64,000 nucleotides of DNA, taken from the NCBI RefSeq assembly GCF_003201675.2, contig NZ_CP029287.2, positions 124,001-188,000 of the forward strand, read 5' to 3'. The position numbers were made by a program, and so were the translations under genes. The notes under the pieces were generated by a model, which was given only the letters and a program-made list of their open reading frames with translations, did no database searches and had not been told where the DNA came from. This document shows, one piece after another, positions 1 through 64,000 of the stretch (positions are counted from its first letter, which is position 1; every line of letters starts with the position of its first letter). Origin of the DNA: Metallosphaera hakonensis JCM 8857 = DSM 7519. GTDB lineage: Archaea > Thermoproteota > Thermoprotei_A > Sulfolobales > Sulfolobaceae.

Positions 1-909
1 CAGATCTTGATCACTGGAGGCGCCAAGGAAGCCATATTCTTAATCTCAGAGCTCTTCTCTCAGAACACGGTAGCGTCGGAGGAGCCAACGTTTCAAGGCT
101 TTATTGGGACGATGTCGTTTAGAGGATTGAGGGCCTACCCTATTCCATGGGACGAAAGGGGACCAATGACAGAAGTCTTAGAGAGAAAGTTGAAGGCGCT
201 GAAGATGTGGGCCGACCCCATTAAGTATTTCTATGTGGTACCCGTCCATAACCCAACAGGGCGAGTTATGAGTATGGAGAGAAGGAAGCACCTTATGGAA
301 CTGGCAACCGACTTTGACTTCCAAGTAATTGAGGATGACATTTACGGGTTCTTTACCTATGACTCTCCCCCCGAGCTTTCTTTAAAGTCAATGGATAAGG
401 AGGGGAGAGTATTCTACATTTCTAGCTTTAGCAAAATCATCTCTCCAGGGCTAAGGATTGGATTCATAGCCTATGAGGGAAGAGAGATTGAGAAGTTGGC
501 TTCGATTAAGGGAGAGATAAATCATCAGGTCTCAACGCTAGACCAACTGATTGTGGGAGAAATGTTGGGACGAGGAATAGTGGATTCCATTATAGAGAAC
601 TCTAGGTTACTCTACAAGAAGAAGAGGAATATAACGGTGGATAGCATTGAGGAGTACTTTCCATCAACTACTGGTTGCACTTATCCGGAAGGAGGGTTCT
701 TCGCCCTATGTCGTGGTGAGGGATTAAACTCTTCCTCTTTAGCAGTTGAAGCCATGAGGAGGGGAGTGAGGATATTACCAGGAGAGAAGTTCTTCTTCTC
801 AGCGGAGTCCGGGAAAAACTCCTTCAGGTTAAGTTTCAGTTATCCCACAGAAGAGGAACTAGTGGAGGGAATCAAAGTTTTGGGATCTCTACTTAAGGAG
901 GTTAAGTAG
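1..909 (+). CDS. PLP-dependent aminotransferase, class I/II (5' partial)
   Basis: This is the C-terminal part of a fold-type I PLP aminotransferase of the MocR/2-aminoadipate (LysN/Aro8-like) group. The reading frame is open to base 1, so the true start lies outside the window. Visible signs are the substrate-side NPTGR segment, the ED-D-Y motif (IEDDIYG) that holds the PLP ring, and the Schiff-base lysine in SSFSKIISPGLRIG. The C-terminal small domain is complete (about 300 residues shown, families usually about 400). The likely role is transamination of an amino acid with 2-oxoglutarate in the cytoplasm. The substrate cannot be told from this fragment; aromatic amino acids or 2-aminoadipate are the family options. 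The next gene lies on the opposite strand, so this one ends its transcript. Confidence 0.9.
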   Translation, partial: QILITGGAKEAIFLISELFSQNTVASEEPTFQGFIGTMSFRGLRAYPIPWDERGPMTEVLERKLKALKMWADPIKYFYVVPVHNPTGRVMSMERRKHLMELATDFDFQVIEDDIYGFFTYDSPPELSLKSMDKEGRVFYISSFSKIISPGLRIGFIAYEGREIEKLASIKGEINHQVSTLDQLIVGEMLGRGIVDSIIENSRLLYKKKRNITVDSIEEYFPSTTGCTYPEGGFFALCRGEGLNSSSLAVEAMRRGVRILPGEKFFFSAESGKNSFRLSFSYPTEEELVEGIKVLGSLLKEVK

Positions 910-987
910 AACGTTTTCATGATGTGGTGAGGATGCTCCTCCCCCGTCATGAAGCGATTCGATGTAATTTGACGTGACCCTTTAAAA

Positions 988-1680
988 TTAGATGTTGAAC
1001 CCTATTCCACCCTGCTGGCCTGTGGGGAGGTAGGGAATAAGGGCACTGGCTAGCTGTTCCGCAGTCAAGGTATGGAGCCAAACTCTTCCAGGTCCCGTGA
1101 TGGTTACGAAGAACAGACCCTCGTGTGCAAAGAAGACCGATCTGAGTCCTCCCACCATTTGCACAGAGTAGTTCATTCCCTCTTGGAAGGCCATGAGATG
1201 GGACGCCTCCACCTGAATGGTCTCCCCTGGGGCTAAGTCCTTAGTCATTAGTCCTCCATAAGCATGAAGGAATAGGTGTCCCAAACCTCTGAACCTGGCC
1301 AGAAACAGTCCCTCTCCACCTAACCAGCCTGCAGTTAGCCTAGCCATTTTCGAGTCGTACTCAACTGAGGTTTCAGCCCCAAGAAAGGAGTGAGCCTCAG
1401 CCAAGATTGATCCTCCCTGCATCTGGATCGGAACAATTTTCCCAGGGAATATCCCCGAGAGGACAACCTCTCCAGGTCCGTAAAACTCAGTTACAAAAAA
1501 CGATCCCCCAGTTAAGGCCCTCTTTATTCCCGCGAGAAGTCCTCCCCTCATTCTGGTCTGCATGTTCACTGAGGCGTTCTTCATAATCATGTGACCGGCG
1601 TCGGCGTAAAATTGCTCTCCTGGATTTAACTGAACCTTCAAGTATTGGAGGTCATCCCCCAAGATTTGATACTGAGGCAT
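988..1680 (-). CDS. AIM24/TIGR00266 family protein
   Basis: This 230-residue protein is a glycine-rich all-beta protein that matches the AIM24 (TIGR00266) family along its whole length. The family pattern is seen in the early 'Y..LGDDLQ.L.V.L.PGE' strand, the G-rich 'MRGGLLAGIKRALTGGSFFVTEF' segment and 'GEGLFLARFRGLGHLFLHAYGG' in the middle. Proteins of this family form a double beta-prism-like fold; their biochemical role is unknown. There is no signal peptide or membrane segment, so it should be cytoplasmic. The ATG start follows an AT-rich promoter (ggatataaaaacc on the complementary side, 1698-1710). It is a single gene, convergent with the aminotransferase. Confidence 0.85.
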   Translation of the reverse strand: MPQYQILGDDLQYLKVQLNPGEQFYADAGHMIMKNASVNMQTRMRGGLLAGIKRALTGGSFFVTEFYGPGEVVLSGIFPGKIVPIQMQGGSILAEAHSFLGAETSVEYDSKMARLTAGWLGGEGLFLARFRGLGHLFLHAYGGLMTKDLAPGETIQVEASHLMAFQEGMNYSVQMVGGLRSVFFAHEGLFFVTITGPGRVWLHTLTAEQLASALIPYLPTGQQGGIGFNI

Positions 1681-2329
1681 GCACGGAATTCATAAACCGG
1701 ATATAAAAACCTTGTAGTACTATCTCATCCAAATGAGTAAAGGGGATCAGTGACATTGGAGGCCCTCTTCCTTCTTGTTCGATCCTTTAAGTACCAGGAT
1801 TGAAACATGGGAGATGAGGTTTTGGCCAGGCTGATAAAAATTATCGTAAGGGTGGTCGGACCAAAAACGAAGAGAGCTTAAGGCAAAAGAGTCAGAAAAA
1901 CATGTTGAGAATAAGGGTAGCCTGGTTAAATGAGCGTAGAGAACTTGTAAGGGACATAAGAGAGGACAGGGATAGTAGATGAGCTGAGTATTTAGCGCCT
2001 CTTCGAGACACAAGACACCCGAATCCATCGAAGGACTCATGTCACAACTAAAGTAAAGCTTTAAATCAGTTTTAACTAACTCCAAACTAGGGAAGCGCAG
2101 CGCTCAGATGACGGGATATCTGGCGTAGCAGCCACGTATCCCAGACAATGCGTAGAAAGTCCGCTAGTATTTCCAGTAAATATTTATCCTAAGCGCCTCT
2201 GCTCGCTAGTTAAGAACTTATCAGAAACAGTGGCGTTTTACTTCCCCATCATTCTATTTTCCCTACACGATTTTCATCTAACTCACTATGAATTATTTAA
2301 AACAATTTTCCATTGTAAAATTTAGATGC

Positions 2330-2578
2330 TCACTTAGCCTTTAGTATTTTGATTCTGAAAGTCGTCCCTTCCCTCACAGACACACACGGGTAACCTCTAC
2401 CCTTACAGATCGCCGGTATGGTCACGTCCATAGGCTCTTCATCCGTTATGACTTCAAGGACTTCCCCTTGATTCATGGAGTTCAATTTCTTCACAATCTC
2501 TATCTGAGGTTCGGGGCAAGATTCTCCCCTGAGATCTAGGACTTGATCAGGCCTTGCGTTTCTTAACTTGTCCTCCAT
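2330..2578 (-). CDS. TusA/SirA-family sulfurtransferase
   Basis: This 82-residue protein has the TusA fold signature: a 'LDLRGESCPEPQIEI.K' N-terminus with the active Cys21 in a CPxP motif, followed by beta-alpha-beta-alpha-beta with 'EVLEVITDEEPMDVTIP'. TusA proteins carry a persulfide on this cysteine and pass sulfur between enzymes. In Sulfolobales TusA-like proteins work in sulfur oxidation (often next to dsrE and hdr genes) and in thiolation. No hdr or dsrE genes are adjacent here, so it may be a general sulfur carrier. It is followed upstream by a cupin gene on the same strand, 78 bases away; co-transcription is possible. Confidence 0.88.
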   Translation of the reverse strand: MEDKLRNARPDQVLDLRGESCPEPQIEIVKKLNSMNQGEVLEVITDEEPMDVTIPAICKGRGYPCVSVREGTTFRIKILKAK

Positions 2579-2656
2579 ATCCTAGATTGTTTTGTTGGAC
2601 ATCAAAAATCTTACCTGTTTTTAAAAGATAATTTTCCTTTCTCTGATGAAAAAGAA

Positions 2657-3034
2657 TCATGGACACTTCTCGTCCACGGGAACTATTGTCATATCGTCGG
2701 GATAGTCAATGATACAGAAGAATTCAAGGGCTTCGTCCTTATTCTTGAAGCCGTGTTTTACCCCTCCATTAATGAAAATGAAATCACCCTCCTCAAGTTC
2801 GTATACCTGGTTGTTCACGCAGACGGAACATTTACCCTTGGTTATAATCACGGTCTCCTGATACTTGTGCGTGTGCATGCCAATGGATCCCCCAGGTTCC
2901 AGGGAGAACTTCCTTACAGCGTAATGGGCTCCATGATCTTTGGTAACTAGCCACTGGATGAAAGCTCCCTTGGATCCCTTTATCAGGACCTCGGATTTGG
3001 GAACTGCGACTATCCTAGAAACGTGAAAATCCAT
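2657..3034 (-). CDS. Cupin-domain protein
   Basis: This 125-residue protein is a single-domain cupin. The first cupin motif gives metal ligands His54, His56 and Glu60 (GMHTHKYQE) and the second gives His94 (GGVKHGF), preceded by the typical '[11 protein letters not shown]'. Such small cupins bind one metal and act as isomerases, dioxygenases or sensors; no substrate can be read from the sequence. It ends in a Cys-Pro dipeptide. It lies 78 bases upstream of the TusA-like gene on the same strand, so both may be made together. The upstream sequence has a TATA-like box on the minus strand. Confidence 0.85.
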
Positions 3035-3401
3035 GGTATTAAAGTGGCATTGGGAACTTAAAACTTAAGCTTCTCCTATGACCGTCACTGACGAACTCCA
3101 GAAGCCTCGGACGGTTACGGCGAGACTTCGGTGAAAGTTGGGGACTTCACGGACTAAAGGACGTTTTTATATGAGAAAAGTCCAGGTAAGGTAGAGACGG
3201 AGTTAAGGACTGATTCTTTCATGAAGTCACGGTAGTAAAATATGATAAAAAGGTTTCGCATGATCACGGGGTTTTCAGCACTTAGCCACGATAGAAATAC
3301 CCAGAGGACTTCAAGGTAGCTCAATCAATCCAGATCCCTTTACCCGCAAACGTGTCACAGGAGTCTAGCGTGTCTCTTATATTCTTCCTGCCTATATTGA
3401 A
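3035..3401. other. Intergenic region, divergent promoters
   Basis: This stretch separates the cupin gene (minus) from the radical-SAM-like gene (plus). I see promoter-like AT-rich stretches near both ends (for example ttatatt about 25 bases before 3402) and no open frame or repeat that I can support. Confidence 0.5.
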
Positions 3402-4505
3402 ATGAGTCCCATGATCCTCACCGCTGACCCATTGACATTCGGTTCATGGCTCGGAAATAGAAAGTATCCTCCCTACGGTCTAAGGAAGGTTGAGGCGATA
3501 TCCGGGGGGACCGTGGTTCGACCTGGAAAGGTAAGTAAGTACAGGAACACAGTGGTGGGAATCTACGTTAACGATCCCCTGGGGCAGACGGAAATCGGTA
3601 AGGCTATCTCAACGATTCTGCAGAGGGACCCCCCATACGTTGAATCTTTCAGGAAATTTGAAATCCAGATGAGAAGACTAAAGACGGAGAATTCCCTCAA
3701 GGTGATCGTAGGGGGTCCCGGGGCCTGGCAATTGACTGACAGGGATTGGATAGATGCTATCTTAATTGGAGAGGCAGAAGAAAGCCTAAAGGAGGCAATC
3801 GAGGGAAGAGGGGTTGTGTATGGGAAAAAGGCTGAACACTTCACTCCCATAAGGGCTCCATCAGGTCTAGCTGAAGTGGAAGTGAATAGGGGGAGTCGGA
3901 AGATCCCATGGAGCGTAATCTTGAGGGAAATGGAAATTCAGGGGTCAGCTCACGGGAAAGTCAACCTCATAACCCAGGACATTCTCAGTTACGGTGATGA
4001 GGGTGAAGTACTTCAACTACTTTCCACCGCCAGGAGATATGGTGACGTGACCTTCTCGAACATTAACGCCATAACTGCACTCAACTTTGACCTTGAAAAG
4101 GTGAGAAATGTTCTTGGATTAGGAGAAAATCGTCATATCTCACCGGTTCTCAATAGCTCTCAAGGATCGTGTGTGTACGCCCTGGATTCTCAGGTGTTGA
4201 AGGAGTTAAATAGGAACTTCATTTACCCTATCATATATGTGGGAGAGGAAGAGGTTCAACAATTCCTGGATTTCAAGGCCATAATAATTCCTCTTCCGCA
4301 AACGGAGCGGTATTACGAAGTCCTCTATAAGGTGTGGCTCCACGATAAGAAATACGTGAAGATTCCCTTCTCCTTTGTGGTTGATTACGTTCTGAAAAAG
4401 GCGTTAGAGACCAAAGGAGAACATTTGAGGAAACTAAACAAAACTGGTTTGATTAAAGACCTCGTTTCCGCATCTTTCCATAGACTCTTTCAACCCTTCC
4501 CGTAG
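3402..4505 (+). CDS. B12-binding/radical-SAM-like protein lacking the CxxxCxxC motif
   Basis: This 367-residue protein resembles archaeal proteins with an N-terminal cobalamin-binding-like Rossmann domain ('LKVIVGGPGAWQL.. WIDAILIGEAEESLKEAI', about residues 100-150) followed by a radical-SAM TIM-barrel half ('GKVNLITQDILSYG', 'VTFSNINAITALNFDLEKVRNVLGLGENRHISPVLNSSQGSCVYAL'). In true radical SAM enzymes a CxxxCxxC loop follows the 'EVxRGC' strand. Here that strand reads EVNRGSRKIPWSVILREM, with no cysteine at all. The fold therefore seems kept while the 4Fe-4S cluster ligands are gone, so radical chemistry is not expected. The ATG at 3402 is preceded by a TATA-like box; an ATG three codons later is an alternative. 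The gene stands alone. Confidence 0.6.
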   Translation: MSPMILTADPLTFGSWLGNRKYPPYGLRKVEAISGGTVVRPGKVSKYRNTVVGIYVNDPLGQTEIGKAISTILQRDPPYVESFRKFEIQMRRLKTENSLKVIVGGPGAWQLTDRDWIDAILIGEAEESLKEAIEGRGVVYGKKAEHFTPIRAPSGLAEVEVNRGSRKIPWSVILREMEIQGSAHGKVNLITQDILSYGDEGEVLQLLSTARRYGDVTFSNINAITALNFDLEKVRNVLGLGENRHISPVLNSSQGSCVYALDSQVLKELNRNFIYPIIYVGEEEVQQFLDFKAIIIPLPQTERYYEVLYKVWLHDKKYVKIPFSFVVDYVLKKALETKGEHLRKLNKTGLIKDLVSASFHRLFQPFP

Positions 4506-4611
4506 CTCTCACTACCCATCAAGGCCGCATTTCATCATAGAGGTTCCCTTTCTAGTGAAAGGCATCGCTTCAGACCCCTACAGTTAAATTCTCCAGTCAT
4601 TACATAATGTC

Positions 4612-5577
4612 GTGAGCTCAAATCAAAGTGAAATAGAGGCATTGTCGAAGCTTAAGAGTTCGGCCTTCATGGGTATTCTAGGGGCCATAGTACAGGCAGT
4701 TTACATTATAACCTATTTTTCCTTCCTCTTCTCCCAACTCTCATCCACAGTAGTTCCAGGTTCCAATTTCTTATTGCCCAGAAGCTATCTAATAGTTCCC
4801 TCAGTAGTAGTGGAAGTCATTGCAGGCGTTTTCAGTCTACTAATATTCTATTTCGCAAGATCGGGTTTCGTGATCCTAAGAGGGCTTAAAGTTTCGGGGA
4901 ATGAGGGAGTCACCGGATCCACAATTCTCTTAATCTTTTCCGTCATTGATACTCTGATTATCGTCCCCGTGTTCCTGTTATTGGACGCAGTTCCTCGTCC
5001 CCCGGGAGTTGTAACTGCGAACAGCGTTCAGGGGAATTTCCTTTTGCCTCTCCTCTTAATAGGTCTACCTCTCCTGGTTTTCGCTGTAGTTGGTTTCATA
5101 GGCTTAATCCTACTAATAATAGGAGAGTATAGGCTGGGGAGCAGATATCAGGACAATTACATAAAGATAGGTTCCATACTTCAAATAATACCTTTCCTTA
5201 ACTTAATTGGCTACTTCCTACTTTACATAGGGTTCTCCAACGCCATCAATAAGTCAAGATCTGGCTTCAGTCCCCAAGTTCAGTCATCTATGCCTTCTCA
5301 ACCCCCAGCTTACCAGATTGGGTTTGGATCCCTTACTGATGCGGGCGTGGGAAAGGTAAACCTATATTCAGGGCAAATCCTCGCAGTTACTTCCGCCGTG
5401 CTATATTTGCCCAGCGGTCAGGTGAAGGCGCAGAGGGTTACTCCCGGGAACCTGGCTGTTGGCGAGAATACCCTGGATCTGGATTTCGGTCCGCTACAGG
5501 GACTAGTGAAGGGTAGCTACTATGTGGATATGACTCTCAGTGACGGATCTGTCCTCCGAATTTACTTGGTGTATTAA
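4612..5577 (+). CDS. DUF996-like multi-pass membrane protein
   Basis: This 321-residue protein has four or five hydrophobic segments (about residues 15-40, 60-85, 105-125, 145-172 and 188-205) and a soluble C-terminal domain of about 100 residues rich in beta strands (from 'GFGSLTDAGVGKVNLYSG'). The membrane part resembles DUF996 proteins of Sulfolobales. Translation probably begins at the GTG at 4612, because the ATG at 4607 is followed immediately by a stop. The soluble part resembles extracellular beta-sandwich domains, so it may face outward. Function unknown. It is a single gene. Confidence 0.6.
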   Translation: MSSNQSEIEALSKLKSSAFMGILGAIVQAVYIITYFSFLFSQLSSTVVPGSNFLLPRSYLIVPSVVVEVIAGVFSLLIFYFARSGFVILRGLKVSGNEGVTGSTILLIFSVIDTLIIVPVFLLLDAVPRPPGVVTANSVQGNFLLPLLLIGLPLLVFAVVGFIGLILLIIGEYRLGSRYQDNYIKIGSILQIIPFLNLIGYFLLYIGFSNAINKSRSGFSPQVQSSMPSQPPAYQIGFGSLTDAGVGKVNLYSGQILAVTSAVLYLPSGQVKAQRVTPGNLAVGENTLDLDFGPLQGLVKGSYYVDMTLSDGSVLRIYLVY

Positions 5578-5772
5578 AAGTGGAGAACAGATGTTTTTCC
5601 GATCTTGTTTGATTTTTCGTAAGTTAAGTTAAATCTTCCCTCAGGTTTTCATTTGTAGACGACGTAGAAATTAACGGAAGTTCCCTAGTCTAACCGTTAT
5701 AATTTGAACAAGTATCGCTCTCTTTAACGTAATCCTCAATCACCCGATAAGAGCAGGGTGGCACTGATTTCA

Positions 5773-6603
5773 TTAACTGAATTTATCATTGGTTCTCTTT
5801 TCCTCCTCACTTGCCGACTCAAACTGCACAGTTACGTGGGTGATTGAGAATTTCTCCCTTAACGCCTTCTCTATTTCCCCCCTCTTCATATCCATATCTC
5901 TCAAGGTAACATTGGGACTCTCCGTCACGTGAAGGGTAGCTACTCTCATGTGAGGACAAACGCTCCAGACGTGAACGTGATGAACGGGACCAAATCGTGG
6001 TCTCAGGTAGGACTCTATCTCGGACACATCGATGGGAGACCTCTCCATCAATGTGTACACGTTCTCCTTTACGTTGGGTAAACTAGTTACAAGTATTATG
6101 CCCAGCACTAGCATGGAACCCAGGGGGTCAAGGATGGGTAATTTGAACGCTAATATGGAGATCCCGACCATCAACCCAATGGCATATGAGACAGAATCTA
6201 AAATGGCGTGTAGGGAGATCCCCCTATGCAGTTCATCCCCCTTGTCCGTGGAGGAGATCAAGGAGAGAACCAGAGCTACCCCTGAGGCAATGATCAAGAT
6301 CACCGGGTCATCCACGATACGGAAAGCCAGGAAGAACAGGGAGACCACAACACCCACTACCACCCCCAAAATCACCGTCATCACGTTGAGTAGGGAATAC
6401 ATTACCTCAAGTCTGTGCATCCCGTAGGTGTAATTGTTATCCCTTCTTTCCAGGAGTCTGGAGGCTCTCCAGGTCATGGTAACTACCAGGGCGTCTAGGG
6501 TCGCGTGTATGGCCTCCGATCCTAGTGTGGCACTCCTTCCCAGGAAGGACAGAAGGAATAGGACCCCGGCCACTCCCCAGAAGGCAAATAGGCTCCTCAC
6601 CAA
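5773..6603 (-). CDS. Cation diffusion facilitator (CDF) family transporter
   Basis: This 276-residue protein is a CDF heavy-metal/proton antiporter for export of Zn, Fe, Mn, Co or similar ions. It has six membrane segments and both metal-site motifs: His33-x3-Asp37 (HATLD) in TM2 and His132-x3-Asp136 (HAILD) in TM5. The HxxxD/HxxxD pair is usual for zinc-type transporters. The family motif 'YTYGMHRLE' sits at residues 58-66. A C-terminal cytoplasmic ferredoxin-like domain (from about 195, 'HHVHVWSVCPHMRVATLHV') carries further His residues. It has a promoter of its own (tataaacttt on the opposite strand near 6625) and stands alone. Confidence 0.92.
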   Translation of the reverse strand: MVRSLFAFWGVAGVLFLLSFLGRSATLGSEAIHATLDALVVTMTWRASRLLERRDNNYTYGMHRLEVMYSLLNVMTVILGVVVGVVVSLFFLAFRIVDDPVILIIASGVALVLSLISSTDKGDELHRGISLHAILDSVSYAIGLMVGISILAFKLPILDPLGSMLVLGIILVTSLPNVKENVYTLMERSPIDVSEIESYLRPRFGPVHHVHVWSVCPHMRVATLHVTESPNVTLRDMDMKRGEIEKALREKFSITHVTVQFESASEEEKRTNDKFS

Positions 6604-6714
6604 TAATAGTTTGTCACAAATAATATAAACTTTCCTTAGGGAGGACCTTATTGGGAAAAGCTATTAACTTTATTATAAACATGGTGCAAAATAAAACTAA
6701 ATAACGCTTCGGGG

Positions 6715-7137
6715 CTAACTCGAGGAGTTTACGGGAACAAGGGTGCCGGTTGCTGGTACACCGACGGCCCCATGGAACACGGGTAAGGTTAAGTTCTGAG
6801 CCACCCCGTCTACCACTATTTTCAATGTGACGTTTTGGGATAGGTTTAGCACGGTTACGTTCTCAAACCTGAAGACTCCATTGGGAGGTTGATTTCCATA
6901 TTCAGGCTTATACGTTATCCCTTGAACTATGACGTATTGTATTGGTCTAAAGTACACGAAATAGACCGAACTATCCTGAAGGTAAAAGCCTGGTACCACT
7001 GTAGCGTTAAACTCGGGAATTGAGGAGTTCGTAACAGGGACGTTTTTTACGGGATGAGTGATTAGAACAGCTACCATGATGGAGACAAATGCAATAAGTA
7101 AGAGACCCAACATGACTAAGTTCTTTCTAACTCTCAC
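6715..7137 (-). CDS. Small secreted or membrane-anchored protein
   Basis: This 140-residue protein has an N-terminal basic patch (MRVRKN) and one hydrophobic helix (residues 7-27), then an extracellular domain with several N-x-S/T sequons (for example NSS, NATV, NVTV, NLSQNVTL, NLTL, NSSS). Such a make-up suggests a signal anchor and an N-glycosylated beta-rich domain outside the cell. I do not recognise the family. It lies next to the thermopsin-like gene but is divergent from it. Confidence 0.6.
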   Translation of the reverse strand: MRVRKNLVMLGLLLIAFVSIMVAVLITHPVKNVPVTNSSIPEFNATVVPGFYLQDSSVYFVYFRPIQYVIVQGITYKPEYGNQPPNGVFRFENVTVLNLSQNVTLKIVVDGVAQNLTLPVFHGAVGVPATGTLVPVNSSS

Positions 7138-7602
7138 AAGAAATCAAGGGTTGCAGAGGTTTAAGACATTTGTTCAGACCGTTTTATTCAGTTTTCATCG
7201 ATGCTTCGTAACAAATTTAGTAACTTCCTGAAATTAATTTTATATAAAGAAATAAATTTTTACCTACGAGGAAAGGCCCTCATGAAACCTTCTTAAATCG
7301 AAATATTTCGTCTTAGTCGAGATAGTTTGATTAAGAAACTGTTTTCTCCGTGTAGATGGGAGAGATGGACACGGAATCTTGTTCCTAATTAATTTCAGAT
7401 TCTGTGATGTGTTACTCTTCTCGTTAATGCTCTGTGGATCGCTTCAATTTTCTCAGGTGTTAAGCTTAATAGATTTTTCTTAAATTCTGAATTGTACTTT
7501 AATTTGAAAGTAAGTTTCACGTTGGTCTTGATAAATAATGAAGTAATCCACAGCGCGTCTGGTTAAAAAATCCTTATATAGAAGTTAAGTATCGAATCCT
7601 CT
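7138..7602. other. AT-rich divergent intergenic region
   Basis: This region separates two genes for exported proteins read outward. A clear TATA-like box (cttatata, about 7571-7578) lies about 27 bases before the thermopsin-like start at 7603, which fits a leaderless mRNA. No open frame or repeat is evident. Confidence 0.5.
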
Positions 7603-10600
7603 ATGAACAAACTACTCTCGATCTTCCTGTTACTTTTCCTAGTAATTGAGATAATGCCTTTAACCGATCAAGTAATCCAGACAACTCCATTATCCAGTCA
7701 TGAACACGCGAGCATTCATGACTCCGCTTTGGCGTTCTCCCCTATTCGAGCTAACGCAACATTAGCTAATAAATTCGTCCCTGAAGGAGTTAACGTATAT
7801 GGTGCTTATCAAAGCGAACCGGCCCCTATGGGGATAGCGGATTATGGTTTAGGACCTAACGGTCCTTTCATAAGGACAACTACCCAGTTCCTTGGTTTCA
7901 TTTATCTCGGAAGCTTGTCAGCGAGTTCCATGAACGGCACTCAATTCGTAAATAATTGTGCAAGTTTTCAGATGAATGTAGTTCTGAACTATCAATATAA
8001 TGGGCAAACCTATGCCCTGTGGGTTCAGGACGTGGCGAGGTTTAATACCAATAATAATCAAGTTTTCTTTATCGATAACATATGGAATTATACGTCAAAT
8101 GATGCCAGCGTTTATGGATTAAGTGGAAACGGAAATACAGGTACAAGCTTTTATGGTCAAACGCCTGTCCAATATTATTACTACTATGCAACAGGTTATC
8201 CTGGCAGTTTCGTAACGCTATCTTTGCCTACGACTATATTGCTTCTAGTCAACGTCAGTACTAACAATCTAGGACAACCGGTGATTCGCTTCTGGTACGA
8301 TGATGGATATGGTTGGGTGAGTTACGATACGGTCACAGTGACTAATGTGGAGTATGCCTCTAACGTGTATTTTCTGATAGACGGTTACAAGTACACTGGT
8401 TGGGGAACGTTTTATGACGCAGAGCTTGTGTTGGCAGGGGCTTACAGCGGTATGACCGCCTACGTTAACAACTCCAGTGTATACTTGAACTTGGAGTATT
8501 GGAATGGACAGAATTTCCAGGGTGTTAGAAACGCCTATAATTTCGGTTCTGACACAGCGGAGACAGCCCAAGACGTTACAGCGAATTATTACTACGCCGT
8601 GTTTAGCGGAACCTTGGTAAGCGGTCTGTTTTCGGGATCAGGAAGCCTAGGGCAATTGTGGAACCAAAGCGATGTATCAACTCTTATTATTAACACGGGG
8701 ATAAACTCTGGTTACCTGATGGTCTATAACTCAACCTTTCCATATTCTCAGTATTATAGCCAAGAAGGAATACCCTTCGATAACGGTGGGGCCTCACTAA
8801 CTATAGAGCCTGGTAATTATGCCGTCCTGGTATATAATCAGAACCGCCAATTGATCGGGGAAGCCAACGTTAACGCCCAGTTTGGCACCGTGTCCACGGG
8901 TGTCACCCAGTTCAATATCTTCGCTTCAACCACTTCCGTAAAGCTATCCCCTGGATCCTCGTCTTCCTTAGATATAACCGTGAACGCCTACGGCAACGTA
9001 AATCTGAACGTATTAGCACCCTCAGGTATCGGTTACAATATTCAAAGTCCCATCAACGTAAACGGTCAAACAACGGACGTCTTGACTCTCTATTCAAACG
9101 GTGCCCCTCCTGGGGTATACATGGTCATAGTTAATGCCACCTTGTTCCCGGGATTTTATAAATTGCTGTATATAACGGTCACACTAGGCCAACCATCATA
9201 TTCGGTCTCGTTCTCCTACTCCGTTCTGGGACAGCCACCGTCACAGTCTCCCCAGATCACCCTAGATTTCCCCAACGGTACCATAACTACCGTATCCATG
9301 AATTCCCTAACTACCCTTAACTTACCTCAAGGAACCACGTACACCATTCAAGATATCATTGGTGGGGGAAACGGCGTGAGGTGGGCCACCAACAGTCCAA
9401 CCCAGGGAACCGTGAACGGTCAAGCGACCATAAACTTGGTGTATCGCGAACAATACTTAGTCACGTTTAATTCAACCGTTCAGGGTGGTCAAGGCTACCA
9501 AGAACCAGAGGTGACGTATTATTATTTTGGGCAAAAAAGTAGCACTGTCACTCCCAACACTGTATGGGTAGACTACGATTCTCATTACCAATACGAGAAC
9601 ATGTTGCAGGGCTCTAGTACCCAAGAGAGGTGGATAGCCTACTCGTATTCTGGGACTGTTACATCTCCTGAGACCGTGAACGTGTATTATTATAACCAAT
9701 ACTACGTCAACGTAGCGTCAAGCCTACCAGTTTATGCCATCATAAATGGAGAAAATATTACCTTAACTTCAGGATGGTATAACCAGAGCACCTCCGTTCA
9801 AATCGAAAATCTCACGTATTATACGTCCCCCAACGAGAGATACGTGATGACGTCCATCTCTCCCTCGCTCTCCTTTACAATAAACTCGCCTATTGGAGTT
9901 AAAGTACAGTTAGTTAAGCAATATTATCTCACAGTTAGCTCTCCCATTCCAGTCTACGCATTTCTCAACGATACTAACATATCCTTGAGGAGCGCCTGGT
10001 ATGACGCCGGCTCTGTTATTAATGTCGAGAACCTAACATATTACCCGTCTCCAGATGAGAGGTACGTAATAACTGGTATCTCCCCCTCCTCGTTCACTCT
10101 TAACTCTCCCAACACGGTAAGCATATCCACGTTGACCCAATACTTCGTTAGAGTCAACTCCACTATTCCAGTTAAAGCCATCATAAACGGTAGCTCCGCT
10201 TACCTTAACTCCTCATGGATGAACGAGAACACAATAGTACTCATACAAAACTACACTTACAACGTAAATAGCGGTGAAAGGTACGTCATAATCAACATAT
10301 CCCCTGAATCGGCCGTCTTAACTAGACCTCTGACGTTTAACATTGAGGCTCAAAAACAGTTCAATGTAACCATAAACGGAGTGTCCAGATGGTATCCCTC
10401 AGGTTCCACAGTTTACCTAAATGCCTCGATTCCCTTCTACGATACGGGCGAGTTTAAGGGGACTTATGACGTATTGCCAGGTTCAGCTATAACCGTGAAC
10501 GGTCCCATAAAAGAGACCTTAGTCGAGTCACCCAATTACTTAGTCATAGGAAGTATGGCTGGAGCTGTAGTCGCAGCCATAGTAGTGGTTCTAGTCATAG

Positions 10601-10632
10601 TTAACTCGAGGAAGAAGGGTAAAGCTAACTAG
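7603..10632 (+). CDS. Thermopsin-like acid protease (peptidase family A5), large cell-surface form
   Basis: This 1009-residue protein begins with a signal peptide (residues 1-20) and continues into a thermopsin domain (about 60-470), with the family features '[23 protein letters not shown]', '[13 protein letters not shown]' and '[25 protein letters not shown]'. Thermopsins are acid proteases working at low pH and high temperature outside the cell. Simple thermopsins are about 340 residues; here beta-sandwich modules follow. Three similar units of about 70 residues lie at about 700-770, 775-845 and 846-915, each with 'YY/F.V.V.S..PV.A..N..' and 'NERYV/DERYV..ISP'. A transmembrane helix near 985-1003 followed by RKKGK anchors it in the membrane with the protease outside. 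It is heavily N-glycosylatable. Confidence 0.88.
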   Translation: [1009 protein letters not shown]

Positions 10633-10963
10633 TTTTCTTCAAACAGAATCTTCCTTTTCAACTTCCTCTTTCCTCAGCTTTTCTGACTCAGTGCAAATCC
10701 CTGAAGCGGGATAGCACTATATATGTACTTAAGAAGAAGAACGGTCGGGTTAGGAAGATTAAGAGTTCTATGGGTATTGTTATTTGTCAATAATTGAAAG
10801 TTGACTTCTTAGGGCAAATTTCAAACTTAACAATCTTTGATTCAAATAAGCACCTTTTAATTGTTTAAATAAAATGAATTTGTAACATTCACGTGAGCGA
10901 CTCAGAATAGTGAGACTCTAAAGTTAGCAAAAATGATTAATACCCTATATCCTTTTTTTGTAT
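10633..10963. other. Intergenic region
   Basis: AT-rich, with TATA-like stretches (ctatatatg near 10718; attaatacc near 10937, suitably placed for the start at 10964). No gene or repeat seen. Confidence 0.4.
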
Positions 10964-11413
10964 ATGAGAAGAGGAACTGTACTGTTGGGGTTAGTAATAC
11001 TCTTGATAGGAGTTGTACTTTATGGAGCGTCCACCATTTTTACTACCCTGAACACCATCTCCGTCAGCGGAACTTTGAACCCTGGTCAGGAAGTATCTCA
11101 ACCCTATAATTTTCAGGAAGCGTCAATTGTAGTGAAAACTACTCCTCCCGTACCCATAGAGATTGAATCCAATGGGAACCTCATTGGAACGTTCTTCGTG
11201 GACGGCATAATGGTCGCATTGAGCCAGGGAGGTAATCAGGTCGTTCTCATTAATAACACCAGTGTACCTTTGAAGGTAACTCTACACATAATGAACGCTG
11301 GAACGAGCATCCTGGTTTTTGGAATCATGGCCCTCTTGGGTATCGCATTGGGAGCGGTTGGATTAATAGTGACCATATTGGGACTCTTAAGGAAGCCCCA
11401 ACAGTCCGCATGA
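10964..11413 (+). CDS. Small two-helix membrane protein
   Basis: This 149-residue protein has one hydrophobic helix at each end (residues about 5-25 and 110-138) with a beta-rich extracellular loop between ('SVSGTLNPGQEVSQPYNFQEASIVVKTTPPVPIEIESNGNLIGTFFVDG'). I chose the ATG at 10964 rather than the in-frame TTG two codons earlier. Similar short proteins are common in Sulfolobales; their job is unknown. Confidence 0.6.
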   Translation: MRRGTVLLGLVILLIGVVLYGASTIFTTLNTISVSGTLNPGQEVSQPYNFQEASIVVKTTPPVPIEIESNGNLIGTFFVDGIMVALSQGGNQVVLINNTSVPLKVTLHIMNAGTSILVFGIMALLGIALGAVGLIVTILGLLRKPQQSA

Positions 11414-11541
11414 AATTATGTGAAGACCTTCAAATTCGACTTCAAGCAAGGCCTTGGGAAGCATAAGGCACCGCAAGGTACAAAAATATCAATATATATT
11501 ACATATAATCCCTTTCATTTCAATACATAAATTTTAAAAAA

Positions 11542-11901
11542 TTACGCTGCCTTTATATTCTGTTTTATTTTGTTAAGGGTATCTTGGGGAATGGACGTCA
11601 TACCGTGTGAGGTTTTAGCGTGAATGGCTAACTCCTCCAGTAGTTCCTGTTCAGATGACGAACCAACGATCTCAAATCCGCAATTCATCCCTACGCTAGC
11701 ACAAGAGAAGCTATACTTAGCACTCTTCTTTATGTTCTGCTTTATTTTGTTTAGTAGATCAGCAGGTATTGAAGTAACACCGTGACTAGCCTTTGCGTGA
11801 GTCTTCAACATCTCAAGTAGTTCTTCTTCACTTCCAGCATTATGCATTACGAATCCACAATCCATTCCCACATCTTCACATTTAAACGAATACTTTGCCA
11901 T
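11542..11901 (-). CDS. Tandem DUF1059 protein
   Basis: This 119-residue protein (from the ATG at 11901; an in-frame start six codons earlier is less likely) holds two copies of the DUF1059 domain, residues 1-59 and 60-119. Each copy has the pattern 'YSFxCxxVGMxCGF', 'EEELLExLxxHAKxSHGxTSIP' and 'LNKIKQNIK'. The cysteines (C-x5-C) and the HAK..H histidine pair recur in each copy and could bind a metal. The function of DUF1059 is unknown. The divergent neighbour at 11990 encodes a single-domain version, so the pair came from local duplication and fusion. Confidence 0.85.
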   Translation of the reverse strand: MAKYSFKCEDVGMDCGFVMHNAGSEEELLEMLKTHAKASHGVTSIPADLLNKIKQNIKKSAKYSFSCASVGMNCGFEIVGSSSEQELLEELAIHAKTSHGMTSIPQDTLNKIKQNIKAA

Positions 11902-11989
11902 TAGATATCTAAACAACAATGAACTATATAGGAAAACGTTTGAATTCGTCTAATCAACTATTATATACTTTTTAAACCGTATTGTTCAT
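11902..11989. promoter_or_regulatory. Divergent promoter between DUF1059 genes
   Basis: The 88 bases between two divergent DUF1059 genes must hold both promoters. On the plus strand, tatactttttaaacc (about 11962-11976) is a fitting TATA/BRE area for a leaderless start at 11990. On the minus strand, a TATA-like stretch (tatatag on the complementary side near 11925-11930) lies about 27 bases before 11901. Confidence 0.5.
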
Positions 11990-12193
11990 ATGGTTTTGGG
12001 ATTTGGAAAAAAGAAAAAACTCGAGTTCAGTTGTTCAAGTTTAGGCATGAGTTGCGGATTCGAAGTTAAGGGATCGAGTTCTGAACAGGAACTCTTGGAT
12101 ATTCTAAAAGTTCACGCTAAGACTGCCCATAATATGACAGAAATTTCTAATGATCTTCTTGGCAAAATAAAACAAAATATAAAGAAGGTATGA
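11990..12193 (+). CDS. DUF1059 protein, single domain
   Basis: This 67-residue protein is one DUF1059 unit with a lysine-rich start (MVLGFGKKKK). It keeps the C-x5-C pair (SCSSLGMSCGF), the 'SSSEQELLDILKVHAKTAHNMTEI' helix and the 'LLGKIKQNIKKV' tail of the tandem protein encoded divergently at 11542-11901. Function unknown; the small basic domain could bind metal or nucleic acid, but nothing in the sequence proves that. Confidence 0.82.
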   Translation: MVLGFGKKKKLEFSCSSLGMSCGFEVKGSSSEQELLDILKVHAKTAHNMTEISNDLLGKIKQNIKKV

Positions 12194-12677
12194 CGGATTT
12201 CCTGTGAAGTCCTTAAGTACAAGGCCTTGCGTGGGGATATTTTTAACGAAACGTTTAGACTTGTTACGTCTCTACCTAGAGCGAATAATCTTTCCCTCAT
12301 GTGGTTGTAAAATCATGATTGTTGGAGATGAAGTAGTTAGTTTCTTAGGCAGGTTTCCTGAATCTCTTCTCCATCTTGCTAATAACGCCCTATAAGTAAG
12401 TGAGGCTTCCAGATACAGAGGGTCATTATGTCCCCGCAATTGATTAAAACATGATGGCGATAGTACCAGATGTAACTGTCAAATGGATTAGAGTCGCATA
12501 TAGTGGACCTTCAGCTTAATCAACGTGCCTTGATCAAGTTCATTCCCTCAATTGTGATATCGAGAAAACCTACGTTTCCTGATATCTAACTTTAACTAAG
12601 GAGAGTCTATCCTTACGGATAGGAGTATCACCTTCTAACACCACGGGATAAAGATATATCGAAAACTATTAATAGCG
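12194..12677. other. Intergenic region before MFS gene
   Basis: An open frame at 12204-12395 is present but shows no protein-like pattern and I do not call it. A TATA-like box (agatatatc, about 12652-12660) lies about 25 bases before the MFS start at 12678. Confidence 0.4.
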
Positions 12678-14129
12678 ATGCCCTATCTTAATACCATGGA
12701 CAAGAAAGCTCAAGAGACCCTAATGATCTTGATCTCGGTTTCCCTTCTGATTAACTACGTTGAAACCATGGTGGTACCCGCCGTGCCCAAGATTCAACAG
12801 GACTTCGGTACCACTGAGACCCTAGTGGCGTGGGTAACGTCTGCCTTCACCATTGTGGGCGCAGTAGTCTCTCCAGTTTTCGGTAAGCTAGGAGACATTT
12901 TCGGGAAGAGAAGGGTGTATCTACTCTCAATGGCCTTTTACACCTTTGCCGTGGTCATGGCAGGCTTCTCCCCCAACATATATTTCCTGATCATCGCTAG
13001 GGCAATCCAGGGTCTAGGATTCGCCATGTTTCCCCTCAGTTTGGCCATAATTACAGACATACTTCCGCCAGAAATGATAGCTACTGCCCAGGGTATCATA
13101 AGCGGGACCATGGGAATAGGCACGGCACTGGGACTTGTGGTTGGGGCTTTCATTGATCAGGACTTAGGGTGGCAATACGCTTTCCACATTGCCTTCTTCA
13201 TTTCCTTGATCCTCTTCATATTAGCCATAAAGATGGTGCCGGAGACGGGAGTACGCAAGAAGTCTGTTATAGACTACGTGGGTTTCGGCACGCTGACTGC
13301 AGGCGTGACATTAATATTGATATACCTTACTCAGGAGTCCAGTTGGGGATGGTTCTCCCTTCAATCGCTCTCCCTCCTAATTCCAGGGGCCTTGTTTCTG
13401 GGATTCTTCGGTTGGTATGAGCAAAGGGTTAAGAACCCAGTCATAGAGTTGAGGCTCCTAAAAATCAGGAACGTCATGGTGGCTAACGTTGCGGGCCTAA
13501 TATCTGGTATAATGATTTTAGCACTCTTCTACGGAATAATTTACTACACCCAGTTACCTCATCCTTTCGGTCTCGACCTCGATATAATCTCAGCTGGATT
13601 GACCCTGGCTCCAGCAACCCTGGTGATGTTTGTGGCTGGACCCGCGTTGGGAAGGTTGATAAATAGGGTAGGACCGAAGCCGATCATTGCCTCAGGTTCC
13701 CTAATAATGATGCTGGGGTTTTACCTCCTAATCGTGAACAGGGGGACGCCATTAGCAGTTACGCTAGATACCGTGGTCGGGATGTTGGGACTTCTCGGCC
13801 TCATGATACCCATCGTTAATATGATATCGGTCTCCCTACCACCGGAGGATAGGGGAGTCGGGATCGGTATGAACACATTGATCAGGAACATAGGAAGCGC
13901 AGTGGGGCCAGTGATCACTACGTCCATTATGTCCACTTATCAGGGGGCATTCGTGTTACCTTTTGACGGCACTTACATGGTAGAGATCCTACCCAGTTCA
14001 ACGGCTTTTAACCTGATATTCATAGTGGGGATAGCCATGGCGGTGTTGAACCTGATCATCTCCGCTACGGTGAAGAACTACAGGTTCCAGACCAAGGCTA
14101 AGAAGGAGACCGTCGTGGAAGCCAAGTGA
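12678..14129 (+). CDS. MFS transporter, DHA2-like (14-helix) drug/proton antiporter
   Basis: This 483-residue protein is a major facilitator. The loop 2-3 motif A reads 'GKLGDIFGKRRVYL' and the N-terminal half shows the drug:H+ antiporter pattern 'LIIARAIQGLGFAMFPLSLAII' and motif C-like 'GIGTALGLVVGAFIDQDLGWQYAFHI'. About 14 hydrophobic helices fit the DHA2 family. It should export a toxic organic compound or metabolite across the cytoplasmic membrane; the substrate is unknown. The start at 12678 fits a TATA box 25 bases upstream; an ATG six codons on (12696) is an alternative. A T-rich terminator follows directly. No regulator lies next to it. Confidence 0.9.
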   Translation: MPYLNTMDKKAQETLMILISVSLLINYVETMVVPAVPKIQQDFGTTETLVAWVTSAFTIVGAVVSPVFGKLGDIFGKRRVYLLSMAFYTFAVVMAGFSPNIYFLIIARAIQGLGFAMFPLSLAIITDILPPEMIATAQGIISGTMGIGTALGLVVGAFIDQDLGWQYAFHIAFFISLILFILAIKMVPETGVRKKSVIDYVGFGTLTAGVTLILIYLTQESSWGWFSLQSLSLLIPGALFLGFFGWYEQRVKNPVIELRLLKIRNVMVANVAGLISGIMILALFYGIIYYTQLPHPFGLDLDIISAGLTLAPATLVMFVAGPALGRLINRVGPKPIIASGSLIMMLGFYLLIVNRGTPLAVTLDTVVGMLGLLGLMIPIVNMISVSLPPEDRGVGIGMNTLIRNIGSAVGPVITTSIMSTYQGAFVLPFDGTYMVEILPSSTAFNLIFIVGIAMAVLNLIISATVKNYRFQTKAKKETVVEAK

Positions 14130-14145
14130 TTTTTTGTTTTATTGC
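14128..14145 (+). terminator. T-rich terminator of the MFS gene
   Basis: Right after the stop codon comes a T-run (gattttttgttttatt), the usual form of an archaeal intrinsic terminator. Confidence 0.5.
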
Positions 14146-14719
14146 GAGAAGTCGCATAATTAAGGCGGACAATAGTTAGTTTTTCAGCCTGAATTTTCTT
14201 AGTCCAGAGCTCTTTGATTTCTAATAGCCTATGGGGGAGGGTACATTCCATTACGAGTCACCCTTTCATGAAAGGCGCTGAGTACTTCCGTCAAGATATC
14301 TTTATAAGTCAAGCTTGAGGTTTTCTGACTCATGAGTGGAGTCAAACTCAGGGACTTTTGACTCATAAAGGACCCTAAGCTGAGAACATACAAGAATCCA
14401 TCGATCAAAGGCCTCAACATGAGGAATGCTTCCTAGATATCAACTTTGGATAGAGAGGGTTCTAGGATAGACTATCAGAGACTCCTTCACGATTTTGAGG
14501 AATCGAAATAAGTGATAAACTATCATGTTTAAAGAATAGTAAATTTTTAAATAAAAGTTCAGAGATTTTCCCAACTCTCAGGAAGCGCAGCTGATGAGCA
14601 TTGGGATGGAATGATCTTATGGATCTATTTCAAGAATTAACACACAATAAATGCTAAAAATTTCAATTTTCAGAGAAAGAACGATTTAATCTAATAAGAG
14701 ACTTTATTGTCAAAAATCT
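14146..14719. other. Intergenic region with repeated TGACTCAT words
   Basis: Between the MFS gene and the end of the CRISPR-like operon (which runs towards it) there is no convincing gene. The word TGACTCAT occurs twice (about 14325 and 14359) with an inverted partial copy between (GAGTCAAA), giving potential hairpins. An open frame on the minus strand (14229-14420) only reflects this repeat. Confidence 0.4.
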
Positions 14720-15382
14720 TTACCTGGAAGTAACCTCGGTTAGACTGGCCTTTACTATACCGAAACCCCTTGACTTGAATCTCCCCAATCTCACCAAACC
14801 GTTGTTTATCACCTTAATGGCCTCCCTAAGGAGTTTCTCGCATTCGTGGTCAGAGCAGAGAACTTCAAACTCCACCTTGGCATTAGAGGCCTCAACTTTC
14901 AATCCCTCATATTTCGGATGTCTCGACTCTAGGAAATTGTAACTGAACCTGAGGTTTCCAACCTCCCTTAAATTCTTGATCTCCACATTATCTCCCAGTA
15001 TTCTCATCTTCCCCCTTACCTTACCGTTACCAAAGACCCTACATACAATGCAGGGGGATGAGAACTTATCCCTATATTCTTTGAGGCTCTCCCTACACTG
15101 CTGTGAGGCAGGAGATAGATTTTCAAACATGTCTTGAATATCGCTACATGTCCTAACTAAATCCTCGTCTCCCCTGCATATCCGCGAGGTTACAAACTCA
15201 CAGGAGTTCTCACCCTGAGAGTACACCGCCGCCGTTCTCAGTAATCCCTTAATTGAGGAGATGGGGACGAACTTCTTCGTGGGATAAAGGCCGTAATTGA
15301 ATTCTACCTTTTTCTCGCAAGGGACTGATTGCCCTATAACGTATTGGGTTACGGGAGTTAGGGTTACCTTGAATTTCTTCAA
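14720..15382 (-). CDS. Cas7-like RAMP protein of a type III CRISPR effector module
   Basis: This 220-residue protein is a RAMP of the Cas7 (Csm3/Csm5/Cmr6-like) group. The RAMP signs are 'FVPISSIKGLLRTAAV' (the P-x-SS-x-KG-x-LR loop, about residues 39-54), a cysteine pair in 'CIVCRVFGNGKVRGK' and the C-terminal glycine-rich loop 'GLVRLGRFKSRGFGIVKA'. Such subunits line the crRNA in type III complexes. The loop in front of the SSIKG motif has no aspartate, so it probably does not cut target RNA. It is the last gene of the module and overlaps the protease gene upstream by 4 bases (ATGA), so the two are made together. Confidence 0.82.
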   Translation of the reverse strand: MKKFKVTLTPVTQYVIGQSVPCEKKVEFNYGLYPTKKFVPISSIKGLLRTAAVYSQGENSCEFVTSRICRGDEDLVRTCSDIQDMFENLSPASQQCRESLKEYRDKFSSPCIVCRVFGNGKVRGKMRILGDNVEIKNLREVGNLRFSYNFLESRHPKYEGLKVEASNAKVEFEVLCSDHECEKLLREAIKVINNGLVRLGRFKSRGFGIVKASLTEVTSR

Positions 15383-15696
15383 GGATCCTCTACCTTGTTT
15401 TCCTTATAGTTAACTGTGAGACCGATTCTCTGAAGTCCGTTCTCTCCAATGAGGTTTCGACTGAAGTTGGGATGGGTTAGACATGCCATCTTAATACTCT
15501 TGGACCCATACCTTATCTCCACCAACTTCAACCTAGTGGGAAAGTACTCCCCTGAGATGGACTTCACGTAGGGTCCCCGGATTTCTTCTCCCGCGATCTT
15601 GGAGAAGGTGTTGAAGTCCAACAAGCACTCACCATCAAAGCCCGTATCCAATTTGAAGGTCACCGCTAAGCCTCCGATCTCCAGATCCAAGTTCAT
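15379..15696 (-). CDS. Retropepsin-like (clan AA, DTGF-type) aspartic protease in the CRISPR module
   Basis: This 105-residue protein has the half-pepsin pattern: the catalytic loop 'FKLDTGFDGECLL' with Asp-Thr-Gly at residues 17-19, a flap region ('YVKSISGEYFPTRLKLVEI'), and the second hydrophobic-hydrophobic-Gly motif 'NLIGENGLQRIGLTVNY'. This is the arrangement of the clan AA 'DTGF' proteases (AF_0612 type). Active enzymes of this size work as homodimers, each giving one Asp. It has no signal or membrane segment, so it acts in the cytoplasm. It overlaps the Cas7-like gene on each side by 4 bases, which argues strongly that it belongs to the effector module. Its substrate is unknown; a module protein or a host or virus protein are possible. 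Confidence 0.8.
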   Translation of the reverse strand: MNLDLEIGGLAVTFKLDTGFDGECLLDFNTFSKIAGEEIRGPYVKSISGEYFPTRLKLVEIRYGSKSIKMACLTHPNFSRNLIGENGLQRIGLTVNYKENKVEDP

Positions 15697-16889
15697 AGGT
15701 TCACCACTCCCTCTGCCTTCACCTCATATTTAAGGTTCCTCGCCTTGAGATCCGAGATTATCCTATCCAGTTCTTCAGTGGTTTTCGCTTCATGAGTCTT
15801 TCCCTCCTGGTCCACCACTATGTACTTAACCTGGGAGTCCCCCTGCAAAAGCGACGAGAGCAATGACGACGGGAATATCTTCCCTAGGATTCCGTAATCC
15901 GCGACGGGGGCACCTGGTTCCCGCGGTAGGAGACTTAGGGACCTACCTTGGAGAAGTGAATATTCGGAGAACTTAACCTCTTCGTTGAAGTGAAGCTCAA
16001 ACGATCCGTAACCTGAGGTCCCCCTCCCTCCAATCCATATCTCCCCGAATCTGGCCTTTTCCTTCATATCGTTTAAGGCCTCTGTTATCTGTTCCAGTTT
16101 CGTGTCATCCAGAATCAAAATGAAACCCAGGAACTTTACCCCTGCGGGGATTATCTCCTCAGTGAAAAGCTTGCTTTTCTCGCTGGTGCCGGTGACCCTG
16201 TTTATGGCCACGTGGGTTTCCCTCTCAAGGAGGATCGGAAAAGGATCTACCGCAACCAGGTCGGTGAACTTGACGTAACCCCTTACTCCCGAAGTCCCCA
16301 GAAGGTTGCAGACCTTGCATATGTTCTCCCTCCTGGTTATCTTGTTCCACAGGGACTTCTCCCTCCTCTTCCTTTCATCTTCGATGAGGCTCATGTTAAC
16401 GCATTGATCAAGGTCAGAGGTAACGTAACAGGACTCAGACGCATTCCTCCCAGTGACCTCGAAGTAAAGGTCCAGGTATTTTACTAGTTTTTCTTCATTG
16501 TAATTCCCCTCTTCCTTAATCTCGCACTTCTCCGTGAGGAGACCGGCGTCGTGAAATAGGTTAATTTCCTTACATAGGTCCTTCATTAGGTCCTTCATTA
16601 GATCGTTATCGCGTGATGGTGCCGAACTCAACGCCTTCCTTATCTCCGCTTCGTTAACCAAGGGAGCGTTGGGAGCCATCCTCTTCCTCAAGAACCTCTC
16701 ATAGGTTGACCTTAGGACTCCCTTGAATGACGTTGCAGGAATGGCAGGGATGTAATACAGTTGGTTATTATCCACTTGAAGTGGGATCTTGTATGTCATG
16801 ATGTCAGCTGCCGAGTAATCAAAGTATACTCCCGTTGAACCTATCCTGGTAACAGACTTGGTTTCAACTACCACTGGTAGCACTTTCAT
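15693..16889 (-). CDS. Cas7-like RAMP (Csm3/Cmr4-type backbone subunit)
   Basis: This 398-residue protein carries the full Cas7 pattern: 'YYIPAIPATSFKGVLRSTYERFL' (residues about 46-68), 'CKVCNLLGTSGVRGYVKFTDL', 'ETHVAINRVTGTSEKSKLFTEEIIPAGVKFLGFILIL' and 'IWIGGRGTSGYGSFELHF'. These match the Csm3/Cmr4 backbone that binds the crRNA. Asp29, in the loop 'SAADIMTY' before the PATSFKG motif, sits where the target-RNA cleaving Asp of Csm3/Cmr4 is found. A long insertion with several Cys residues follows the first motif, and at about 398 residues it is larger than usual (about 220-300). It overlaps the small 114-residue gene before it by 26 bases and the protease gene after it by 4. Confidence 0.88.
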   Translation of the reverse strand: MKVLPVVVETKSVTRIGSTGVYFDYSAADIMTYKIPLQVDNNQLYYIPAIPATSFKGVLRSTYERFLRKRMAPNAPLVNEAEIRKALSSAPSRDNDLMKDLMKDLCKEINLFHDAGLLTEKCEIKEEGNYNEEKLVKYLDLYFEVTGRNASESCYVTSDLDQCVNMSLIEDERKRREKSLWNKITRRENICKVCNLLGTSGVRGYVKFTDLVAVDPFPILLERETHVAINRVTGTSEKSKLFTEEIIPAGVKFLGFILILDDTKLEQITEALNDMKEKARFGEIWIGGRGTSGYGSFELHFNEEVKFSEYSLLQGRSLSLLPREPGAPVADYGILGKIFPSSLLSSLLQGDSQVKYIVVDQEGKTHEAKTTEELDRIISDLKARNLKYEVKAEGVVNL

Positions 16890-17208
16890 TGCGGAGCTCC
16901 TCCTCCACCTGGAGTTGATTAGATCTGATAATCTCCATGATTTTACTCACCGCTCCTTCAATGTCATTTTTATCAAGATATTGTCTTAATTCCTGAAAGT
17001 TACTTTTATCAATATATTTAAGAGCACTAAGAGAAAGGATTACGTTATTCTTTTGATCGAAACTCATCACTGGCCCACCTAATCTCTGTAACAAAGCCAT
17101 CTGTTTCAGAACTAGGACTATCTCTTTTATTTTTTCGATGTCCTCCAGAACCTCCTCCGGTTTCACCCTATTCTTCTTTCTCTGACCTCTCACCCTAATC
17201 TCCTCCAA
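16864..17208 (-). CDS. Small helical protein, candidate Cas11-like subunit
   Basis: This 114-residue protein is predicted to be nearly all helical ('KPEEVLEDIEKIKEIVLVLKQMALLQRL', 'NFQELRQYLDKNDIEGAVSKIMEIIRSNQLQVEEEL') with a basic start (RGQRKKNR). The size and helix content fit the small subunits (Csm2/Cmr5, now Cas11) of type III complexes, and the gene overlaps the Cas7-like gene by 26 bases. This is an inference from position and composition; there is no diagnostic motif. The start codon is uncertain: TTG at 17208, or a GTG five codons later that has a GGAGGAG ribosome site in front of it. Confidence 0.6.
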   Translation of the reverse strand: MEEIRVRGQRKKNRVKPEEVLEDIEKIKEIVLVLKQMALLQRLGGPVMSFDQKNNVILSLSALKYIDKSNFQELRQYLDKNDIEGAVSKIMEIIRSNQLQVEEELRNESATSGS

Positions 17209-17536
17209 AGCCTCATCCTTAATGGAAAGATCTCATTAATTAATTAACATGAAATTTGAAACTTTCAACTTTATAGAAGATCAAGTCCGAGTCTCGCTAA
17301 AATTGCCGGGTCTCTCCAATTACTTTCAATACTTAATTAAGTTGAAACTATTTGTTAGTCTCAACAACGTTCAGAAAGGATTTAGGGACCGCGGTAACCC
17401 TCAATCAAGGCTTTAGCCTAGATTCTGACTCAACTCTACCTTGCGAGCTCTTTCCACGAGATGAGGTAAGTCATCTAAGAATTTGACAGTTTTACCGTCT
17501 CAGAGATACCGGATGTCTGTTACAGTTACTTTAGAC
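17209..17536. other. Internal gap of the CRISPR-like module
   Basis: A 328-base AT-rich gap splits the module into cas10-cas5-like-154 aa and 114 aa-cas7-protease-cas7. It contains degenerate CRISPR repeats (listed separately) and probably the promoter of the second sub-operon. No open frame of note. Confidence 0.6.
17262..17346 (-). CRISPR. Degenerate two-repeat mini-CRISPR candidate
   Basis: Bases 17262-17285 read CTTTCAACTT then TATAGAAGAT on the plus strand, that is the reverse complement of the Sulfolobales type of 24-base repeat ending in GTTGAAAG. A second, more decayed copy begins 61 bases on (17323, CTTTCAATACTT), keeping the ATTGAAAG-type handle but not the other half. The 37 bases between them have spacer-like size. 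Read on the minus strand the array points into the 114-aa/cas7 sub-operon. It could also be two chance fragments; the second copy is weak. Confidence 0.4.
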
Positions 17537-18001
17537 TCAGCGGATGTCGAAACGATTCTGGAGTTCTCGGTTTTCCGTTTCTTCTCTTTTCTTGCCCCCT
17601 GATTTTGTCCCACACTCTTTAAGGATTCCCCTCACTTCTTCATTATTGTAGAGGAACTTAGGGGTTACTACGGTATTTTTAATAAATTTGTTCATTAAGC
17701 GGTCTAAACATCCGAATACCTTCCGACATAGTTCCTTGTCCTCGAGCAGACAGATCAGTTCCAAGGATTCACCGTTGAGGTTCATGAGAATTCTGGACAT
17801 GAACGGATCTCTCTCCTTCCCAGACCCGAACACATACTGTATTAGCTCCCCTGTATCCCTTCCGCAGGTCTTCTTGACGTAGCACCTAAAGATAGTCTTA
17901 AGCAACCAAAGGGTCTCCACGTCCTTTACTTTAATGTTAAGGGTGTGCCTTCTATCTTGTAACTTCTCCAGGCTCATGTTTCGGTATTTATCTAAAGACA
18001 A
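17537..18001 (-). CDS. Unrecognised protein of the CRISPR-like module
   Basis: This 154-residue protein matches no family that I recognise. It is mostly helical, has five cysteines (among them CYVKKTC near 40-46 and C..L..DKELC near 83-92), and a charged, probably disordered tail (TKSGGKKREETENRE). Its start overlaps the end of the Cas5-like gene by 10 bases, so it belongs to the same operon. It could be a second small (Cas11-like) subunit or the signature accessory protein of this variant; a comparison with csx26 of subtype III-G is the first thing to try. Confidence 0.65.
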   Translation of the reverse strand: MSLDKYRNMSLEKLQDRRHTLNIKVKDVETLWLLKTIFRCYVKKTCGRDTGELIQYVFGSGKERDPFMSRILMNLNGESLELICLLEDKELCRKVFGCLDRLMNKFIKNTVVTPKFLYNNEEVRGILKECGTKSGGKKREETENRELQNRFDIR

Positions 18002-18804
18002 GGAGCGATCACCCCCGTTCCGGCTATTAGGTATAATTTCGTGTAGTGGTCCCGCTCGTCCTCAATGGTCAGAGTCTTGTTGATCCAATAGAAGCTCCCT
18101 GGGCTTCCCTTCCTGCACTCGAGGGATATTAAGTAGGCAAGTCGTTTTCCATCCCTCAGTTTGATAAATCTACCCGGTATTCCACCGCATGGATCTTGAG
18201 AATCTTGAGGTTCTGTGAAAGAGTAGGAGTAAACTGGTCTCTCCTGTCCCATGTAGTTGGAGTTCTGAAATCTCAGGATCTTGATGTTGACCCTCGTTGA
18301 GTTCGTCCCAGTTATGTGATTGATGTCTTTCTCGTCAGACAGAACTAGGTTATATAGGCACATTTTGGTTTCGCTCCCCAAAGTTAGACCCTCAGGTTCC
18401 CCTTCAAGCTCCACCACAGTGAAGTTGTTCCCTACGTAGTAGAGATATTTACTAAGAATTTCGAAAATCATTGACTTCTCCCCTACGACATATCCTTCAA
18501 ACCTTGAAAAGTTGAGACCCTTCTCCCTTATGATCTTACTGAAGAACGGTTCAGTCTTATTTAACACTCTGTGTATTGACGTTCTGGAGACGTAGTGTTT
18601 CTTCTGTGATGTTGAACTCCTCCCGTAGTTAATTAGTTTGAAATCAGAGAACATTATCATTTCCTTGGGATCAACCTTATCCTTATTCAACACCATTCCG
18701 TGCACCACTCCTCCAGCCAAGGTGGTGGACGGTATAATCTCCTTGCCGTAAAGACCGAACACCTTTAATCTAACCTTGTACACCGACGGAGAACTTAGGC
18801 TCAT
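17992..18804 (-). CDS. Cas5-like RAMP protein (Csm4/Cmr3/Csx10-type)
   Basis: This 270-residue protein starts like a RAMP (VYKVRLKVFGLYGK) and has the loop 'IPSTTLAGGVVHGMVL' at about 25-40, which corresponds to the P-S-x-x-x-G motif before the first helix of Cas5/Cas7 proteins. The C-terminus ends in a glycine-containing strand-loop-strand 'YLIAGTGVIAPCL'. Its place directly after cas10 (4-base overlap) is where Csm4/Cmr3/Csx10 genes usually lie; such proteins hold the 5' handle of the crRNA and contact Cas10. The assignment to Cas5 rests on position and these motifs. Confidence 0.65.
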   Translation of the reverse strand: MSLSSPSVYKVRLKVFGLYGKEIIPSTTLAGGVVHGMVLNKDKVDPKEMIMFSDFKLINYGRSSTSQKKHYVSRTSIHRVLNKTEPFFSKIIREKGLNFSRFEGYVVGEKSMIFEILSKYLYYVGNNFTVVELEGEPEGLTLGSETKMCLYNLVLSDEKDINHITGTNSTRVNIKILRFQNSNYMGQERPVYSYSFTEPQDSQDPCGGIPGRFIKLRDGKRLAYLISLECRKGSPGSFYWINKTLTIEDERDHYTKLYLIAGTGVIAPCL

Positions 18805-21494
18805 ACCAACAACCTCGCCACGTAAGCTCTCACTTTCTCCTCAGGGTTAAGCTCAATGGAGAACGGTTTACTCTGGTACTCTCTAACCAACCTGTAAATC
18901 CCTTCGTTCGTAAGTTTCTTGAAGTTCCTGAATTCGGGGTAGGCAACTTCCTCGCTAGACGTGACCACGAACTCAACTACTTCCTCTGAGTTACCTTTGT
19001 TCAGTCTGTCATCCAACGCCTCCTCAACTTGTTTTAGGGAAAAAGCGTTCAAGGGTTCGGTAGGAACATTGTTTCTGTTCATGATTAGGGGTATTATCTC
19101 AATCACGGTTGGCCCAGATTCGTTATTATCCTTTACGCGTTCCACTCTCTCATTTAGTATCTCAATAATTAACGAAATGCTTGTGTATGTCTTAGCCTTG
19201 ATGAGATAGATCTGAATACTAGGTAAGCTGGACGCTTTTACGTATTCTCCAGGTTTATCTAACCAATCCAACTTGAAGATCACTTCCTTGAGGAATCGGA
19301 CCACATCTTTCTTCCGAATCGCGGTCATCAACAAGGGTGAGAAAGTCGTTGGAGCGACAAGGATTAATTGATTGATTCCAACTATGTAAGTTAACGCTAG
19401 GACCTCCTCTCCTAGGATTGAGAAGCTCTGCATCAAGCTGAAGTATCTGTCGAGAGCCTTCGGAACCTCTATTTCTTTTCTTAACTTGCCCGCGTTAGGG
19501 TCATTGAATAACTTTTTACACCCTCTGAAAGAGTTCTGATCTTTTGGTTCCAGAGTTACACTCTTTACTATACTTTCTATCTTTTTCCTGATAAAATAGA
19601 AATTTTTTCCGCCAATTAAATCTTTCAAGTTACCCAAGATGAAATTAGTCGTCTTATTCAACTCTAGTCCATTTTCATACAATTCAACACTATCGAAAAA
19701 TCTCTCCCCTACGGATTCTGGATCCCTCTTCAATTCTTCCCGAAGCTTATCTATCCTTTTCAAGAATTCATTTAAAATATCTTGATTTTGCTGATCCTGT
19801 TTATTCTTGAGTTCGGTTTCTATTTTGGACTTAATGTCATTAGTGAGTTTTCCCACCAAACAGTTAGATAGTTCTAAACATCCAAGTAATTTGATGTAAT
19901 ACTTTCTGGGATTGACCATGAAGGCTTCCGAATCATTCCTTTTAAAGATATCTAGATCAGGCTTTATGATCACATATATAACGTCGTCTGATGAGTCCGC
20001 AAGGTCGTCCAGACTACGACCTCTCCTCTCATGAGGCTTGAACTGCAAAAGGTGCCCCCAACCTTGGCTTTGGTTCCCCCCACCCGTGTTTTCGTCACCA
20101 AACCTCACTCCCGAAGACCTCCCTAAGTAGTAAGAAGATAGTCTTACACCAAGGCAAATATTACATATTTTCTCATCCGAATCCAGTATACCTTTCTTCA
20201 TGAGATTCTCAAATATTTCGGGTTTCATGTTTACGGCTCCTCTGACCTTGCATATATCACAAGTTTCGTGGCCAACAGGGAAACCCCTTATGCGGACTTC
20301 AATTCGTTCGTCCTTGATCCTCTTGGGTTCCCCTTTCTCTCCAAGATTCAATAATTCATTAAGTCTCTTAGCGCTATCTTGAAGTTGTCTCGTGGTATCG
20401 GTCAGGTCTTGGCCAGGGCTTTGAGAGGACTGTTTATTACCAATTATATTCGTTTCGGCAATTATTTTATTCGTGATGTATATTTCATGAACGATTTCGG
20501 ATAGATGTTCACTGAAATTGGACCTCGATAAGGCCTCATTGGGAGCCTTCTCTATGACAGAGCTCGATAAAACTTCATTGAGAGTCTTCTCCACGGCCTC
20601 CTTGACGAACTCGGGTAGTTTAGTCACCCTGTCCTTATCTAGAAAGAGCACTATGGACCTATGGTCAGTATACCATATGAGGGGAGTGAAGAAGTCAATA
20701 AGGGGAGAGTCATATTTACTAAGACCGTCCTCTATGATAATTTTCTTGCAAATATTTCGGGATAAGTTTAGTATTATTTCGTTGAGATGATATAGGAATA
20801 TCCTGGTAATAGCGAAAATGCCTTCTAGATCCTTCAGTTTCCTGATCGAAGAGAGAAAGGGGTTTGAGATCTCAACTACGGTGACATACCTGAGGGATGC
20901 CAGAAAAGCTCCACGGTTATGGGAAAGAACCGAGATATCATTACCTGTTATCCAACTTCTCTGTGGGAAGAACTTAATGGAGTCCACTACAATCTTTAAA
21001 TCTTCTAAGTTCAGATCATCTCCCTGTACAATCTTCTTGAGGGTAGTTGCGAAGATATCACCGTACTTAGATGTCAGATAGGAACATTGATACTTCGACA
21101 AACCCTTAAACTCTTCCTCAGGTTGAACGGGTTTGAAGCGAATGTCCCCAACGGATTCCAGATAATATTGTAGAGACAATGAATAAGGATTTAATATGAC
21201 TGAAGGTAATCTTTCTAGCAGATCCATTACTTTCTCATTATTTCCTATGAACTCTTGGCTCTGTTCAGCCATGCTAGCTATCCGATCGTAATCTTCATAC
21301 TTGGATTTTAGATTAGAATAACCCTGTGAATTTTTAGATCTCCCTCCCTTTGGGAAAAGTCCCTTAAAGAGATCATGAAAGTAAGAAATCAAGGTTTGGT
21401 CTCCACTTGGCGGATATTTCTCTAGGATCTCATCATGTCCATGATTCTTCATCTCTTCACAGACCTGCCGGGATTCGGGGGATTGTGATGACAT
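18801..21494 (-). CDS. Cas10 large subunit with degenerate cyclase motif
   Basis: This 897-residue protein is a type III Cas10. The N-terminal region has an HD-like start ('LISYFHDLFKG', about 34-45), a 'DYDRIASMAEQSQEF' segment like the 'ADRxAA' of HD-Cas10, and 'WITGNDISVLSHNRGAFLASLRY', which matches the 'DISLyDH.k.TAA.A' motif. A zinc site follows in the middle ('CDICKVRGAV', 'EKICNICLGVRLSSYYLG'). The first Palm strand keeps an Asp (IIKPDLDIFKR), but the GGDD of the second Palm is VGIN in 'LTYIVGINQLILVAP'. It therefore should not make cyclic oligoadenylate. It is the first gene of the module, with an ATG about 25-30 bases after a TATA-like caataaag. It is likely the crRNA complex scaffold. 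Confidence 0.85.
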   Translation of the reverse strand: MSSQSPESRQVCEEMKNHGHDEILEKYPPSGDQTLISYFHDLFKGLFPKGGRSKNSQGYSNLKSKYEDYDRIASMAEQSQEFIGNNEKVMDLLERLPSVILNPYSLSLQYYLESVGDIRFKPVQPEEEFKGLSKYQCSYLTSKYGDIFATTLKKIVQGDDLNLEDLKIVVDSIKFFPQRSWITGNDISVLSHNRGAFLASLRYVTVVEISNPFLSSIRKLKDLEGIFAITRIFLYHLNEIILNLSRNICKKIIIEDGLSKYDSPLIDFFTPLIWYTDHRSIVLFLDKDRVTKLPEFVKEAVEKTLNEVLSSSVIEKAPNEALSRSNFSEHLSEIVHEIYITNKIIAETNIIGNKQSSQSPGQDLTDTTRQLQDSAKRLNELLNLGEKGEPKRIKDERIEVRIRGFPVGHETCDICKVRGAVNMKPEIFENLMKKGILDSDEKICNICLGVRLSSYYLGRSSGVRFGDENTGGGNQSQGWGHLLQFKPHERRGRSLDDLADSSDDVIYVIIKPDLDIFKRNDSEAFMVNPRKYYIKLLGCLELSNCLVGKLTNDIKSKIETELKNKQDQQNQDILNEFLKRIDKLREELKRDPESVGERFFDSVELYENGLELNKTTNFILGNLKDLIGGKNFYFIRKKIESIVKSVTLEPKDQNSFRGCKKLFNDPNAGKLRKEIEVPKALDRYFSLMQSFSILGEEVLALTYIVGINQLILVAPTTFSPLLMTAIRKKDVVRFLKEVIFKLDWLDKPGEYVKASSLPSIQIYLIKAKTYTSISLIIEILNERVERVKDNNESGPTVIEIIPLIMNRNNVPTEPLNAFSLKQVEEALDDRLNKGNSEEVVEFVVTSSEEVAYPEFRNFKKLTNEGIYRLVREYQSKPFSIELNPEEKVRAYVARLLV

Positions 21495-22316
21495 TTTAAG
21501 AGAGTCACTAATCTTTATTGCACTACATATCTAAATCTTTTCTCCTTAACTTGTCTCTTAGTTCATTTTTTATTTCATTTGAACAAGTAATAAACCCCCT
21601 CTCAAATTTAGCTCTCATCATGTTTAAGAGGACGAGTAACTTGAGGTCTACCTTAAATTTTATCGAGGTTAACGTTAGGCGCACTTTTAAATCTACGTTG
21701 ATTTCGAATTTATGAGAAACCAATGAGTCTAATATCTGGGAAAATTGAAAGACCCACAAAGTAGAGGATGCAAGTAGCATCAAAAAGAATTTGAGTGGCG
21801 CGTAGAGTGACTTTGGCTATAGATAACGGGTTCACTACTATGGTCAATCATCATCGATCGCGAACTCAGTTTATTTAAGGAATTCTCATAACCTAATTAA
21901 ATATTATTGCAGTAGCTAGGTAATAATTAGGTCCAATAAGTTCCATTATTAGCTTTTTTGTTAACAAATTACAATTTATTATATCTTACGAATCCTCCCA
22001 TGTTCTATCGCTCTTTGGATCTCCTTAAACTGGAGAGATTTACCTAACCTTATTCTAGGCCTATCATCTCTAACTTTCCTCAAGACTATTTCACCTCCTT
22101 CCGAGTGAACCTAAAAAATATCATGTTTTTCACCTTAATCTTGCGCCTGGGACTACTAGTAATAGTTGTGTATTTCACTTAAGAATTACGTTTCTTACAC
22201 AATCTATTCATGGAAGTCTCGCTCCCTATTGGGGCTAATATTATCATTTGATAATTCCTCGAAAATTCCTCCCTCTCCATGACTCTACATTCTTATTTTC
22301 TGATATAAAGATTTTA
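21495..22316. other. Intergenic region upstream of cas10
   Basis: About 820 bases with no gene I can support. An open frame on the minus strand (21523-21783) covers the cas10 promoter and shows no family pattern. At 22163-22220 lies a stretch that recurs at 54987-55043. The rest is AT-rich. Confidence 0.45.
22163..22220 (+). repeat. Dispersed short repeat 2, copy 1
   Basis: About 58 bases from agttgtgtatttcac to tggaagtctc recur with roughly four fifths identity at 54987-55043 in the same orientation. The shared core is acgtttcttacac. It does not code for protein. Confidence 0.45.
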
Positions 22317-22340
22317 CTTTCAACTCTATAGAAGATTAAC
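22317..22340 (-). CRISPR. Solitary CRISPR-repeat-like sequence
   Basis: The 24 bases CTTTCAACTC-TATAGAAGAT-TAAC are, in reverse complement, a Sulfolobales-type CRISPR repeat (GTTAATCT... ending GTTGAAAG). They differ at three of 24 positions from the copy at 17262-17285. No second repeat is found 60-70 bases to either side, so it stands alone, upstream of the type III module and in front of a fragmentary gene. Confidence 0.6.
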
Positions 22341-22381
22341 CGGTCACTTTTATATCGTGTATTGTAATCATTAGAACCTTC

Positions 22382-22711
22382 GTGGTGGGATATGGGCTCA
22401 ACGAAAGCTTAGGTTCCCTCCTTGAGAATGCGGTCTACCTTGAACTTAAAAGAAGATATGGCGGAGATTCCATATTTTACTATCGAGGTAAGAACGAAGT
22501 TGATTTCATAATCCGTCAAAATAACGAGATCAAAGAGGCATATCAAGTTACTTTCACCCTGAACGATGAAAGGGAGATTAAGGGACTTAAGGAGGTTTTG
22601 AGAAGGAAGAAGGTTCCTGCCTACGTTATAACTTTCGATGATGAGGAGAAGGAAATTTCAGGGATTAGGGTTCTGAAGGGTTGGAAGTGGATGTTGGGTT
22701 CTTTTCCTTAG
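22382..22711 (+). pseudogene. C-terminal fragment of an AAA/DUF4143 ATPase
   Basis: These 109 residues match the end of the archaeal AAA_14/DUF4143 ATPases: '[50 protein letters not shown]', the PD-(D/E)xK-like end domain with E-V-D-F and Q-V. The ATPase core and Walker motifs, present in the full-length relative at 39742-40989 (415 residues), are missing here. It is a remnant of a deleted gene; expression as a separate small protein is possible but unproven. Confidence 0.75.
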
Positions 22712-22761
22712 TACGAGAGTCTCGCTCACCTCGACTAACCTGGGCAGAACGTCCCATCATC

Positions 22762-24756
22762 TTATCCCTCCTTCTTTATCTTCAACGAGGAGACGGTCGA
22801 GTTAACTTCAATCGTGTTCCACTGATCATTATCGTGATATATTACAGACCTTAGGTAACTAGGCTTGGAAAGTCTAATTTCACCCTCTCTGGACTCAATC
22901 TCCATGTCCCTTGACTTGAACCTACCGTCATTGAACACCAGAAGGTCATCGTGGGACAGTGGAATCACCGAACCTTCCCTCACGAATATGGGTAACTCGT
23001 CGGTGGATTCAATCCAACCCTCCTTCACCTCCCCAGTCCAGAAGTCGGCCCATTTACCAGGAAGATACACGTCCCTGGTCTTCTCCCTACCAACTAGGGG
23101 AGCGTAAAGGAGGAATCTCCCCACCAGGTATTCGTCGTCCATCCTATAAGCGTTCTCATCCTCCTGAAACTCGTAGAACAGTGGCCTTATGATGGGGTGC
23201 CCGGTTTCATGGGCCTCTACTGCGAGGGAATAGAGGTAAGGGAGGAACCTGTACCTCGTCTCAATTACCCTCCTCACCCTCTCCTTATGTTTTGTGGGGA
23301 GGAAAACCGGTTCGCTGTCAGGTCCGTCCTTGTTCTTGTGGGTCCTGAAGAAGGGGAAGAACATGGCCAATTGGAAGTGCCTGACCAATATCTCAGGGGA
23401 GTTGTCTACCTCTGGAAATTCCCTTCCCTGAAACCCTCCAATGTCCATCCCAACGTAGGGAACTCCTGAGATCGAGAGACCCAGGACCAGTTGAATTTGT
23501 AGCCTCAACTGTTCCCAAGAGGCCGTGTTGTCCCCGGTCCACACTCCGGCAAACCTTTGTATCCCTGCGTAACCTGATCTGCTCAAGATGAAGACGTCGT
23601 CTCTAACCCTCTTCATTCCTTCATATGTGGCCATGGCCTCGTAATAGGGATATGCGTTCCTCACAGTTGTATGGTTCACCTTCCTATTTCTCACCCTATG
23701 TACAACGTTATCGGGGAAGGTGTAGGAGAAGGGACTTTCCTTCACCTGGAAGTCGCCCTTGTGTTGCCTGAGCCTGTGAAGTTCCGTGAAATCTGTGGGC
23801 TCGTTCATGTCCAGCCATATTCCGTCAATTCCCTGTCTCATCCATTTCTCCACCAGATCGGACCACCACTTCCTCGTGTCCTCCCTGAAGAAGTCGGGGT
23901 AAACGCAGTTTCCAGGCCATAACTTCCCAACGAAGAGATCTCCATCCCTGGTTTCGCAGTAATAACCTAGCCCTGACTTGAAGATTTCATATCCCTGATC
24001 GACCCTCACGCTGTGATCCACTATGGTTATCACCTTGACTCCCCTGGAGTGAACCTGTTCCAGGAATCGGGCGGGGTCCGGGAACCTCTTGGGATGCCAG
24101 GTGAAGAGCTTAAATTGGTCCATGAAGTCAATGTCCAGGAATACGGCAGAGAGTGGAAAGCCGTCCCTTGAGAGGAGATCCAGGAGCTCCAGGATGTGGG
24201 TATCGGGATAGTAGGAGTACCTTGAGATCATGTAACCAAAGGCCCACTCCGGAGGTAAGGAGGGCATACCGGTGACCTGGGAGTACTTCTCCAGGACTCT
24301 CTCCACGGAAGGCCCCTCAAAGACGAAGAGTTCCACGGCCTTCTCGGGGACGTAAATTCTTATCTCATCGTAACGTTCCCTCCCCACGTCGAAGATAAGC
24401 TTAGAGGCTGAGTTCACGAAGTACCCTGTGGCGATCCCTTTCCTGACCACCATGAAGAAAGGAATATTCACGTATAGTGGGTCCGAATACTTGTTATATG
24501 CCCCCGCGTCCACGTTATACATGACGTATCTCCCTCGTTTTCTATCGAGTTCAAACGCCTTCTCTCCGAGACCTAGAACGTGATCCCTCACCTCCAGGGG
24601 CTTCACCAGAATGATGCCATTGCCTTCCTCAACTCTCATGTCAAAGTCCTGAAGGGACTTGGAGCTGATCTCTCCCTGAAAGGGAAACTCCACCGGAGGA
24701 AAGGGATCTCCTATCTTAATCTGGTAAATTCCGTCCTTTTCAAATATCTTTATCAT
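22762..24756 (-). CDS. malA: Alpha-glucosidase, GH31
   Basis: This 664-residue protein is a glycoside hydrolase family 31 alpha-glucosidase like MalA of Sulfolobus. The catalytic nucleophile is Asp316 in the motif 'GIWLDMNEP', and the acid/base Asp is in 'GVWTGDNTASWEQL'. 'AFGYMISRYSYYP' and 'SAVFLDIDFMDQFKLFTW' are typical substrate-binding stretches. It removes glucose from the non-reducing end of maltose and malto-oligosaccharides in the cytoplasm. It lies 58 bases downstream of treY on the same strand, so glucan degradation and trehalose making are coupled. Confidence 0.95.
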   Translation of the reverse strand: MIKIFEKDGIYQIKIGDPFPPVEFPFQGEISSKSLQDFDMRVEEGNGIILVKPLEVRDHVLGLGEKAFELDRKRGRYVMYNVDAGAYNKYSDPLYVNIPFFMVVRKGIATGYFVNSASKLIFDVGRERYDEIRIYVPEKAVELFVFEGPSVERVLEKYSQVTGMPSLPPEWAFGYMISRYSYYPDTHILELLDLLSRDGFPLSAVFLDIDFMDQFKLFTWHPKRFPDPARFLEQVHSRGVKVITIVDHSVRVDQGYEIFKSGLGYYCETRDGDLFVGKLWPGNCVYPDFFREDTRKWWSDLVEKWMRQGIDGIWLDMNEPTDFTELHRLRQHKGDFQVKESPFSYTFPDNVVHRVRNRKVNHTTVRNAYPYYEAMATYEGMKRVRDDVFILSRSGYAGIQRFAGVWTGDNTASWEQLRLQIQLVLGLSISGVPYVGMDIGGFQGREFPEVDNSPEILVRHFQLAMFFPFFRTHKNKDGPDSEPVFLPTKHKERVRRVIETRYRFLPYLYSLAVEAHETGHPIIRPLFYEFQEDENAYRMDDEYLVGRFLLYAPLVGREKTRDVYLPGKWADFWTGEVKEGWIESTDELPIFVREGSVIPLSHDDLLVFNDGRFKSRDMEIESREGEIRLSKPSYLRSVIYHDNDQWNTIEVNSTVSSLKIKKEG

Positions 24757-24814
24757 GGGTATGTAAGGACTTGGACATCTTTGAACTTTCCTGATGACCT
24801 TATCACTATTTGCG

Positions 24815-26971
24815 TTAACCTTTCATCAAAACCAAGATCCCATACCTCTCTAGTTCCCTTAGGTTCACTTTCCTCTCCCTTTCTCCGTTGACGAGGTTGA
24901 CGTAATCCTCCCCTAATTCCACCTCCCCTTCCTGAACCTTCGTTACCTTGGGAGAGAAAAGGAGAATTACGTTTCCCCTCCTGAACCCGTGTTCAATGGG
25001 CTCGTACTCCCCTAATCCCCTCCTCCTTAGTTTCAACAGTTCCCTGGTGAACCACATCTTGACTCTCTCATCTGATGGGTCGAGTTCCATCTCCCTAGGC
25101 AAGTTACGCATCACCGTCTTCAGCCTCTCAAAGTCCACGGGAATCCTGTTGTCAGGATCGGTCAAAAGAAATCTCCAAACCTCCGTTCCCTGATAGATGT
25201 CTGGAACTCCAGGGGAGAGCATCTTCAACGCAAGCGTGACAAGGGATTTCTTGTAACCTAACCTCACCACCGTGCTCTCAAACTCCAGGAAATCCTCGAC
25301 GAAGGACCTGTTGTGAAGGACCTCTTCAACTAAGGAAATCATCTCCTGCTCGTACTCGGTGTTGGGGTTCTCCCAAGTAGTGTGAGTCTTGGCCTCCCTC
25401 AATACCTTAATCATGTGGTTCTTGAGCCTCTCACCGTAATCCGGAGAGTCCTGATAGCTTCCGACCAACGTTTGATATAGCCTGTACTCGTCGTTTCTGT
25501 CCACCCTAGGTTTCAGGAGGTCGTGCCAATACCACACCCTCTCCCTCCAGGTATCAGGAATCTCAGAGATCACCGATATCCTGGCCCTAACGTCCTCGCT
25601 GAACTTAGTGTCGTGGGTTGAGGTTGCGTTAATGGACCTGGTTCCTCTCCTCTCCACGTTAAACCTGTGAAATTCCTCCATGGAGATCGACATGGTTGCA
25701 AGGTCACTTCCCACTTCGTTAACCGAGATTAACGCGTTATACCTAAAGAGGGCGGTGTCCTCATAACCCTTTGCAAAGATCGCGGGCATATATTGTTGCA
25801 ACCTAGCTATCTTGTCCCTAGGAATCTTGTTTCCCCTATCGCATTCCTCTAACTCCCTCTCGTTTCCAACATAGCTTCTGTAGATCCTTAAACATGAGAG
25901 GAACTCCACCAGGTAATTGAAATCAACTTGTAGTTCCATGGAGAGCATCTCAAGGTCTCCCTTGAAGAGGGTCTCAGCCACAAGTTTCTTTGATTCCCGA
26001 ATCAATTCTTCTACGTTCACCTTCCTCTCCACGAAGTCCTCGTAAATCTTCACCATCTTTTCGGGCTCGGTAACCAACAGAAGATTAACGTAGTTCAGGA
26101 AATCGTACCCAGTGGTCCCCTCCACCGGCCAGTCTTCCCTTAGCTTCTCGTGGAGTTGGAGTATTTTCTCCACGTAGATTACTTTATTCCCCACCTTCTC
26201 TCTAAGTGAAGTCAGATACTTACCTGGGTCTCTGAGACCGTCCACATGATCTATTCTGAGACCGTCCACGGGGAGGCCTAGAATGAGGGAGTGGGACTCC
26301 TGAAATACGTGGTCAAGCTCCACCTTCACCGCTATCAAATCGTTGACGGCGAAGAACCTGCGATAGTTGGGGCTTTCTTTCCAGTATCTCAACTCATAAT
26401 GTTGAAGTGAAAGAAGTTTCCTCAATTCCTCCGCTCCCAATCGGTCCAGGGTTTCCAGGTACCGCCTCCCCTCCTCATTTATGGGGAACTTGAGGTCTCC
26501 ATATCTGATCCAGTCCCCCTCCACCCTGATCTTTCCTTCTCTAAGGACCGTCTCCAGGTCAGCCTCGAGGAAGGGGAGTATTAACTTGTCCCCACGGTAG
26601 TGGTCGAAGTACTCGTAATATCGGCTTTCCCTCCATTTCCTCAACAAATCCATCAATCTCCAGTTGTCCTGATGAACCGCCATGTGGTTTGGAACAATGT
26701 CCTGTATCACTCCAAGCGATCTCTCCTTGGCCTGTCTCAGCAGGTCCAGGTAGTCGTCCATTCCTCCTAGCTCATCATTAATTGCCGTGGGATCCACCAC
26801 GTCATATCCGTGGGAACTTGAAGGTCTGGCCTTGAGGACGGGAGACAGATAAAGGTGAGAGACGCCTAACTCCTGAAAATAGTCCAGGAGCTGAGTGACG
26901 GCACTGAAAGGAAATCCCTTGTTGAGCTGAAGCCTATAGGTTGCGACTAGGTTAGGCTCTCTCGCCGTCAC
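24815..26971 (-). CDS. treY: Maltooligosyltrehalose synthase, GH13
   Basis: This 718-residue protein converts the alpha-1,4 reducing end of malto-oligosaccharides into an alpha,alpha-1,1 trehalosyl unit. It has the GH13 regions with nucleophile Asp in 'GLRIDHVDGLRDP', the acid/base Glu in 'KVIYVEKIL' and the third Asp in 'NATSTHDTKFSEDVRARI'. The 'ATYRLQLNKGFPFSA' start is typical of TreY. The ATG overlaps the end of treX by 4 bases, so both come from one mRNA. The product is then hydrolysed by TreZ, encoded at 31434. Confidence 0.96.
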   Translation of the reverse strand: MTAREPNLVATYRLQLNKGFPFSAVTQLLDYFQELGVSHLYLSPVLKARPSSSHGYDVVDPTAINDELGGMDDYLDLLRQAKERSLGVIQDIVPNHMAVHQDNWRLMDLLRKWRESRYYEYFDHYRGDKLILPFLEADLETVLREGKIRVEGDWIRYGDLKFPINEEGRRYLETLDRLGAEELRKLLSLQHYELRYWKESPNYRRFFAVNDLIAVKVELDHVFQESHSLILGLPVDGLRIDHVDGLRDPGKYLTSLREKVGNKVIYVEKILQLHEKLREDWPVEGTTGYDFLNYVNLLLVTEPEKMVKIYEDFVERKVNVEELIRESKKLVAETLFKGDLEMLSMELQVDFNYLVEFLSCLRIYRSYVGNERELEECDRGNKIPRDKIARLQQYMPAIFAKGYEDTALFRYNALISVNEVGSDLATMSISMEEFHRFNVERRGTRSINATSTHDTKFSEDVRARISVISEIPDTWRERVWYWHDLLKPRVDRNDEYRLYQTLVGSYQDSPDYGERLKNHMIKVLREAKTHTTWENPNTEYEQEMISLVEEVLHNRSFVEDFLEFESTVVRLGYKKSLVTLALKMLSPGVPDIYQGTEVWRFLLTDPDNRIPVDFERLKTVMRNLPREMELDPSDERVKMWFTRELLKLRRRGLGEYEPIEHGFRRGNVILLFSPKVTKVQEGEVELGEDYVNLVNGERERKVNLRELERYGILVLMKG

Positions 26972-29097
26972 GACTCTATCCTCCTGAAAACCAGGGCGGT
27001 CCTACCCTCTATCTCCACTTCCTTGCCAGATTCCACCACGTCTACCTTCTCCTCCCTCATGGAGCTCACCACCAATCTCCACTTTCCCCGCGGAGGATTC
27101 AACTTGATTGCGTTGGGATTCGCGTTCAGCACTATTAGGAACGAATCGTCAGCTATTCTTTCCCCACGGGAGTTGTTCTCATCCATGGCGCTCCCCTCAA
27201 GGAGGACCACCACGGTTTGAGTGGGAGAGTTCCAGGTTTGCTCGTCCACCTCCTTCCCGTCAGGAGTTAAGAACGTAACGTCCTTCATGGGTAGTCCGTG
27301 GAGTTTCTTTCCTTGGAAATACTTGCTCCTCCTAAAGACCGGATGGGCTCTGTAGAACCTCACCATTCTCATCACGAACTCTTGGAACTTAGCTCTCCTC
27401 TCATCCAAGTTCCAGTCATACCAGCTCACCTCGTTATCCTGGCAGAACGCGTTGTTGTTTCCCCTTTGTGTCCTGCTGAGTTCATCCCCTCCAAGAATCA
27501 TGGGAACTCCCTGGCTCACCATGAGGGTGATGAGGAAGTTCCTCTTCTGTTTCTCCCTACACTCCCAGACCTTGGGATCGTCAGTGGGACCTTCCGCCCC
27601 ACAGTTCCAACTGAAGTTATCATTCATTCCGTCCTGATTATTGAAGCCGTTGACCTCGTTGTGTTTCTGATCGTAACTCACCAAGTCCTCAAGGGTGAAC
27701 CCGTCGTGGGAAGTGATGTAGTTTATGCTGGCAAAGGGCGTCTTATTGTTACCCAGGTATATATCAGGGGATCCCATGAGCCTGTTGGCCACCTCAGAGT
27801 AGGGAAGCTGTTCGCCTCTCCAGAACCTCCTCATGGTGTCCCTATATTTACCGTTCCATTCAGCCCACATGTGAGGGAAATTCCCCACCTGATACCTCCC
27901 TGGACCCACGTCCCAAGGCTCCGCTATGAGTTTCACCTGGGAGAGGATCGGGTCCTGTTGTATGGTGATGAAGAAGGTGTTGAGCATGTTGACGTTGTAA
28001 AGCTCCCTGGCTAAAGCTGCAGCTAAGTCGAACCTGAAACCGTCCACATGCATTTCAGTGACCCAGTACCTCAGGCTATCTAGTACCATTTGTATGACCC
28101 TTGGATGGCTTAAGTTCAGGGTGTTCCCTGTCCCCGTGAAATCCAGGTAAAACCTCTTGTTGTCCGGAACCAGCATGTAATACGCTAGGTTGTCAATCCC
28201 CTTGAAACTTAACGTGGGTCCCAGGTGATTTCCCTCTGCGGTGTGATTGTATACAACGTCAATGATCACCTCTATCCCGGCGTTATGGAGCTCATTCACC
28301 ATTCTCTTGAACTCGATTACTTGCCCTCCTTCACATCCGCTGCTTGAGTACCTGCACTCGGGAGAGAAGAAGTTTATTGGGTCGTACCCCCAGTAGTTAG
28401 CAAGTCCCTTCTCCACAAGAAAACGTTGATCTATGAACTGATATACCGGCATCAGCTCCACGGACGTAAACCCGAAGTCCTTGAGGTACTCAATCATTTG
28501 TCTTGACGATAGTCCTAGGTACGTTCCCCTGATCTCCTCTGGCAGGTCCAACCTAAGCTTAGTTGCTCCCTTCACGTGGGTCTCGTATATAATGGTGTCC
28601 TTTAACTCTGGCCTCCTCTTGTGGAAATCGTCGTCCCAGTCAAAGTGAGGATCTATCACCACGGACTTCGGTATGAACCCGCTGGAGTCCCTCTCGTCAA
28701 AGGAAATGTCCTGGGCCTGATCGCCTATCTTGTATCCGAAGAGTGAGTCGTCCCACTTCACTGGTCCTGAGACGGCCTTAGCGTAAGGGTCAATGAGGAC
28801 TTTGTTGGGATTAAACCTTAACCCTACCTCGGGTTTGTAGGGACCGTGAACCCTATAACCGTAAAGTTGACCCGGTATCAGGCCTGGAACGAAAGTGTGC
28901 CAAATATCTCCAGTCCTATTTTTGACTTCAATGACCTCCTTGGGATCGTTCTTGTTGGAGAAGAGAACTATTTCCACTTTCTCGGCGTTTTCTGAAAAGA
29001 GAGAGAAGTTAACTCCGTCTTCCTCCTCTATCCAGTTCGATCCCAGAGGGTAGGGTCTACCGGGTCTCAGTGGCCTATCCCTAGTTTCAAAGACCAT
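26968..29097 (-). CDS. treX: Glycogen debranching enzyme (isoamylase type), GH13
   Basis: This 709-residue protein has an N-terminal CBM48 domain (residues about 15-110, 'YPLGSNWIEEEDGVNFSLFSENAEKVEIVLF') and an isoamylase GH13 catalytic barrel: region II 'VDGFRFDLAAALARE' (nucleophile Asp), region III 'KLIAEPWDVGPGRYQVGNFP' (acid/base Glu) and region IV 'INYITSHDGFTLEDLVSY' (Asp). It cuts alpha-1,6 branches of glycogen and gives linear chains to TreY. It is the first gene of the minus-strand treX-treY-malA cluster. Confidence 0.96.
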   Translation of the reverse strand: MVFETRDRPLRPGRPYPLGSNWIEEEDGVNFSLFSENAEKVEIVLFSNKNDPKEVIEVKNRTGDIWHTFVPGLIPGQLYGYRVHGPYKPEVGLRFNPNKVLIDPYAKAVSGPVKWDDSLFGYKIGDQAQDISFDERDSSGFIPKSVVIDPHFDWDDDFHKRRPELKDTIIYETHVKGATKLRLDLPEEIRGTYLGLSSRQMIEYLKDFGFTSVELMPVYQFIDQRFLVEKGLANYWGYDPINFFSPECRYSSSGCEGGQVIEFKRMVNELHNAGIEVIIDVVYNHTAEGNHLGPTLSFKGIDNLAYYMLVPDNKRFYLDFTGTGNTLNLSHPRVIQMVLDSLRYWVTEMHVDGFRFDLAAALARELYNVNMLNTFFITIQQDPILSQVKLIAEPWDVGPGRYQVGNFPHMWAEWNGKYRDTMRRFWRGEQLPYSEVANRLMGSPDIYLGNNKTPFASINYITSHDGFTLEDLVSYDQKHNEVNGFNNQDGMNDNFSWNCGAEGPTDDPKVWECREKQKRNFLITLMVSQGVPMILGGDELSRTQRGNNNAFCQDNEVSWYDWNLDERRAKFQEFVMRMVRFYRAHPVFRRSKYFQGKKLHGLPMKDVTFLTPDGKEVDEQTWNSPTQTVVVLLEGSAMDENNSRGERIADDSFLIVLNANPNAIKLNPPRGKWRLVVSSMREEKVDVVESGKEVEIEGRTALVFRRIES

Positions 29098-29526
29098 GAG
29101 TAATATTTCGATACTCCCTAAAAACGTTTGACTTCAGCCAGACAGAAAGGCCATGAGGCTAAGAGATCAAACTATTTCTCTCAGACTCAGGAAAAACTTT
29201 CGTTAACTCCTCCTGAACTCCGTCAAATAACCTAGCAGTATCGTTGGAACTCACCTGATCATTCAGTAGGTAGGAGGCCCCACACGCCTCGCCTCTAACA
29301 AAGTGGACCGTGGCAGCAACGTGATTTTCTGCCACCTTCGGAGAGATGAATGCCAGTTATATGAACGGGAACAACTTCATGTTCGCATAAAGATTTAATA
29401 AGATAATTTTTCATAAATGATCATAATAATTAAATTAGGTAAGGTCCTTATAGGCAGGTAGTGTTCAGATATGTTCTAAGAATACTTTTTACTAACTTTT
29501 AAAAACTAGGTTCCTTAATTGAGCTT
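29098..29526. other. Divergent intergenic region between treX and the ParA-like gene
   Basis: AT-rich. It holds the treX promoter on the minus strand and, on the plus strand, cttttaaaaac (about 29496-29504) which lies about 27 bases before the start at 29527. No gene or repeat recognised. Confidence 0.45.
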
Positions 29527-30297
29527 ATGAGAATCTCCATCAGGAGCTCCAAGGGAGGGGTCGGAAAGTCCACAATTGCTATTTCCCTTGCTAAGGCCTT
29601 GGCCATGAAGGGATATGACGTTCTCCTCATGGACAGAGACGTCGTAGGATACGCGTCGTATTTAGCAGGGATTCAAGGCTTAGGTCTTGTGGCCAATCTC
29701 TCCGAAGGAAAGGAAATCGATGTAATTAGGGATTTTCAGGTTGGAGATGGGAGTTTCACGGTTTTGAAATACTTTGGGGACGGGCCTAGGTATAGGCCAG
29801 ATCTGGGGAAGATCCACGCCAACAAGGAATTAATGAACAAGGGATGGGAATATTATAGAGAATTTTTAACTAGAAAGAAATATTCCTTCTTTATTGTGGA
29901 TAACGCCCCCATGGTCATGCCGAAAGATGAAATAAACGTATATGAGATGGAACAGTTCACGAGCATGTTCCCTCATGTTCCCATAAAGTACATCATGGTT
30001 TCCGACGGCCTTAAGCAAACCATAGACGATAACATAAGGTATGCTAAGTCCTTACAATCGGAAATAGGAGAGAACCTCGGCTTCGTAATAAATATGATCA
30101 AACCCGATTCAGTATCCGAGTACAGGGGCGTAATTGGGGAGATCGTGAGGGACATGAGATTTAAGATCGGTGCCCTGATCCCCTTCTACAGCGAACTTTT
30201 CCAGTACACGGGCGATATTCAGGATTTTCCCGTGATAACTCAGGTTAAACAATTGGCTGAGAAAATAGAGAGTGGTTCCGAGGGAGTGGTGGAATAA
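29527..30297 (+). CDS. ParA/MinD-like P-loop ATPase
   Basis: This 256-residue protein has the deviant Walker A of the ParA/MinD family, 'SSKGGVGKSTIAISL' (Lys11 or Lys of KGG and GK), Walker A' near 'DVLLMDRDVVGYASYLAG' and Walker B at 'YSFFIVDNAPMV'. Proteins of this family partition DNA or position complexes in archaea. There is no ParB-like partner next to it. The start ATG at 29527 fits a TATA box about 27 bases upstream. It lies between treX and treZ without an evident tie to sugar metabolism. Confidence 0.85.
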   Translation: MRISIRSSKGGVGKSTIAISLAKALAMKGYDVLLMDRDVVGYASYLAGIQGLGLVANLSEGKEIDVIRDFQVGDGSFTVLKYFGDGPRYRPDLGKIHANKELMNKGWEYYREFLTRKKYSFFIVDNAPMVMPKDEINVYEMEQFTSMFPHVPIKYIMVSDGLKQTIDDNIRYAKSLQSEIGENLGFVINMIKPDSVSEYRGVIGEIVRDMRFKIGALIPFYSELFQYTGDIQDFPVITQVKQLAEKIESGSEGVVE

Positions 30298-30322
30298 CAA
30301 GGAAGCCTAACTAAACACGTTA

Positions 30323-30856
30323 TTAACTTGGGATTGGGAGGAAAGAGACCGCCAGGACCATTAAGAGAACAGTCATGGTCAAGAGAACCATACCCACAAG
30401 GGAGTAGAACCTTAATTTGATCTCCAGGAGCTTTATCTGATCAATCTTGGAAGGATCAGTTGACTTATACAGCTTGAACAAGGTTTCAAAGGTGGAGGCG
30501 ATCTTGATCCCCACGACGAAGCCTGCTAACCCTAGGAGTGCCCCGGAGAAAACGCTTGCACCCCAAGGTGTGGAGAACAGAACCCTATAGACCAGGGAGA
30601 AACCCCCTGCCAGATAGTATCCTATCAAGTAGTGTATGAACTCCCCTGCCCCAAAAACCATGGTAAGTAGACCCACGGCCTCAACGAAGCTGAGGACCGT
30701 GGGGAAAACCTCCCTCATTAACTCAAAGACCGTGGAGCTCGAAAGACGGGTGAGTTTGGGGGCGAATACGGCCCCGAAGAGCATTACCCCTCCAAAATAA
30801 ATCAATGCTGAAAACCCGTGAACCACGTTTAATAGAATTGAAATTGGTGGCGTCAA
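30323..30856 (-). CDS. Four-helix membrane protein (CopD-like)
   Basis: This 177-residue protein has four hydrophobic helices, about residues 6-28, 50-72, 98-120 and 150-172, with conserved-looking small-residue runs ('GFSALIYFGGVMLFG'). It resembles the CopD/DUF4149 type of inner-membrane proteins, with His14 and several Met residues; a metal or heme role is only a guess. It converges on the ParA-like gene with 25 bases between the stops. Confidence 0.6.
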   Translation of the reverse strand: MTPPISILLNVVHGFSALIYFGGVMLFGAVFAPKLTRLSSSTVFELMREVFPTVLSFVEAVGLLTMVFGAGEFIHYLIGYYLAGGFSLVYRVLFSTPWGASVFSGALLGLAGFVVGIKIASTFETLFKLYKSTDPSKIDQIKLLEIKLRFYSLVGMVLLTMTVLLMVLAVSFLPIPS

Positions 30857-31433
30857 AGATCGTCCACCTTCCTGAAGTTAGCTTTTTTCATGGTCATTTG
30901 AGACAGATCAACCAAAATTAAAGCTTTGTTTTAGTAAAGTTAAAGATAGTAATTAATCTTTAAAAGATAAGGAACTTTGAATGTGATATTAAAAAGAAAT
31001 CGACTTTCTTGATGGGGTCATTATAGAAGGATATGCAGTTAAACTACGTACTATTAACGATATCGTTCCAGGAGAAATCCGTGACCTATGGCGACCCGTG
31101 AACGTTGCTAAGAAGTATACTTAGTCATAGTCTAAAGTGCAATGTTAGATCCAAAGCCACTCAATGTATCAGAGAGGGTTACATTGCTCTTTAAAGTCTT
31201 AGGAAGTATAAAGCATTCTCTCAATCTTCGGCTCTCATGCAGGCCACGAGTGAAGGCTAACATAACTCCACTTCCTTAATGTCTAGGACATACTCTCCAC
31301 ATCAATATCACGTAAACTATTGATCTCTAAAAACCCTTTGCCCCAATCAAGGGAACAGAAGATTAACCAAGGTTGATGAATTCCTGGAAAAGGTGTCGAG
31401 AATTCTTTTTTTGGTAGAATACCACGAATACAC
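30857..31433. other. Intergenic region with dispersed repeat, before treZ
   Basis: About 580 bases without a gene. Copy C of the 95-base dispersed repeat (31115-31210) is in it. The remainder shows no open frame that I would support. The short minus-strand open frame overlapping the treZ start is a shadow. Confidence 0.5.
31115..31210 (-). repeat. Dispersed 95-base repeat, copy C
   Basis: In reverse complement this stretch matches copies at 48732-48825, 53609-53705 and, less well, 39401-39494. Shared words are cctaagactttaaag, ctctgatacat, gagtggctttgga and actaagtat. It is non-coding and lies 224 bases before treZ. Confidence 0.75.
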
Positions 31434-33110
31434 ATGTTTGGCGCAAATTCAGGAAAGAACGGTACAATTTTCTCCCTCTGGGCCCCGTACTGCTCATGGG
31501 TTAACTTGAAGATTGGAGATGAGAGAATCCCCATGAAGAAGGACGAAAGGGGTTACTTCCTCGTGGAAGTTGACGTTACACCAGGTACCAAGTATAAATT
31601 CGAAACAGATAAGGGAGAAATCCCTGACCCGGCGTCACGATTTCAACCCGAGGGAGTCCACGGCCCATCCCAGGTCATCCCCACAGATTTTTCATGGGAA
31701 GACCATGATTGGAAAGGATTAAACAAGAACCAGTTAATCATATATGAACTTCACGTGGGAACGTTCTCCAGTTCGTGGACCTTTGATGGGGTCGTGGAGA
31801 AGTTGGATTACCTCTCCGACCTTGGCGTAACTGCCCTGGAGATTATGCCCGTGGCGCAATTCCCCGGGATCAGGGGATGGGGTTACGACGGAGTTTACCT
31901 ATACGCTGTACAGAACTCGTATGGAGGACCCACGGGACTTAAGAGGCTCGTGAACGAGGCCCACAAGAGACAACTTGGGATTATCCTAGACGTCGTTTAC
32001 AATCACGTTGGTCCTGAGGGAAACTACATGGGTCTCCTGGGTCCGTACTTCTCGTCTAAATACAAGACACCGTGGGGTCTCACCTTCAATTACGACGACC
32101 GCGGTAGTGACGAGGTTAGAAGGTTCGTGCTCGAGAATCTGGAGTATTGGATTAAGGAGTTCCACATTGACGGATTTAGACTGGACGCGGTTCACGCCAT
32201 AGTTGACACTTCCCCCACACATATCTTAGAGGAAATTGCCGATTTAGCTCACGCTCACGGGAAGCTCGTCATAGCCGAGAGCGACCTCAACGATCCGAGG
32301 ATCGTGAACCCCAAGGAGAAGTGCGGTTATGGAGTGGATGCTCAATGGGTGGACGACTTCCATCACGCCATTCACGCCTTCATCACGGGGGAAAGGCAAG
32401 GCTATTACTCCGATTTCGGCGAATTGCAGGACATAGTTAAGTCCTTGAGGGACACCTTCGTTTACGATGGGAAGTTCTCCAGGTTCAGGGGGAAGACCCA
32501 TGGGAAACCGGTTTACCTGGACGGTTGTAGCTTCGTAGTCTACATTCAGAATCACGATCAAGTGGGTAACAGAGGTGGAGGAGAGAGGCTCTCCGTGTTA
32601 GTGGATGAGGAGAGGTTGAAGATGGCTGCCTCTCTCTATATCCTGTCCCCCTACATCCCCATGATTTGGATGGGTGAGGAGTACGGGGAGAGGAATCCCT
32701 TCTACTACTTCTCAGACTTCTCTGATCCTGAGCTCGTGAGGGGAGTTAGAGAGGGGAGGAAAAGGGAGAACGGTCAGCAGACCGATCCCCAGTCCGAGGA
32801 AACTTTCAAGTCCTCGCGTTTGTCATGGAACGTGAACCAGGAAATCCTTTCGGTGTATAAAACCCTGATCAAGTTGAGGAAAGAGTACGTGGACTGCAAA
32901 AGGGACGCGGAGGTTAACAGTGGAGATATGTGGATGACCGTGAATAAAGGGAAGCTGTTGACGGTCTTTTCCTTTAAGCCCAGTGTGATCGCGATTAAAG
33001 GTAGGGGAAAGTTAGTGATGGGGTCAAAATCTTTTCCGAGAGAGATCACCGGTGAAACCAGATTTGAAGAAGGGTTCGGCATCTATATGAGAGAGGTTGA
33101 GGAAACCTAA
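31434..33110 (+). CDS. treZ: Maltooligosyltrehalose trehalohydrolase, GH13
   Basis: This 558-residue protein releases trehalose from maltooligosyltrehalose made by TreY. It has an N-terminal CBM48-like domain ('[56 protein letters not shown]'), then the GH13 barrel with '[15 protein letters not shown]' (nucleophile Asp), '[15 protein letters not shown]' (acid/base Glu) and '[17 protein letters not shown]' (third Asp). The ATG at 31434 is the best start. It lies on the opposite strand to treX-treY and has its own promoter. Confidence 0.96.
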
Positions 33111-33683
33111 AGTCGTGGCTGGCTCTAGTTCTGAACTTGGATTATGCTTAACTGAAATCCTCATAATATGCGTTAAACCGCCCTGACCCACACCCCTCAT
33201 ATAGAAACGCGGAGATGTATCCTGGGTGGATTCACGACCACATTCGGACATCTGCCAACCAGGTCTTTACGAATTGTCAATGGCCGATTAGGTGTCAATT
33301 GTGAATTGTAGTTATGAGCCAAAGAGGTCAAATAAAGGAAGCCTTAAAGTGCGAATCTCAGTCCAATCGATGACTGTTCAATTAAATTCCTCCCATTTAG
33401 TTAAATAAACTGAATTCGCAAAGGACCGGCGAATCACCTAGACCTTATATCTACACTGCTTGATTTAAAATACTTATTTGGATTCAAAAATTGATCATTA
33501 CCCTTAAGTTTTAGCTGGTTGACTACGAGCGCTTTAATTCTCTCACATGTTAAGCATCATATTCCACTAAATTCAAGGTTAGACGTTATTTAAAAGTGAG
33601 TTTGATGACTTTAATTGAGAATCTGAAAAACGTATAGCCTGGAAGACGGGTTAATTTAAATGGTTAGTGTATTATCATATAGC
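33111..33683. other. Intergenic region between treZ and vapB
   Basis: AT-rich, mostly featureless. A TATA-like atttaaat (about 33653-33660) lies about 27 bases before the vapB ATG at 33684. No other gene. Confidence 0.4.
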
Positions 33684-34108
33684 ATGCCAGAAACAGTGGT
33701 AACGAGAAAATACCAAGTCACAATTCCCAAGGAGATAAGGGAGGCCTTGGGGATTAAAGTGGGAGATAAGCTAATCGTGAAGATTGAGGATAGTAAGGTA
33801 GTATTGGAACTTGTCAAGAGAGTGTCCCGAACGCAAATAATTGAATAAATCTATGTACAAGTTCATGGAGAATTATTCAAAAGAGAAGGTAAATTGGTGA
33901 GAAATTTTGAATTTTCTTTTGACGTTAAAGGTCGCGTAATACTTATAGGGAACCGGGACGTTGTAATACCGATAGACATGAAACCGTGGATACAATACTA
34001 CAACGGTCCGGTTCCCTACGAATACTTGTCATCGTGGCATAAAACTCTTGTGAAGATGAACTACATGTTGGTCACGTCGGAGGTGTTGTCGCGTCTAGAT
34101 GACTTCGT

Positions 34109-35157
34109 TAGTATTTCCGAAAAGTTTAAAACGTTCTGTAATGATTTAGAAGAATGGAAAATTTAGTAGAGGCTTACGAGAGGGAGAAGGACGTCAAGGT
34201 GAGGGAGAGAATACTAGCAGTCAAGATGCACGTAGTGGACGGGATGAAGGAGGTGGAGGTCGCGAAGGTCCTCAACAAGGGTTACTCCACGGTGAGGACG
34301 TGGGTGAGGAAGTTCAGGAAGGGAGGGGTAGAGGCCCTCAGGGATAGGCCCAGGTCCGGGAGGCCCAGAAAGGCCGGGAAGGAGGATGTGAAGAGGGTCC
34401 TGGAGGACGGGCCCAGGAACTACGGGATCGAGCAGGACTTCTGGACGGTCAAGGCGCTCAAGGTTGTACTCCTGAAGAGGGGAGTGGAGTACAGGAAGTC
34501 CAGGCTGTACGAGCTGGTCCACGAGCTCGGGTACGAGCTGGTGACGCCCAGGCCCACCAACATGAAGGCTGAAAGGGAGAAGTGGGACGATTTTAAAAAA
34601 AGTGAAGGAGTTGGCAGACGAAGCGGTGTACTTCTTCGACGAGTGCAGGGCCGTGATCAGCACCCTGGTGAAAAGAGTCCTGGCGATACGAGGGAGTAAA
34701 CCAGTCCTCAGGGTCAACACGGGCTTCTCCTCGACCTACGTTCTCCTCGCTGTTAATGCGTGGACAGGGGAGGTCGTGTTCACAGTTGCTGACAGGCCCA
34801 ACTCCGAGTCCGTGAAGTACTTCCTGCGCTACTTCAAGAGGAGGGTTGGGAAGGGTAGGAGTTACCTCTTCATGGACAACGCGTCTCCCCACAAGACCCA
34901 GGGAGTCCGGGAGGTCTCCTCCAAGAAGGGGATACACCTGGAGTACATCCCCAAGTACTCCCCTGAGCTCAACTTGGCGGAAGCCGTCTTCAAACAGCTC
35001 AAGGCTTACCTGTCCAACAGGCTCTTCAGCTCGCTGGACGAGCTGAGGGACTGCATCCTGAAGTTCTTCGCGGAAAATAACTACAAGTTCAACCTTAATG
35101 CAGTAAAATACTTGGGACTTGATAAAATTGAGCGTTCATAACTTTCCGGAAATACTA
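34109..35157 (+). mobile_element. IS630-family element nested in IS copy 1
   Basis: Inverted ends TAGTATTTCCGAAAAGTT (34109) and the complement of TAGTATTTCCGGAAAGTT (ending at 35157) enclose 1049 bp. Comparison with copy 2 of the host IS gives the insertion point exactly. The length fits the ISC1048 type of Sulfolobales. The target duplication is TA or GT; the context does not settle it. Confidence 0.85.
34154..35141 (+). pseudogene. IS630-family transposase, frameshifted at an A7 run
   Basis: The first frame (34154-34699) encodes an HTH N-terminus ('EVEVAKVLNKGYSTVRTWVRKFRKGGVEALRDRPRSGRPRK') and the second (34602-35141) the DDE core: 'EAVYFFDECR' (D), 'YLFMDNASPHKT' (D) and 'YSPELNLAEAVF' (E). 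They join at the seven A's at 34595-34601: with six A's the frame would be continuous. A one-base indel is the simple explanation, but slippage at the run could still yield full-length transposase, as in some IS630 elements. Confidence 0.8.
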
Positions 35158-36230
35158 GTGTTGAGGGCGTTGATAGTCATGGTCGTGTGGAGGTGTTCCT
35201 ACAGGAACGTGCGGAGCTTCTACATGACTGACGTGGTGGTAAGGTGGTTCCTAGGGGAGTGCAAGTCCAAGTCGGAGATCCACAGGAGAGCCAAGGGATT
35301 TAGGGAGGTGTTCAAGGAGGCCTTCAAGGAACATGTAAAGGAGTTGGAGGGGAAGTTGAGCGCGCTAACTGACTACCTGCCCAGTAGTGCGTTATATGGG
35401 AAGGTCTGGAAACTTTGGGCTGTGGACTCCTTCATAATCGAGGTCCCCTTCGGGAAGAGGAACAGGGAGACCTTGAAGAAGAAGATCCGGCTGAGCCTGA
35501 AGCAGAGGAAGTACAGGGACTTGCCCAAGTTGCTCTACCAATTCGTGAACTGCAAGATAAGCAGGAGGTTCAAGGGCGAGTTCACCAAGAAGAGGAATCG
35601 AAGTTACTTCGGCTTTAAGGTCTTCATAGCGATATCGCCTACCATGTTGATCCACGAGATTCAGGTTGAATTGGCCAACTTCCCTGACAACGAGGTCGAC
35701 TTCTTCCTAAGCGGTTACAAGGTAGTGGACAGAGGATTCGTGGGGAAAACGTCGACCTGGTTGATCTTCCCCAGTTTCAGGAGGCACGTGGAGTTCTTCG
35801 GGACCTTCCTGAAGAACTACTGGAGACCCTACGCGGTTGACAGGGAGATGACCGAACTCTTCGTCTACGTCATCGCGTTGATCTACAACTCCTCGATGTA
35901 CACCTCGGTCCTGTCTAGGGTCCCCGAGACTCAGCTCGCCCATTGACTTCTCGCGCGATTCGAGTGGGGTAGTGAGGGGTATGTTGAAAATTCTGTTTTT
36001 CTCCACAATTGGTTAATTTGCCTTACAGTATAAGATCGATCTTCAGTTACACTGAAAGATATAACTGTATTTCACCCTTGAAATCTTATAATCTTATATT
36101 TCTCTCTTGATATTTTTATTCAATTATTTGCGTTCGGGACACTCTCTCAAAGGATCCGATGCATTGAAGAGATTATCTACAATCGCCGATAGATACCTTG
36201 GAGGACCCAAGGCTATTGACGCGGTGAAAC

Positions 36231-36716
36231 TTGTTGAAGAATCTCTTGAAGGGGAAACGGGTATACATTGATACCAACGTCTTTATTTATGTGGCGTTAA
36301 AAAATCCAGAATTCTATGATAAATGCTACAAGGTACTTGAAATGCTTCTCTCTGATGAATTTGAAGGTTTCGGCTCTGATCTCGTTCTGTTGGAACCCTA
36401 TGGTGGTCTTTCCAATATTAATGTTGAAGCTGCGTACGAGGCAGTGAATTCGTATTTAGACCTCCCATTATCAATTCTTAAGGCAGATAGAATAACATTC
36501 AATTATGCTAAAGAAATATCTAAATTATCCGGAGTCACTTACGATTCCTTACATGCAGCTTTAATAGCGCAAAACGAAGTTGACGTAGTAGTTACAGAGG
36601 ATTTGAGCGATTGGGGTAAAATAGAGAGAGCATGGTCTAGGGCTAAGAAGACGCTCAGCGTTAAAGACTTAGTTATCGTTTCACCCACTAGAGGTAAATC
36701 AACAGGAAATATGTAA
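36231..36716 (+). CDS. vapC: VapC-like PIN-domain toxin
   Basis: This 161-residue protein is a PIN-domain ribonuclease, the toxin of a VapBC pair. The first Asp is in 'VYIDTNVFIYVAL' (about residue 14), Glu in 'LVLLEPYGGL' and the last acidic pair in 'VTYDSLHAALI' and 'VVVTEDLSDWGKI'. VapC cuts tRNA or rRNA. Start is TTG at 36231 (or the next codon), overlapping the end of vapB. Since vapB is split by an IS, control by antitoxin is probably lost; the toxin keeps all catalytic residues I can see. Confidence 0.85.
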   Translation: MLKNLLKGKRVYIDTNVFIYVALKNPEFYDKCYKVLEMLLSDEFEGFGSDLVLLEPYGGLSNINVEAAYEAVNSYLDLPLSILKADRITFNYAKEISKLSGVTYDSLHAALIAQNEVDVVVTEDLSDWGKIERAWSRAKKTLSVKDLVIVSPTRGKSTGNM

Positions 36717-37072
36717 GGAATATTCACAGAATATTCAGTTCACTTCAGTTAATTAGTATAGATGAAGAGCTTTTCAATAACTATTTTTCAATAACTATTT
36801 ATTAAAATCTCAGAACATCCCAACCCTTTTACCAGTGGTGTTACACCAATTTTACTCATTAAGAGGAAATTTCTTAAACACGGTTATATCTCTCGTTAAG
36901 TTGGAGAAATACGTTTAATTTCCTTGTGATGGACGAGACAGATTGAATTAAGCGCGAAGAAGACGAGAGGAGACGTGTTTTCCCGCGTGCTGTAATACTA
37001 AATGTCTAGTATTATCAAGCGGGGTGGAGTTGAGGGAGAAAAGATTTAAGCGAGGGACCCCAGAGCCCCACT
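36717..37072. other. Intergenic region before the IS4-type transposase
   Basis: Holds a 14-base tandem duplication (36771-36800, ttttcaataactat twice) and an 8-bp inverted repeat at 36993-37014. The left end of the following IS must lie in this region, but I could not find matching terminal repeats. Confidence 0.45.
36993..37014. repeat. Perfect 8-bp inverted repeat
   Basis: TAATACTA and TAGTATTA flank a 6-base loop (AATGTC). It lies about 60 bases before the transposase start and could be an operator or a hairpin linked to the element. Confidence 0.45.
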
Positions 37073-38074
37073 ATGCAAACCATGATAGAAGGAGTACAAG
37101 TTCCCGTGTACTCCCAAGAGAGGTTGGAGTCCCTCGCTCAAGTTATGGCATTGGAGCAGTTTAAACTTATCTCCCCCAATCCTGAGAAGCTGGTCCAGGC
37201 AGCTCCTTCCCTACTTCAGGGGAACAGGGGGAAGGACTACGTGTACCTCACGAGGTTGGGAGAGGGGTTGGGCTCGCTTGTGGGCAAGACCTTCACGTTC
37301 TGGGACCAGTGCGGGAAGGTGGGTAAGGGGAAGTTCGGGACCGTGCTTGCAGTCGACGAGAGCGGGCTCACGGTGGGGGAGAAGGGGGAGTTGGAGGCCT
37401 TGAGGGACGGAGTTGGACTCATCCCGTGGAGGAGGAAGGGAGTGAAGGCCAGGAGCGTGGACTTAGTTCACCCAGTGAGGTGTTCCCTCATGCTCCAGTT
37501 CGCCGACCTGAGAGGAGAGAGCCCTTCTCTCTTCCTCCTCCACTCGGTGCAGGAGGTCGTGAAGCACGTGGAGGTAGATTACGTGCTCGCAGACGCGGGT
37601 TTCCTCAACTTCCAGGTACTGAGGGAGATGCCCGTGAAGGTCGTGGTGAGGGGGAAGTCCGGGTTGAAGGGCTTTCAGCAGCTCTCCTCCCTTCGTCTCC
37701 AGGAGAGCGTAAGGAAGGTGGAAGACAGGACTTACGTGGCGTACAGGGAGCTGGAGCTCGACGGCCTCTACTACTACGACGTGGTCTACGTGAAGGACAA
37801 GGAGAGGCCCAGGCACTTCACCTTCGTCACCAACTTCAAGGGCGACCCCTACACCTTAGCTGAACTCTACAGGCTAAGGTGGCAGATCGAGGAGGGCTTC
37901 AAGGTCAAGAAGGCCAGGATAGAGCTGGTGAGGAAGCTCAGGAACAAGGTCTTCCTCTTCCTCTACTACACGATACTGGACAACGCGTGGAACCTGTTCA
38001 ACCGTGTCGTCTTCGGCTACGTCACTCCAGGCAAGAAGTTCATCTCCTTCGACTCCTTCATCAAACTTCTCTAA
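37073..38074 (+). CDS. IS4-family DDE transposase
   Basis: This 333-residue protein has the IS4 family 'YREK' signature: Tyr, then Arg after two residues, Glu after three more, Lys after six more, in 'YRLRWQIEEGFKVKK'. The catalytic Asp residues are in 'LAVDESGLTVGEK' and 'YVLADAGFLNFQVL'. Length fits Sulfolobales IS4 transposases. No terminal inverted repeats were found, so the element could be a degenerate or solitary copy, but the ORF is intact. It lies directly downstream of vapC. Confidence 0.85.
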   Translation: MQTMIEGVQVPVYSQERLESLAQVMALEQFKLISPNPEKLVQAAPSLLQGNRGKDYVYLTRLGEGLGSLVGKTFTFWDQCGKVGKGKFGTVLAVDESGLTVGEKGELEALRDGVGLIPWRRKGVKARSVDLVHPVRCSLMLQFADLRGESPSLFLLHSVQEVVKHVEVDYVLADAGFLNFQVLREMPVKVVVRGKSGLKGFQQLSSLRLQESVRKVEDRTYVAYRELELDGLYYYDVVYVKDKERPRHFTFVTNFKGDPYTLAELYRLRWQIEEGFKVKKARIELVRKLRNKVFLFLYYTILDNAWNLFNRVVFGYVTPGKKFISFDSFIKLL

Positions 38075-38336
38075 AAACCGGGGCGTGCAGGGTGGGCTAT
38101 GCACGTCCTCCCAACCACGTGAGAAAAATTCAGAATCCACTGATCTTGATCGAATATACTGGCTAAATATGTCCAAAAATACTTAAACATGTTATGTTTC
38201 ATTATGTTTAATCAACATTTACTCTATATCAATCAATAATTAAAAGTACAAACTATATATCATCTAGATGAACTTAATTGGTGAAACACCACTGCCCTTT
38301 TACCTTGAATTTCACGCATAGTCAGATTCGATGGAT

Positions 38337-39200
38337 TTAATGTAAAACCAAGATCTTGAATAGCACACCGCCCGCTATTACGACCAATGTAATTACGAAG
38401 AGTACCCTATAGTTCTCTAAGGACTCTCCACCCATTAATGTTGAAATACCCAACAATAAAGGTGTTAGGTCTATTAGATATGAGCCAGAGAAGCTCGTTA
38501 ACGTATCAATTATCAATAAAAATCCCCACAAAATTGACATTAATCTAACATCATGATTTATGAATTTAGGCAATATTCCGAGATAGTATATTAATGAAGG
38601 TAGTAGTTCGTAAATATAATAGTGGATAGCGACAGACGAGGTCACAATAAGGTAAGCAGGTAAAACCCAATAAACGAAGAAGTGCCCGTTAAGGTAAAAG
38701 ACGTATGGGAAAATAATTGATATGAACATCATCAACCTCTCTAAACCCTTCGTCTCCTGGGTGTAAAGCAAAAAAGCTGATGTGAGCAAGGCAATCACTG
38801 AGATGGAGTAAAATACGTAAAGTGCTTGGGGGGTGGAAACGATAGGTTGGTTAGTATTGGCATTTATCTGGTTAGAAATTAGACCTCCCGATACAAATAA
38901 GAAAATTAACGATACAAGGGCTAAAAATTGCGGTATATATTTAGTATATTCAGACACCTCTTTATGATTTTCCAGACTCCTCATTATTTCTACTAACTGC
39001 CTTCCCTTTTCGTTAAGCATGTAGTACTCTCCCTCCTTGGTGATCAGTGGTTCTAGGATTTTAAGATGATAATTTAATTTACCTGTAGATAAATTCAGAT
39101 CATGCAGGATATCTGAATATGTAGCCTTGTTCTTATTATAAAGATAAATCAATATATCTTTTCTGGTTCTGTCCTTCAGGATTCTCGTAAAGCTATCCAT
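38337..39200 (-). CDS. Membrane-anchored HTH transcriptional regulator
   Basis: This 287-residue protein starts with an ArsR-type winged helix (residues about 5-75, 'RILKDRTRKDILIYLYNKNKATYSDILHDLNLSTGKLNYHLKIL') and continues with six or seven membrane helices (from about 88). Such HTH-plus-membrane proteins of archaea are one-component sensors. Its target genes are unknown. The upstream 540 bases contain a dispersed repeat. It lies alone between the IS4 element and the ATPase gene. Confidence 0.75.
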   Translation of the reverse strand: MDSFTRILKDRTRKDILIYLYNKNKATYSDILHDLNLSTGKLNYHLKILEPLITKEGEYYMLNEKGRQLVEIMRSLENHKEVSEYTKYIPQFLALVSLIFLFVSGGLISNQINANTNQPIVSTPQALYVFYSISVIALLTSAFLLYTQETKGLERLMMFISIIFPYVFYLNGHFFVYWVLPAYLIVTSSVAIHYYIYELLPSLIYYLGILPKFINHDVRLMSILWGFLLIIDTLTSFSGSYLIDLTPLLLGISTLMGGESLENYRVLFVITLVVIAGGVLFKILVLH

Positions 39201-39400
39201 GTTGATTTTTGTGTCAAATATTCTTTAAATGAATGCTCTTTGACAAAACTTTTCAAGGCATTTTCATGATATAAAATTCAGTATTAGATCACTATGTTTA
39301 TATTTCAGAAAATATTCGTCATTAATATCATTGAAATTACCTTATTTAGATTTTCACTATGTAGAATAATTTAGGAGGCTATCCCGATCTCTGGATATTG

Positions 39401-39494
39401 TATACCTAATCGTAGTCAAAAGCTCAATACCACATCCAAACTCATCCTATGTATCGGAAAAGGTTACGTTGCCCTTTAATGTCTCAGAAAATAC
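39401..39494 (-). repeat. Dispersed 95-base repeat, copy D (divergent)
   Basis: In reverse complement it aligns with the three other copies over most of its length (ctgagac.ttaaagggcaacgtaacc, gatacat, gtttggatg, ctacgattaggtat). It is the most divergent copy. Confidence 0.6.
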
Positions 39495-39658
39495 AATTTT
39501 GACTAAGATGGATTAAATAAAGTCGAGCATTGAGCAATAACGGCACTTAGTTAATCCAAGAGCATTGAACTTAACTCGTCAGAATCATGAAAATACTAAT
39601 GACTTTCAATTCTAGCTGTGGGGGTTTACACGTCTCTACCTGCATACGCGTCAAGGAT

Positions 39659-39712
39659 CTGTCAATTCTAAGTTGACAGTCTCACCTTGAACTGTAAAGT
39701 TCAATTTGACAG
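39659..39712 (+). promoter_or_regulatory. Inverted-repeat operator before the AAA ATPase gene
   Basis: CTGTCAA (39659-39665) and TTGACAG (39673-39679) form a palindrome with a 7-base spacer; TTGAACT (39687-39693) and AGTTCAA (39698-39704) form a second; TTGACAG recurs at 39706-39712. A TATA box (tttataa, 39714-39720) follows directly, 22-28 bases before the GTG start at 39742. This position suits repressor sites. Confidence 0.7.
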
Positions 39713-39741
39713 ATTTATAAACTCCCATCCAATTATCTCAT

Positions 39742-40989
39742 GTGGAAACCGAGGAGATTAAGAGGGTTATCTTGGACCAACGGGAGCTCTTGAGGGAAAA
39801 ACTATCAAAGGAGAGGATCATAGAACGGGAGGTGAGGCACGACGTCAGTAAGAACACCGCATATCTAATCACAGGTCCCAGGAGGGCAGGGAAGTCGATT
39901 TACGCAGTGCAACTTAGTGGTGGGAAAAAGTTTGCAAGGGTGGACTTCGATGATGAGAGGTTGTCCGGAATTCGGGTTGGAGACATCAACAAGGTCCTTG
40001 AGGCCATCTACCAGATTCAAGGTCAGGCGGAGTTGCTCATCCTTGATGAGATCCAAAACGTAGTAGGATGGGAGCTCTTCGTATCGAGGCTAAGGGACGT
40101 GATGCCTGTAATAGTTACGGGAAGCAACGCTAGATTGATGAGTGACGAGATGGGGACCTATCTCACGGGAAGACACCTAGATTTCACTCTCCTTCCCTTC
40201 TCATTCAGGGAATTCCTCAGATACCATGAAGTGAAGGTTGAGGAAAGCACCAGGGGGATAGCGCTGATCAAGAGCAAACTGGAGGAGTACCTGAACACTG
40301 GAGGTTTCCCAGAGAGCTACAACCTAAATCCGGGGCTTTATCTGCGTACTCTGTTCGACGACGTCGTTGTTAGGGACATCATGGTAAGGTGTAAGATCAA
40401 GAAGAGCGTGAGGGAGTTAGCTCGCTTCCTAGCTGAAAACATAGGGAGAGAGGTGTCCACTAGGAGGTTGGCTGACGTTTTCTCTATTTCACATCAAACA
40501 GTAAATAAATACCTGGAATGTATGGGGAACTCATATCTCTTCCTCCTCGTGAAGAGGTTCACGGGGAAGAATTTGGAGAAATACTCCCTGCCAAGGAAGG
40601 TTTACCTGATTGAGCCGGCTATCTATACAGCGTTAGTTGGCGATGAGGGGAAGACGAGGAAGATGGAAAACGCGGTTCTTTTGGAGTTGTTGAGAAACAA
40701 GTATTATAATTCTCGTCAATATGAAGTGTATTACCACAGAAGTGAGGAGAGCGAGGTTGATTTCGTAATAGATGGTGAGATCAGGGAGGCGATACAGGTA
40801 AGTTATGAGGGGGACGGTCTAAGAGAGAGGGAGTTGAGAGCGTTAGAAAAATTCTCCGACAAGTTCAGGAACTTCAACCTGAAACTTGTTACGTGGGAGA
40901 CTGAAGGGGAAGAAGTGCTCAAGAACGGTAGGAAGGTAAAGGTAATTCCCCTGTGTAAGTTCATGTTAAGAGGTGGAGATACACATTAA
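39742..40989 (+). CDS. AAA ATPase with DUF4143-like C-terminus
   Basis: This 415-residue protein has the Walker A 'ITGPRRAGKSIYAVQL' (about residue 49), Walker B 'LLILDEIQNVVGWELFV' and the AAA_14 pattern 'IVTGSNARLMSDEMGTYLTGRHLDFTLLPFSFREFL'. A winged helix sits in the middle ('VSTRRLADVFSISHQTVNKYLECMGNSYLFLLVKRF') and a PD-(D/E)xK-like end domain follows ('ESEVDFVIDGEIREAIQVSYE'). The GTG start is 22-28 bases after a TATA box. Such ATPases are very common in archaea; their role is unknown. A fragment of a close relative is at 22382. Confidence 0.85.
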   Translation: METEEIKRVILDQRELLREKLSKERIIEREVRHDVSKNTAYLITGPRRAGKSIYAVQLSGGKKFARVDFDDERLSGIRVGDINKVLEAIYQIQGQAELLILDEIQNVVGWELFVSRLRDVMPVIVTGSNARLMSDEMGTYLTGRHLDFTLLPFSFREFLRYHEVKVEESTRGIALIKSKLEEYLNTGGFPESYNLNPGLYLRTLFDDVVVRDIMVRCKIKKSVRELARFLAENIGREVSTRRLADVFSISHQTVNKYLECMGNSYLFLLVKRFTGKNLEKYSLPRKVYLIEPAIYTALVGDEGKTRKMENAVLLELLRNKYYNSRQYEVYYHRSEESEVDFVIDGEIREAIQVSYEGDGLRERELRALEKFSDKFRNFNLKLVTWETEGEEVLKNGRKVKVIPLCKFMLRGGDTH

Positions 40990-41156
40990 GATAGATTAGT
41001 TCCCCGCGGAAGGTTGAATGTGAGGGAGTTAGAATACATCAGGCGTTAGGCGTTAAACTCAACAGTCTCGATCACAAATTATATTCGAACCTAATTATTT
41101 TGGAAAAGAAAAATACTATCATTCACCTCCCTATTTTATCTGGAACCGGACTCTAC

Positions 41157-41270
41157 ATGATAGTAAAAAAGATAAAGGGGACGATAGTCTCGTTCCCTTC
41201 CGAAAAAATAATGAAAGAAATACTCGACGAGTTAAATATACAGGAAGACGAATCCACAAAGGAGTCATAA
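41157..41270 (+). CDS. Small protein, 37 residues, uncertain
   Basis: This short frame ('MIVKKIKGTIVSFPSEKIMKEILDELN...') begins with an ATG and is rich in Lys, Glu and Ile, as real Sulfolobales proteins are. It ends 18 bases before the McrB stop on the other strand. It could be a small antitoxin-like protein or a chance frame; no family is recognised. Confidence 0.3.
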   Translation: MIVKKIKGTIVSFPSEKIMKEILDELNIQEDESTKES

Positions 41271-41288
41271 ATCAAACCACGAATAAAG

Positions 41289-42974
41289 CTACGTCGTTTT
41301 TTTCTCTTCTTTCTCTTTTCCTGGCTTTTCCCACTCTTCTACGAGTTTATTAAATTTTGCGATATTATCCGGATTAAGCGTCCCCAATGTAGATCTTAAG
41401 ATTTCTATAAAGCTATCTATACCTTTATGCTGATCGTCTAGTGATGAATAAATGTCCAATGAAGTTTTTAAGCTGGCGGGAGATATGTTAAATTTCACTA
41501 GTTTATCACCTTTATTCAATTTATCATCGAATTTCTCCCTGAGGTATTTTACAAGATTCCTTATCTTCTCTTTCTCGTCATTGCTTAAAGAATAATTGGG
41601 GAGTATTTTGTCCAAGTCTTGCGTCTCTTTAGGATAATCGAAATGAACAATAACAAAACGTCTTGCTAAAGCATCGCCGACGTAAAACAGATTTCTAGCG
41701 TCCACCAAGTTCATTGTTGAGATAATTCTAATCCTTTTTAATGGATCGTTTTCCTTGTTATTAAGCTTTAAATCTTCATATATTTTCAGGAAATTCTTGG
41801 CGATATTATCTATGTTGTCAAATTCGTAGCTTTTGATTTCCTCTACTAAAGAACTGGGAATTGACCAATCGTCTGGGGATGAGCTAGAAAATATAGTTAA
41901 TAGCTCTCCGAAGGCCTTATCTACGTCAGCTCGATTCAGTTCATCGATAACAACATAATAATTACCTTGTTTTACCCTTGCCGCATTTACGTAAGCTTGA
42001 ATAAAAAGTCCGCTTTTCCACATTACAGATCCTGCCTTTATACTCTCCCCTCCAATTAAGTTCCTCCTAAACCACAGCGAGTTGGCCGTAGCTATCCCAT
42101 AACAATTGTCGTTTCCAGTGAGAGACTTCACTATCTTTATAGCCAGACTGGTTTTTCCAGTACCAGGAGGGCCTACAAGGAGCACGTTAGTCTTTTCCAG
42201 TGCCTTTAATATGATGGTAGGTGTATCTTGATTAACATAGAGATTATCTAATTCCAATTGAGTATTTTTGTTACATGTTATTTGTCCACGAATAGCTTCG
42301 TCTTCCCTTCTACCATGGCTGGAGCTTAGATTGAGGTAGAAATCTAATGTCGGTTTGATCTCATTCCTTTTTGTTAGGATAAATTCTCTGACACTATTCA
42401 ATGCGTCGCTACTTTCCAAAGCGGGATTGATCTCTTTAGAACAGGTATTACCTTGCTGACTAATTCCTTTTAAGCCGAATTCCTCGCCAGTCCATTCATT
42501 ACTATTAAGACTTTTTCTTATACTTTCATGAAGCCAGAATATTTTTATTCTAAACCTTGTTACCCAGAATTTATCAATTTCTCTCCATCCTTTGAAATTC
42601 TTCATTGCATCAATAGTAACGTCCGTAATAACTCCGAAACCAATTATACCGGAACCACTCATCCTTAAAACTGCAATTAACACTTTATCATTGTTAGGAA
42701 TATATTTGGTTGTATCGCCCTTTAAATAAATAGCCCGATACCTATCTAGGACAGCAGAAGAGGAACTTTTGTCTGCAGTTCCCCACAAAGTATATCCTAC
42801 CTCTCCTTCAAAAGAATATTTTATGGATTCTACCCAATGATCCTTACTCCCTATGAACGAGCATGGAACGAAGTTTTCCTTTTCTACATACTCAAGGAAT
42901 TTTTTGACTGCGGAGTCAGAGAAACTTAGTAATTCCTTGAACCCATCCCTTACCACTAGCCAATCCCCGTACAT
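41289..42974 (-). CDS. McrB-like AAA+ NTPase (modification-dependent restriction)
   Basis: This 561-residue protein is a McrB-family motor. Walker A is 'VLLVGPPGTGKTSLAI' (about 260-275), Walker B 'YYVVIDELNRADVDKAFGELL' and the McrB signature 'ISTMNLVDARNLFYVGDALARRFV' replaces the usual MNxxDR. The N-terminal 190 residues form a separate domain ('DKVLIAVLRMSGSGIIGFGVITDV') that looks like an EVE/PUA-type base-reading domain. McrB translocates DNA with McrC and cuts DNA with modified bases. Its partner gene lies 26 bases upstream in the same operon. Confidence 0.85.
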   Translation of the reverse strand: MYGDWLVVRDGFKELLSFSDSAVKKFLEYVEKENFVPCSFIGSKDHWVESIKYSFEGEVGYTLWGTADKSSSSAVLDRYRAIYLKGDTTKYIPNNDKVLIAVLRMSGSGIIGFGVITDVTIDAMKNFKGWREIDKFWVTRFRIKIFWLHESIRKSLNSNEWTGEEFGLKGISQQGNTCSKEINPALESSDALNSVREFILTKRNEIKPTLDFYLNLSSSHGRREDEAIRGQITCNKNTQLELDNLYVNQDTPTIILKALEKTNVLLVGPPGTGKTSLAIKIVKSLTGNDNCYGIATANSLWFRRNLIGGESIKAGSVMWKSGLFIQAYVNAARVKQGNYYVVIDELNRADVDKAFGELLTIFSSSSPDDWSIPSSLVEEIKSYEFDNIDNIAKNFLKIYEDLKLNNKENDPLKRIRIISTMNLVDARNLFYVGDALARRFVIVHFDYPKETQDLDKILPNYSLSNDEKEKIRNLVKYLREKFDDKLNKGDKLVKFNISPASLKTSLDIYSSLDDQHKGIDSFIEILRSTLGTLNPDNIAKFNKLVEEWEKPGKEKEEKKTT

Positions 42975-43000
42975 TGGAAATGAAAGGGAAGTTCACGTAT

Positions 43001-44203
43001 TTATATTATATGATTTCCTATGATCTTATCAATCTTAGAAATGTTATCCTCATCTAAAGGATCTATAATTGCCATGTATAAGAGGTGGCCATTATACCTG
43101 AAGTCCAATATTCCTTCTCTTCCTCTAGCAATCGCGTCCATTTTCCTAGTCGCTCCGTCTTCACTATCGAAATCCACTTGTTCGCTCTCTAACCCTGGAT
43201 AAACCAAGATAGCTAAAGAAGGGTTATATTCGTAGGTATATGCCATAATTTTAAACCTACCCATGGTAATATAGCTGACTCTGGGGGAGTATTTACATTC
43301 AAAGATTAGTGGCCTTTCCTGAACCAGGGATATATCAGGTCTCCCCTTATACTTCTCGATATCCTCCTCGTCGTCTACACCCTTAAGGGAAGATTGTTGC
43401 ATTGATGCATTAAATATTAGCCTTAGTCTTTTGTCACCTTTGACAGCGGTGTATTCCTCTCCCTTCTTCTCTACCTCATAACCCTTGGACTCTAAATAAT
43501 TTACCACCAGATAAAAAATATAGAGTTCGTATAATTTCCACTTCATAAATTTTATCAACTTCGTGTCCTTTTCCTTCTTCGGTCTCTTGATCCCAACCCT
43601 AATCTCCTCTATCTGGTTAGCTAGAAAATATGCCTTGTAAGCTTCTGTCAGCCAACTTGGATCCGTATAGGAAGGCGGTCTATAGTAGCCTTCTGGGAAC
43701 TCGTTTTTTATAACCTCTAATGTATAAAATGAATCATCAAATTCTTTAAAAAAACTAAAGTAAGGAGATACTTGCTCTTGTCCAATCCTAATTTGATCTC
43801 TTTTCTCCTTAATTATTTCATAAATCCTTCTCAGAATATAACCCAATATAGCGTATTCTGGAGCATTATATCCCTCAGCGAAAGTATGATAGGCTACCAT
43901 GCCCATGGGATATACATGAATAGTCATATCCACGTTCAACTGACCGTAGGCTTCTTCGGAATAATCCGTTGCAAACTCCCTAAAGGTCAGTCTGCTCTTT
44001 TTAGCCTCTTTCGCAGATCTTACGACGCTTTTAGTTATTAAATACATTATATAGTAATAAATATAGGAAATAGTATAGTTATCTATGGGGAGCTCCTCAG
44101 TACCGTTTAATGTTGAAAGGAGTCCGTTTAGATCCACTATTCCTTTGTATTGCAAGTAAAAACTCCCGACCTTTTCCAAGAGCACTCTGTCTCTCTTATT
44201 CAT
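43001..44203 (-). CDS. McrC-like nuclease subunit
   Basis: This 400-residue protein is the likely partner of the McrB-like NTPase downstream. Near its end is a PD-(D/E)xK site: 'GRPDISLVQERPLIFECKYSP', with Asp, Glu and Lys spaced as in restriction nucleases, followed by 'YEYNPSLAILVYPG'. The N-terminal half is helical with no motif I recognise and would contact McrB. It is the first gene of the operon, the reverse of the usual mcrB-mcrC order. Confidence 0.8.
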   Translation of the reverse strand: MNKRDRVLLEKVGSFYLQYKGIVDLNGLLSTLNGTEELPIDNYTISYIYYYIMYLITKSVVRSAKEAKKSRLTFREFATDYSEEAYGQLNVDMTIHVYPMGMVAYHTFAEGYNAPEYAILGYILRRIYEIIKEKRDQIRIGQEQVSPYFSFFKEFDDSFYTLEVIKNEFPEGYYRPPSYTDPSWLTEAYKAYFLANQIEEIRVGIKRPKKEKDTKLIKFMKWKLYELYIFYLVVNYLESKGYEVEKKGEEYTAVKGDKRLRLIFNASMQQSSLKGVDDEEDIEKYKGRPDISLVQERPLIFECKYSPRVSYITMGRFKIMAYTYEYNPSLAILVYPGLESEQVDFDSEDGATRKMDAIARGREGILDFRYNGHLLYMAIIDPLDEDNISKIDKIIGNHII

Positions 44204-44755
44204 ACTAAGTTGATAGATTTGGGAGCATTTAACCTTAGATTTCTGATTTGTAAGGACTTTTACGAATTATGAATATCTGTTCTAGATTTAGCCCATCATG
44301 TTGTTGGATAGAATCATGAATTTTATTGATATCCGATTACGGTACATCACAGATAAAAATTTCTATCTAGGATGATCTTGATTGAGAGAGTTAATATGAA
44401 GAAGGTCTCTGACCTAATCTATGGTTGAATGGTGGCTTTTTCGAGGTTTCTACAAATAATATTATTAATATCTATATTAGATTTATTACCAAAACTTCAT
44501 CTCTCTAATCTGAGATGCAGGCTTAGTAAGCAAAATTCTCATAAACTATAATATTTGGATTTAGTAGGAATAAACCCATGGACATATGCCAATGCTGGTC
44601 TGGGCAGACGTTAAAAATTCTGGTATTTGAAGATATAAGCCATAAGTCCTTAGGTCATCTACTTTCCAGTCTCTACAGATGAAATGATCGTTGCAACGGC
44701 TCGGAGTAAAAGTTAAACTATTTAATTTTCCACTTAGCAAATAATATAGAACTAT
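44204..44755. other. AT-rich intergenic region
   Basis: About 550 bases between the mcrC-like start and the sir2 stop. I see no gene, repeat or hairpin in it beyond AT-rich promoter-like stretches. Confidence 0.4.
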
Positions 44756-45493
44756 CTAAAGGATTCTCTTTACCTCCTCCAGGACGCAGGGTAGGAACTC
44801 CTCTATGGGGTCTCTCACGACTTCATCGGCCATGTCATCTAGGGGAGTTTCCTCCATGTTAACTATGATCAGCTTACCGCCGTTACCCTTGACGATCTGA
44901 GGGATCATGTTGGCAGGGTACACCGTGAGGGAGGACCCCACGGAGAGCACTAGGTCTGTCTGTAAAGCGATCTCCCTGGAGATCGAGAAGTCCCTCACGG
45001 GCTCCCCAAAAAGTACAACGTCGGGCCTTATCACTCCCCCGCATTGACATTTGGGTGGTATTTCTCCTGCCTCCATCCTCGTCAGAATCTCTGAAGACGA
45101 ATACTGCCTATAACACGAGCCACAGTATGACCTCCTCATGGAACCGTGGATCTCAATCACGTTCTTGGACCCGGCCTTCTGATGTAGCCCGTCTATGTTC
45201 TGAGTTATCACAGCCTTCAGTAACCCCATCTTCTCCAGCTCCGCCAACGCATAGTGGGCCCTGTTGGGATGAGCTCCGAACAGGCCCCTCATCCTCATAA
45301 GGTAAAACTCCCAGAACCCCTTAGGGTCCTTCATTAGGTAATCCACTGAGGCAAGTTCAGGGGAGTACTTCTTCCAGATCCCTTGGGGACCCCTGAAATC
45401 TGGAATCCCAGACGCCGTACTTATCCCTGCCCCTGTGAAGGCGATAGCGTGGACTGAGGAGGCAAGTAACTCAGCTACTCTTCTGCACTGCAT
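44756..45493 (-). CDS. cobB: NAD-dependent protein deacylase, Sir2 family
   Basis: This 245-residue sirtuin has the NAD-binding 'FTGAGISTASGIPDFRG' (residues 19-35), 'ITQNIDGLHQKAG' and the catalytic His116 in 'EIHGSMR'. Zinc is bound by Cys124, Cys127, Cys149 and Cys151. 'SVGSSLTVYPAN' and 'LIIVNMEETPLDDMAD' complete the Rossmann part. It removes acyl groups from lysines of cytoplasmic proteins; in Sulfolobus the Alba chromatin protein is a known target. The minus-strand promoter has a TATA-like ttttatatg about 30 bases before the start. Confidence 0.95.
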   Translation of the reverse strand: MQCRRVAELLASSVHAIAFTGAGISTASGIPDFRGPQGIWKKYSPELASVDYLMKDPKGFWEFYLMRMRGLFGAHPNRAHYALAELEKMGLLKAVITQNIDGLHQKAGSKNVIEIHGSMRRSYCGSCYRQYSSSEILTRMEAGEIPPKCQCGGVIRPDVVLFGEPVRDFSISREIALQTDLVLSVGSSLTVYPANMIPQIVKGNGGKLIIVNMEETPLDDMADEVVRDPIEEFLPCVLEEVKRIL

Positions 45494-45750
45494 AGGATCC
45501 TTTTCCTTGGACTTTTATATGATTTCCTGGAGCCCTTCATTCATAGATGTGTAATACTCCTCGTTTTAGTGAAAAGGACTGTGAGAGATGGGTGCTGTTC
45601 TTTCGGCACTTACTTCATTATCAATTTTCAGGGGAGTTAAGTTCGCCTTGAACCCTGAATTTTAGGTTAGTCGCCGACTTGATGACGAGTTGTAAGTGAC
45701 CGTGTGAAAAAGGATCAAAGCTAATTAACTATCTCGTGGAAAACTAGATA

Positions 45751-46458
45751 ATGAAGTTCCTCCTTGTTAGCGATCTACACAAGTCATACAAGTCCTTCAA
45801 GGGGCAAGACGAGAGTGTTTCGGTGGAGTGGCTTCTGGGGATCTTGGATGAGACGAAGCCTGATTTCCTCCTTGGAGCTGGGGACTGGGGAGAGGGCGTG
45901 ACTCCCGAGGACATTTCAAGGATAATATCGAAAGTTCAACTCTTGACCGTATACGGGAATCACGAGAACTTCCCGTTAATCAAGCCACACTCTCTCCCAG
46001 ACGGTAAAGTGGTCCAGAGGGGCGGACTGAAAATAGCGGGAGTTAACGGGCTTATAGGTGAGGGTAAGCGGGAGTACATGATTGCCCCAGACGATTTCGT
46101 TCATACAGTGAAGAAGATCAAGAGAGTCGGGGAAGTGGACGTGTTCCTGGCTCATCAGCCCCCTTACTTACCTGAGGTTTACCCTTGGATGAGGGACGAC
46201 GGTTACGGGAGGATGATGAGTGAGGCCGTGGAACTTCTAAAACCTAAACTTTTCTTCAACGGGCACATGACCGACGGTTGCTACACCTACCACGAGTTCC
46301 CCTTCGGAACTAGATATTTGAGGGTGGATAGTTCCCAGAATTTCAAGTGCTATGGGATACTGGACTCGGAAACCGGGGAGATCACAGTATACGAGGACGG
46401 AGAGGTTACGTTTCACTTGGCCATTGGGGAAAGGCGTTGGACACATGAGTCCTCCTAG
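45751..46458 (+). CDS. Calcineurin-like metallophosphoesterase
   Basis: This 235-residue protein has the five-block metallophosphoesterase pattern: 'LLVSDLHKS' (D-x-H), 'LLGAGDWGEG' (GD), 'VYGNHENFP' (GNHE), 'VFLAHQPP' (H) and 'LFFNGHMTDG' (GH). Two metal ions would lie between them. The substrate is unknown. It lies 250 bases from sir2 and reads away from it. Confidence 0.88.
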   Translation: MKFLLVSDLHKSYKSFKGQDESVSVEWLLGILDETKPDFLLGAGDWGEGVTPEDISRIISKVQLLTVYGNHENFPLIKPHSLPDGKVVQRGGLKIAGVNGLIGEGKREYMIAPDDFVHTVKKIKRVGEVDVFLAHQPPYLPEVYPWMRDDGYGRMMSEAVELLKPKLFFNGHMTDGCYTYHEFPFGTRYLRVDSSQNFKCYGILDSETGEITVYEDGEVTFHLAIGERRWTHESS

Positions 46459-46795
46459 TCGTAGAGTACCACGCGATCCAACAAACCTCTATCTAGAAAC
46501 GCTGGTTCGTGGTAGTGTTCACTTCCTCCATCACGGGAGGACCGTTGTTAGCAGTTTCAGACAGTTCATATAGCTTGTGTTATTTCATCATAAACTTCTG
46601 TCAGTGCTTAGACTAAAGGGATTGTTAAAGAGGGATTTCGCGCGAGAGTTTGAGGGGGTAAGTGAGGGATACTTTAGTCACATGGTCCTGGAGACGGGGG
46701 CTCAGGGAGGGTAGGAGGGGACGGGGAAGAAAGAGATGCTCTGCGATAGGGTATCATCTGGAAGGATGGCTTGGAGAATTGAGTCGCCTCGTGAG

Positions 46796-47003
46796 AATGT
46801 CCGGAATGTAAAAAATCAATTTATACTGCGGAGAATATTCATGTTTTTATTATCTTTACAATGAATAATTCGAATCATCTATCTCGGGGAACGGAGTCTC
46901 ACGATAGACTGTTTACAGGTTATCCAGATATAACCTTATACCTAGAATAATTCTGGTTCTCATTTTAATATTTTCGCCGAAATATTTGCATTCCGGACAT
47001 TGT
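46796..47003. mobile_element. MITE copy 1 (208 bp)
   Basis: A 208-bp non-coding element with inverted ends AATGTCCGGAATG and the complementary CATTCCGGACATT. It is flanked by the direct repeat CTCGTGAG at 46788-46795 and 47004-47011. An element of the same length and about 85 percent similar lies at 59628-59835. Confidence 0.85.
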
Positions 47004-47365
47004 CTCGTGAGGAGGGACTACAACCAGATCATGATGTTATCCAGGTTGACAAAAATGATAATTTTTAAGCCATATTAGTATGAACCCTGATTGAGATAAT
47101 ATTATATCATGCTGAATTAAATGTCCAAGTCCACTTATGTTAGTAGATATTTTATTATTTATAGTTATATTCTGGTTAATACAAACTCTATCTTTATAAT
47201 TAATAAGCTCGATCTAGATGTGGGCCCGTCTTGGGAGCTTGAGATTCAACCCTCACTTCACGGAGATGCACGGACCTAGTTCGTGCTCCCGACTATGAAA
47301 TTCTAACAAGGGAAGGGAACGCCGGTAATGGGATTGACAAGTAACGCGGTAAACCATTTAATCTA

Positions 47366-47390
47366 CGGTACCGATAGTGTGTCGGTACCG
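47366..47390 (+). promoter_or_regulatory. Palindromic operator before archaeal ATPase
   Basis: CGGTACCGA (47366-47374) and TCGGTACCG (47382-47390) are a perfect 9-bp inverted repeat with a 7-base spacer, ending one base before the ATG at 47392. A TATA-like tttaat lies just in front (47356-47362). Binding here would block transcription start. Confidence 0.75.
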
Positions 47391-47391
47391 T

Positions 47392-48474
47392 ATGGTCAAA
47401 TTCGTATTCGGTAGAGAGCTAACAGAGGAGGACGAGTTCTTTGACAGAGAGGATGTAGTCAACCTTTTACTTAACTACGTGAATCGTAGACAGCCCGTAG
47501 CGTTATTGTCTCCAAGGAGGATGGGCAAGTCCTCACTCCTTAATTACATTAGAATCAAATTGGGTAATCAATACATTGTAGGCAAGGTGAGTTTAGAGGG
47601 AATAACATCAATAGAGGAATTCGCTGATGAGCTCACCAGCAAGCTAGTGTTGGACGCGCTATCTAAATCGCTTAAAATGAAAACCAAAAACATCACGTCC
47701 TCGCTGGTGGGGTCATTGAATCAGTTCCTGGGCTCGATCAAGACCTTAAGCGTCAAGATGCCGAATCTGGAGTTTTATATAGATCGTTATTCTCTCTTTA
47801 AGGAAAATAAATTGAAACCCGGTGAGATCTTGGACGACGTATTGCTTTTGCCCCAGAGGATAGCCGAGGACAGCGGGAAGAACGTAGTACTCATGATTGA
47901 TGAGTTCCAAAAGGTGAGAACTCTTAAACAGCCATTTCCCAAGATCTTGGAGTTAACTAGGAAAAGATTACAAGAAAGTAAAAACGTTGAGGTAGTGGTG
48001 TCTGGGTCGGAAACAGGTATAATAGAGCAAATGATAACTGGGGCTAGGGAACCCTTTTACAACTACTTCAAGATTGAGAGACTGAAGCCATTTGATAAGG
48101 AGACGTCAATGAGGTTCCTAGACGAAGGGCTGAGGGGAAGATGTAGAGAACATTACGAGAAAGTCCATGAGATAACTGGGGGTATTCCGGCGTGGTTGAA
48201 TTTAGCCGGATTAGTGTTCGAGAGGGAATGTAGCGTTGAGGCTTTCCTTGAAGATCCAAACGTGGAGATAGAGTTGAGAAGAGATCTGGAGGTACTTACA
48301 AAGAACGAAATTAAGGTGTTGAAAGGCTTAGCGAAAGGTGAAAAATTAAGTGAGATTAAATTATCCAACGTGTATAGGGTGATAAAAATCCTGAAAAATC
48401 GAGGGCTGGTGGACAAGGTGGATCAAGAGTACAGGGTGATAGACCCCATTTTGTCTTACCATTTAAGGAAATGA
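47392..48474 (+). CDS. Archaeal ATPase (Arch_ATPase type)
   Basis: This 360-residue protein has a P-loop 'ALLSPRRMGKSSLLNYI' (about 38-53), Walker B 'VVLMIDEFQKV' and the archaeal ATPase pattern 'VVVSGSETGIIEQMITGAREPFYNYFKIERLKPFDKETSMRFL'. The C-terminus carries a winged helix ('LKGLAKGEKLSEIKLSNVYRVIKILKNRGLVDKVDQEYRVIDPIL'), so it could bind DNA, for instance its own operator. I chose the ATG at 47392 over the GTG at 47377 because of the TATA spacing. Confidence 0.8.
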   Translation: MVKFVFGRELTEEDEFFDREDVVNLLLNYVNRRQPVALLSPRRMGKSSLLNYIRIKLGNQYIVGKVSLEGITSIEEFADELTSKLVLDALSKSLKMKTKNITSSLVGSLNQFLGSIKTLSVKMPNLEFYIDRYSLFKENKLKPGEILDDVLLLPQRIAEDSGKNVVLMIDEFQKVRTLKQPFPKILELTRKRLQESKNVEVVVSGSETGIIEQMITGAREPFYNYFKIERLKPFDKETSMRFLDEGLRGRCREHYEKVHEITGGIPAWLNLAGLVFERECSVEAFLEDPNVEIELRRDLEVLTKNEIKVLKGLAKGEKLSEIKLSNVYRVIKILKNRGLVDKVDQEYRVIDPILSYHLRK

Positions 48475-48731
48475 TGTACATGAGATCACGAAAAGCTATA
48501 CAATTTAAACTGAATTCGCGAGGACAAGCCAAGATGCCTTCAGATATCGCCAGGCTGACTAAACCTACCTTTAAATTGAACTTGAATTGAATAATAAGAT
48601 GCGCTTGACGTCCGAGATACTTGAAGTGGTTAAGAGTTTCCGAGCCGTCGTAGTAAATGAGGCTCTCCAACACAGTGTGGAACGACTCAGCACTATACCC
48701 TGTGTTGCCATGTTCACTTAGCTCAAGGTTG

Positions 48732-48825
48732 TACTTCCTGAGACTTTAAAGGACAACGTAACCCCCTCTGATCCATCGAGTGGCTTTGGACGCTACATTG
48801 CACTTCATGCTATTACTAAGTATAA
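48732..48825 (+). repeat. Dispersed 95-base repeat, copy B
   Basis: Aligns with copy A (53609-53705) along its length (cctgagactttaaaggacaacgtaa, ctctgat, gagtggctttggac, actaagtataaa) and, inverted, with copies C and D. Confidence 0.75.
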
Positions 48826-48885
48826 ACGAGCCAGAGAAAGCCCATTGCCCCACCTCTAATCTCTCCGCTCTTGTAAGATTTATTT

Positions 48886-48922
48886 ACTTCCGGGGGTAGA
48901 AGTTACTTCTAGGGGTAGAAGT
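48886..48922 (+). promoter_or_regulatory. Tandem inverted repeats before ATPase pseudogene
   Basis: Two 18-base units, ACTTCCGGGGGTAGAAGT (48886-48903) and ACTTCTAGGGGTAGAAGT (48905-48922), each an inverted repeat of ACTTC/GAAGT, end two bases before the ATG at 48925. They look like a paired operator. Confidence 0.7.
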
Positions 48923-49478
48923 AAATGCTCTTCGATCCATCACCCAAGGACAGTAGGGAGGACTTTTTCGATAGGGAAGAGGAGTTGAGGAGGGTAAAGT
49001 CCCTATCCTCACCTTTAACTCTCGTCCTGGGACTAAGGAGGACTGGAAAGTAGTCGCTAATAAAGATCGCATTAAGTGAACTGAATTCGAAATATGTGTA
49101 TGTGGATCTAAGGAAGTTTGAGGACAGAGGTTACATTTCCTATAGGGATTTCTTGTTAGAAGTTGAAAGGGAGGTCAACAGGTTGGTCAAGAGGTTTCCT
49201 GCCCTCCTTGACTCTCTAAAGAGGATCAAGGGAGTTCAGATAGCTGGGAACGGAGTCACTTTTAACTGGGGAGTTAAAGACAGGTTGAACTTCTCGGATC
49301 TCTTGGAGTCACTCAACGATTGGGGAGACGATGAAGTCGTCGTGGTTCTCGATGAGGCCCAGGAGCTCATAAACCTCAGGGGAGTGAACCTACTCTATCC
49401 CTTCGCGTATTCCTTTGATAAAATGAACGACAAACCTAGCCTTTTTAAGGCGGGGTAAAGCCTTTTAACCAACTTAAC

Positions 49479-50862
49479 ATGGACTTCCTTGTGACATCTT
49501 CTGGTCAACATACTGGGGATGAGGAGCGGGAGCCGACTTCTACTCCCGCAATACCGGGGGGTGTCCACGAAGTTGAGTTTAAGAATATGAGGACGAACGT
49601 AGTTCGTCTCCTACCCAACGGTTCACAACGTAAAAAACTACTGAAGTTAGCGGACACCTCAGCGAAGTTGTTCAACGAGCTTAATTATGAGAGGAGGCAA
49701 CAGTTCTTCCGAGAAGGAAAGGTGGACTTCAAGGGGACGTGGAGCAAGTGCTACGAGAAGTACAAGGGTGTACTTGGTGTCAACGCTCAGGCGGTGATGA
49801 AGAACAACGAGGCGTGGTCGTCCTTCTTCTCCCTTCTGAAGCTGAAGAAGATGGGAAAGTTACCGCCCCGCATGGGTCGCGTTTCTCCTCCACGTTATTG
49901 GAAGGACAGGGAGAGCAAGGAGAGGGAGAAGATACTGGTGGTCAGGCAAGACCGTTATGAAAGTGGATGAGGAGAGTCATAAGATCGTCCTCAAGGACTT
50001 CAACGTGGAGATCAATTTTGTAGGTAGGCTCAGATGGTACGGTAAACAAGGTAGGCTGGAGATAATTTACCATGAGGACACGGACAGGTGGTACGCCCAC
50101 ATACCCGTTGAGGTAGGCGTTGAGACCACTAAGAGAGGTAAAAAGTCTAAACACGTAGTTCACGGTGAGAGGAGGTCAATTCAAGTTTCACCGAAAGGTA
50201 ATAAGGTAGCTTCCATTGACCTGGGTGTAAACGTTTTGGCAAGCGTAATAATAGACGACGGCACTTGGTTACTGTATAAGGGAGTTAGGGCAAAGGAGGA
50301 CTACTTTCACTTCGAGAAGAGGGTTGCTGAAGTTCAATCATTAGCTGACAAAGCTAGAAACGTAGGTGAGCGTGAGGCCTACGAGGAGTTAACGAGAGGG
50401 AAGAGGAGGTTGTTCAAGAAGTTAGAGAGGAGGTTCCTCCATCTATACAGAACATTGGCGAGAGGTCTCGTTGAGGAACTTCACAAACTCGGTGTATCCA
50501 CCCTCTACCTGGGCTATCCTTACAACATCTCTCAAGATAAGGGCAACAAGTACGCTGTGAACGTATGGTCTTACCGTAAGCTCATTGACGCAATCGAACT
50601 TAAGGCTCAGGAGTACGGCATGAAGGTGTACGAAGTAGTTGAGTACAACACGTCCAGACTATGCGCTTATCATAACGTTGAGGTGAGGAGGAAACCTAGG
50701 GGAGTAATAACGTGCCCACTCAACCACAAATTACACAGCGACTTGAACGCCTTGAACATTCTGAAAAAGGCCACGGGAAAGGTCATCAACGCGGTAAAGA
50801 AGCCTCTCTCCTTCATCGTAGACCATAACCGAATAGCTCCCGTAAAGGGGAGTAACCCTTGA
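49479..50862 (+). pseudogene. tnpB: TnpB (OrfB) nuclease gene with one frameshift
   Basis: The N-terminal part (49479-49970; likely true start near 'MRTNVVRLLPNGSQRKKLLKLAD') and the C-terminal part (49957-50862) overlap in different frames; a one-base insertion in cgttatgaaagtg (near 49957) accounts for it. The RuvC Asp is in 'VASIDLGVNVLAS' and the last Asp in 'HSDLNALNIL'. In between, where TnpB has Glu (VVEDL), this protein reads 'LYLGYPYNIS', so the second acidic residue is missing. The zinc finger is C-x2-H...C-x3-H rather than four Cys. Confidence 0.8.
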
Positions 50863-50878
50863 GACCTCGAGAACCATC

Positions 50879-50902
50879 GCCCTTTAGGGCGGTGAGGAGG
50901 TC
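50879..50902 (+). ncRNA. Right-end hairpin/guide scaffold of TnpB element
   Basis: The palindrome gccctttagggc followed by ggtgaggaggtc at the right end of a TnpB element is where an omega (reRNA) scaffold is expected. The sequence shows the hairpin only; transcription is inferred. Confidence 0.35.
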
Positions 50903-50996
50903 AGAATCTAAAAAGAGTCAAGATCATAATGAGCGGGTCAAAAATGAGACTACTTTATAGATATCTAGGGGTCGAGAACGCGAAGTCGCCCCTCTA

Positions 50997-52266
50997 GAGA
51001 GTGTCCCGAACGCAAATAATTGAATAAATCTATGTACAAGTTCGTGGAGAATTTTTCAGAAGAGAAGATAAATTGGTGAGAAATTTTGAATTTTCTTTTG
51101 ACGTTAAAGGTCGCGTAATACTTATAGGGAACCGGGACGTTGTAATACCGATCGATATGAAACCGTGGATACAATACTACAACGGTCCGGTTCCCTACGA
51201 ATACTTGTCATCGTGGCATAAAACTCTTGTGAAGATGAACTACATGCTGGTCACGTCGGAGGTGTTGTCGCGTCTAGATGACTTCGTGTTGAGGGCGTTG
51301 ATAGTCATGGTCGTGTGGAGGTGTTCCTACAGGAACGTGCGGAGCTTCTACATGACTGACGTGGTGGTAAGGTGGTTCCTAGGGGAGTGCAAGTCCAAGT
51401 CGGAGATCCACAGGAGAAGGGATTTAGGGAGGTGTTCAAGGAGGCCTTCAAGGAACATGTAAAGGAGTTGGAGGGGAAGTTGAGCGCGCTAACTGACTAC
51501 CTGCCCAGTAGTGCGTTATATGGGAAGGTCTGGAAACTTTGGGCTGTGGACTCCTTCATAATCGAGGTCCCCTTCGGGAAGAGGAACAGGGAGACCTTGA
51601 AGAAGAAGATCCAGCTGAGCCTGAAGCAGAGGAAGTACAGGGACTTGCCCAAGTTGCTCTACCAATTCGTGAACTGCAAGATAAGCAGGAGGTTCAAGGG
51701 CGAGTTCACCAAGAAGAGGAATCGAAGTTACTTCGGCTTTAAGGTCTTCATAGCGATATCGCCTACCATGTTGGTCCACGAGATTCGGGTGAAACTAACT
51801 TCCCTGACAACGAGGTCGACTTCTTCCTAAGCGGTTACAAGATAGCCGACAGGGGATTCGTGGGGAAGTCCTCGACCTGGTTGATCTTCCCCAGTTTCAG
51901 GAGGCACGTGGAGTTCTTCGGGACCTTCTTGAAGAACTACTGGAGACCCTACGCGGTTGACAGGGAGATGACCGAACTCTTCGTCTACGTCATCGCGTTG
52001 ATCTACAACTCCTCGATGTACACCTCGGTCCTGTCTAGGGTCCCCGAGGCTCAGCTCGCCCATTGACTTCTCGCGCGATTCGAGTGGGGTAGTGAGGGGT
52101 ATGTTGAAAATTCTGTTTTTCTCCACAATTGGTTAATTTGCCTTACAGTATAAGATCGATCTTCAGTTACACTGAAAGATATAACTGTATTTCGTCCTTG
52201 AAATCTTATAATATTATATTTCTCTCTTGATATTTTTATTCAATTATTTGCGTTCGGGACACTCTC
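50997..52266 (+). mobile_element. Insertion sequence (DDE), copy 2 (1270 bp)
   Basis: The ends are the same inverted repeats as in copy 1 (GAGAGTGTCCCGAACG), and the flanks are a TCTA duplication (50993-50996 and 52267-52270). The element lacks the IS630 found in copy 1, so it shows the uninterrupted order of the transposase gene. It has inserted into the ATPase pseudogene. Confidence 0.88.
51076..52066 (+). pseudogene. DDE transposase of IS copy 2, frameshifted
   Basis: Reading frame runs from 'VRNFEFSFDVKGR' through 'RLDDFVLRALIVMVVWRCSYRN' and is then broken twice by 4-base deletions relative to copy 1: near 51417 (cacaggagaagggat versus cacaggagagccaagggat) and near 51790 (gaaactaacttccc versus gaattggccaacttccc). 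The catalytic residues all remain in separate frames. It is therefore inactive; neither copy in the window codes an intact transposase. Confidence 0.82.
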
Positions 52267-52432
52267 TCTAAAGTCACGACAGATCTAGAATTTAGAGACC
52301 CGTGAGACCAAGGAGTAATACGCAAATATCCCTTTTTTTAACTTTGAGAGGAGTCGCTTCAATCCATATATTCAAAGGATCCGCGACTTCTTGGATCAAA
52401 AACCATTTATAAACACTCCCCATATTTCTCCC

Positions 52433-53428
52433 ATGGAAGATCTCAAGGAACTTATTGAGGAGGTATTGGAGTATGCGGAGGAGGAGATAGGGAACCTGGA
52501 GGAGAGCAAGGTCCGGAGTATTTTCGAGGAGTTCACCAGGTCGGAGTTCTTCTTGAAGAGCTACACAGATTCCCAAAACGTGTCCATGGACTTCGTGGTG
52601 TGGTATGCCCTGATCCGCAGGGACCCCGAGACCGACATGACATTGGCCGAGAAACTTCTCCAGAACCGCGGTAAGGACGTCATGGATAAAATAAGGAACG
52701 TAAAAATAATTACTGGTACTTTCAGTATAAGAGACGCGCAAAAAATAAAAGATGAATACATAATCAAAATTTACAACCCAGACCTGGGGGAGTTCTTGGT
52801 TGGCGCCGATCCGTCAGAATGGAAAGAGCTGAGGAAGATCAAGGATCTCTTCGTAGTGGAGTGTCACATAATAGAGATGGAGGGAAAGCATCACGTGATC
52901 GGTGCGGTAGAGTTCGTTCCGGTGATAAACGAGGATGGTCTTCTAACTTTTGCGTCCGTGGACAGGATCATGGAAAAAGTGGATAGCACTAGATTGAAGC
53001 ACGTGGAGGACGTTAAGGTCACGGAGAGGACGAAGTTGAGCCAATGCCTCTCCAAATATCCGGCCCAGTGGATTGACGACATTTGTAAGGCCCTCAAGAT
53101 TCAGGGGAGAGTTAAGGACGAGAAAATAGATAAAATAGTGGAGCTATATCTCAAGGACTTGAACAAGGTCCTGGAAAAGTTGCCCAGGGAGGCCCTGGAG
53201 ATTTTGGGATTGATGCTGAAGAAGGGGGGAATTGTGAAGTACAGTGAACTTTCCAGGAAATACATGGACGATACGACATTCTTTCATCATCAGCCCAAAA
53301 CCCCTCTCGGCATCTTAAGGTTCTATTGCCTGGTGTTTGTGGGAAAAATGAACATGAACGGGAAAAATTACAGGGTAGCTATAATTCCTTCTGATTTGAG
53401 AGAAAAATTAAAAGAATATGTTGGATGA
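52433..53428 (+). CDS. Unrecognised protein, 331 residues
   Basis: No family recognised. The ATG at 52433 has a TATA-like box (catttataaac, about 52404-52414) about 25 bases upstream, so I prefer it over the earlier in-frame start at 52391. The N-terminal part is helical and acidic ('EELIEEVLEYAEEEIGNLEESKVRSIFEEF'), the middle has alternating strands ('EYIIKIYNPDLGEFLVGADPSEW', 'VVECHIIEMEGKHHVIGAVEFVPV'), and the C-terminus is possibly a winged helix ('LMLKKGGIVKYSELSRKYMDDTTFFHHQPKTPLGILRFYCL'). It stands alone between IS copy 2 and a dispersed repeat. Confidence 0.65.
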   Translation: MEDLKELIEEVLEYAEEEIGNLEESKVRSIFEEFTRSEFFLKSYTDSQNVSMDFVVWYALIRRDPETDMTLAEKLLQNRGKDVMDKIRNVKIITGTFSIRDAQKIKDEYIIKIYNPDLGEFLVGADPSEWKELRKIKDLFVVECHIIEMEGKHHVIGAVEFVPVINEDGLLTFASVDRIMEKVDSTRLKHVEDVKVTERTKLSQCLSKYPAQWIDDICKALKIQGRVKDEKIDKIVELYLKDLNKVLEKLPREALEILGLMLKKGGIVKYSELSRKYMDDTTFFHHQPKTPLGILRFYCLVFVGKMNMNGKNYRVAIIPSDLREKLKEYVG

Positions 53429-53797
53429 GTGACCGTTCCCAGCAATCGCGTTATTGGGTTTCCCAAATTGGTTATTTTGAAACCTGCATAAATGATGGTA
53501 GTCGAGATGGCCGTTCCAATGCATTCCATGAATATGGGTTAAGTGAAGTAATAGGCGCGGATTTCACATCTTTCCGTGGTAGTATTCAATTGGATTCCTC
53601 ACGGCTCTTACATTTCCTGAGACTTTAAAGGGCAACGTAATCTACTCTGATACATGGAGTGGCTTTGGATGTTACATTGTGCTTCAGACTATAACTAAGT
53701 ATAAAATAAATGGTATTACAACTACAACTTGTTGATCTGTCTCTCCTAAGAGATATTTGTAATAAAAAGGTCAATCCAATGACCTAGACATATCTAT
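53429..53797. other. Intergenic region with dispersed repeat copy A
   Basis: Contains copy A of the dispersed repeat. An open frame at 53425-53628 overlaps it and is not a gene. Confidence 0.5.
53609..53705 (+). repeat. Dispersed 95-base repeat, copy A
   Basis: Reference copy of the family: catttcctgagactttaaag at the start, gatacatggagtggctttgg in the middle, actaagtataaa at the end. The middle can fold (GTAA...TTAC and CTC...GAG pairs). Confidence 0.75.
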
Positions 53798-54916
53798 TTA
53801 CTCGACGTCCGCGGAGGATATTACCACTACACCCTCTCTCTCCAAAAGTTCCCTAATGTCCTTCCTCACGAAATTGGCCACTAGAAATAACTTCAGAGGT
53901 TTGTTATAAAGTGCTGAGAACAGCTTCTTCCTGTTCAACATTTGCTCGAAAGCTCCCTCGTCAGCCAAATTCTTCACCTCAAATACGTAGACGTAGTCAT
54001 TGGTCTCATAAAAATCGACCTCAAAAGCCCTATCCTTTTCTATGACGCCCAAAGTATCAATTACGTTCCCGTGGATGACCCTCTGGGGATCTACACCGTG
54101 CAATTCTAAAGCCTTCTTGTAGAGCATCAAGATGGCCCTCTCCATGTTCTTCCCAGCCCTATTAGTGAAACTGCCTATCACTATGGAAAGCTTCCTCTGT
54201 TCTTCAATCAATTCTTTCTGTTGTTGAACCAATTCTTGAATGGCCTTAGAATGCTCATCAAGAACTCTTGAGTGTTCGTTCACGGCCTTCTGCAACTCCT
54301 GTATTGCCTTGGAGTGCTCATTGACCGCTATCTGTAGTCCCCTAATGGCTTCGGAGTGTTCGTTCACGGCCTTCTGCAACTCCTGTATTGCCTTGGAGTG
54401 CTCATTGACCGCTATCTGTAGTCCCCTAATGGCTTCGGAGTGTTCGTTCACGGCCTTCTGCAACTCCTGTATTGCCTTGGAGTGCTCATTGACCGCTATC
54501 TGTAGTCCCCTAATGGCTTCGGAGTGTTCGTTCACGGCCTTCTGCAACTCCTGTATTGCCTTGGAGTGCTCATTGACCGCTATCTGTAGTCCCCTAATGG
54601 CTTCGGAGTGTTCGTTCACGGCCTTCTGCAACTCCTGTATTGCCTTGGAGTGCTCATTGACCGCTATCTGTAGTCCCCTAATGGCTTCGGAGTGTTCGTT
54701 CACGGCCTTCTGCAACTCCTGTATTGCCTTGGAGTGCTCCCCTAAGGCCTTCGTATTCTCATTCAAGCTTTTTTGTAGCTCCCTTATAGCTTGGGTGTTC
54801 TCCTCGAGCCTCTTTATTACGACCTCATCCTTAAGTTTTTCATAGACCTTTTCAGCTAGCAACGATAAAAGCTGGGGGTTTTTAATAATTGAATCGATTA
54901 TATCTTCACTGCTCAT
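53798..54916 (-). CDS. Coiled-coil protein with PD-(D/E)xK nuclease-like end (DUF3782-like)
   Basis: This 372-residue protein has a helical N-terminus (1-60), a long coiled coil (about 60-230) made of five near-identical 28-residue units ('SEAIRGLQIAVNEHSKAIQE' plus 'LQKAVNEH'), and a C-terminal PD-(D/E)xK-like domain ('DRAFEVDFYETNDYVYVFEVKN', with E-V-D and E-V-K). The unit is four heptads, so copy number can change without losing the coil register. The DNA unit is 84 bp and nearly perfect (54258-54737). Archaeal relatives are DUF3782-type proteins; a nuclease role is inferred. Confidence 0.8.
   Translation of the reverse strand: MSSEDIIDSIIKNPQLLSLLAEKVYEKLKDEVVIKRLEENTQAIRELQKSLNENTKALGEHSKAIQELQKAVNEHSEAIRGLQIAVNEHSKAIQELQKAVNEHSEAIRGLQIAVNEHSKAIQELQKAVNEHSEAIRGLQIAVNEHSKAIQELQKAVNEHSEAIRGLQIAVNEHSKAIQELQKAVNEHSEAIRGLQIAVNEHSKAIQELQKAVNEHSRVLDEHSKAIQELVQQQKELIEEQRKLSIVIGSFTNRAGKNMERAILMLYKKALELHGVDPQRVIHGNVIDTLGVIEKDRAFEVDFYETNDYVYVFEVKNLADEGAFEQMLNRKKLFSALYNKPLKLFLVANFVRKDIRELLEREGVVVISSADVE
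54258..54737 (-). repeat. 84-bp near-perfect tandem repeat, about five copies
   Basis: The unit, with word tgtagtcccctaatggcttc, recurs every 84 bases (for example at 54351, 54435 and so on) with almost no differences. Such identity points to recent expansion or ongoing gene conversion. Confidence 0.9.
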
Positions 54917-55315
54917 AGGATACTTCTATATTTGATAAATAAATGCTTACCTAACCCGATTGGCGAATTATCGGGGCTACCGGGTACAGTTGTGTATTTT
55001 ACCTGAAAATGACGTTTCTTACACATCTATACATGGTAGCCTCAATTATCATCTATCTAGAAAGGTCTGAATTGCGGGGTTCATTAATTAGAAGTGGTCA
55101 CGAATTTACCTGAACCGATGCAACCTTGGGGAAAACCGTGTTCCAATATTGTCTTTTATTTAATATTATTTATAAATTACAACTCAATTAAATAGTCAAA
55201 GAACACGACTTGACGGTTCAGCTCTCCCATGAATTCGGTCTATTTTGGATAGAATGGTTTTGGATCCTTCTACCACGAGCTATGAAAAAATCGAGTAACT
55301 AAAGAGGGCCCATCT
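54917..55315. other. Intergenic region with dispersed repeat 2
   Basis: Contains a 58-base stretch (54987-55043) shared with 22163-22220. The rest is AT-rich; no gene seen. Confidence 0.4.
54987..55043 (+). repeat. Dispersed short repeat 2, copy 2
   Basis: Counterpart of 22163-22220 (shared tgtgtatt and acgtttcttacac). Both copies flank regions with nuclease or CRISPR-type genes, but they are too few to conclude anything. Confidence 0.4.
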
Positions 55316-55759
55316 TCACGAGACTCCCCTGATATCCTCTAGCCTAATCCCAGTGAAGTTTTCGTAAGGCCCGTATTTCGTCATGTTGCTAATGATCTTC
55401 TCCATGACCGAGGGGTCCACTTCCTTAGCCTTGAACAATTTCAGTTCCTCGTTCAAGTTGTGGTCCAGGAGGATCTTGATGTATCTCTCGGCCCAGTCTC
55501 TCCTCCTCTCCTTGAGCACTGCGTCCCCGTACTTGGATATTAGCATGTGGTCGTTAGAAAAGGGTTTGCTCTCCTCTCCAAGGAGGGGGAATACGTACAG
55601 GTCCTCTACCCTTGCGTGCCATCCCACCACGAAGCTGTGCAGTTCCTCAAAGAGCTTCCATCCCTCCTCGCATTCTAAGGTCCTTAGGATTATCCCGCTC
55701 CTGACCCTGATCACTGAGTGCTCGAACTTCAGGAGGGATATGGGATCTCGAAACATCAT
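55316..55759 (-). CDS. Hemerythrin-like domain protein
   Basis: This 147-residue protein is a four-helix HHE/hemerythrin-like domain. Likely iron ligands are His14, His48, Glu52 (HARVE), His71 (DHMLI), His100 and Glu104 (DHNLNEE). Such proteins bind a di-iron centre and sense or carry oxygen or nitric oxide, or repair iron-sulfur damage. The ATG overlaps the end of the DUF488 gene by 4 bases, so it is the last gene of a three-gene minus-strand operon. Confidence 0.88.
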
Positions 55760-56100
55760 CCCCCCTCCAGATATTCCTTGAGCATCACGGCATTGTTCCT
55801 CTCCTTATCCTTGGCTGAGTAGAGCAGAGTAACTACTTTCTCCCTTGAGATGAGTTCCCTCAGCCTCGATACCTCCTGGCTCCTTTCCAGCTCTTGCCTG
55901 TATCTCCTCTTGAACTCCTCCCACTTCGCGGGATCGTGGGAGAACCACGTCCTCAACTCATGTGAGGGGGCCACGTCCTTTAGCCAGAGATCAACTTTAG
56001 CCCTCTCCTTATTAAGTCCCCTGGGCCAAAGCCTGTCCACCAATACCCTGACCCCATCGTCGGGAGATGGGGGATCGTAGACTCTCTTTACTTTAATCAT
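55756..56100 (-). CDS. DUF488 family protein
   Basis: This 114-residue protein is a typical DUF488 member: '[66 protein letters not shown]' and '[23 protein letters not shown]'. The function is unknown; bacterial members occur near heme, nitrite and stress genes. It overlaps a hemerythrin gene downstream and a membrane protein gene upstream by 4 bases each, which supports a joint role, perhaps in oxygen or nitrogen-oxide stress. Confidence 0.9.
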
Positions 56101-56462
56101 GATCTCACCATAATATATATGACGAACAATAAAAATCCCGCCTCCACGAACTCGTAAATTGCGTAATAAAACAGGTATTTACTGACATCCCTTCCCTTTG
56201 TGACGTTTAGTACATAAGCGACTCCCCCGAGTAGATGAACCAGTAAGTAGAGTAGAACGGGGATCAGGAGAGCAACCCCAACACTGAGAAGGAGGACAAG
56301 ATAGTAGGCGATTTCGTACACGGCCGTAGGTTTACCTAGATGTGAGGGGATCGTCGTCCCTCTGGATGACATGAATCCTATGGTAAAATGAATTACGAGC
56401 ATTACGGACGTCATCCATAAGATTACCGCGGACGGGATTACGTTAGTTTGGATCAGACTCAT
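56097..56462 (-). CDS. Four-helix membrane protein
   Basis: This 121-residue protein has hydrophobic helices at about 9-30, 50-75 (two close segments up to 85) and 98-119. It is the first gene of the operon with DUF488 and hemerythrin. Histidines at 25 and near 75 could bind heme or metal. No family is certain. Confidence 0.65.
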
Positions 56463-57022
56463 TTGAAATCACCTTTCTTCAATCATTGCGATACCCCATT
56501 ATCCTCAAATACTGACGTAAGGTAGGCCGAGTGAACATGTCCCCAAAGTTTCCACGAGCTCTCCTTCGGTGGCAGATGTTCAGAACAAGTAGATTCGAAT
56601 CAGGAACCTCTTTTCCCACGATCTCTAATGGGTCTAAAATCGATTCTCCTCCAGACATTTGAAAAGCCTTTCTGAACTTCACGAACTCTTCCCTGAATGA
56701 GGATCGGATCTCTCATAAATGAAGGTCCATCCTAATAGTTTAGGGGTCTAAACGTGTTATGATGGGATCTCTTGAATGTATGGTTAATTCTTGTTTCACG
56801 AGCTCAAAGCTCTGCCAGTCATCAAACGGGTCACCGTTGATCTCATCCTTGGACATTAGTTAGTCCATAAGAAATTCCATATGCTATCTAGAAGCCCCGA
56901 ATTATCAATGTCTGAGAGTCCTGATCACGGGTCAGTCACGTTCATTAGGCACGTCGGAAATTCTCCAATCATACGACCTCCCTTCATTAAAGGTTTTTTA
57001 GATCACTCTATCTAGTCTACCT
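56463..57022. other. Divergent intergenic region
   Basis: About 560 bases between two divergent operons. A minus-strand open frame (56479-56682) shows no family pattern. A TATA-like ggttttttagat (about 56992-57003) lies about 25 bases before 57023. Confidence 0.45.
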
Positions 57023-58435
57023 ATGGATGTGGCGATTTACTGCGGGAAAGTGCACAGCTGGACCGACGAGATTTGCAAGAGCGCAGATCGCAAAGTATTG
57101 GACTACCATTCCGTGATTGATTGGATCAAGGCTCAGGGAGATAACTCATTCCTTATTTTCGGTACGGACGTTATACCTTACTCCATTTATGATTACCCAG
57201 AGAGACCTTTCGTTGACACGCAACTTTTCAAGTTTATGGAGAGGGGAGGGACCGTGATTTGGGTTGGGGACGTTCCGTTCCACTACGTTGATAAGGACGG
57301 CGTGAAAGAGGAGATCTTCGGTAGGGGGAACCCATTTCCCTTCACACCTGTTAACATGGAACATAAACCAGTGTCTCAGAGAAGTGAGAACTCAATCGTA
57401 GGGGAAATGTTGAAGTATGACCCCAAGGAGACTTGGAGGCCCGTACCACCTAATCCCTCACTCATACCCATAAGTGTAATAATGAACAATGCCCAATATC
57501 TTTACTGCACATGGATCTATAAGTATGGTAGAGGGAGGTTCGTTAGACTTTATGATTCCCCATATGTTGATCCCAGCTACGTGATAAGCTTGCCTGGGAG
57601 ATTACTTGACTTGAGCATAGGCATTAGAATAAAAAACTTTAGAAGATTTGAGAATTTTCAAATGATTTTGCCGAACTTTAAAATAGGCGTAATCTTGGGT
57701 AAGAACAATGTAGGGAAGACTACAATCCTTGAGGCCATAGCCATGCTGGACAATAACATTGACAAAATAAGGAACACGAGGGGTAGAGTATCAGATCGGA
57801 TCTCAGAGTCAGAGCTATTTTTAAAAGGTAATTACGGTTGGAGTAAATTTTCAAGTCAGGTCCTTGCTTGGAATTCTACATTCAAAGTTCTCTTGATATA
57901 CTCTCACGATATTACAACTAGCCTGAATCCACAGTCAGTGCCTGATATCCAATCAAAATTACGAGAGATAACTGATTTATTAAATTTTTTAGATCAAAAT
58001 ATATTTTACGTTTACCTATCTGTGGGGAACGATCTTAGGGTCTTATTCAAGGACAGAACTGACGTCCCCATAAACGAGTTAGGTTACGGTTACAAAAGTC
58101 TCATAAACTTCATTGTATTATATTTGATTAATAAGCCGAGAATAATTCTCATTGACGACTTGGAAGGTTTCGCCTTCCATCCGGAGTTGCTTAAACAATT
58201 CTATGACTTGCTATTGAAGTTGGACGTAGACCTGATATTAATCACCACGCAAAGTAGTGATGTATATGCATACTTAGCGGAAAAGCGTTCAGATAACGTT
58301 AGATTCGTGTTAATGAACGACGGAAAATACGAAGTTCTAACTTCTGAAGAAGCCCTGGAGCGAATGTACTATGAAGACTTAAGATATACTGCGTTGAAAT
58401 TATCCGGTGAAGTTCACCGAGGAGGCGAAGGTTGA
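57023..58435 (+). CDS. OLD-like ABC ATPase with GATase1-like N-terminal domain
   Basis: This 470-residue protein has two parts. Residues 1-195 look like a class I glutamine-amidotransferase/ThuA-type Rossmann domain ('SFLIFGTDVIPYSI', 'LFKFMERGGTVIWVGDVPFHYVD'). Residues 200-470 are an ABC/OLD-type ATPase: 'IRIKNFRRFENFQMIL', Walker A 'VILGKNNVGKTTILEAI', signature-like 'ELGYGYKSLINFIVLY' and Walker B 'RIILIDDLEGFAFHPELLKQFYDLL'. No nuclease domain follows in the same protein; instead a second gene overlaps by 29 bases. ATPase-plus-partner pairs of this kind are typical of antiviral systems such as PARIS and Gabija. Confidence 0.75.
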   Translation: MDVAIYCGKVHSWTDEICKSADRKVLDYHSVIDWIKAQGDNSFLIFGTDVIPYSIYDYPERPFVDTQLFKFMERGGTVIWVGDVPFHYVDKDGVKEEIFGRGNPFPFTPVNMEHKPVSQRSENSIVGEMLKYDPKETWRPVPPNPSLIPISVIMNNAQYLYCTWIYKYGRGRFVRLYDSPYVDPSYVISLPGRLLDLSIGIRIKNFRRFENFQMILPNFKIGVILGKNNVGKTTILEAIAMLDNNIDKIRNTRGRVSDRISESELFLKGNYGWSKFSSQVLAWNSTFKVLLIYSHDITTSLNPQSVPDIQSKLREITDLLNFLDQNIFYVYLSVGNDLRVLFKDRTDVPINELGYGYKSLINFIVLYLINKPRIILIDDLEGFAFHPELLKQFYDLLLKLDVDLILITTQSSDVYAYLAEKRSDNVRFVLMNDGKYEVLTSEEALERMYYEDLRYTALKLSGEVHRGGEG

Positions 58436-59009
58436 GATCGTTTTCGGGGACGGATCCACCGATAGGATGATAATCAAAGAGGTCATGGATAAAAACAAAC
58501 ATAAATATTGTAAATTGTCTTTATTTCTACCAGAGAGTGGAGTAAAAGGTATAGTAATAGAGGTCATCACTGGGATCAGGGGCGTGTTGAAGTTCATCAA
58601 GAACGATATAAGCAAATTTTCCATGAGTTACATCGTGTTCATCGACAAGGAGCACTGCAATTCAGATTGCGAAAGGTGTATTCGTGAGAGCGCAAGGGAG
58701 TACGGAATTACCGTTTCCACCATTGACAGACTAAGTGAGGATCTGGACATATACAAATTGAAATGCACGGTAGGAAATAAGGATTTTTCAGTATATTTCA
58801 TTTTTCTAGGATTCACTTGTTGTATTGAAGACTTCATTCTAAAAATTTGTAATCAGGTCATAAGCGAATATGATCGCAAGGGTTGTTGTAAAAAATACAA
58901 AGATCAGCTCAATAGGTTACCAAAGGAAATCAGGGGTAAATGTGTTGAAAGCGCTGAGAACGAACTGTTCAAAATTATAGAAATTGTATTAAATGATTTA
59001 ACTAACTGA
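58407..59009 (+). CDS. Partner of OLD-like ATPase, possibly TOPRIM-like
   Basis: This 200-residue protein overlaps the ATPase gene by 29 bases, so the two are translationally coupled. The start 'VEIVFGDGSTDRMIIKEVMD' resembles the first TOPRIM strand and its acidic loop (usually EGxxD), and 'YIVFIDKEHC' could be the second acidic strand, which would make it a DUF4435/DUF3226-like nuclease or effector. The fit is weak. It is unusually rich in cysteine (CNSDCERC, TCC, CC), so it may bind zinc. Function unknown. Confidence 0.55.
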   Translation: MKFTEEAKVEIVFGDGSTDRMIIKEVMDKNKHKYCKLSLFLPESGVKGIVIEVITGIRGVLKFIKNDISKFSMSYIVFIDKEHCNSDCERCIRESAREYGITVSTIDRLSEDLDIYKLKCTVGNKDFSVYFIFLGFTCCIEDFILKICNQVISEYDRKGCCKKYKDQLNRLPKEIRGKCVESAENELFKIIEIVLNDLTN

Positions 59010-59013
59010 AAAA

Positions 59014-59226
59014 TTAGAAGTCAATGGCAATGGCTGATCCCGTGGGATTGTTCTCGTGGAGTCGTCTTATTTGATGAGTATCATAAAACCATATCACATT
59101 ATCTCTCATATACTTTACTTCTCTGAAATAGGATCTCAACTGAGGGAGTTCTCTCCAATGAAAACTCCCTGGGTTTGAGTTTTTAATCTTCAATAGCGGG
59201 TTCTCATCCTTTATGGATCTCTTCAA
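59014..59226 (-). CDS. Small protein, 70 residues, uncertain
   Basis: The frame converges on the ATPase operon and ends 4 bases after it. The sequence ('SFHWRELPQLRSYFREVKYMRDNVIWFYDTHQIRRLHENN') is rich in aromatic and charged residues in a protein-like way. No family is recognised; it could be a remnant of a larger gene. Confidence 0.3.
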   Translation of the reverse strand: MKRSIKDENPLLKIKNSNPGSFHWRELPQLRSYFREVKYMRDNVIWFYDTHQIRRLHENNPTGSAIAIDF

Positions 59227-59627
59227 TTTTCTAAAGTGTTAACCTAACGAGCCTCCCTTAATTTCGGAAAAAGGCGGGTTTGAGGCCAACCTTGATAGAA
59301 TTTGAACTAAGCCACGAAGCAAGGTTCTCATGTGGCTTCATAGCTTGAGAAGAACAACACTCTCCAGGGCTTTGGAGTACGGTGTATTTGGTTCCTGAAG
59401 GAGGATATTCGGGTGAAGATGTGTCTAGCCTTTACCATGAGGCCTAAGACTTCAAGGGAGTTCGATGACGCAGAACATAATCATGAGTTAATATATTACC
59501 TGAATTAAAAGATTGAATCTGAAAATTATTTATCATTCTATCAATAAACCTGAGGAAAAAGAGTGATGGGTATACTCGTTAATACGGTGACTCAACCCCT
59601 ATCGTTTATAACATCTAGCGACGTGAG
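59227..59627. other. Intergenic region before MITE 2
   Basis: No gene supported. It contains an AT-rich stretch and the left flank of the MITE. Confidence 0.4.
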
Positions 59628-59835
59628 AATGTCCGGAATGTAAAAAATTCAATTTATATTGTAGAAAATATTTATGTTTTTATCATTTTTCTACCGGTAA
59701 TTCGGATCATCTATCTCGGGGAATGGGGTCTCACGATAGACGGTTTACAGGTTATCCAGATATAACCTTATACCTAGAAAAATTCTTGTTTCTATATCAA
59801 TATTTTCGTCGAAATATTTGCATTCCGGACATCGT
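59628..59835. mobile_element. MITE copy 2 (208 bp)
   Basis: The same length as copy 1 (46796-47003) and about 85 percent similar, including the core from tcatctatctcgggga to the block gatataaccttatacctag. Ends AATGTCCGGAATG and CATTCCGGACAT are inverted. The direct repeats at the flanks are imperfect (acgt shared), so this is probably the older insertion. Confidence 0.85.
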
Positions 59836-60056
59836 CACGTAGACAATTCAAAGAGTAAAATACTATATACCCGTTTTTCTGTTATATTACTTGCCCTCCT
59901 CTTTTCCTCAATTTGTGACAAGAGTTCTCTTATGCCGTAAGACGGTATCGTATTAAAGGCTTGATCATTAGATTTGGTTAACGTCATCTTTACCATTTCC
60001 TTTGAAATGTTATTATTTTCGTTGTTTACCCTAGTTTTCAGTTTCACAATATTCAT
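59835..60056 (-). CDS. Small protein, 73 residues, possibly cut by MITE 2
   Basis: A frame rich in Asn, Lys and Ser ('MNIVKLKTRVNNENNNISKEMVKMTLTKSNDQAFN') ends exactly at the right end of MITE 2, so the insertion may have cut a larger gene and supplied its stop. No family is recognised. Low confidence. Confidence 0.25.
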   Translation of the reverse strand: MNIVKLKTRVNNENNNISKEMVKMTLTKSNDQAFNTIPSYGIRELLSQIEEKRRASNITEKRVYSILLFELST

Positions 60057-60285
60057 TACTAAAGTTATGCCAAAAAATTAGGGAAATCAATCACGTACCA
60101 ACCAAGGACATGGTCTTAATTGTTCCCACGAGTTAAAATATCCGTGACTACTTTTGACGACCCTCCTAAACCTGGACCATGGTTCCTTGACTTAATTACC
60201 TTACTTTAGAAGAGATTTAGAATTTCCAAAAAAAGCCTAAATAATTGACGAAATAGATATAAGTTAATGATTTCTAAATTGAAAT
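60057..60285 (+). promoter_or_regulatory. Promoter region of the ACS-type transporter
   Basis: A TATA-like agatataag (about 60257-60265) lies about 25 bases before the ATG at 60286, as expected for a leaderless mRNA. Confidence 0.5.
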
Positions 60286-61551
60286 ATGAAGTCTCTAGTT
60301 GAGCTCTCCAGGCCCAAGAGGCTTGTGAGGATAATCCCCATCGTTCTAGTTCTATATCTCATAAATTTTCTGGACAGAGTAAATATCTCCTACGCCATTG
60401 ACGCTGGGATGTTCCAGTACTTGGGAGTACCCTCAGCTCAGGTCGGAGTGATAGCCTCCTTAGCCAGTTCCCTCTTCTTCGTGGGCTACTTCATCCCCCA
60501 GATCTTCTCGAACTTGGGTATCAACAAGTATGGCGCCAGAAGGATATTCGTCATAGCCTTCACGGCGTGGGGCATTATAACGTTGTTGACGGGCTTCGTG
60601 ACCAACGTAGTCCAAGTGGAGGTCCTGAGGTTCCTTTTGGGAGTAGCGGAGGGGCCCTTCTACGCCGGTGTAATATTTTACCTTAGCATATGGTTCCTCA
60701 AGCCCGAAAGGGCCACGGCCAACAGCCTGTTTAACGCGGCCATTCCCATCTCCGGGATAATTGGAGGTCTAATAGCCGGATCCATCTTTGCCGTTTACGG
60801 GGATTACCCGGGCTGGCGCTACCTTTTCTGGTATGAGGGAGTCCTGGCCTTGATAGGGGCGTTAATTGCCTATGCCCTTCTTACCGATTTCCCAAGGGAC
60901 GCTAAGTGGTTATCCAAGGAGGAGAAGGAGGCCTTTGAGAAGGCCAAGGCGGAGGAGGACGCGGAGAAGATTAAGGTGAAGTGGACCTCTGCGCTGGGTA
61001 ATAGGGACGTCATATTGCTTGCGCTGGTGTACTTCCTTGGAGTGACTAGCCTTTACGGTTACTCCATCTGGTTGCCCAGCATAATAACTTACATAGCTAA
61101 GGTCAACGCTAGCGTGGCGAGTTTCCTGTCCATAATACCCTACATCATAGCTTCCATAGCCCTTATCTTCATAGCCAGGTATAGTGACACCCATCAAAAT
61201 CATAAGTTGATCACGACCCTGGTCTTCATGGTTGCGGGTTTGGGTCTAGCTCTGAGCTCTGCCACCGTCAGCGTCGTGTTCCTATCTTTCGCCCTCTTCG
61301 CAGTTGCAGCCATAGGGATATACAGCTTCCTGTCCCCCTTCTGGGCCATTCCGCAGAAGTCCCTGCATGGGGACGCAGCCGCAGCCTCCATAGGCTTCAT
61401 AAACGCTGTGGGGAACCTGGGCGGAATCGCGGGTCCCATTATAGTGGGTTTCTTAAAGACCTACACCGGGTCATTCGTTCCCGGGGTTTATGCCATGGCA
61501 CTGTTCGCGTTCTTGGGAGGGGTAGTGATCACTCTAGTGAGAAGTAAGTAA
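60286..61551 (+). CDS. MFS transporter, anion:cation symporter (ACS) type
   Basis: This 421-residue protein has 12 membrane helices and the ACS family pattern '[17 protein letters not shown]' in TM1, motif A-like '[14 protein letters not shown]', '[23 protein letters not shown]' and '[23 protein letters not shown]'. These transporters import organic acids such as tartrate, glucarate or phthalate with a proton. The substrate cannot be read. It stands alone. Confidence 0.88.
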
Positions 61552-61824
61552 GGGATGCTGACATGAACTGACGAAGAGCCTTATTTTAAAGTTGATATTT
61601 GCTTTTATCAAAGAAATTCGCTTCGTTGAGTGCTTCACAACCCTTTAACCTAAGTTGATCTCTAAATCAAGGTTAATTTGTATGAGGCAAGTTCAAATCT
61701 GAAGTTGCGTTTCTCACAGGTTATTAGTAGAGACCACATTTTTTAGGGTAAATACTTACTGGAACTTCTAGCGTAGTTCTCTAGATCGCCTGGAATCTTG
61801 GGTCGGTTCTCCCAATTCCAGCTC

Positions 61825-62556
61825 TCAGGGAAGCAGGTTAACTAGGAACGCGATCACCAGCCCTAAGACTATCCCGATCTCGCCCACGTTTCTAAATTCC
61901 CTCCCGTTCTTTACCAGGCTTTTATACATCTCTAGACTGACGAACAATATTCCGCCGAGAGCCAAGGAGTTAAACACGACCACGAGGGGGATAGACGCTA
62001 CGTAATATGATAGAATTGAGCCCAGAAGGGTCGGGGTTCCACCCAGTAGATACATCATGAAAAGGAAGGAGTAGTTAACTTTCCCAGTTCTCAGGAAAGG
62101 CGAGAGGATGGGAAACCCTTCGGTCACGTTCTGTAGGGTTAGCCCAGCGACCAGGGGGACAACCACTGAGACCAAACCTATCCTTAGGGAACCTCCTATA
62201 GCTAAGCCCTCAGTGAAATTCTGTAGTCCTATGCCCAGGGACACAACCAAGGACAACACTTGAGCGTAGTTACGTTCCTTGGCGCTATCCAACCTCATGG
62301 CGGAGTACAGGTGAAATCCCAGATAGGATAGGACGAACGGGGCCATGAGGAGAAGTGAAAGGTAGATCTTTCCCTCCACTAGGACGTAAGTCCCAGAGAA
62401 TAGGTCCATGATAAGATAGATCAAGATTCCCAGTCCAAGTCCCATTAGGAGTTGAGCTCCTTTCGGTGAGACCCCTTTGTAGGCAATGGGAAACGTAAGG
62501 AAGATGGAATACGCTACAAGGAGGGACATCAGCATTAACTCCGTAAATTGATTCAT
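61825..62556 (-). CDS. ZIP-family metal transporter with Gln in place of motif His
   Basis: This 243-residue protein (start ATG 62556, with TATA-like ttataa on the minus strand about 30 bases upstream; the longer frame from 62697 is unlikely) has seven or eight hydrophobic helices and two ZIP-like metal motifs, 'LQNFTEGLAIGG' and 'LQNVTEGFPIL'. In ZIP proteins they read HNxxEG; here both His are Gln. It probably transports a divalent metal or has changed its specificity. It is convergent with the ACS transporter. Confidence 0.8.
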   Translation of the reverse strand: MNQFTELMLMSLLVAYSIFLTFPIAYKGVSPKGAQLLMGLGLGILIYLIMDLFSGTYVLVEGKIYLSLLLMAPFVLSYLGFHLYSAMRLDSAKERNYAQVLSLVVSLGIGLQNFTEGLAIGGSLRIGLVSVVVPLVAGLTLQNVTEGFPILSPFLRTGKVNYSFLFMMYLLGGTPTLLGSILSYYVASIPLVVVFNSLALGGILFVSLEMYKSLVKNGREFRNVGEIGIVLGLVIAFLVNLLP

Positions 62557-62971
62557 GGCCACACTATGATAATCCTCAAGGCTTATAAATTTACGCCTCA
62601 TCGTAAAATTACCACGTGAATTCTTGATTGGAAGGGGAAAGTTCAGCATTTCAACTTGGTCACCAGGAACCGAATGAGCAAGGGAAGGTCGAGCCATGGA
62701 AACCGCTCACATGAGACAAGAGTGAAAATCGTGTTGAAGGGGTCACGTACATTTAAGAGAGAAAACAAAGTTATCTCCTTTGACAAAGTCCCTCCGTAGC
62801 AAAAATACGGAGTTCTTTAGACTGATCTTATATTGCGTCTTTCGTGGTTGTAAAGTTAAGCTTAAGGTTCCAGTATCCTGAACAGGAGGCGCTTCACGTG
62901 ACTGAATACCTTTCGACCTGTAAGATATTTCATCGTCAATCTTTTAATCAGACTATCCAATCCCTTACTTT
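62557..62971. promoter_or_regulatory. Divergent promoter region
   Basis: Divergent intergenic region between the ZIP-like gene and the last MFS gene. TATA-like ttataa on the minus side (62582-62588) and cttttaatc on the plus side (about 62941-62949, about 25 bases before the ATG at 62972). The frame reading into it from the ZIP-like gene has no upstream support. Confidence 0.5.
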
Positions 62972-64000
62972 ATGAAAGGGATAACCGTGGGATGGTTTGG
63001 AACTTTCCTTCAATTGACGGTCAGGTTGAGCTGGGGGGTGATCGTGGTTCCCATCTCGAGGATCTTGAACCTGAATCCGGTTCAGATGGGCCTAGTGGCG
63101 ACCTTCTTCTACATAGGATACGTGGTGTTCTCTGTTCCCTGGGGTCTTATCATAGATAGGATAGGTCCCGTGAACGCTATGATCATCTCGTCCGTTCCCT
63201 TGATTGGCTTAAATCTGCTTCTCTTCTTTGAAATTAGCTATCCGCTCCTCTTGACAGTGTATTTGATCGAGGGTCTAATAGCCTCAGCCATATTTCCTTC
63301 AGCCATGAAGATCGTCTCAGTTCTTCACGGTAAGGATAGAAGGTTGACCTTTTACGTGGCCCTCCTTGAGAGCGCTTCGCCTGTAACCATACTAACGTTG
63401 AGTTTCCTGGCAGGCCTCCTCCTAGATTTATGGAAGTTCTTCTTCCTGGGAATGGCCATCACGTTCTCGGTGTTCAGCTTAACCGCCCTCTCCCTGAAAA
63501 TAAGGGTGGAGCCTAACCCCGTGAGAAGGTCCTTCACAGTGATCTTGAGGAAGGACATCTTCTTGGCAACATTATTGAGATTGGGGGAACTCTGGGCCAC
63601 ATGGGGAACGACAACCTGGATATTTTCAATGCTGATCCTTTACAGAGGTGCCCCTCCAGGACTCTCCACTGTGTTCCTGGGACTCTTCGGGTTAGGGCAA
63701 TTGCTCGGAATATTATCTGTGGAGAGAGTGGTTGAGAGATTAGGAGATATTTCCGTGATTATGATAAATTTAGTTGGTTTCATTATAATATCGTTACTCA
63801 TAGTCGTCTCTCCCCTAACACTGGTCTTGGTGGAGGCGCTCTTCTTAGGGGTCTGTTCCTTCGCATACAGACCCCCCACGGATTCCCTCATCATGAAAAT
63901 CGCCGGAGTTGGAAGTGCCGCGACATCCATAGGTTACGCTAACGCCGTGTCCCAGATCGGCACCATGATAGCTCCAGTGCTCGTGGGGGTGATTCTCTCC
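62972..64000 (+). CDS. MFS transporter (3' partial)
   Basis: The frame opens at the ATG 62972 and runs off the right edge (343 codons). It reads 'MKGITVGWFGTFLQLTVRLSWGVIVVP', then motif A-like 'FSVPWGLIIDRIGPVNAMII', and at the edge 'GSAATSIGYANAVSQIGTMIAPVLVG' which is the TM11-like motif. About 10 helices are within the window. It is an MFS carrier; the substrate is unknown. The start is 25 bases after a TATA-like box. Confidence 0.85.
   Translation, partial: MKGITVGWFGTFLQLTVRLSWGVIVVPISRILNLNPVQMGLVATFFYIGYVVFSVPWGLIIDRIGPVNAMIISSVPLIGLNLLLFFEISYPLLLTVYLIEGLIASAIFPSAMKIVSVLHGKDRRLTFYVALLESASPVTILTLSFLAGLLLDLWKFFFLGMAITFSVFSLTALSLKIRVEPNPVRRSFTVILRKDIFLATLLRLGELWATWGTTTWIFSMLILYRGAPPGLSTVFLGLFGLGQLLGILSVERVVERLGDISVIMINLVGFIIISLLIVVSPLTLVLVEALFLGVCSFAYRPPTDSLIMKIAGVGSAATSIGYANAVSQIGTMIAPVLVGVILS

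Follow-up and report, generated by a model that had tools for sequence, protein, structure and literature searches.

The locus raises the question of whether a 24-base sequence in the gap between two sub-operons of a CRISPR effector locus of Metallosphaera hakonensis is a CRISPR repeat, whether it forms part of a small array, and what role it could have there. An earlier note on this DNA had read it as part of a degenerate two-repeat CRISPR that could yield a crRNA-like regulator or decoy. The window analysed is a stretch of 64,000 nucleotides, and all positions given for the host are positions in that window.

The subtype III-G locus and its repeats

Analysis with PADLOC and NCBIfam profiles showed Cas10g, a Cas5 of subtype III-G, Csx26, two Cas7 proteins of subtype III-G, and the aspartyl protease of Sulfolobales type III operons. 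As Cas10g, Cas5g, Cas7g, and Csx26 were found together, the locus was assigned to subtype III-G (Table 1). Loci of this subtype were present in 9 of the 214 genomes of the order, and a genome-contig search returned no relatives of Cas10g. III-G loci have been reported without a CRISPR array, and their guide RNAs have been proposed to be borrowed (PMC12669027). The present locus resembles them in its Cas10g, Cas5g, Csx26, and Cas7g and in having neither a working array nor adaptation genes, but it differs by the presence of two CRISPR repeats, of which one retains part of a leader, in a kind of locus for which no array was reported.

Table 1. Positions of the genes, repeats, and other elements of the III-G island and its surroundings in the window
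Feature	Position	Strand	Remarks
cas7, subtype III-G (second)	14720..15382	-	
Aspartyl protease gene of Sulfolobales type III operons	15379..15696	-	
cas7, subtype III-G (first)	15693..16889	-	
Small helical protein gene	16864..17208	-	adjoins cas7 on its upstream side; may start at 17208 or at a later GTG
Solitary family-I CRISPR repeat, copy 1	17262..17285	-	transcript orientation CTTGATCTTCTATAAAGTTGAAAG; TATA-like CTATAAAG inside; no adjoining leader
Claimed spacer (37 nt)	17286..17322	-	no match elsewhere
Imperfect 38-bp palindrome	17317..17354	.	centred on CTTAATTAAG; contains the claimed decayed repeat 17323-17346
csx26, subtype III-G signature gene	17537..18001	-	
cas5, subtype III-G	17992..18804	-	
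cas10, subtype III-G (Cas10g)	18801..21494	-	
Dispersed element, 55-73 bp	22147..22220	.	lies between cas10 and copy 2; present about 20 times in the host genome
Solitary family-I CRISPR repeat, copy 2	22317..22340	-	transcript orientation GTTAATCTTCTATAGAGTTGAAAG; same sequence as the repeats in a long array of congener G184
Remnant of repeat-proximal CRISPR leader end	22341..22370	-	TATA box (ATATAAAAG) positioned much as it is in the G184 leader
Truncated C-terminal end of DUF4143/PDC-S01-type ATPase gene	22382..22711	+	109 aa

On the plus strand, copy 1 reads CTTTCAACTTTATAGAAGATCAAG and copy 2 reads CTTTCAACTCTATAGAAGATTAAC, with 3 mismatches between them (21 of 24 positions shared). The transcript orientation of both copies is the minus strand, the same as that of the cas genes, and the 5'-handle end comes last in GTTAATCTTCTATAGAGTTGAAAG. 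With up to 3 mismatches allowed, the two sites were the only ones in the window (0 expected from window shuffles) and also the only copies in the closed genome of 2,544,115 bases, where a reversed control pattern gave 0. They scored 39.8 and 27.2 on the family-I profile, the next best site in the window scoring 8.4, and both retain the core TTGAAAG end. The 17262 sequence is thus a genuine Sulfolobales CRISPR repeat, as had been claimed, and belongs to family I; its direction into the cas7-protease genes and its place in the promoter region of the second sub-operon, inside a CRISPR effector locus, were likewise borne out. The gap of 328 bases described around it (17209-17536) holds provided that 17208 is the first base of the small gene that precedes cas7, and that start is uncertain. 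A weak repeat-like site at 21728 on the minus strand was rejected, its score being equal to that of chance sites, and an Rfam scan of the region gave no match.

The island is flanked by an MFS and a GH31 gene, and in congeners G182, G183, and G184 these two genes adjoin, 0.07 to 2 kb apart. The gap between them in G183 contains a PIN-type toxin-antitoxin-like pair and a methyltransferase-like gene, and no repeat was found at this locus in any of the three congeners. Since the two genes are neighbours in the congeners and the content of the gap differs, the III-G island has been inserted where the gene content varies. The island makes up 0.34% of the host genome, yet contains both solitary repeats; for two independent placements the probability is about 1e-5, so the association of the repeats with the island is not due to chance. 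Eight other genomes with III-G loci had no solo repeat in the control regions of those loci. The locus of one of them (L050, G203) has an adjacent cas6 and CRISPR arrays on both sides, and lies within a large CRISPR island that has two adaptation modules; the position of the III-G genes between arrays in G203 shows that the two can be neighbours, which bears on the report that III-G loci lack arrays.

The small gene upstream of cas7 was kept in every examined III-G locus holding cas7, with products of 72-114 aa that are all helical. Its copies were located at L043 6880-7131, L044 12012-12266, L045 7044-7319, L046 4896-5159, L047 14873-15091, L048 5491-5709, L049 7191-7463, and L050 13712-14053. 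The product had no match in Pfam, NCBIfam, or PADLOC, and its predicted fold consists of four helices (pLDDT 82). The protein may be a small (Cas11-like) subunit that has been overlooked, though neither sequence nor fold gave a significant match in favour of a Cas11 identity.

The site at 17323

The second, decayed copy that the earlier note placed 61 bases away was not confirmed. The site at 17323 has 12 mismatches in 24 positions to copy 1 and 10 to copy 2, and 74 places in the window equal or exceed its family-I profile score of -3.5. For a match of such quality at a plausible repeat period, the chance was 0.03 by profile, 0.009 by the heptamer alone, and about 0.057 by mismatches, all of these measures having been picked after the fact. 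The part that is genuinely common to the site and the repeats is CTTTCAA(T), which is also one arm of the 38-bp imperfect palindrome. Because CTTTCAAT in this region is part of that palindrome, it needs no CRISPR origin. With a profile score at noise level and half of its positions mismatched, 17323-17346 was rejected as a CRISPR repeat and is better read as an imperfect palindrome.

No other repeat copy was found within normal spacing of 17262 or 22317. One property of a mini-array was present, namely a repeat identical or nearly identical to that of an active array in a related genome (22317 is identical to the G184 repeat and 17262 has 3 mismatches). Two further properties were absent: there are not at least two repeats with a spacer of normal length, and the leader, about 30 bp at 22317 and missing at 17262, falls short of the length that adaptation requires (400 bp in S. 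solfataricus). As there is no credible second repeat, the element is one solitary repeat and not a two-repeat CRISPR, and as a single repeat outside an array it falls among the stand-alone CRISPR repeats.

Origin of the repeats

The host has three arrays near two cas1 genes, with the repeats GTTTCAAACCCTCTAAGGAACCCTACAAAC and CTTTCAATTCCTTTTGGGATGCAAC or its 26-base variant, and these are unrelated or only distantly related to the solitary repeat. Unrelated repeats in the genome's own arrays had been named beforehand as the result that would refute the earlier reading, and for the host genome this was the result; congeners do use the 24-mer. A long array in G184 has repeats identical to the 24-mer at 22317 (26 of 26 in the part examined, at the leader end), and, among the matches listed, arrays in G185 and Candidatus Aramenus have repeats close to it. 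When the 328-bp gap was compared with 31 family genomes, the only convincing match was at the repeat.

A positional profile was built from eight family-I leaders. The 30 bp beside the 22317 repeat scored 4.6, a value reached by 1e-4 of window positions and by 0 of 5000 shuffles; the corresponding fractions of window positions and shuffles were 0.0015 and 0.0036 at 20 bp and 0.007 and 0.0026 at 60 bp. The flank of copy 1 had an ordinary score (0.64) and no leader. Local alignment of leader sequences did not show the similarity, the resemblance being short; the positional profile did. The similarity at 22317 ends after about 30 bp, and the truncated ATPase gene comes next. In S. solfataricus at least 400 bp of leader is required for spacer integration (PMC5815122), so a site with about 30 bp of leader should not gain spacers. 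The stretch between the 22317 repeat and cas10 also holds a fragment common to G188-G190. The dispersed element in the same stretch has the core AGTTGTGTATTTTACCTGAAAATTACGTTTCTTACACATCTATACATGGAAG, and its copies are spread round the host genome, with one in G196.

The two 24-mers are probably stand-alone remnants of a family-I array that lay in or beside the III-G island. Such an array would once have been part of the island or been carried next to the III-G genes. The 22317 copy would be its leader-proximal first repeat, with about 30 bp of leader and the TATA box left and the remainder replaced by other sequence, and the 17262 copy, which points the same way, would be a second repeat that has mutated and now heads the cas7 sub-operon. 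The probable route is loss of repeat-spacer units through recombination of direct repeats, combined with reshuffling of the modular III-G genes. For Sulfolobus arrays, deletion of this kind has been inferred (PMC4390879), and it could leave a leader and one repeat. Since a second repeat at the usual distance, a complete leader, and a host array of the 24-mer are all lacking, the element is dead as an array; III-G most likely gets its guide RNAs from other arrays, as has already been proposed. A remnant also fits with the failure to find a guide target, the insertion of the island, and the lack of solo repeats in the other III-G loci. The history of deletion and the lack of a present function are inferred. 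The repeats and the leader edge inside the III-G island would then be a physical trace of an array and a hint at the repeat family that was used.

Several observations speak against a relic. The 22317 repeat is perfect and the TTGAAAG end at 17262 is intact, though free decay would strike all positions; each repeat precedes a III-G module, and the two are oriented alike; the substitutions in copy 1 produce a TATA-like box; and no intermediate stage, that is, no strain with a larger array at this locus, was seen.

Import from a virus or plasmid was also considered, by which the repeats would have arrived with a mobile element and the island or its debris would derive from that element. Virus-borne mini-arrays and stand-alone repeats have been described in Sulfolobales (PMC6858448), three viral contigs carried family-I mini-arrays or single repeats, and the site is an insertion hot spot. 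The published stand-alone repeats are alike in being single Sulfolobales-type repeats outside arrays and without a full leader; those found here are chromosomal, lie in a III-G cas island, number two in the same orientation, and include one with about 30 bp of leader. The published ones have no recognisable leader, whereas 22317 has a piece of one, no viral genes were noticed around the island, and the exact 24-mer was not found in viral contigs, all of which makes import quite improbable. One of the viral contigs (IMGVR_UViG_2974636149; L093 880-1029, 8424-8510, and 12762) contained two family-I mini-arrays, one with three repeats and one with two, as well as another repeat on its own.

Guide searches and possible regulatory roles

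A search of the claimed spacer 17286-17322 against viral and host genomes, which the earlier note had proposed, gave no match: the segment had no other occurrence in 31 family genomes, phage records gave nothing similar to it, and neither half of it occurred exactly in viral contigs. Guide candidates compared with phages, plasmids, viral contigs, and family genomes had no credible target. An AT-rich 18-mer of the segment after 22317 occurred in three viral contigs and was rejected, the best match over 40 nt covering just 25-27 positions. When 17286-17322 and the segments after both repeats were compared with the III-G control regions (cas10, cas7), the longest match was 8 nt. Partial complementarity of the guide to a cas or toxin promoter, which marks the CreR and CreA RNAs, was thus not found, seeds in the III-G control regions being at most 8 nt; for host type I promoters the guide test covered those within the stretches analysed.

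These results bear on a regulator of the CreR type, a minus-strand RNA with a GUUGAAAG handle that would be loaded into a Cas complex and repress a cas promoter or act as a decoy. The orientation and position of the repeats suit it, the leader-type TATA box is kept at 22317, and the host has a cas6 gene. A single repeat is enough for the 5' handle of a mature type III guide. Ectopic repeats that make such RNAs are known in type I and type V systems (PMC12737573, PMC9458426), and the element is like CreR and CreA in being an ectopic repeat near cas genes that is directed at a cas promoter region. It differs from them in having no second repeat and no partial match to a target promoter, and in its association with a III-G locus instead of type I or V-A. 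In addition, the host arrays have other repeats and the element is absent from all other III-G loci examined, so that a CreR-type RNA is highly unlikely. The crRNA-like regulator or decoy and the autoregulation that had been suggested found no support, as no guide match exceeded 8 nt, the eight other III-G genomes lack the element, and copy 1 is leaderless; there is no positive evidence for CreR-like autoregulation.

The leading functional rival, which we regard as rather unlikely, is that the repeats have been reused as DNA elements, with copy 1 in the sub-operon promoter and both copies as putative Cbp1 sites controlling the III-G modules. It is compatible with a relic origin. Copy 1, with its CTATAAAG box, would belong to the promoter that drives the sub-operon of the small gene, cas7, and the protease, and Cbp1 would repress or format III-G transcription, as it does at array-internal promoters. 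The host encodes a Cbp1 orthologue of 139 aa with three HTH motifs that is 65% identical to the Saccharolobus protein; the query sequence was taken from PDB entry 2lvs, presumably a CRISPR-repeat-binding protein. The core TTGAAAG end, intact in both copies, also favours DNA-element reuse. Relative to the 22317 copy, a change in copy 1 creates CTATAAAG, mutated towards TATAAA, at about 100 bp or less from the possible start codons of the sub-operon, and this is suggestive of a promoter element.

In the known system, 92 sites outside arrays that carry a repeat-like motif are bound by Cbp1 in S. solfataricus, and promoters inside arrays are repressed by Cbp1 where they overlap repeats (PMC10883916), which supports reuse of this kind. 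The present copies, with a repeat-like motif outside arrays and Cbp1 encoded in the genome, are predicted non-canonical Cbp1 sites. They differ from the published ones in that each putative site here is a whole repeat of the array type at cas modules, whereas there the sites are a loose 21-bp motif at ISC1229 transposons. Against a regulatory role, most non-canonical Cbp1 sites may be without one (PMC10883916), the 22317 copy lies 823 bp from the cas10 start, and other III-G loci do without such sites. A stronger version, in which Cbp1 would control both III-G sub-operons through the captured repeats, acting as their promoters or operators, or one of the repeats would give a single-repeat, leader-driven III-G guide, is improbable; if true, expression of an array-less type III system would be tied to the protein that packages CRISPR arrays. 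The solitary repeats provide a simple test case for Cbp1 regulating cas operons outside arrays.

Solitary repeats were also seen in other genomes. Among the matches listed, a solitary family-I-like repeat lies between cas4 and csa1 (cas4a) of an adaptation operon in G191 (L063 9949-9972), and a solitary repeat equal to that genome's array repeat is present in G178 (L064 9787-9810), near MFS and radical-SAM-like genes and with a four-repeat array about 27 kb off.

What the first reader, a model, noticed from the sequence alone, without database searches (positions are those of the whole stretch)
18801..21494. Cas10 has lost its GGDD cyclase motif (VGIN) but keeps an HD-like segment
At the second Palm strand the usual GGDD is 'YIVGINQLILVAP'. 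The first Palm Asp remains. The N-terminus keeps 'FHDLFKG' and a 'DRIAS' helix, so ssDNA cleavage might persist, although the usual paired His-Asp context is not complete. Loss of cOA signalling agrees with the absence of any CARF protein nearby.
Basis: partly seen in the sequence, partly recalled or inferred. Interest (0 to 1): 0.75.

Follow-up and report, generated by a model that had tools for sequence, protein, structure and literature searches.

The report
Cyclase-dead Cas10 of type III-G CRISPR
The gene encodes the large subunit of a known, untested archaeal CRISPR defence type (III-G) that has lost its alarm-signal enzyme but keeps the residues expected for cutting DNA and RNA; what remains puzzling is an intact-looking protease encoded inside the same operon.

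Summary
Observation confirmed. The ORF at 18801-21494 (minus strand, 897 aa) is a Cas10 without GGDD; the turn reads VGINQ. It is the signature protein of the published subtype III-G (PADLOC Cas10g 852.6 bits; NCBIfam Csx26 123.7 bits, cut-off 50), for which cyclase loss is already reported. GGDD is absent in 10 of 10 III-G Cas10s aligned. One correction: the HD site is not incomplete. H40, D41, D70 and H192 match the permuted quartet of Lactococcus lactis Csm1. No CARF among nine neighbours scanned, but the same genome carries two other type III loci with GGDD/GGDE Cas10s and CARF proteins.

Additions: (1) Cas7a keeps the Asp equivalent to the Csm3 RNase residue in 10 of 10 loci, against the published statement; (2) a clan AA aspartic protease with intact D[T/S]G occurs in 7 of 10 loci, exactly those whose Cas7a carries an extra ~50-aa C-terminal piece; (3) one locus lies in a contig labelled Marsarchaeota. 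The protease is known since 2015, role unknown. Overall a new member of a known kind, with one open question.

The parts
18801..21494 (-). cas10 of subtype III-G, 897 aa
   Evidence: PADLOC Cas10g 852.6 bits; AlphaFold model pLDDT 71.7, pTM 0.78, best PDB matches Cmr2/Csm1
19350..19388 (-). Palm hairpin YIVGINQLILVAP (residues 703-715) where GGDD is expected
19956..19958 (-). D513, remaining Asp of the first Palm strand
   Evidence: D in 6, E in 2, N in 2 of 10 III-G Cas10s
21360..21380 (-). FHDLFKG, HD motif H40-D41
21285..21287 (-). D70 of YDRIAS, third HD-site residue
20919..20921 (-). H192 of NDISVLSHNRGA, fourth (permuted) HD-site residue
   Evidence: invariant in 10 of 10; matches L. lactis Csm1 His206
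17992..18804 (-). cas5 of subtype III-G
   Evidence: PADLOC Cas5_IIIg 258.5 bits; 4-nt overlap with cas10
17537..18001 (-). csx26, signature gene of III-G
   Evidence: NCBIfam NF049948 123.7 bits, cut-off 50
16864..17208 (-). small ORF of 114 aa upstream of cas7a, predicted four-helix bundle; candidate small subunit
   Evidence: an ORF of 72-114 aa directly upstream of cas7a in 10 of 10 III-G loci; AlphaFold pLDDT 83.5; fold search inconclusive
15693..16889 (-). cas7a, 398 aa
   Evidence: PADLOC Cas7_IIIg 180.7 bits; Pfam RAMPs 82.3 bits
16803..16805 (-). D29 of Cas7a, aligned to the Csm3 RNase Asp
   Evidence: hhalign 99.5% to Csm3 set; present in 10 of 10
15696..15857 (-). C-terminal extension of Cas7a (about residues 345-398), found only in protease-bearing loci
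   Evidence: 7 of 7 protease-bearing loci, 0 of 3 protease-less loci
15379..15696 (-). clan AA (retropepsin-like) aspartic protease, DTG at residues 17-19
   Evidence: PADLOC PEPT_D 182.5 bits; TIGR03698 matches 7 of 7 members, this one at 53 bits, below the cut-off of 57.35
14720..15382 (-). cas7b, 220 aa, without the RNase Asp
   Evidence: PADLOC Cas7_IIIg 183.7 bits; gap at the Asp position

Best explanation
This is the large subunit of a type III-G CRISPR effector. Shown: its Palm domain has lost GGDD, and the rest of the III-G gene set surrounds it. Inferred: it cannot make cyclic oligoadenylates; it borrows crRNAs from the genome's other CRISPR loci; binding of a matching transcript by the Cas7 backbone releases Cas10's permuted HD site (H40, D41, D70, H192) to cut single-stranded DNA; and Cas7a, which keeps its catalytic Asp, slices the bound transcript. 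Also inferred, more weakly: the embedded aspartic protease acts on or with the Cas7a extension, either trimming Cas7a during assembly or docking there.
For: III-G gene set: Cas10g, Cas5_IIIg, Csx26, two Cas7_IIIg. No adaptation gene or array at the locus: Cas1 lies only at 397632 and 2511887 of the genome; the genome's own CRISPR repeat has 0 matches in the window with 3 mismatches allowed; no repeat array in window 10000-40000. GGDD absent in 10 of 10. HD quartet matches L. lactis Csm1. Cas7a Asp: D29 aligned to the Csm3 GGxD Asp, hhalign 99.5%, E 3.7e-23, and the distance from the preceding I/V is 13 residues in 10 of 10 III-G Cas7a; D33A in S. thermophilus Csm3 gives RNase-dead Csm (passages of PMC11040160; that D33 is this same Asp is recalled, not tested). 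Guides in trans: array with 50 repeat copies listed and Cas1 in L043, a Cas2-like ORF next to it (named from memory), and a Cas6 in L044.
Against: All function is inferred from sequence. The AlphaFold model is moderate, with block pLDDT 50-69 around the HD motif, and gave no coordinates for measuring the site. III-G Cas10s lack the His residues between HD and D that make the dinuclear site of other Cas10/Cas3 nucleases, so the DNase could be weak or gone. In two of the nine Sulfolobaceae copies (L018, L021) the HD region is frameshifted, so the HD is not strictly maintained. Published authors state that Cas7 Asps are not conserved in III-G; their alignment was not available to me.
Confidence: 0.68

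Rival explanations
1. The complex is a pure binder or scaffold: cyclase dead, HD degenerate, and it acts by RNA or DNA binding or through the protease only.
For: No His between HD and D in 8 of the 9 III-G Cas10 ORFs that contain the HD motif (one His in L039), whereas the dinuclear nucleases have two; frameshifts in the HD region of L018 and L021.
Against: H40 and D41 are in the Cas10 ORF of 9 of 10, D70 in 8 of 10, H192 in 10 of 10; Cas7a D29 in 10 of 10.
Confidence: 0.17
2. Target-gated protease: the crRNA-guided complex controls the aspartic protease, a functional analogue of the III-E Craspase built on an unrelated protease.
For: Intact D[T/S]G in 7 of 7; 4-nt overlaps with both cas7 genes in the window; presence or absence agrees with the Cas7a extension in 10 of 10 loci.
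Against: 3 of 10 loci have no protease; no substrate is known; the agreement with the extension rests on one or two evolutionary changes (trees); a maturation role is the published guess.
Confidence: 0.12
3. Residual or altered nucleotide synthesis: the Palm still makes some other product in part of the family.
For: 5 of 10 III-G Cas10s (L016, L017, L018, L021, L022) keep an Asp in the hairpin turn and the first-strand Asp.
Against: The Gly-Gly is lost in 10 of 10; the protein in question has no Asp in the turn; first-strand and turn residues vary freely.
Confidence: 0.03

Closest known systems
CRISPR-Cas subtype III-G (Makarova et al. 2025, PMC12669027)
   Same: Cas10g without cyclase motif, Csx26, Cas5, two Cas7, no adaptation genes or array at the locus, HD retained (passages read)
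   Different: Here Cas7a keeps the RNase Asp; this locus carries the aspartic protease and a small helical ORF, neither named in the III-G passages I read; one locus is in a contig labelled Marsarchaeota although the paper calls III-G Sulfolobales-specific
[quoted passage not shown] 2015, PMC4390879)
   Same: Putative aspartate protease inside the interference cassette; role given as unclear, possibly subunit maturation (passages read)
   Different: No statement there, in the passages read, on the cyclase motif or on the Cas7a extension
Type III-A Csm1 (L. lactis)
   Same: Permuted HD quartet His13, Asp14, Asp80, His206
   Different: Csm1 has GGDD; III-G has a shorter HD-to-Asp stretch
Type III-E Craspase (PMC9729208, abstract and outline read)
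   Same: A type III effector accompanied by a protease
   Different: Craspase uses one gRAMP protein and a caspase-like TPR-CHAT; here a multi-subunit complex with Cas10 and a retropepsin-like protease

Membership tests
CRISPR-Cas subtype III-G | Divergent Cas10 of the III-G family | tested here: met
   PADLOC Cas10g 852.6 bits, residues 15-896
CRISPR-Cas subtype III-G | Signature protein Csx26 | tested here: met
   NF049948 123.7 bits, cut-off 50
CRISPR-Cas subtype III-G | Inactivated polymerase/cyclase Palm | tested here: met
   no GGDD; VGIN/GINQ in its place
CRISPR-Cas subtype III-G | No adaptation module and no CRISPR array at the locus | tested here: met
   Cas1 only far away; repeat absent from the window; no array in 10000-40000
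CRISPR-Cas subtype III-G | HD domain with catalytic residues present | tested here: met
   H40, D41, D70, H192; activity not testable here
CRISPR-Cas subtype III-G (published description, not diagnostic) | Cas7 lacks conserved catalytic Asp | tested here: not met
   Cas7a D29 aligned to the Csm3 Asp, in 10 of 10 loci; Cas7b does lack it. As all 10 III-G loci show it, this questions the description, not the membership
Clan AA aspartic protease (TIGR03698) | Profile match above cut-off and D[T/S]G motif | tested here: inconclusive
   motif present; 53 bits against a cut-off of 57.35 for this member; family matched by 7 of 7 at E up to 0.1, best 1.3e-31
Cas11 small subunit (for the 114-aa ORF) | Fold or sequence match to Csm2/Cmr5 | tested here: inconclusive
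   four-helix model; only generic bundles listed; PADLOC calls the family C3a64/C3a223, unknown function
Type III-E Craspase | gRAMP/Cas7-11 with TPR-CHAT protease | tested here: not met
   separate Cas10, Cas5 and Cas7 genes; protease matches clan AA models, not caspase-like ones

The most novel reading that the evidence does not exclude
Protease-bearing III-G is an RNA-guided retropepsin. After losing the cOA alarm, the complex uses a half-site aspartic protease, docked on the C-terminal extension of repeated Cas7a subunits, whose pairing into an active dimer is switched by target RNA: a second, independently evolved 'Craspase'.
Probability: 0.1. Interest if true: 0.88.

Novelty: new member of a known kind. 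Interest (0 to 1): 0.4.

Why it matters
Cyclase loss itself is already published for III-G, and I found no report of an experimental test of III-G in my paper searches. The useful additions are testable: Cas7a should still cut RNA, the HD site is a complete permuted quartet, and the protease and a Cas7a extension come and go together. If the protease were controlled by target RNA, it would be a second type of CRISPR protease.

Tried and rejected
Profile search of the PDB sequences with the Cas10 alignment gave no Cas10 hit (the single row, apolipoprotein at E 0.45, is noise); so did the single sequence. Global hhalign of a five-sequence Csm1 set against III-G failed (probability 0.1), so the match of H192 to His206 rests on motif and position, not on a profile alignment; local hhalign with 18 canonical Cas10s aligned only the stretch from the first Palm to the zinc-binding region (91.8%). 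The AlphaFold model gave no coordinates, so the HD geometry was not measured. Fold search of the 114-aa ORF listed only generic bundles; Cas11 was not listed, which excludes nothing. PDB search with Csx26 and the protease gave nothing useful. A single-sequence scan of genome contigs and a scan of viral contigs found no relatives. My first idea that the HD site had lost its motif I His, or used H20 upstream, was dropped after H192 was found. In one search the spacing row for 6ae2 is miscounted by my script (read by eye it is 13); rows L076 and L078 have 15, L079 and L100 have 14. In one search I built the Csm3 profile from 10 of the 19 ORFs extracted, the longer or clearer ones. Two weak Cas10g rows of the phylum scan (G331, G332; E 6.7e-4 and 9.6e-5) were not followed and not counted as III-G. 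Fragments in G131, and a third degenerate copy in G152, were left out of all alignments. L038 has the contig length and layout of L022 and was not counted twice. For Csx26 only 9 of 10 loci were aligned, as the L018 copy is broken. One search gave the Marsarchaeota locus; its order was scanned with 1 of 10 genomes positive, so mis-binning of that contig is not excluded; its GC is 0.509 with 0.526 and 0.494 in the flanks.
Full report
Observation. The ORF 18801-21494 lies on the minus strand and encodes 897 aa. It is a Cas10: PADLOC Cas10g 852.6 bits and a second Cas10 model 389.1 bits; Foldseek's best 17 PDB matches for its AlphaFold model are all Cmr2, Csm1 or Csm/Cmr complexes, and the best VIA row is Cmr2 with Z 9.2, rmsd 6.1, 401 residues aligned. 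Residues 703-715 read YIVGINQLILVAP where canonical Cas10s read e.g. LYLGGDDVMILAP. Of 18 canonical Cas10s taken from related genomes, 16 have GGDD and 2 GGDE; of 10 III-G Cas10s none has GGDD.

What it is. The operon on the minus strand is cas10, cas5, csx26, then after a gap of 328 nt a 114-aa ORF, cas7a, an aspartic protease and cas7b. Csx26 passes the NCBIfam equivalog cut-off for type III-G. The paper that defines III-G states that its Palm is inactivated, that no adaptation module or array has been found at its loci, that the HD is apparently active and that Cas7 Asps are not conserved (passages read, PMC12669027). A 2020 survey counted 15 loci of this variant in Sulfolobales (PMC7694759, passages read).

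Relatives. In the window genome's family 9 of 31 genomes match Cas10g; one of these (G131) has fragments only. I used nine loci from that family, the window's own included, and one more from a genome-contig scan: L039, contig NEXG01000035.1, titled Candidatus Marsarchaeota G2 archaeon ECH_B_1. Of 398 genomes sampled from the phylum 8 match: 6 in the window's family and 2 weak rows not followed. In the order of the Marsarchaeota genome 1 of 10 matches. In trees of Cas7a and Cas10 the L039 protein lies outside the two Sulfolobaceae groups, with III-G as a whole separate from outgroups, but the three-way split is unresolved and L039 is a long branch in the Cas10 tree. That L022 has the length of JAPNVD010000011.1 (Sulfolobaceae archaeon) indicates that the window's family is Sulfolobaceae.

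Palm. The first-strand Asp (D513 here) is D in 6, E in 2 and N in 2 of 10. At the turn the column of N708 is D in 5, N in 1, K in 1, E in 1, P in 1 and a gap in 1. The same five (L016, L017, L018, L021, L022) keep both Asps but none keeps Gly-Gly. This looks like drift after loss of function; the window protein is among those with no Asp in the turn.

HD. In L. lactis Csm1 the permuted quartet is His13, Asp14, Asp80 and His206 (figure legend, PMC8964682); PDB sequence 6xn3 shows His206 in DISLYDHSRTT. III-G has NDISVLSHNRGA with H192 invariant in 10 of 10 (L016 escapes the pattern but is aligned). With H40-D41 and D70 the quartet is complete. H40-D41 is in the Cas10 ORF of 9 of 10, D70 in 8 of 10; L018 and L021 are frameshifted there. 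A review says that dinuclear HD sites are recognised by two further His between HD and D and lists Cas10 as dinuclear (passages, PMC8177086). The III-G stretch is short and has no His except one in L039, while 11 of 12 canonical Cas10s with a recognisable LHDxGK motif have at least two (the exception, L040, has one). So a DNase is likely but could be of one-metal type or weakened. A global profile alignment to Csm1 failed, so the H192 match rests on motif and position.

Cas7. Profile comparison aligns Cas7a with ten Csm3-like proteins at 99.5%, E 3.7e-23, placing D29 on the Asp of GGxD. D29 is present in all ten Cas7a genes; in L020 it lies upstream of the first listed start and was read from the DNA, and in L015 the start looks further upstream than listed. 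D33A in S. thermophilus Csm3 is RNase-dead (passages, PMC11040160); that this is the same Asp I take from general knowledge of Csm3. Cas7b lacks it. This contradicts the published sentence on Cas7 in III-G. I could not see the authors' alignment.

Protease and Cas7a extension. Seven of ten loci have a 104-109-aa protein with D[T/S]G intact in 7 of 7, encoded next to cas7a. TIGR03698 matches 7 of 7, the window's own at 53 bits, under the cut-off of 57.35. The three loci without it (L015, L016, L020; none within the 18 kb stretches) are also the three whose Cas7a stops at the core; all seven with it carry about 50 further residues. In those three csx26 lies between the two cas7 genes; in L039 both protease and csx26 lie there, which would fit loss of the protease from an ancestral arrangement. 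The association may reflect a single event. The protease was reported in 2015 with the suggestion of subunit maturation (PMC4390879, passages). My searches with 'aspartyl protease', 'aspartic protease', 'retropepsin' and Csx26 listed no paper on its function.

Small ORF. An ORF of 72-114 aa stands directly upstream of cas7a in 10 of 10 loci. PADLOC models of unknown function match it: C3a64 in 6 and C3a223 in 3 of 10 members at E up to 1. AlphaFold gives four helices at pLDDT 83.5. It is a candidate small subunit, a role the 2025 paper assigns tentatively to Csx26. Fold search was inconclusive.

The rest of the cell. The genome has a III-A-like locus with GGDD Csm1, a CARF5 protein, Cas1 and an array with 50 repeat copies listed and a second locus with a GGDE Cas10, a CARF5 protein and Cas6. 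cOA signalling is thus probably present in the cell, and guides in trans are available.

Verdict. A confirmed observation, a known subtype, and several small additions of which the Cas7a Asp and the protease-extension link are the most useful.

Noticed in passing
L039 6935-13179 (contig NEXG01000035.1): Complete III-G-like locus, with protease, in a contig labelled Marsarchaeota; III-G is described as Sulfolobales-specific.
   Followed up: partly
L020 and L021 (genome G152): One genome carries both III-G kinds, with and without protease, about 40 kb apart, plus a third degenerate Cas10 fragment (L014).
   Followed up: no
L018 10685-10909 and 8415-10724; L021 7968-10469; L023: Cas10g frameshifted in the HD region in two loci and reduced to fragments in a third genome, suggesting ongoing decay.
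   Followed up: partly
L044 8511-11252 and L054: Two other Cas10s have GGDE instead of GGDD.
   Followed up: no
L043 14885-17290: Repeated, insertion-sequence-like DNA lies directly upstream of the genome's III-A genes.
   Followed up: no
window 22382-22711: Short ORF matching the C-terminal part of a DUF4143 protein, probably a gene remnant beside the CRISPR operon.
   Followed up: no
window 11542-11919: 125-aa protein made of two similar halves (YSFxCxxVGMxCGF repeated).
   Followed up: no
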